IMG/VR virus record: IMGVR_UViG_3300008261_000447
Location: 1 to 20,485 of that record
DNA from: a virus
Reading direction: 5' to 3' (one strand)
Length of the DNA stretch: 20,485 nt
In this document: positions 1 to 20,485 of the stretch, one piece after another
Numbering within the stretch: position 1 is the stretch's first letter
Layout of the letters: every line of letters starts with the position of its first letter
The notes under the pieces: model-generated
What the model was told of the DNA's origin: nothing
Database searches by the model: none
What the model saw: only the letters and a program-made list of their open reading frames with translations
Program-made: the position numbers and the translations under genes

Positions 1-1038
1 TAGTTTCTCACGATAGTCTTCTTCACTACCAAACTCAACATTTTCTGCAAGAGAAGCAAGCTTGTCTTTCTGCGAAAGTGCAAGTCCTTCAGAAACTTCC
101 GCAAAAATTACGTCAGTTACTGATTCTGCTAGTCTCTTATTTAGAGCAACATTTCTTTCGATCTGCTCGTTGAGTTTTGACTCCATTTCATCAAGTTTTT
201 CTACCATGCTCTCAAGCACATCATATTTATCTTCAGGGATTGTTACATAATGCTCTTCAAAAAGTCCTTTCAGACCCATGAGGAATGACTCAGTTGCTTG
301 AGCTTGAATTCCTCTTTCAATTGCAATTGCATTTTCTTGAATCCATTCGTCAGCAACGTACTCAAGATATGCATCAACTCTTTCTTCAAGAGCTGCTTCA
401 AGTTCTGCAACTTCTTCTGCTAGTTGCTCTTCATAATGTGCAAGAATTGCTTCTTCAATTTGCTGAGTTCTAGCATTCAGTGCTGCTTCGAAAATGGTTC
501 TTGCCTTATCTCTAAACTCTTCTGATAGTTCTTCACCAGAAAGGAGAGCATCGACATCTTCTTGGATTTCATTTTCGATGGCAATAAATGCCTCTTTCAT
601 TTTCTTCTTCTTGCCGTCCTCTTCTTCGTCTTCGTCTTCTTCATCTTCACCTTCTTCATCATCTTCACAAGATGCTGCTTCTTCTAGCTCTTCTTCACCA
701 TCTTCGAGTTCAACTTCGTCCTCTAGGAGTTCTTCATCTTCGTCTTCAGACTCTTCTTTCATTGCCTTCATTGCTTCTGCTGCCTTTGCACCCTTATTTA
801 CAACATCCTTAACTTGAGATAAGGTAGCACCAGGAGTCTTCAGCTTTGCTGAATCGTCAGTGGACTTGTAATTTTCTGGAGTTGGACCACCAAGGTCTTC
901 CCAACTTCCAGTTTGGCCAGCAACTGCACCAGGTGCAAGTTTTTGCATTGGCTCTGCTGCAGAAGCATTTGCATTTACAGCAGTTTTAGATTGTTTAGTG
1001 CCTGTTTCCATTTCTTGTAAGTTTTTACCACGGGACAT
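1..1038 (-). CDS. 22: Prohead core scaffold protein gp22 (partial, C-terminus beyond window)
   Basis: 346 codons are open from the ATG at 1036-1038 to the window edge with no stop, so the C-terminus is missing. In T4, gp22 is the main internal scaffold of the prohead and is degraded by gp21 before DNA packaging. The protein begins MSRGKNLQEM, then has an Ala/Gly/Pro-rich segment (about 20-75) and an extremely acidic stretch (about 94-141) that ends in a KKKK patch. From about 150 to 346 it looks helical and coiled-coil, including the segment SGEELSEEFRDKARTIFEAA (167-186), which is typical of marine T4-like gp22. A GGAGAG ribosome-binding site lies 5 bases before the ATG. It directly follows gp21, as in T4. 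T4 gp22 is 269 residues, so this one is clearly longer. Gene identity is confident; the exact length is unknown. Confidence 0.9.
   Translation of the reverse strand, partial: MSRGKNLQEMETGTKQSKTAVNANASAAEPMQKLAPGAVAGQTGSWEDLGGPTPENYKSTDDSAKLKTPGATLSQVKDVVNKGAKAAEAMKAMKEESEDEDEELLEDEVELEDGEEELEEAASCEDDEEGEDEEDEDEEEDGKKKKMKEAFIAIENEIQEDVDALLSGEELSEEFRDKARTIFEAALNARTQQIEEAILAHYEEQLAEEVAELEAALEERVDAYLEYVADEWIQENAIAIERGIQAQATESFLMGLKGLFEEHYVTIPEDKYDVLESMVEKLDEMESKLNEQIERNVALNKRLAESVTDVIFAEVSEGLALSQKDKLASLAENVEFGSEEDYREKL
601..760. repeat. Low-complexity CTT/TCT-rich tract encoding the gp22 acidic region
   Basis: The plus strand here is dense in CTT, TCT and TCA triplets. It is the complement of GAA/GAT/GAC codons for the Asp/Glu-rich part of gp22. 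It is coding low complexity, not an independent repeat element, although it may be prone to in-frame length change. Confidence 0.7.
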
Positions 1039-1043
1039 TTGAA

Positions 1044-1049
1044 CTCTCC
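1044..1049 (-). promoter_or_regulatory. Ribosome-binding site of gp22
   Basis: GGAGAG lies 5 bases upstream of the gp22 ATG. It is one of the stronger Shine-Dalgarno sequences in the window, which suits the high copy number of a scaffold protein. Confidence 0.7.
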
Positions 1050-1074
1050 GATTTTACTATATATCTAAAATCTA

Positions 1075-1082
1075 TATTTATG
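1075..1082 (-). promoter_or_regulatory. T4-type late promoter element upstream of gp22
   Basis: The minus strand reads CATAAATA, one base from the T4 late -10 consensus TATAAATA. It ends 37 bases upstream of the gp22 ATG and contains the TAA stop of gp21. The call rests on the motif match and on the same arrangement at other genes here. Confidence 0.6.
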
Positions 1083-1557
1083 CAGAAGGATCTGCGACAA
1101 TATCTGCAGCAGTTGCAAGCATGAAATCTTCACCGACAACTGAATAACCTTCATTGGTTGGAAGTAAAGAACCAACACCACGAGAAGAAACACCCAAGCA
1201 AACGCCTTCACCTAAAAGAGAAGCAGCAATCTTACCCATTGGGGTTTCGAGAATTTTTGCTTTTCCAATAAAATTACTACCATCCCTTTCGAGCATTGTA
1301 ATTTTATGTGAAACTCTATCAAGATTTACAGTTGGACCATCAGGGTGTCCGAGTTCTCCAAGAGCACGACCTTTCTGAATAAAATTCTCGTTATATCTCT
1401 TTACCTCTCTTTCAAGAGTTCTCATTTCATAGAGTCTCTTATTTCTGTTTGGTTTATCTGCTTGAAGAAAAATTCCTTCAATAAAAAGGGATTTTTTACC
1501 GTTTTTTTCTTCGGTAATAACTTTAACCTTTTCGATTTCTTCTGTGATTAGTTTCAT
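1078..1557 (-). CDS. 21: Prohead core protein protease gp21 (short form, 159 aa)
   Basis: This is the maturation protease that in T4 cleaves scaffold, capsid and internal proteins after [Leu/Ile]-x-Glu. The N-terminal half carries LFIEGIFLQADKPNRNKRLY (24-43), which aligns with the T4 gp21 segment around YIEGIFMQAEVVNRNKRLYP. The putative catalytic His71 is in GELGHP, and the nucleophile Ser124 or Ser125 is in LGVSSRGVGSL. A conserved ADIVADPSA ends the protein. T4 gp21 is 212 residues and continues after the equivalent GPSA with PDAW and a tail; here a clean TAA follows PSA, so about 50 C-terminal residues are absent. The catalytic core looks complete, so activity is plausible. gp22 starts 39 bases downstream. 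The ATG at 1557 lies 5 bases after the preceding stop and has no strong ribosome-binding site. Confidence 0.9.
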   Translation of the reverse strand: MKLITEEIEKVKVITEEKNGKKSLFIEGIFLQADKPNRNKRLYEMRTLEREVKRYNENFIQKGRALGELGHPDGPTVNLDRVSHKITMLERDGSNFIGKAKILETPMGKIAASLLGEGVCLGVSSRGVGSLLPTNEGYSVVGEDFMLATAADIVADPSA

Positions 1558-1562
1558 TGTTC

Positions 1563-1832
1563 TTAGTTAGTAAATCCTACTTTTGCTGCTTTAACAGTAT
1601 TTGCAGATGCAAAAATTACATCAGTTGGAAGTTTTTGTAAGAATTCAACAGTTCCATTTGGCATTGTGAATGTCAAAGTTGATGCAGCACCAACAGCAGT
1701 AGAAATACTTACAGTTGCAGCACCACCAGAACCGTTATACAGTCTTACACAAGTAGCTTCACTAATACTTGATGCGGTGCCAGCAGTAGTTGGCATTGCA
1801 ATCTCAGTTGTAATTATTTTAGTTCTTTGCAT
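1563..1832 (-). CDS. Small virion-type protein of unknown function (89 aa)
   Basis: An 89-residue protein rich in Thr, Ser, Ala, Gly and Val, with alternating hydrophobic residues that suggest a small beta-sandwich. Fragments such as ATCVRLYNGSGGAATVSIST (26-45) and TLTFTMPNGTVEFLQKLPTD (52-71) look like beta strands joined by Gly/Asn turns. There is no signal peptide, membrane segment or catalytic motif. It sits between the 434-residue virion protein and gp21, in a head-gene cluster with its own late-promoter-like element. A small decoration or structural role is therefore the simplest guess. I do not recognise a named family. The start is chosen as the first ATG after the promoter element, and the stop is 5 bases before gp21. 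Confidence 0.75.
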   Translation of the reverse strand: MQRTKIITTEIAMPTTAGTASSISEATCVRLYNGSGGAATVSISTAVGAASTLTFTMPNGTVEFLQKLPTDVIFASANTVKAAKVGFTN

Positions 1833-1856
1833 TTGTATAATAAAGACCTTATTAGT

Positions 1857-1864
1857 TATTTATT
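1857..1864 (-). promoter_or_regulatory. Late-promoter-like element upstream of the 89-aa gene
   Basis: The minus strand reads AATAAATA, one base from TATAAATA, in the gap between the 434-aa gene and the 89-aa gene. It ends 25 bases before the ATG, the same spacing as the exact matches elsewhere. The surroundings are AT-rich, so chance is possible. Confidence 0.4.
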
Positions 1865-1870
1865 ATTTAA

Positions 1871-3175
1871 TCAAGTTAGGTCATAATATCCCAAGAAACC
1901 AATGACTCCACCAGTTCCACTAATAGTTCTTGCAGCAACTGTGTAGATATCACTCACACCTGCTTGAGTTGTTCCTAATTGTAAAGACCAATTGTAATCC
2001 TGTTGAACTGAAAGTGAACCAGAAGATTGGTTTGCTCCGAAAGTATATGAAGTATTTACTATCTTTCCTCCAGTGATAGCAGAAGCAGTAATGTCATATT
2101 GAACGTTTTCTGTTGCTGAATCTGGTGTAAATGCAAATGAAGCACCAGTTAGAGTTCCATTTCTAATTAAGGCAATTTCATATCCAACATTATTTGAAAG
2201 AGGAAGTGCTCCAAACTGAAAAGGAATAACAACTGCAAATTCTCTTCCAGGAGCAAGTCTTATAGAAACTAATGGTTCAAATACATCTCCAACAGATTTG
2301 GAAGTCGTCATTCTTGCGATGCTTCCAGTCTTTTTTCGTTCATAACCACCATTTGCAATCACAGAAGCACAAATTTGCTTCATTATTGATGGTGAAGTTG
2401 TAATTCCAGTATTCAGAATTTCATAACGAAGTGGAAGAGTTGCAGTTCTCATATACACACTATCAATCTCATTAGTATGTTGGAACTGGTGTGCAATAAT
2501 CATTTTAGAGTCAATTTGAAAACCAACTCTTACATCACCAACACCCAACCACTCATATTCAGTAAACATTAACTGCGATTTTGTTAAGTCTAACTGAATA
2601 CCACTTGGATTGCTTGTACTAAATCCTGTTCCATCTAATGTATCTTTATTCCATTGAGATTGTGGAATAGTAATTGTTGTTGATACACCAGATACAGTAG
2701 TTCTTTTAATAATATTAATTTGAGAATCAACTTGTTCTAAAAATATACCATTTAGAGAAGAACCATAACCAACTCTTTGAGTTAGATTTTCTTTTGGTGG
2801 ATTAAGAACAAATGTTTGAAATACTTGTAATGATTTTCCTGGTTGATATGAAAATGCTCTTTTACTTTGACGAATATAACTACAACCTACAGTTGTTCCG
2901 ATTCCAAGAGTTGCGGAACTTTGTGCTGTAATAAATCCAACAGTAGAACCAGTTCCTACGATTACATCATCAAAATCTCCATCTTGGTAGTAAATATGTG
3001 AAGAATCGAAAAGAGTTAGTGGATTGGAAACCTTAAGTCTTCCAAATAAGTCTCCACTAAATCCTTGTCCCAAATCATCGTAAATATTTCCGTGCCTATC
3101 AGCACGCATATAAACTTCAAAAAGACTTCTTTCTTGATTTAGATAGTCTTGTATATTTTTATTCCACTGTGCCAT
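1871..3175 (-). CDS. Virion structural protein sharing a backbone with the 1681-aa protein (434 aa)
   Basis: A 434-residue, beta-rich, Thr/Ser/Gly-rich protein without enzymatic motifs. Several blocks match the 1681-aa protein at 15386-20431 in the same order. These are FGRLKVSNP (44-52) with VERMRVATP, YIRQSKRAFSYQPGKS (100-115) with HAVRQSKKYIRYQSGKG, and NGIF (142-145) with NGIF. A long block also matches: IPQSQWNKDTLDGTG (170-184), through a Tyr-x-Trp segment, to YMRTATLPLRYEILNTG (241-257). SIRLAP (about 301-306) also matches MIRLAP. This suggests a common fold, here nearly without inserted modules. It begins 2 bases after the stop of the 104-aa gene (TAA TA ATG), so translation is probably coupled. 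Placement among head genes suggests a head-associated or fibre-like virion protein; the actual role is unknown. Confidence 0.8.
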   Translation of the reverse strand: MAQWNKNIQDYLNQERSLFEVYMRADRHGNIYDDLGQGFSGDLFGRLKVSNPLTLFDSSHIYYQDGDFDDVIVGTGSTVGFITAQSSATLGIGTTVGCSYIRQSKRAFSYQPGKSLQVFQTFVLNPPKENLTQRVGYGSSLNGIFLEQVDSQINIIKRTTVSGVSTTITIPQSQWNKDTLDGTGFSTSNPSGIQLDLTKSQLMFTEYEWLGVGDVRVGFQIDSKMIIAHQFQHTNEIDSVYMRTATLPLRYEILNTGITTSPSIMKQICASVIANGGYERKKTGSIARMTTSKSVGDVFEPLVSIRLAPGREFAVVIPFQFGALPLSNNVGYEIALIRNGTLTGASFAFTPDSATENVQYDITASAITGGKIVNTSYTFGANQSSGSLSVQQDYNWSLQLGTTQAGVSDIYTVAARTISGTGGVIGFLGYYDLT

Positions 3176-3177
3176 TA

Positions 3178-3492
3178 TTAATCAGTCCAAGTTAATCTTT
3201 CTGGTTGATATCTTTGTGCCTTTCTTACTTTTGAGGAATTTTCTGTGATTGGATAAACATTATGAACTATTGCTCCAGGATATTCACCTTGCAATTGTTC
3301 TGTGAGTTTATTTTTATCCAACATTCTACCTTCTACTTCCATACGATATAATTTTCCTTCCCAAACTACATCTGCAAGAAATGATTCACCAACTGATTCT
3401 GATGAATTTTCAGAACCATTGATGTATAGATTTCCGTTGAAATCACCAGCAATATTAATTGATTCTGAAATAAATTGTCTGTATGATTTCAT
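3178..3492 (-). CDS. Predicted internal head protein with capsid-targeting sequence (104 aa)
   Basis: The N-terminus MKSYRQFISE fits the T4 capsid-targeting sequence MKTYQEFIAE found on internal proteins such as IPI and IPIII. It ends in Ile-Ser-Glu, which meets the [Leu/Ile]-x-Glu rule for gp21 cleavage. The family knowledge predicts packing inside the prohead and removal of the first 10 residues. Residues 38-81 (WEGKLYRMEV ... EYPGAIVHNVYP) resemble the C-terminal domain of the 383-aa protein at 10440-11591. The function of this domain is unknown. The gene starts 10 bases after the gp67-like stop, with only a weak ribosome-binding site, and probably shares its message. It ends 2 bases before the 434-aa gene. 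What the protein does inside the head is not visible. Confidence 0.8.
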   Translation of the reverse strand: MKSYRQFISESINIAGDFNGNLYINGSENSSESVGESFLADVVWEGKLYRMEVEGRMLDKNKLTEQLQGEYPGAIVHNVYPITENSSKVRKAQRYQPERLTWTD

Positions 3493-3502
3493 TACTTTTT
3501 AC

Positions 3503-3667
3503 TCAGTCTTCTTCTGTGTTATCTTCTAAATCAAACATACTTGAAACAACAGCAGGTCTAATTGTTTCAACTCTTTCTAATGCTTTTTGCATTAGCATTT
3601 GTTTGATTTCATCTGTAACCTCTACGGGAGATTCACCTGTTGCAATTTTACTAATTAAGTCACTCAT
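3503..3667 (-). CDS. 67: Prohead core protein, gp67 (PIP)-like (54 aa)
   Basis: A 54-residue protein starting MSDLISKIATGESPVEV and ending in the acidic tail DLEDNTEED. T4 gp67 also starts with Met-x-x-Leu-Ile-x-x-Ile, has one amphipathic helix with a run such as ALERVETIR, and ends in a much longer acidic tail. Gene 67 is likewise the gene immediately after gp20 in T4. Position, size class and pattern support a prohead core role, where gp67 helps shape the scaffold and is cleaved by gp21. Overall identity is low, and the acidic tail is far shorter than T4's. The start follows an exact late promoter by 24 bases, with no clear Shine-Dalgarno sequence. If not gp67, it is a positional replacement. 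Confidence 0.65.
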   Translation of the reverse strand: MSDLISKIATGESPVEVTDEIKQMLMQKALERVETIRPAVVSSMFDLEDNTEED

Positions 3668-3691
3668 GATTTTTAAATGTTAATTTGAAAT

Positions 3692-3699
3692 TATTTATA
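3692..3699 (-). promoter_or_regulatory. T4-type late promoter (exact TATAAATA) upstream of the gp67-like gene
   Basis: The minus strand reads TATAAATA exactly, and its internal TAA is the gp20 stop codon. It ends 25 bases before the gp67-like ATG. It would drive the core-protein group (54-, 104- and 434-aa genes). Confidence 0.75.
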
Positions 3700-5356
3700 T
3701 TTGACCTGCATCAGGTTCCATTACTGGAGTTCCCATTGCAGCATCAGGAGATGAAGATGTTTGTTGTGGAATTTGTCCATCTTGGGGCATTTGTTCTGGT
3801 GGAATTGCATTCGGATCTGGAAGAATTCCTTTTTCTATTTCTTTTTTGATTTGCTTGTCAATATCAATAATATCACCATCAGTTTGTTTTAGAATTTTTG
3901 TTCTTACATATTGAACTGAAAAATATCTTCCTAGATATGGTTCCATTGCTGCGACGACAGCAAGTTTATCATTCATTAATTCTGATTCTTTCAGTTCAGC
4001 AAAATGATTATCATAAAGAAAATCATACTGAATGTGATCAGATAAAACATCCCAATCCTCAGGTGTTACAATATTCTTGAGAATAAGTTGTGTTTTTAAA
4101 ATATCATTGAACAGATTAGAAAATCTCTTTCTCAGTCTCCCTACAAATTTGGTGAATCTTACTTCATCTCTTAGAATTTCTGAAGAACGACCTAGACTAA
4201 AACCACCACTTGAATTTGTTCTAGTTTCTGGAACGTTTAGTGAACGGAATAACTTCTTTTGGAAATACTCAATGTCTGCAAGTTCTCCGAGGTTCTGTCC
4301 TCCAGGAAGAGTAGTAATTTCAGTTCCTCTACCACCTTCTCTACGTGGCAACCAGAAATCCTCAAGCATTGCCATGTATTTTCTGTCATCACGGATTTCT
4401 CCAGTATCTGCATTATAGACTAATTTGTTTCTATAACGATTCATTACATCACGAAGGTACTGCTCTGCTTTAATTTTTGGGAGATTTCCTACATCAATAT
4501 AAAAAATTCTTCTTTCTGGAGCACGAGAAAGACGATAAATTACCAGAGAGTCTTCAATCATGCGAAGTTGATTGAGTGCCTTAATTGCTTTATGAAGATA
4601 CGAAAGAACAGTCTGTCTATTTCTATCTACTAATCCAGATGTAATGTAAGTAACAGAATCTTTAGATAGTCTAACCATTCTTGCATCATTCTTGTAACTA
4701 GATGATGTTTGATTGGCACCAGTCTGGAGAGCAGAATTTGGATTGTAAATATAATATTCTTCTAACTCTGGATTGGTAAAATCAATTGTATTATCTCTGT
4801 TGATAATATTATTGAGGGTTCCAGTTAAAGTTTGCTTATCATTTTTTAGTTTTCTGATATAACGAATTTTTAGAGGATCAATATATCTTATTTCTTTAAT
4901 TCCATCTGCTGGTTTTGTTACATCAATGACTTTGTGATAGTAAAGTCTACCGTCAATATACCAATTCCTAAAAATTTCATGGGCTTTTTTATCAAAGTCC
5001 ATGATTTCTTTAATATATTTAAATTCGTTTCTAATTGCTTCTTTTAGTTTATCTGAAGCAGGAAGATTTGAAAGTTCTATCTCTACAGGAGAATCATTCA
5101 AATCAGAAACAATTGCTTCATCTACAATATCTTCAATGGCACTATCACACTCAGGGTGAAGTGCCATTTCTCTATATCTTCTTACTAAATCCTGTTCATT
5201 TTTATATACACCTTCAATATCTACATACTGGCCATAGAAACCACTAGAGATATAATAATCCGATTTATCTTCATCATTTTGAGGGACTGGGGAAAGAATT
5301 TTGTCAGAATTGTCCTTCCCCTTATCCTCAAACTTGTAACCAAATAATTTAGGCAT
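3695..5356 (-). CDS. 20: Portal vertex protein gp20
   Basis: 553 residues, slightly longer than T4 gp20 (524). The portal is a dodecameric ring at one head vertex. It starts prohead assembly, docks the gp17 packaging motor and later holds the neck proteins. Recognisable segments include EQDLVRRYREMALHPECDSA (54-73), IEDIVDEAIVSD (74-85), GRLYYHKVID (136-145) and IRYIDPLKIRYIRKLKN. The conserved NVPETRTNSSGGFSLGRSSE then precedes the helical domain that includes LRKRFSNLFNDILKTQLILK. This is the gene widely used as a marine T4-like diversity marker. The C-terminus is Pro/Gln-rich and low in complexity. The ATG has only a weak GAG ribosome-binding site, but an exact late promoter lies 24 bases upstream. 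Confidence 0.97.
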   Translation of the reverse strand: MPKLFGYKFEDKGKDNSDKILSPVPQNDEDKSDYYISSGFYGQYVDIEGVYKNEQDLVRRYREMALHPECDSAIEDIVDEAIVSDLNDSPVEIELSNLPASDKLKEAIRNEFKYIKEIMDFDKKAHEIFRNWYIDGRLYYHKVIDVTKPADGIKEIRYIDPLKIRYIRKLKNDKQTLTGTLNNIINRDNTIDFTNPELEEYYIYNPNSALQTGANQTSSSYKNDARMVRLSKDSVTYITSGLVDRNRQTVLSYLHKAIKALNQLRMIEDSLVIYRLSRAPERRIFYIDVGNLPKIKAEQYLRDVMNRYRNKLVYNADTGEIRDDRKYMAMLEDFWLPRREGGRGTEITTLPGGQNLGELADIEYFQKKLFRSLNVPETRTNSSGGFSLGRSSEILRDEVRFTKFVGRLRKRFSNLFNDILKTQLILKNIVTPEDWDVLSDHIQYDFLYDNHFAELKESELMNDKLAVVAAMEPYLGRYFSVQYVRTKILKQTDGDIIDIDKQIKKEIEKGILPDPNAIPPEQMPQDGQIPQQTSSSPDAAMGTPVMEPDAGQI

Positions 5357-5379
5357 ATCTCAAAAATAGACGTTTTTAG

Positions 5380-5387
5380 TATTTATA
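5380..5387 (-). promoter_or_regulatory. T4-type late promoter (exact TATAAATA) upstream of gp20
   Basis: The minus strand reads TATAAATA exactly in the 37-base gap between gp19 and gp20, ending 24 bases before the gp20 ATG. It sits inside a near-palindrome, TAGTATAAATACTA (5378-5391). Confidence 0.75.
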
Positions 5388-5393
5388 CTATTA

Positions 5394-6038
5394 TCATGCG
5401 GTTGCTTCCCCAAGAGAACCAAAAATACTACTTTGGTCTGGTGCTAATGAATCATACCATTGGACCTGAAGATCAACACTAAATTCCTCAATAGTATCAG
5501 CACTATCATAAGATAATTCAATTGCGCTAATTGCTGTCGGGAAAGTGCCGTAAAATTTATATGATTTTAAAATAGGAATTTGTGACCCTTTATCTGGAAG
5601 TACTCCACCATCTGAAGTTTGTCCCGCAACACCTCTTCCTAATTGATGTACTTTCATGTCTGTTTGATATGCTACTGGTGTAATTACACCAGCATTATCA
5701 TCATGTCTGTTCATATAATTCATCCATTGTTCAAATGCATTTCGAATCTTAAAGTTTGTATCATTAATTACGGTGATTGACCATGGATCGAATGTTCTAT
5801 CCCCAGCAACTTTAAGATTTCTTCCTCTAAAGGGGATATCAATTACATTAATATTTGATGCTGGGAGACTCGCTGCTTTAATCATAAATCTAAAATCATC
5901 ATCCTCAGTAATTCCCAATCCTCCTGGGAATTTGATTTCGCATTCGAATAGGTTTGGTCTTGCACCACCACCAATCAACTTCGATTTAAAATCAGTTAGA
6001 GTTCTATCTTGATAGTTTGGTAAATTCTGATTTGCCAT
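5394..6038 (-). CDS. 19: Tail tube protein gp19
   Basis: 214 residues. gp19 forms stacked hexamers that make the inner tail tube through which DNA passes. Typical T4-like features are FKSKLIGGGARPNLFECEIK (18-37) and the segment FMIKAASLPASNINVIDIPF (51-70). The strand RNLKVAGDRTFDPWSITVIN (73-92) follows, then RNAFEQWMNYMNRH. T4 gp19 is 163 residues, so this protein is longer, as is usual for marine relatives. It follows gp18 by 20 bases with its own ribosome-binding site and no visible promoter, so it probably shares the gp18 message. The TGA stop at 5394 lies just beyond the gp20 promoter. Confidence 0.96.
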   Translation of the reverse strand: MANQNLPNYQDRTLTDFKSKLIGGGARPNLFECEIKFPGGLGITEDDDFRFMIKAASLPASNINVIDIPFRGRNLKVAGDRTFDPWSITVINDTNFKIRNAFEQWMNYMNRHDDNAGVITPVAYQTDMKVHQLGRGVAGQTSDGGVLPDKGSQIPILKSYKFYGTFPTAISAIELSYDSADTIEEFSVDLQVQWYDSLAPDQSSIFGSLGEATA

Positions 6039-6044
6039 TTTTAG

Positions 6045-6052
6045 TTACCTCT
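6045..6052 (-). promoter_or_regulatory. Ribosome-binding site of gp19
   Basis: AGAGGTAA on the minus strand, 6 bases before the gp19 ATG. It allows independent initiation of this high-copy tail protein on the gp18 transcript. Confidence 0.65.
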
Positions 6053-6058
6053 ATGAAA

Positions 6059-8443
6059 TTAAACAGTACCGACTACTTCGGAGAAGCTGACGCCAGTGCG
6101 GGTGGCAACAAATGTTAGACCAATAAAGTTAATTGATCTTGCAGGCTTAATAAAGATGTCTGCTTTAAATTGATTTGAGTCAATAACATCAGGAGTATTA
6201 TTAGATTCATCACAAACAACAATAAATTCAGAAATTCCTCTCTTTGCTTTTACATCACGAAGATATGGTTCAACAATATTCACAAAGTTTGTTCTTGTGA
6301 TAATATCATTAAATTCAAATAACTGTGCTCTTGCTGCTCTTTCAATTGATTTTTCTAAAGTCAAGAACAAACGACGAACATTGATTCTATCAAAAGCAGA
6401 TGGATATCCAAGAGCAGTCTTGTCACCAAACAAGATAATTCCAGAACCAGGAGAAGCAATTACTGGATTGATTCTCTTAGAATAAAGAAGATCTCTTTGT
6501 GCTTGTGATGGATTGTACGCAAGTTTAATCGCATTGTTGATTGCTCCTCTAACAGATCCTGCTGGAGAGAACCAAGAATAATTTTGATTTGAAGTTCTTG
6601 CCATCAAACCAGCAATATCTGCATTTGTTGGCAAATAGACAAATTTATTATTAAATCTATCTAGAGTATATTTAAATCCAGTATCAAAAACTGCATATGA
6701 ACTAGATGTTAGAGGCTCGTAAAACTCAATAATTTTATTTGTTTGTGTAGATGAGTTTGGTTGATTTACAACATCATCTCTGTGAGGGGAAATACATGCA
6801 ATACAATCTTTTCTTTCCTCTGCAATTGCCATCAAAGCATTTGCCTTTGCTTGAGATTCATAAATTGTAGTTCCACCAGAAGGACCTTGAATAATGAAAT
6901 CTAACGAGAACTCTGCTGGATTTTCGAATTTCTTATATGCAGAAATAATATTTGCAAGAGTTGCTGCCATTCCACCAGAGTTTGAATAATCTGAACCTGC
7001 AGTCAATGTATAACTTTTGTTTCCTTGAACACTGAACTTCACAGATTGTGCTGCGGTTCCCCAAGTTCCAGACTCTACAGTGTATGCTCTAGCATTAGAA
7101 GGATTTGGAATTAAGTTTGATGAAACTGTAACTCTTGCTGCTCCTACATATAAGTTCGCAGAATTTTTTGAAATATAATCTTTATAGTAGATTGCTTGAG
7201 ATGGACTAATCTTCGCATCAAGTGCCTTTGATAAGAAAGTATACTTCTCAATAATATTTGCTGCACTTCCAGTAAGTTTTCCACTATCGTCTACAACAAC
7301 AACGTGAATTTGGTCATTCTTTGAACTTCTTTCTAAAGCATATTGTGATGATGTTGGCTTAGGTGCAATATTTTTCCAGTAAATTGTTGCATTAGAAAGA
7401 CCAAGAGTTTGTTGGTCATACCAATCTTTTGTTGCTAATCCACCAATAAATGATGATGTAGTAACACCTGCAGAAGTTACGACATTAATTGTTTCAAGTC
7501 CACTAAAAGAATACGTATTTGTTCCTTCTCCTGGATTTTTATAGTCAATTGCTTCAGAAGTACCATCAAGATTTACTCTATCTGTAACTTTTACACTGAT
7601 TTGTTCTCTTCCTACTTCAGTGATAATGCCTCTAATGAAACCTTCAAAACTACTAACAACACCACCACTAGCAAATTGTGCAGAAACTCTTTGTGTAACT
7701 GCAAGTCCGACCGATACTGTTGTTGGAACTATTACTGTGCTTTCTTGTGTAAATGTAAAGGATGCTCCAGTTTGAACAGAACCATTAGATGAATTCTCAT
7801 TCAAAATAATGCTACTACTTCCAATAGAAACGATGTCAGTTCCTGTTGGGAAGAAGCTACTAACGATAGTATCACCAGTAGTCAATGACGACGTATTAAT
7901 TCCAGTAATTAAATTTGTAGTAATTCCTAAATTACCAGTTTTTGTGCCAATTGTAGTTACTACTGAAGTGCTTGTAGCAGTAGTTCCAATTCCAGTAATG
8001 ATTTGGTCTGCTAGACCATCAATAGTACAAACCTTTATTCCATTTGCCCAAGTTCCTGGTGTTTTTGCTGCATATTCCCAGGTTGCATCATTTGCGTGAT
8101 TATTGGAATAATCTTCATCCGATTCTATTTTTAAAGTAGACAAAGAATCTGAATTTGAATTATATAGAGTTGGACCATCTGCTCTTACAACTCTCAATAC
8201 TCCACCATACGATAAAAATGAAGAGGCAGAAAGCCAATACTCATTTTGAGAATCTTTTTCTAATGGTTTTCCGAATTGTGCTAATAAATCTGCTTCTGTT
8301 TCTACTAAAACAGGAACTCCAATTGGTCCTTTTTCGAATGGACCTGCAAAGGCACCAACTTGATCAGTTGCTGCATCAATTCTACCAATAGTTAAGTCAA
8401 CTTCTCTTATTTTTACCCCAGGTGATACTAAATTTAACGCCAT
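6059..8443 (-). CDS. 18: Contractile tail sheath protein gp18
   Basis: 794 residues from the ATG at 8441-8443. An in-frame ATG at 8494 would add 17 residues, but it lies inside the preceding small gene. MALNLVSPGVKIREVDLTIG is the standard marine gp18 start and has a strong AGAGGGG ribosome-binding site. gp18 forms the outer sheath that contracts to drive the tube into the host. The conserved C-terminal sheath domain includes KRINPVIASPGSGIILFGDK, RINVRRLFLTLEKSIERAAR and LRDVKAKRGISEFIVVCD. T4 gp18 is 659 residues. The extra length is mainly a Thr/Ser/Gly-rich section (about 148-240) in the outer domain, including LTTGDTIVSSFFPTGTDIVS. gp19 follows by 20 bases. Confidence 0.96.
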   Translation of the reverse strand: MALNLVSPGVKIREVDLTIGRIDAATDQVGAFAGPFEKGPIGVPVLVETEADLLAQFGKPLEKDSQNEYWLSASSFLSYGGVLRVVRADGPTLYNSNSDSLSTLKIESDEDYSNNHANDATWEYAAKTPGTWANGIKVCTIDGLADQIITGIGTTATSTSVVTTIGTKTGNLGITTNLITGINTSSLTTGDTIVSSFFPTGTDIVSIGSSSIILNENSSNGSVQTGASFTFTQESTVIVPTTVSVGLAVTQRVSAQFASGGVVSSFEGFIRGIITEVGREQISVKVTDRVNLDGTSEAIDYKNPGEGTNTYSFSGLETINVVTSAGVTTSSFIGGLATKDWYDQQTLGLSNATIYWKNIAPKPTSSQYALERSSKNDQIHVVVVDDSGKLTGSAANIIEKYTFLSKALDAKISPSQAIYYKDYISKNSANLYVGAARVTVSSNLIPNPSNARAYTVESGTWGTAAQSVKFSVQGNKSYTLTAGSDYSNSGGMAATLANIISAYKKFENPAEFSLDFIIQGPSGGTTIYESQAKANALMAIAEERKDCIACISPHRDDVVNQPNSSTQTNKIIEFYEPLTSSSYAVFDTGFKYTLDRFNNKFVYLPTNADIAGLMARTSNQNYSWFSPAGSVRGAINNAIKLAYNPSQAQRDLLYSKRINPVIASPGSGIILFGDKTALGYPSAFDRINVRRLFLTLEKSIERAARAQLFEFNDIITRTNFVNIVEPYLRDVKAKRGISEFIVVCDESNNTPDVIDSNQFKADIFIKPARSINFIGLTFVATRTGVSFSEVVGTV

Positions 8444-8449
8444 TTGTTT

Positions 8450-8456
8450 CCCCTCT
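8450..8456 (-). promoter_or_regulatory. Ribosome-binding site that fixes the gp18 start
   Basis: AGAGGGG is followed by AAACAA and the ATG at 8443. This decides against the longer reading frame that begins at 8494. Confidence 0.75.
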
Positions 8457-8469
8457 TGAAGAAGTTCAT

Positions 8470-8640
8470 TTAGTCTAAAAGTATTGATTTGCATTCATAT
8501 GAATATGCAGAATGGATATTTACTCTTCCTTTACGAGTTAAATAAAATCCATCTATTAAATCTTTTATTTCACCGCAAACTCTACACTTTCTTTCTGTAA
8601 GAAAAACACAGTCTAGTTCGAACTGTTCCTCTAAATCCAT
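8470..8640 (-). CDS. Small Cys-rich (zinc-finger-like) protein, possibly C-terminally shortened (56 aa)
   Basis: 56 residues, MDLEEQFELDCVFLTERKC through YSYECKSILLD. It has a CxxC knuckle (Cys19-Cys22 in CRVCG), His43 and Cys50, which could bind one zinc but lack a complete second CxxC. From memory, marine T4-like phages carry small proteins of the type CRVCG ... DFYLTRK ... YSYECK-x-C near gp17. In those, a second CxxC and a basic tail follow; here the frame ends six residues after Cys50. The ATG overlaps the gp17 stop (TAATG), so translation is coupled. The gp18 ribosome-binding site lies just downstream. The function is unknown; nucleic-acid binding is a guess. The coding call rests on the motif, the overlap and the lack of other use for this gap. 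Confidence 0.65.
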   Translation of the reverse strand: MDLEEQFELDCVFLTERKCRVCGEIKDLIDGFYLTRKGRVNIHSAYSYECKSILLD

Positions 8641-10292
8641 TATCTATAATCCCACATATAAGATCTATCACCATATTCATCTGTATACCATCTATCACCA
8701 TCTTTATCTACAAAAGAAGTTTCCATTTCGGATAGACCATCAGTTATGAATCCAAAGGGTGACATATCCTGTTCTATTTGATTCTTTTGTTCTTCATAAA
8801 TTCTCTTTCGGATATCATTATCCGTCATTTCTTTAAAATATGGTTGAACAATCAACCAAGAAAATATTACCAAACACATTGCTAAGTCATCATTGCATCC
8901 ATCCTCTGCTTCAAATGATTGACTTTTTTGAATGAAGGTAGTTAGTTCACTGATAATATCATAGTCTTTTATTAGTAACTTATCATCTTCTATAACTGTC
9001 TTTAGGTTTGAGCATCCAACTTTTTTGACATTTTTAGACATCTTTACTCCTAGTTGAGATTTCTTACCAGAGAAACCTTGACCAACTAATTGTCCAGCAC
9101 GACCTCTCATCGCACACATCAAAAGATTGCTATACTCTAAATCAAAGTGGAGCATATTTGATACTTGCTCACCAATATCATTAACTTCAACCAGAACATA
9201 TGAGTAATTATATGCTCTCCCTACTTTATCAATAATTGAAGGAAAAAGAATTGGTTTTATATCATTATCCCTATATTTTGCCACAACTCTATATGGGAAA
9301 GAAGTGATATCTACGACAACAAATGCTGAATAGTCTTTGCCAGTTCCTCTAGCAACGTCAACTGTCATCATATAATTGTGGTCTTTTATTGGGTCTTCAT
9401 AAACATCAAGACCTTTATTTGATGTCAGTGGGTCTTCATAGACCATTGCACGAAGTTTAGACGGTGCAATCAAAGTATCAACCGAACCTAAAAATTCACA
9501 TTCAAACTCTTGAGTGAATTGACGTTCGGAGGTGTTGCGTATTGTTTCTTCCTTCCACGCAGCATCTCTACCAGGAACAGCACTCCAGTGAACTTCTAGT
9601 GGTCTATAACCATTTCTACCTCTCTCGGCATCGTGCCAGAGTTTGTAGAACATATTCATCCCGTTTGGAGTTGAGATGATAATAACTTTCGTTGTCTTAC
9701 CAGAAGAAATAGTGGGATATACAGAACTAAAGAATTGTTCTGCAATGTGGTTTGGAATAAACGCAAATTCGTCCAGGAAGATGATATTGAAAGAGTTCCC
9801 TCGGACAGCACTAGATGACGTAGATGCTGCTACAATTTTACTACCGTTCTCAAGTTCTAGTGAACCTTTGTTCCAAGAACCAACACCTTGCTGTAACCAC
9901 TTGGGAAGATTTTCATAAGAAAGTTGCAATCTTTGAAGAAGTTCCCTAGCAGTCTCTGCTTTGTTTGCAAGGATTGCAATTCTTATGTTATCATTAAACA
10001 AAGCATAATGAAGCAAATACGAAACTACTGTAGTGGATTTTCCTGTCTGTCTAGGTAATTTCGCAATATTGAATCTATTGTTATGGAAATTTGAGATTAA
10101 TTCTTTTTGGAAATCATACATTTCAAAGGGAATCAAACCTTCGTCAAGTGAAACAATCTTGACATAGTTCATTGCAAAGTAAACTGGGTCGTCTTTGCAC
10201 CTTAAATATTCTTGAATTTGGTCTGTCGTAAATTCAATTTGGACATTCTCTGCCTTAAGGTTTGGATTGCCCTTATAATGTTTATCAGTCAT
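8640..10292 (-). CDS. 17: Terminase large subunit gp17 (packaging ATPase-nuclease)
   Basis: 550 residues (T4 gp17 is 610). The N-terminal ATPase carries Walker A RQTGKST (81-87), Walker B IIFLDEF with Asp174 and Glu175, and the coupling motif IISTPNG (205-211). The C-terminal RNase H-like nuclease shows acidic residues Asp312 in TVDVARG, Glu369 in LVEVND, and Asp468/Asp469 in GCNDDLAM. gp17 cuts the concatemer, docks on the gp20 portal and pumps DNA into the prohead using ATP. The start overlaps the stop of the 59-aa gene (ATGA), and the stop overlaps the 56-aa gene start, so expression is coupled. Unlike T4, where genes 16 and 17 are adjacent, two genes separate it from gp16. Confidence 0.97.
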   Translation of the reverse strand: MTDKHYKGNPNLKAENVQIEFTTDQIQEYLRCKDDPVYFAMNYVKIVSLDEGLIPFEMYDFQKELISNFHNNRFNIAKLPRQTGKSTTVVSYLLHYALFNDNIRIAILANKAETARELLQRLQLSYENLPKWLQQGVGSWNKGSLELENGSKIVAASTSSSAVRGNSFNIIFLDEFAFIPNHIAEQFFSSVYPTISSGKTTKVIIISTPNGMNMFYKLWHDAERGRNGYRPLEVHWSAVPGRDAAWKEETIRNTSERQFTQEFECEFLGSVDTLIAPSKLRAMVYEDPLTSNKGLDVYEDPIKDHNYMMTVDVARGTGKDYSAFVVVDITSFPYRVVAKYRDNDIKPILFPSIIDKVGRAYNYSYVLVEVNDIGEQVSNMLHFDLEYSNLLMCAMRGRAGQLVGQGFSGKKSQLGVKMSKNVKKVGCSNLKTVIEDDKLLIKDYDIISELTTFIQKSQSFEAEDGCNDDLAMCLVIFSWLIVQPYFKEMTDNDIRKRIYEEQKNQIEQDMSPFGFITDGLSEMETSFVDKDGDRWYTDEYGDRSYMWDYR

Positions 10293-10468
10293 AAATTGTC
10301 AATTCTTAAACTTGCTAATGTCTCTTGATATTTTAAATGAAGTTTTACGTATGATTTTGCAATATTTTTAACTTGGTCAATATTCTCACAAGAATCAATT
10401 TCTCTTGCAATTCTTTCATACTCAAAGTTTTTAGTTAAATTATCTAAAGTTATTTGAGATGGATCCAT
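10289..10468 (-). CDS. Small helical protein upstream of gp17 (59 aa)
   Basis: 59 residues, starting MDPSQITLDNLTKNFEYERI and predominantly helical and charged. There is no recognisable motif, membrane segment or signal. GGAG lies 6 bases before the ATG. The gene overlaps the end of the 383-aa gene by 29 bases and the start of gp17 by 4 bases (ATGA). From memory, a similar short ORF often precedes gp17 in T4-like cyanophages. Its position suggests a packaging accessory or a coupling leader for gp17, but this is inference. The good ribosome-binding site and both overlaps support real translation. Confidence 0.7.
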   Translation of the reverse strand: MDPSQITLDNLTKNFEYERIAREIDSCENIDQVKNIAKSYVKLHLKYQETLASLRIDNL

Positions 10469-11591
10469 TTTTTTCTCCAGTAAATAATAACGGTTTAGTA
10501 GGGTCCTTTGTTGATGGTTTCCAAGATAGAACTACTGCTCCTGGATATACTTTATTAATTTCAAATGATACTTGCTCTTTAGATGGTCTCGTAAATTGAG
10601 GGAAGAACATTTGAACCATTAGACTCTTACCTCTCCAGTTTAGCACTATACCGTAAGTCGTGCCACGAGATTGTATAAATGAATAGTTTTCATCAACAGC
10701 AGGACTTCTTAATGGTTCTGCTTTAATAATATCAGTAAATATGTATTGTATTGGACTAAACTCATCCCTCCAATTTGAGTAGTCATAACTCTCTTTCTTA
10801 GTTTTATTCCCCCAGTTTTTTGCTCCAACTTTTCTACATCTTACTAAAGCACCAGATGCATATGCAGAAGGCCAAACTTTATAACGAGACTTTACTTTAG
10901 TGTAACAAGCATCTTTTTCTTCTGTCATCTTATTTTGAGATGCTTGTTGTTTAATTCTAGCATTTTTTGCATCTCTAACTGCTGCTTGCCTCTTCAAATC
11001 ACTTGCCAAATTATTTGCAAGTTTTTCATATGCTGCTTGTGGTTTTGGCATATCTTGCATCAGAGTATTTTCTGTTGCAACCATCTTTGCTTTTCCTTTT
11101 CTATCAGGATTTGGATCTTGACGGTTTTTACGTTCAAATGCTTTTTCTTCTTCATCATCTGAAAGTGCTGCCTTCATTTTACTGGAACCGCACTTTGGTT
11201 TTGTAGTTTGACCTGGTTGTTTTGCACAGGGTTTTCCTGCGTATTTACCACCCAATTGTACCCAACCAGGGGTGCCATCAGAAGAGCGACTCTTAGTAAA
11301 CCAGTCACGCAAAGAACTATCACCACTTTTTGACTCTTCATTGACTTTTTCTGCCTTTTTTAATCTCGTATAATAATCTGGCAATTCTTCTAAATGCTGA
11401 AGAGCAATCATTCTTGCCATTCTTTTATCACCAGTATGCTCGTGTTCAACTTTAATTCCCAGTTTTAATTCTGGTTTTAAAGCAGCAACAGAAATTTTAT
11501 GCTTTTTCGCAATTTCCTCTGGGGACATATACTTCTTAATAGGTCCCTTTGGGTCAGTTGTTTCTAAAAGGAATTGTGAAAAAGTTTTCAT
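10440..11591 (-). CDS. Multidomain predicted internal head protein with capsid-targeting sequence (383 aa)
   Basis: The N-terminus MKTFSQFLLE matches the T4 capsid-targeting sequence MKTYQEFIAE and ends in Leu-Leu-Glu, a gp21-type site. Residues about 22-80 form a helical domain (ELKLGIKVEHEHTGDKRMAR, LEELPDYYTRLKKAE) that recalls DUF5661-type proteins. Residues 91-176 carry LRDWFTKS, GWVQLGGKYAGKPC and PKCGSSKMK, with Cys122 and Cys134. A basic coiled segment (about 185-225) follows. Next is DACYTKVKSRYKVWPSAYAS (227-246) with Cys229 and Cys252. The C-terminus (about 270-375) includes NWRGKSLMVQ and VYPGAVVLSW, which resemble the 104-aa protein. The protein is very basic in the middle. It lies between gp16 and gp17, where T4 has nothing. 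A late-promoter-like element precedes it. DNA-associated internal or injected protein is inference. Confidence 0.8.
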   Translation of the reverse strand: MKTFSQFLLETTDPKGPIKKYMSPEEIAKKHKISVAALKPELKLGIKVEHEHTGDKRMARMIALQHLEELPDYYTRLKKAEKVNEESKSGDSSLRDWFTKSRSSDGTPGWVQLGGKYAGKPCAKQPGQTTKPKCGSSKMKAALSDDEEEKAFERKNRQDPNPDRKGKAKMVATENTLMQDMPKPQAAYEKLANNLASDLKRQAAVRDAKNARIKQQASQNKMTEEKDACYTKVKSRYKVWPSAYASGALVRCRKVGAKNWGNKTKKESYDYSNWRDEFSPIQYIFTDIIKAEPLRSPAVDENYSFIQSRGTTYGIVLNWRGKSLMVQMFFPQFTRPSKEQVSFEINKVYPGAVVLSWKPSTKDPTKPLLFTGEKNGSISNNFR

Positions 11592-11612
11592 TTTAAGAAA
11601 TAAGTTCTCTAA

Positions 11613-12053
11613 TTATTTAGAATCTTCTGTTTGTGCCATATTTTGCTTAAGAAGTTTTTGAAGTTCGGCAGTAGATCCAACAAATAAAGTATTATTATTA
11701 GTAATACTTTTTGGTGCTGATGGGTCTTCTTCCTTAAGTTTTTTCATCTTCTGTTGAAGGTCAAGTAATTTATCAGTTGTGTCTGCAACATTTTTAATTA
11801 ATTGTCCAGCAACTTCAAATGCTCTTGGGGAATCTGATTGCTGTGCTATTTCCAATATTCCATCTATTGCTTCTTGACCCTTCTCAATTAAAGAGTACAA
11901 TTGCCCTCTAGTATAATCATAATCATATTCACTTTCTTCTTCACCTTTTTTTGGTGATTTAACTATTTTTGAAGACTCAGAAACTATTTCCTTGGCAATA
12001 GAGGTTGCTTCAATTTCTAAAGAATCATTTATTGCATCAAAATCATTTTTCAT
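11613..12053 (-). CDS. 16: Terminase small subunit gp16
   Basis: 146 residues (T4 gp16 is 164). gp16 recognises viral DNA and regulates the gp17 ATPase and nuclease. The central helical segment includes YTRGQLYSLIEKGQEAIDGI (48-67), AQQSDSPRAFEVAGQLIKNV and a coiled coil around LLDLQQKMKKLKEE, characteristic of T4-like small terminases. The N-terminus is acidic; the C-terminus TLFVGSTAELQKLLKQNM is also typical. The ATG overlaps the gp15 stop (ATGA), so translation is coupled to gp15. Downstream is the inserted 383-aa gene rather than gp17. Confidence 0.95.
   Translation of the reverse strand: MKNDFDAINDSLEIEATSIAKEIVSESSKIVKSPKKGEEESEYDYDYTRGQLYSLIEKGQEAIDGILEIAQQSDSPRAFEVAGQLIKNVADTTDKLLDLQQKMKKLKEEDPSAPKSITNNNTLFVGSTAELQKLLKQNMAQTEDSK
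11614..11621 (-). promoter_or_regulatory. Late-promoter-like element upstream of the 383-aa gene
   Basis: The minus strand reads TCTAAATA, one base from TATAAATA. It overlaps the last codons and stop of gp16 and ends 23 bases before the ATG at 11591. Confidence 0.5.
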
Positions 12054-13096
12054 ACGTCAATACCTTTTCTTGAACTATAAACTCTTCCATCACCAAAATC
12101 AAAATGTCTTTCATCAAATCCAAATTCATCACCATAAGATATTAGTTCTTTATCTGCAGCATTTATCAGATTGACTGCATCCCCTTCTTCATGTATTCCT
12201 GCTAAACTACTATCTTGTGCTCTAGAAACATCAATTGTATTACCAGTAATTTTAGTAATAAACATTTCTTCATCATTTATCATGATATAAGTTTCAGCAA
12301 CTAATGAAGTTGAGTCAGAAACGAGAATTTGTGCATCATCTCTATCAACATTTCTTGCCAATACAGTAGTTGCGTCTTTGTTGTAGTCTTTTATTGGTCT
12401 TGGTTCTGCAGTATATCTTAACTGTCTTGTGGCATTAACTCTATCTGTATTTGTATAATAATCAACTTGTACCTTTTTAATCAATGGAGATTTATTGTCA
12501 GCAATTGCACCAAATATTGCTGTTTTTGCAGTAAAGTTTAAAGTATAAACTAAACTTCTTCTTGTTGAATAATCACCTTCATAATCATCTGACATAGATA
12601 TACTTTCTAGAATTATTGGAATGTCTCTTTTTTCTCCAATAGAATTGACCAAATCAACGGTAACATTAAGTTGGGGTTGAAAATATGGAAGTATCTGTTC
12701 AATAATTTGAAGCATATCATCTTGATACTTAGTGATGATACTAAGTTGTATTCCAATGTTATATGGTGCTGGCATATAGACCTGTACTGGTCCAGTTCCA
12801 GATTTATTTGCTTGAAATGTTTGTATTGTAGATACTTTTCTTGAAGCATCATATTGAATGCCAGTCATTTCAAATGACATTCTTGGTAAAGTTATTGCAA
12901 CTCTATTTCTTGGATCTGGTTTTTCGTCAAGTCTTGATAGAAATTTCTGAATTGGTCCATACGCAATAGGAACTTTAATGAGACTGATATCGTTATCTGC
13001 CCCATCTTGATGCCTAATTTGGATGTTATTAAATAACGTTCCAAAGGCAATTATTGTCCTTTTTATTATCTCGTGATATGCGTATTTTCCAAACAT
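12050..13096 (-). CDS. 15: Tail sheath stabiliser / tail completion protein gp15
   Basis: 348 residues (T4 gp15 is 272). gp15 forms a hexamer that caps the tail tube and sheath and joins the tail to the gp13/gp14 neck. The core carries HEIIKRTIIAFGTLFNNIQI (8-27), KVPIAYGPIQKFLSRL (41-56), VAITLPRMSFEMTGIQYDAS (66-85), the PAPYNIGIQLSI strand and LNFTAKTAIFGAI. After about residue 240 comes an added module, AQILVSDSTSLVAETYIMIN (255-274) ... EEMFITKI ... DVSRAQDSS, followed by an acidic and aromatic tail. A similar module is present in the 1681-aa protein (about 1310-1360). The end overlaps gp16 by 4 bases. A late-promoter-like element precedes it, and no clear Shine-Dalgarno sequence is seen. 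Confidence 0.95.
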   Translation of the reverse strand: MFGKYAYHEIIKRTIIAFGTLFNNIQIRHQDGADNDISLIKVPIAYGPIQKFLSRLDEKPDPRNRVAITLPRMSFEMTGIQYDASRKVSTIQTFQANKSGTGPVQVYMPAPYNIGIQLSIITKYQDDMLQIIEQILPYFQPQLNVTVDLVNSIGEKRDIPIILESISMSDDYEGDYSTRRSLVYTLNFTAKTAIFGAIADNKSPLIKKVQVDYYTNTDRVNATRQLRYTAEPRPIKDYNKDATTVLARNVDRDDAQILVSDSTSLVAETYIMINDEEMFITKITGNTIDVSRAQDSSLAGIHEEGDAVNLINAADKELISYGDEFGFDERHFDFGDGRVYSSRKGIDV

Positions 13097-13117
13097 TTCA
13101 TTAGTACGGTTATAATA

Positions 13118-13125
13118 TATTTAGA
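13118..13125 (-). promoter_or_regulatory. Late-promoter-like element upstream of gp15
   Basis: The minus strand reads TCTAAATA, one base from TATAAATA, with the gp14 TAA stop inside it. It ends 22 bases before the gp15 ATG. It would drive gp15-gp16. Confidence 0.5.
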
Positions 13126-14545
13126 ATTCTCCAAATGGATTTTTTTCTGAAAAATCTAAGATGGTATCTGCTTTTTCTTCAATTGTATGATTCTCTGCAA
13201 ACGCATCGTAAATATTATCTGTTGTTATTGATAGTACTTTATAACTTGCTCCTGCACCAACGACAGTTTCTCCTAAAGCAAAATTTCCACTTACAATAGA
13301 AACTTTAAGAACTCTCGTATCATAATTCCAACTTTTAACATATGCACTTGTTCCAGTTGATACTCCTCTTACCACTTCATTGAATTCATAGTCACCAGTT
13401 GATATTCCTACTGGTGAATCTATTTGTATTGTTGGTGGATTTGCCTGAGATAAGTGATAGTTTGAACCAGCATTTGTAAATCTTATTGCAGTTACTATTC
13501 CTGCTGAAGTTAGTATTACTTCTGCCGTTGCTGAATTTATACCTGCTAGAGGGAAAGGAGAACTTGGGTCAACTGGACCTGAGAATCTAACCTTTGGAAC
13601 TGTCGAATAACCAACACCACCAGAGTTAATAACAATAGGAGCAAGTACACCATCTGCTATGATTGCCGTTGCAATTCCCCCTGCACCAGCAGTACTATTA
13701 CTTGTTATTGTTACAGTTGGTGGAACTGTATATCCAATTCCAGGATTGGTTATGAGAATTTTACTTATTGAACCTCTATCTAATACGGAAATGCCTTCTG
13801 CTCTTATACCAAAACCACCAGGTTTAGAGAAAGTAATCTTTGGTGGTGATTTGTATCCATAACCACCATCAAAAATATCAATTCTTGCAACAGATTTTCC
13901 TGAGATACCAGGATATCGTGCTGTGGCAAGACCAACGGATAGTGAGGCAGCAGAAGCAGCAGCACCAACCATCTGTAAAGTGGCAATATATCCAAAATCC
14001 TTTACATTCTTATCAACATCATCAAGTCCAGTATCAATAATTTCATCTTCATATTCAAAGAGTTCACAACGTAATTCATATACATAAAGATTATTCAATT
14101 GGTAGAATGGTGTTTTTGATTCTACGTATTTTATTTCAAACAATGCATTATCTAATGGTAAGTAAATCAAATCTCCTTCTTGTGGTCTTTTTGCGGTCTT
14201 TATGATTTCTTTACTGAATAGACTTAGTTTTGGTGTAATGAAGTCTTCATATCTTTCTTTTGATATGATAAAAGTTATTTGATCTGTACTTCTTACCCCA
14301 AACTTACTTAAAATATCTGCATTGCCACCAAATCCATCAAAAGTAGATATATATGCCTCTAATCTAAAACTGTCATCAAATTTCGATACAATTACTTCTT
14401 TAATTATTTTTTTCTCATTAATAATTTTTCTGGGCATGTAAACAACATCTTGCCCATAAATCGACAATTGTTCGTTGATTAAATCTTGAACTAATCTTTG
14501 TTCACTGGGTGAACCTTGTAAAAAATAGGAGTTTAGTGGAGTCAT
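13121..14545 (-). CDS. 14: Neck protein gp14 with repeat-containing insertion
   Basis: 474 residues, far longer than T4 gp14 (256). gp14 forms part of the neck that closes the filled head and receives the tail. The flanks are recognisable: MTPLNSYFLQGSPSEQRLVQ at the N-terminus, DFITPKLSLFSK and PQEGDLIYLPLDNALFEIKY in the middle, and TILDFSEKNPFGEF at the C-terminus. Between about 215 and 445 is an inserted region with repeats: GYGYKSPPKITFSKP (228-242), GIGYTVPPTVTITSN (269-283), GVGYSTVPKVRFSGP (310-324) and a diverged GSNYHLSQANPPTIQIDSP (360-378). The start overlaps the gp13 stop (TAATG), so the two neck proteins are translationally coupled. Confidence 0.95.
   Translation of the reverse strand: MTPLNSYFLQGSPSEQRLVQDLINEQLSIYGQDVVYMPRKIINEKKIIKEVIVSKFDDSFRLEAYISTFDGFGGNADILSKFGVRSTDQITFIISKERYEDFITPKLSLFSKEIIKTAKRPQEGDLIYLPLDNALFEIKYVESKTPFYQLNNLYVYELRCELFEYEDEIIDTGLDDVDKNVKDFGYIATLQMVGAAASAASLSVGLATARYPGISGKSVARIDIFDGGYGYKSPPKITFSKPGGFGIRAEGISVLDRGSISKILITNPGIGYTVPPTVTITSNSTAGAGGIATAIIADGVLAPIVINSGGVGYSTVPKVRFSGPVDPSSPFPLAGINSATAEVILTSAGIVTAIRFTNAGSNYHLSQANPPTIQIDSPVGISTGDYEFNEVVRGVSTGTSAYVKSWNYDTRVLKVSIVSGNFALGETVVGAGASYKVLSITTDNIYDAFAENHTIEEKADTILDFSEKNPFGEF
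13418..13862 (-). repeat. Four tandem GxGYxxxPxVxI protein repeats inside gp14
   Basis: Gly-rich units at residues 228, 269, 310 and 360 are spaced 41, 41 and 50 residues apart. Each has Gly-x-x-Tyr, then Pro and a beta strand. They form an insertion absent from T4 gp14 and probably an exposed beta-rich domain on the neck. Confidence 0.75.
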
Positions 14546-15357
14546 TATCCAATCATATCCATTGGAGGAAGTTCGTATTCTGTCTTGAGTGCTCTTTCTA
14601 TTTCTTCTAATTCTCTAATCGCATCTTCATATAACTGCCTTCCATTTAGACTTATTCCTCCAGGAAGTTGAACACCATTAAATTTAATCATATTTTGTCC
14701 CCACTGCCTTTTAATTAGTGCTGTCAAATATCTCTTTAGCCAGAAATCATTATAAATTTTTGGGAAATCATTTGGATTTACAATTCTATAACAATCTAAA
14801 ACTATATACTGGTCATTGACTTGCTGCCAATCTATATCCAAATATAGTCTGTGTTGTTTTTTATTAAATCTCAATTGTACATCTGGAGTTAAAATTCTAC
14901 TTATATCTTCTAAGTGAGTTTTAACCATTGCATAATTTAATAAATCTAATGCACCATAATAGTACAAATCATTTAAAAATATTTGATATTTAATGTTAAA
15001 TAACCCACTTGATATGGTGCTTGAGTCAACTTTAAATACGTTGTTTACCCCAATAATAGTATCTGGTAAAGCAAGAAAATTTGTGGTCTCCTCAAAATTA
15101 ACTACAGTTACTCCAATCCCAGCAGTGCCCGTAGTTGTTTGAATTCCAGATCTAATAATACTTCTTTCTGATGACGAGAGTTTATGTTTTAAATAAACTC
15201 TCTCTATACCATCAAAATGCCTTTCGTGAAAATATTGCAAGGCATCATCGACCAAATCTCCAATTTGGTCATCATCGACATTTATCTCTAAAACTGGTTT
15301 TCCTAGTTTTCTGAGACAATATTCTATTAAACCTTGACGAGAATTTGGTGATGCCAT
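14545..15357 (-). CDS. 13: Neck protein gp13
   Basis: 270 residues (T4 gp13 is 309). gp13 binds gp14 and seals the portal after packaging. The N-terminus SRQGLIEYCLRKLGKPVLEI (6-25) and VDDDQIGDLVDDALQYFHER (27-46) are diagnostic. LNDLYYYGALDLLNYAMVKT, FNKKQHRLYLDIDWQQV and NDFWLKRYLTALIKRQWGQN follow. The C-terminus ends in a helix with acidic residues and MDMIG. The stop shares a base with the gp14 ATG. A late-promoter-like element lies 26 bases upstream. No Shine-Dalgarno sequence is seen before the ATG at 15357, although the protein start fits the family. Confidence 0.96.
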   Translation of the reverse strand: MASPNSRQGLIEYCLRKLGKPVLEINVDDDQIGDLVDDALQYFHERHFDGIERVYLKHKLSSSERSIIRSGIQTTTGTAGIGVTVVNFEETTNFLALPDTIIGVNNVFKVDSSTISSGLFNIKYQIFLNDLYYYGALDLLNYAMVKTHLEDISRILTPDVQLRFNKKQHRLYLDIDWQQVNDQYIVLDCYRIVNPNDFPKIYNDFWLKRYLTALIKRQWGQNMIKFNGVQLPGGISLNGRQLYEDAIRELEEIERALKTEYELPPMDMIG

Positions 15358-15382
15358 TGCAATATATACACCCTATAAAAGG

Positions 15383-15390
15383 TATTTATG
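15383..15390 (-). promoter_or_regulatory. T4-type late promoter element upstream of gp13
   Basis: The minus strand reads CATAAATA, one base from TATAAATA. The TAA stop of the 1681-aa gene lies inside it, and it ends 26 bases before the gp13 ATG. Confidence 0.6.
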
Positions 15391-18300
15391 CTTGTGCCTC
15401 AGACCAACGCAGGACTAGGTTACCAGTGATATTGGAACCACTTGTCAAGTAAACGTTAATTGCAAGAACGTCTGGTCCATTAGGGAATGTACCTCTTCCT
15501 CCAATTGGAGTATTATTGAGTTCCTTAAGTTCATTAAGTTCAATAACTGACTTTTCTATAGCAGGACCAATAAACGAAAATACTGTTTCACCTGGAGCAG
15601 CAGATACAGTGTTTGAAGTAAATGTATATGTAGTTCCAGATGGACCAGAGTTTACCGAGTTAGAGAACTGTACATAGTTTCTTGTTGCATCATATTGGAA
15701 AATATTAATAACACGAGTACCTCCAGGAACTCCAGATCCAGAAACAAAGAAACCAATTCTTACGTTTGCAACATCAGTTTTGTTGAATACCTGATACTGG
15801 GTAAAATAGTTTTGAGTGAGTGTTGTAGTAGCATTAATTGTTTGAGCACCACCCTCCCACGTTACAGATGCTGCGTTGGCAATTTGTGCAAACGATGGTT
15901 GTCCACCAGCACCCTGTGATGTCAGTGAGAACCACTGAACTGCTGCTGGGTTTGATGGATAATTAGATGGATTTAGGATTCCTTCAATAACAACTGCCTG
16001 TGAACTAGAACCACCAGTTGGAGTAAATTCAAGAGACTTTAGAAGTAGCTGTGCTCGGTTAATTAGTTCTCTCTGACCCAAATCACCAGTAATAGCATTA
16101 GAAACACTAGGTGCCAAACGAATCATGAAGGTGGTGACTTTTGTTGTTGATATTGTACCACCGATGAATGGATAGTTGAAAATATAACCTCTATCCGAAT
16201 CGAATAGACCATCAGTTAAGAATGCAGAACCCCAATGACTAATAACTGGTGTTGCAGTATTACTTAGAAGAATTGCACCAGTTCCACTAGCATGAGGTGC
16301 TGCAACACCTGCAGTATATGTTCTAAATGAACCAGAAGAATAGTTTCCAAATGATGCTGACCTTGTAATTCCTGTTAAGGTATTTCCAGACTTTCCTGTA
16401 TAGTTTATCAATTCATTATCTACATAGATTGTTCCAGAAGATGGATATAAAGATGCATCATCCAAAGTTAATGTTGTTTCTGTTGAATTTATTCCTGAAG
16501 CAAGTTTGGATTTTGGTCCTTCATTGATAACCTCGTATCTAACTGGTAGGTTACCAGATCTCATATATGCTTCTGTATTTTTGTTATTATTTTTTAGTCT
16601 ATGTACAAATAAGTAATTTCCATCAGGACCACGAAGCATCCAGTCAATGAAACCAGCACCATACCAGGTATACTGGAATCCAATCATTTGCATCTTATTA
16701 ATTTCAATTTCATATCCACTAGCACCAGTTCCATCTGCTTTATCGATGTTCCACTGTGTTTGTGGAATAATTGTATCCTGAACTAATGTTGCCTTTGCAC
16801 CAGAAATTGAGGTTACACCCCTGAAATCTGGAGATACTGTGATGGCATTGTTTCCAATAATTGTAGTAACAACGTGAGTCATTCCTCTAATTACGATTCT
16901 GTCACCAACTACTAATTGGTCAGTAAATCTCGTATTAGCACCAGTTACTAAATTTGAATCTGGAGTTGCAGAAATTGTACCTGCAAGTTGGAACGTAGCA
17001 GATCTTAGTCCAACTGCTAAGTTAATGCCATCATATTGCCAGAAAATTCCATTCTGGTCATCAAATGCACCAGCACGAACTGTAGCACCTTTCCACTTAT
17101 AAAGTGATAATGTTGGAGGTCTTCCTAGAACTGGACTTGTTGATGCCAATGAATTTACTGCTAGTACTGTAAATGTGTTCTCATTGATTACGCTATTTAC
17201 AGTATAATGTCCATTATATCCAGGAGTTTCAATATTGCTAATTGCTACCTCTGCTCCTACCTGAACACCGTGTTCAGTATCATCAGTTGTTATTGTAACG
17301 ACACTTCCAATTGATGTTGATGCTGCAGAGACACTTCTAATATCATAACTTGGTGCAAACAATGCACCAGTGGTGTACATTACACCTTTACCTGATTGAT
17401 ATCTAATATATTTCTTAGATTGACGAACTGCATGTGCTCCATGAGCAGGACCACCAACACCTAATTGGACTCCACCATCAAAAGGTCTATGGACATAGAA
17501 ACAATCTGGTCTTGGGAATATAGTTCCAGCAATTCCAGCTGCTGCGACAGAACCAGTTGTTCTTGCATTGAAAACAATTGAATTGCTAGTTGGTACACTA
17601 TCAATAACAAATGGACCTGATGCTAGTGAATGTCCTGTTCCTGCGGAAGTTATTGTTGATGTAATAGTGTCTCCTGGAACAAGACCATGTGCATTAGTAA
17701 ATGTGACCTGGAATCTTGCTAAAGAGGAATGAGAAATTGAGGCACCATCTGAAATTGGAGAAGTTGTTAATTCTGAAACAGCAACTGATGGGAAGAAGTT
17801 TAATATTGCTCCAGTATTTGGTACTCCAGTAGCAACTACTGTTTGTATTCTTCCTCTTGTCGAACTATTTGGTACAGTAGTAGATACTGTAATGAATAAA
17901 TCATTTGCTGGAGTTGTTCCTCCTAATAGAGTACCTAAAACCTTTAATTGATAACCTGGGTAATAACCAGTTCCTTGGGCATCAGGGGTTACAATGTAAC
18001 CACCAGCAGATTTCGTAATGTTAAATGTTGCACCAGAGCCAGTAAGAGTTGGAGAAACATTAGAGTATGATGCATTACCAGAAATAGAAGTTCCAGAAAC
18101 AGTAAATGCAGTAATTGCTCCACTTCCATCTACAGAAGTTACTGTAATGACTAAATTATTTGTTCCAGAAGAACCACCTAAAATTGAACCGTCAACTGTA
18201 ATAGTATCTGAATTAGCATATGAAGAACCAGTTGATGATTGTCCTGTTCTAAAAGTTACAGTATATGTTCCAGAACCAGATCTATAAACATCAAATTCTG

Positions 18301-20431
18301 CACCAACACCAGAACCATTCGTTATTCCTGTTATGCCAGAATAAGTTCTATAACTTGGGACTGCCACTCCATATGCATCATCTGCAATCACAGTGGAGTT
18401 AGTAACACCATTATAATTTAATAGTAATTTTGTGTAAGTATCTGGATAGAATGGAGAACCAATTCCAAAAACTTCTAAACTTGGAATTTCAAATGAAGTT
18501 CCACTATATCTTGAATTTCCTATTGAAAGTCTAGTTGCATCAAGAAAACCAAAGAATCCTTGAGATCCACTAAAATTATTACCAATCTTTACTTGAGACT
18601 GTGGGTATGAATTTGTATCTGTATATGTACTTCCTTCTTGAATTCCATTTACGTACAATCTTGTTGATGTTCCATTTCTTGTTACTGCAACATGAGTCCA
18701 AGAACCTGCAGTAATGGAAGTTACTCCAACAATTCTTTCTGAACCATTTACATAATATGACAATACATCTGTACCTGTTATTCTAAGCATTGGAGCAACA
18801 GAAGGCTCTGCTGTTCTCATGTCAAATAAAATTTCTTGTGTTGCTACTCTATTTCTATAGACCCAAGTTTCAAATGCAAAATCTGAAGTTTGAATTTCAA
18901 AATCAATATTTGAATCAACTACCAAAGAGTCCGCAGTAGATCCTGCAGTTGGATTCAACAATAAAGAAGAAACTCCCCACTTTTTCTGTGACTGTGATAT
19001 TGCAGCATCACCCAAAGCAGTAACACTCTTTGAAGTTGTAAATGTTGCAATACCTGATGCACCAGCATCTACTCCTCTAACATGAACAACCAAATCATTA
19101 TCAGAATTTCCACCTAAACTCGAACCTGGAATGACCAATCTTTGATTATTTTTATATAAAGCACCAGCAGAATTTAAATTTACTAAATATCTTCCTTGCG
19201 TTCTATCAACATCAAAAGTTCCTCCACCCCCAGTGTTAAAGTTTTCTGGAACTGCAGACAATATTCCAACATTATTTGACCCACCAGAAGCATTCACTAA
19301 GTATGGACTGGAAAGTGTGATAGTATTTCCGTCAATGTTAGTTACAAATGTTGCATGTCCAGTTCCATCACTTACTGCAGATCCAACTTGAACACCAGAA
19401 ACACTAGTGACTACCAAAGTATTTGATGGTGCAACAACATCCTCAAGTAGTGTAGTCGTTGCAGTATTAGTCGTAATACCAGTTACTTGTGCTCCAGATG
19501 GAATACCACTTGCTGTTAATGGTGAACCTAAAATTGCATTATTTACACCAGTGTATGCGATTCTATTTGAACCAGATCGTGTTATGAACCTTGAAGTAAA
19601 TGACCCAGTAACACCATTTGAAACCAATGAATATGATGGTGAACCAATTGCTGCTCCTGTATAGAATCCACCTCTTCTCAGTTGTGAGTAGGTAGCATAT
19701 AAACTTTCTGTTGGGTCACTAGCACCAACTTTTCCTTTTGCGTAATATGTAAATGTGTTTGGATTAGGGACAGTTTCTACTAGGAATGACCCCTCTGCCC
19801 TAGAAGAACCAGCAACAGTTTCTAAAAGACCGAAAATTCTAAAAGGTTGGCCAACATTAAAACCATGTGGTTCTACTGTTTGTACAGTAATAATAGATGC
19901 TCCAACACCTCCAGTGTTTTGACTTGCATCTGTTTGAATATTTGAAATAGAAATATCAGAACCTGGAACTTCGTAAGTGCTTGGATATCCTCTTAAATGG
20001 TCAATCGTTTGCCATTTTGTTGGCTGAATTCCATATTCAAAGTCAGCGTCAATCATGGATTGTGGTGTTGCCACCCTCATCCTTTCTACTGCATCAGTTC
20101 CAAAATTATATGGTCTAAACTTTACTTCCTCATCTTCAATAAAAATAGTTATCGAATCATCTGCATTTTGATCGGTGGTATCAAACTGAAAGTGAATGGT
20201 AGTTACACCATTGGAAATTGATGATGCATATGGAAATTCTGCACTATTTCCAGGAGTAAATTCTACAAGGATTGGATTTGTTGGATCAGCAAAGTTATAA
20301 AGAATTATATTTCTTGTCACATTGACAAGCATTAAAATTTGATTCTTTCTGACCTTATCTAAAATTTTTAGATTTCCAGACCCAGCAACTCCAGGTGAAA
20401 AAACATAATCTCTAATCTGTCTCTTAGCCAT
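15386..20431 (-). CDS. Giant mosaic virion structural protein with LamG-like domain (1681 aa)
   Basis: 1681 residues, Thr/Ser/Gly-rich and beta-rich, located where T4 carries wac before gp13. Domains in order: a conserved N-terminal beta domain (1-155, with VERMRVATPQSMIDADFEYG); an EPHGFNVG module (about 180-235); and an SGIPSGAQVTGI module (about 285-330). Next come GGGGTFDV (401-460), a LamG/concanavalin-like domain (about 484-640, with FAFETWVYRN, WTHVAVTRNG and TRLYVNGIQEG), and two more GxGAxF repeats (about 707-870). NAHGLVPG and EHGVQVG modules (about 903-960, 1043-1095) interrupt or flank a backbone shared with the 434-aa protein (about 1002-1306). The C-terminal domain ends VLRWSEAQA. 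AGGAGA lies 9 bases before the ATG. A fibre, whisker or tail-adhesion role is inferred; no peptidase or other enzyme motif is seen. Confidence 0.85.
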   Translation of the reverse strand: MAKRQIRDYVFSPGVAGSGNLKILDKVRKNQILMLVNVTRNIILYNFADPTNPILVEFTPGNSAEFPYASSISNGVTTIHFQFDTTDQNADDSITIFIEDEEVKFRPYNFGTDAVERMRVATPQSMIDADFEYGIQPTKWQTIDHLRGYPSTYEVPGSDISISNIQTDASQNTGGVGASIITVQTVEPHGFNVGQPFRIFGLLETVAGSSRAEGSFLVETVPNPNTFTYYAKGKVGASDPTESLYATYSQLRRGGFYTGAAIGSPSYSLVSNGVTGSFTSRFITRSGSNRIAYTGVNNAILGSPLTASGIPSGAQVTGITTNTATTTLLEDVVAPSNTLVVTSVSGVQVGSAVSDGTGHATFVTNIDGNTITLSSPYLVNASGGSNNVGILSAVPENFNTGGGGTFDVDRTQGRYLVNLNSAGALYKNNQRLVIPGSSLGGNSDNDLVVHVRGVDAGASGIATFTTSKSVTALGDAAISQSQKKWGVSSLLLNPTAGSTADSLVVDSNIDFEIQTSDFAFETWVYRNRVATQEILFDMRTAEPSVAPMLRITGTDVLSYYVNGSERIVGVTSITAGSWTHVAVTRNGTSTRLYVNGIQEGSTYTDTNSYPQSQVKIGNNFSGSQGFFGFLDATRLSIGNSRYSGTSFEIPSLEVFGIGSPFYPDTYTKLLLNYNGVTNSTVIADDAYGVAVPSYRTYSGITGITNGSGVGAEFDVYRSGSGTYTVTFRTGQSSTGSSYANSDTITVDGSILGGSSGTNNLVITVTSVDGSGAITAFTVSGTSISGNASYSNVSPTLTGSGATFNITKSAGGYIVTPDAQGTGYYPGYQLKVLGTLLGGTTPANDLFITVSTTVPNSSTRGRIQTVVATGVPNTGAILNFFPSVAVSELTTSPISDGASISHSSLARFQVTFTNAHGLVPGDTITSTITSAGTGHSLASGPFVIDSVPTSNSIVFNARTTGSVAAAGIAGTIFPRPDCFYVHRPFDGGVQLGVGGPAHGAHAVRQSKKYIRYQSGKGVMYTTGALFAPSYDIRSVSAASTSIGSVVTITTDDTEHGVQVGAEVAISNIETPGYNGHYTVNSVINENTFTVLAVNSLASTSPVLGRPPTLSLYKWKGATVRAGAFDDQNGIFWQYDGINLAVGLRSATFQLAGTISATPDSNLVTGANTRFTDQLVVGDRIVIRGMTHVVTTIIGNNAITVSPDFRGVTSISGAKATLVQDTIIPQTQWNIDKADGTGASGYEIEINKMQMIGFQYTWYGAGFIDWMLRGPDGNYLFVHRLKNNNKNTEAYMRSGNLPVRYEVINEGPKSKLASGINSTETTLTLDDASLYPSSGTIYVDNELINYTGKSGNTLTGITRSASFGNYSSGSFRTYTAGVAAPHASGTGAILLSNTATPVISHWGSAFLTDGLFDSDRGYIFNYPFIGGTISTTKVTTFMIRLAPSVSNAITGDLGQRELINRAQLLLKSLEFTPTGGSSSQAVVIEGILNPSNYPSNPAAVQWFSLTSQGAGGQPSFAQIANAASVTWEGGAQTINATTTLTQNYFTQYQVFNKTDVANVRIGFFVSGSGVPGGTRVINIFQYDATRNYVQFSNSVNSGPSGTTYTFTSNTVSAAPGETVFSFIGPAIEKSVIELNELKELNNTPIGGRGTFPNGPDVLAINVYLTSGSNITGNLVLRWSEAQA

Positions 20432-20440
20432 TTAAGAATA

Positions 20441-20446
20441 TCTCCT
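20441..20446 (-). promoter_or_regulatory. Ribosome-binding site of the 1681-aa gene
   Basis: AGGAGA lies 9 bases before the ATG at 20431 and supports this start. Confidence 0.65.
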
Positions 20447-20457
20447 TGTAGTGCAAA

Positions 20458-20485
20458 TTAAGAAAGTGCGATTGCCATTACAATT
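20458..20485 (-). CDS. C-terminal end of an upstream gene (partial)
   Basis: The last nine codons before a TAA at 20458-20460 read IVMAIALS in the frame open to the window edge. The spacing of 26 bases to the next ATG is normal for this region. Too little is visible to name the gene; in T4 the preceding genes are tail and baseplate genes. It could also be untranslated. Confidence 0.3.

Follow-up and report, generated by a model that had tools for sequence, protein, structure and literature searches.

The internal proteins (IPs) of phage T4 are described as being injected and as inhibiting type IV restriction enzymes (PMC12373910). In one review, the cleavage consensus of the T4 prohead protease gp21 is given as L/I-x-E, and residues 4 and 7 of the IPIII propeptide are presented as the most important ones for targeting, residues 8 and 10 for processing (PMC9026906). 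Proteolytic release of domains has been proposed for the polyvalent proteins, and tagged internal proteins as well as head-packed multidomain proteins are already known kinds (PMC5512222).

The window analyzed here, an IMG/VR virus record of 20,485 bases, carries the structural module of a T4-like cyanophage. Genes for gp15, gp16, gp17, gp21 and an EndoVII-like ORF were identified by profile, while those for gp13, gp14, gp18-gp20 and part of gp22 were assigned from their order and their likeness to annotated relatives. The genes of concern here are:

1078..1557, minus strand: gp21, prohead protease and predicted cutter (Pfam Peptidase_S77, E 1.8e-32)
3178..3492, minus strand: CTS protein starting MKSYRQFISE, 104 aa, phrog_1742 (E 1.7e-39), with one module-4 domain
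8640..10292, minus strand: gp17, terminase large subunit (Pfam Terminase_6N, E 9.2e-24)
10289-10468, minus strand: 59-aa ORF, phrog_27081, between the 383-aa gene and gp17
10440..11591, minus strand: modular protein of 383 aa, T4-GC119 / phrog_727 family (ORF; phrog_727 E 4.4e-81, residues 55-274)
11613..12053, minus strand: gp16, terminase small subunit (phrog_445, E 2e-53; Pfam DNA_Packaging, E 8.5e-8)

The 383-aa ORF announced by the original prediction is real: it lies on the minus strand with an ATG start and a stop codon within 10440-11591, and upstream of the ATG its frame stays open for 7 codons only. Its place between gp16 and gp17 is confirmed, the interval being shared with the 59-aa ORF, and the two terminase genes are indeed close neighbors in T4, where genes 16 and 17 overlap. 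The 59-aa ORF shows 42% identity over 50 residues to an S-SCSM2R ORF annotated as NblA; by Pfam, neither ORF gave an NblA match. The late-promoter-like motif CTAAATA has 4 matches for 5.2 expected and was dropped. The gp21 of the window has a shortened C-terminus, ending IVADPSA, and misses ~182 bases that four relatives have. Its frame continues in all 18 other loci holding the stretch (in one of them to the contig end), intact gp21 copies are present in relatives, and the shortening may be an assembly or population defect.

The start MKTFSQFLLE, with its Leu-Leu-Glu, had been read as similar to a capsid-targeting sequence (CTS), and it does match the strict T4-type motif, defined as an N-terminal M-K-x-[FY]-x-x-[FYW]-hydrophobic-x-Glu, with a predicted gp21 cut after Glu10 (MKTFSQFLLE/T, the slash here and below marking the position behind the Glu). 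Conservation was followed in alignment A1, which comprises the window protein and 19 of 33 listed full-architecture relatives; a tag-like start was a selection criterion for these rows, which were not selected on E10 or position 8. Glu10 (P1) is invariant in all 20 rows and position 8 (P3) is L, I, V or F in 20/20, while five different residues occur at position 9 (P2) and three (A, S and T) at position 11. The original prediction had named the absence of the tag from all close relatives as evidence that would speak against it; the strict tag is carried by 45 of the 86 other family ORFs, that is, with the window included, by 46 of 87 ORFs and not by the other 41, in a set that includes near-identical loci. 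As a motif-based assignment, the reading of this start as a CTS is well supported. Family members that have no CTS must reach heads by another route, or not at all. Several different bodies are preceded by a shared N-terminal domain ending near VMYATANKLA, found in eight distinct examples among the CTS-less members (loci L002, L003, L005, L104, L106, L112, L118 and L160), a domain that may be an alternative targeting signal.

How far the strict motif can be trusted was assessed in four genomes not selected through it (T4, S-CREM2, S-SM1 and S-CRM01), where it gave 11 matches versus 1 in total for three rearranged controls. In T4 it starts three ORFs, ipII, ipIII and gp61.1, and fails to pick up ipI and alt. 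In S-CREM2 (OR473000) it finds gp6 (SAM hydrolase), gp14 (kinase, GTG start), gp136 and gp154 (cytidylyltransferase), and a relaxed version brings in gp13. All five of these proteins are listed in the S-CREM2 virion proteome of 52 proteins (PMC10665884, Table 3). With ~219 coding genes in this genome (221 features in the record, two of them tRNAs), we calculate a chance of ~0.003 for all four strict matches to fall among the 52; the authors of the proteome mention that non-structural proteins were possibly not separated from the virions because of incomplete purification (PMC10665884). The single strict match in S-SM1, SSM1_190, is the cytidylyltransferase T4-GC190, which is given among the proteins detected in S-SM1 virions (PMC3037559); the relaxed motif adds four chance-like ORFs there. 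The three strict matches of S-CRM01 are g33 (between gp16 and gp17), a cytidylyltransferase and an acetyltransferase. In a set of 301 sequences, which contain 14,141 open frames, the strict motif starts 134 distinct ATG-started ORFs, which fall into 19 clusters by BLAST of their bodies; four rearranged motifs gave 0 ORFs, a Glu at position 9 gave 26 (Glu-Glu runs) and a Glu at position 11 gave 2. The count of 134 is inflated because part of the loci were selected through CTS patterns: 115 loci came from scans with a CTS octamer among the patterns, and 12 stretches were fetched through a CTS-pattern match (15 places in 6 of 10 records for the pattern, none for the pattern read backwards).

Several further CTS-like starts were observed along the way. 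The T4 protein gp61.1 (NC_000866, 19130, minus strand), 54 aa long and functionally uncharacterized, matches the strict CTS motif with its start MKTFKEFIKE, which makes it a candidate for a further internal protein of T4. Three CTS-started genes lie close together at 216.3-219 kb of a 247-kb contig (G002; loci L091 and L186), one of them with the tag MKTYQEFISE, nearly identical to that of T4 IPII/IPIII. In S-CREM2, RFASFMAEA occurs close to the N-terminus of the Cas9-like gp12, and gp15 begins with MNFSEFNES; the S-CRM01 kinase starts with MISFDQFLSE. A phrog_1742 protein (L152, 4207-4563, plus strand) has an N-terminus resembling two tandem CTS-type stretches.

Behind the tag, the multidomain layout claimed in the original prediction holds, with a DUF5661 domain recognized by Pfam, two Cys-containing modules and a C-terminal domain:

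11562..11591, minus strand: CTS decapeptide MKTFSQFLLE, predicted gp21 cut after Glu10 (strict motif)
11334..11561, minus strand: module 1, DUF5661, residues 11-86 (Pfam match over residues 24-81, E 1.3e-13)
11070..11333, minus strand: module 2, SGDSSLRDWF..GW..C..C, residues 87-174, behind VNE85
10920..11069, minus strand: extra unit, residues 175-224, ending MTE224, absent block-wise in relatives
10689..10919, minus strand: module 3, DACYxKVK..WPSAYASGALV..C, residues 225-301, ending VDE301, near-fixed in sequence in alignments A1 and A2
10443..10688, minus strand: module 4, C-terminal domain, residues 302-383, delimited by the structure model and by homology to the 3178-3492 protein and S-CREM2 gp137

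Of the 19 aligned relatives, 5 lack the extra unit as a whole (L011, L013, L019, L020 and L026). The predicted cysteine pairs, Cys122/134 and Cys229/252, are present and invariant in A1 (20 rows) and A2 (32 rows); of the four metal ligands expected for a zinc-binding module, modules 2 and 3 thus have two invariant Cys each, with no conserved His in either alignment and with low model confidence in this region, and a metal site common to the two modules is possible. Above the Pfam cut-off, DUF5661 was the only match of the 383-aa protein, with no peptidase domain, and no literature on DUF5661 was found among open-licence papers. The whole-chain structure model (mean pLDDT 54, pTM 0.23) is usable for module 4 only, where residues 311-360 (pLDDT 79-86) are modeled as strand, strand, helix, strand. 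Among solved structures, the A4 profile matched 0 chains up to E 1. Among the folds listed by VIA-align, the matches to the model, namely a ribosomal protein (best, Z 4.8), T7 Gp2 (4.6) and phi29 p6 (3.9), have Z values within the range of common folds, and no function was therefore read from them.

The original prediction had also pointed to another CTS-like start in the window, and this is MKSYRQFISE at 3178-3492. In addition to what was noticed then, the two tagged proteins of the window have a domain in common: the body of the 3178-3492 protein is homologous to module 4 (hhalign probability 92, E 6.1e-7), and in all seven aligned sequences the domain stands behind [VT]xE. Module 4 is also homologous to a segment of S-CREM2 gp137 (probability 90, E 1.7e-6), in an alignment that begins at Glu301 on one side and at LEEAVRLNK on the other; gp137 has in addition a DUF6321 domain (E 3.5e-10). 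Both gp137 and the CTS protein gp136 are encoded between gp16 and gp17. In S-CREM2 virions gp136 is reported with 8 unique peptides and 24.1% coverage, and gp137 with 4 peptides and 4.1% (PMC10665884), so that the virion detection of a modular member concerns one distant protein of another phage at 4.1% coverage.

A feature absent from the original prediction is a hydrophobic-x-Glu motif, which corresponds to the gp21 consensus, at most module junctions of the family, behind unrelated upstream sequences. The candidate sites of the window protein are LLE10, VNE85 (or Glu86), ATE174 (weak, with Ala at P3), MTE224 and VDE301; four further motifs, LEE69, AFE153, AYE187 and TGE373, lie inside modules or near the end. 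At Glu301, [VI]xE is found in 20/20 rows of A1, with eight residues at P2 and five at P1', and the Glu is invariant in 32/32 rows of A2. For seven hand-chosen module patterns, the motif lies within the 10 residues before the module in 52/61, 65/90, 83/92, 39/58, 1/2, 5/5 and 14/18 distinct contexts, versus shuffled means of 7.4, 30.1, 28.6, 22.0, 0.5, 1.3 and 2.3, counts that are not independent because the contexts are related to one another. Taking the Glu nearest the module, a hydrophobic residue stands at P3 in 36/47 heptamers for module 2 and in 66/77, 27/39, 7/10, 18/21 and 3/3 for five others, and at P2 instead in 5, 2, 4, 0, 2 and 0. The junction before module 3 (DACY) is the weakest, with a hydrophobic P3 in 33/76 (24 each at P4 and P5), 21 of 110 contexts without a nearby Glu, and no site at this junction in the L047 row of A1. 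The junction consensus is strong for four module types and weak for module 3.

Forward and reversed versions of the motif, compared over slightly different contexts, gave 59 vs 22 of 69, 66 vs 39 of 101, 85 vs 36 of 92, 40 vs 30 of 59, 5 vs 3 of 5, 16 vs 3 of 20, 2 vs 1 of 3 and 10 vs 2 of 10. A breakpoint test on 71 representatives, which makes no use of chosen modules, placed 336 of 971 N-side breakpoints near hydrophobic-x-Glu (null mean 205, maximum 239); their number peaks at offsets 0 to +2 (65, 44 and 57). The reversed motif is enriched at N-side breakpoints too (283/971; null mean 170, maximum 206), as are C-side breakpoints (268/942, null mean 196; reversed motif 228, null mean 163). 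Junctions are Glu-rich in general, and because the reversed motif and the C-side are also enriched, the argument rests on the composition-keeping shuffles and on the P3/P1 pattern. In other proteins, some of these modules stand directly behind a CTS, as in MKYFSEFLYE/ANKSGDSSLRDW (L049) and in MKTYQEFISE/AKKCWPGYKKKG and MKTFKEFIEE/SWSQKYKKSIDC (both L091), with counterparts behind internal sites in EVSE/ANKSGDSSLHDW (L051), TTNE/AKKCWPGYEKKG (S-SSM5) and DVKE/GWSDKYKRSIDC (DSL-LC02). The gp23 of ten relatives has [IL]xE, for example FLYE/T, where T4 gp23 has FLTE/A, which we take to be its cut site.

The head-targeting tag is followed by small basic modules that likely protease sites separate from one another, and the gene therefore probably gives rise to several small proteins that enter the head together with the DNA. 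We consider it slightly better than an even chance that this is a head-internal polyprotein, docked through its CTS, cut by gp21 after Glu10 and probably at its junctions, whose basic pieces would be packed with the DNA and probably injected. This reading starts from what is directly observed, namely the tag and its conservation, the module layout and the junction motif, and from published mass spectrometry, in which tagged proteins and the same-locus, module-4-sharing gp137 are listed in S-CREM2 virions (PMC10665884). As with the internal proteins of T4, the decapeptide would attach the protein to the core of the prohead, and the phage's own gp21 would cut after Glu10 and probably also after the junction Glu near 85/86, 224 and 301, with 174 as a weaker site. 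Four or five basic pieces, each of ~5-10 kDa (5.5-9.6 kDa when computed with one cut one residue early), would result from these cuts and would stay among the packaged DNA. The internal cuts are what the sequence pattern points to, and we infer the retention of the pieces, their contact with DNA, their injection and any action in the host. With a pI of 9.7 for the whole protein and 9.1-10.2 for the predicted pieces, the earlier idea of a DNA-associated cargo is kept as that of a basic head cargo, whose association with DNA is possible.

Alternatively, the protein might be a CTS-tagged internal protein cut only once, after Glu10, with internal motifs that are uncut relics of fusions or short core-binding helices. 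Junctions that look like a whole CTS, LSYKDFIDLCE/GNPTTRML in S-SSM5 vs MKSFQQFMAE/GNPTTRMM in L126, are in line with relics, and, to judge from the review, the propeptide is the one place where T4 IPs are cut (PMC9026906). However, relics would not keep P3 and P1 fixed while P2 and P1' are free, as they are at E301, and we hold a single cut to be unlikely. Still less probable, in our view, is a role in the prohead core (scaffold) comparable to that of T4 gp22, gp67 and gp68, in which most of the fragments made by gp21 would leave the head before packaging. The T4 core proteins are described as having several cut sites and as being mostly removed (PMC9026906), and for S-CREM2 gp137 the low coverage would agree with a protein that is mostly removed (PMC10665884). 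In contrast to the T4 core proteins, described as acidic or scaffold-like (PMC9026906), all predicted pieces are basic and IP-like, and gp137 and the tagged gp136 are still present in mature S-CREM2 virions (PMC10665884).

The remaining alternative touches on the gene's location and on its family. Searched against 50,697 phage records, the 383-aa protein gave matches (E up to 0.01) in 384, of which 364 bear the name Synechococcus, Prochlorococcus or Cyanophage and only 1 reaches at least 80% coverage; a scan of IMG/VR confirmed 414 stretches, and the best 80 of these were retained. S-SSM5_108, annotated GC 119, is a tblastn match, and the relatives in S-SSM5 and S-SM1 carry the annotation T4-GC 119. 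A family member, or a modular protein that has domains in common with it, adjoins gp16 in 9/9 cyanophage genomes viewed: it lies 0-2 genes after gp16 in DSL-LC02, S-SSM5, Syn9, S-P4, S-SCSM2R, S-SM1, S-CREM2 and S-CRM01 (in the last two, the counted protein is a modular one sharing domains with the T4-GC119 family), and in P-SSM2 it precedes gp16, between gp15 and gp16. The gp16-gp17 interval is reported as a hot spot in cyanophages, which, also according to annotated genomes, carries petE, PTOX, gnd and zwf as well (PMC3037559). Neither the gene nor its place is unique, because the T4-GC119 / phrog_727 family is widespread in cyanophages, and the view of a peculiar insertion between the terminase subunits is not supported. 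A terminase accessory factor, acting outside the head on the packaging motor as the original prediction had also considered, is suggested by the position of the gene, which falls in the gp16-gp17 interval in the window and shortly behind gp16 in the eight other cyanophages, but it is very improbable given the P-SSM2 member with its different place, the other cargo of the hot spot, a CTS that directs proteins into the prohead, and the 41 of 87 family ORFs without a tag.

The family proteins are mosaics of DUF5661, SGDSSLRDWF, DACYxKVK and CWxGY modules, DUF6321, the C-terminal domain and others. Extending the polyprotein reading, we tentatively propose, as a possibility that falls somewhat short of even, a cassette system of cyanophages in which small basic modules, often Cys-containing and with their own protease sites, would be shuffled between single-module CTS genes and polyproteins, gp21 releasing injected peptides that would serve to take over the host or to counter its defences, in a set that varies with the phage. 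T4-like cyanophages occur widely in the ocean, and to our knowledge hardly anything is known about what they inject besides DNA. With the CTS motif, likely virion cargo could be recognized from sequence in a simple way, and there would be a reason why non-structural proteins such as the SAM hydrolase, the kinase and the cytidylyltransferase turn up in S-CREM2 virions. Cutting at the junction sites, if it occurs, would make capsid maturation a polyprotein-processing step as well. In our searches of the open-licence literature, we found no description of a chain in which shuffled modules follow a CTS and prohead-protease motifs mark the junctions, nor of gp21 used as a polyprotein-processing enzyme.

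Among the described systems, the 383-aa protein can be compared to the T4-GC119 / phrog_727 family, to which it is homologous over residues 55-274 and with which it shares the locus; many members have no CTS, and show a DUF6321 terminus replacing or accompanying the module-4 domain. With T4 IPI, IPII and IPIII it shares the decapeptide (K2, aromatic residues at 4 and 7, a hydrophobic one at 8, Glu10) in front of a basic body, and the principle of several unrelated bodies behind one tag; it is a basic protein with the strict N-terminal motif, in a phage that has a gp21, though shortened in this contig. T4 IPs are single bodies, whereas this chain has several modules and, where they join, motifs of the protease type. 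The polyvalent proteins found in phages and conjugative elements likewise have several domains per chain and are head-packed in phages, and are described as often embedding their own metallopeptidase and large enzyme domains (PMC5512222), whereas gp21 would act here in trans. The 383-aa protein was not filed in that class, having by Pfam no embedded peptidase, a feature that is frequent, not universal, in it. Finally, head proteins of phiKZ and SPN3US and T4 gp22, gp67 and gp68 are similar in being cut after x-x-Glu at several sites by gp21-type proteases (PMC9026906); those cuts are described as removing propeptides or scaffold, whereas cuts in the 383-aa protein would separate shuffled modules.
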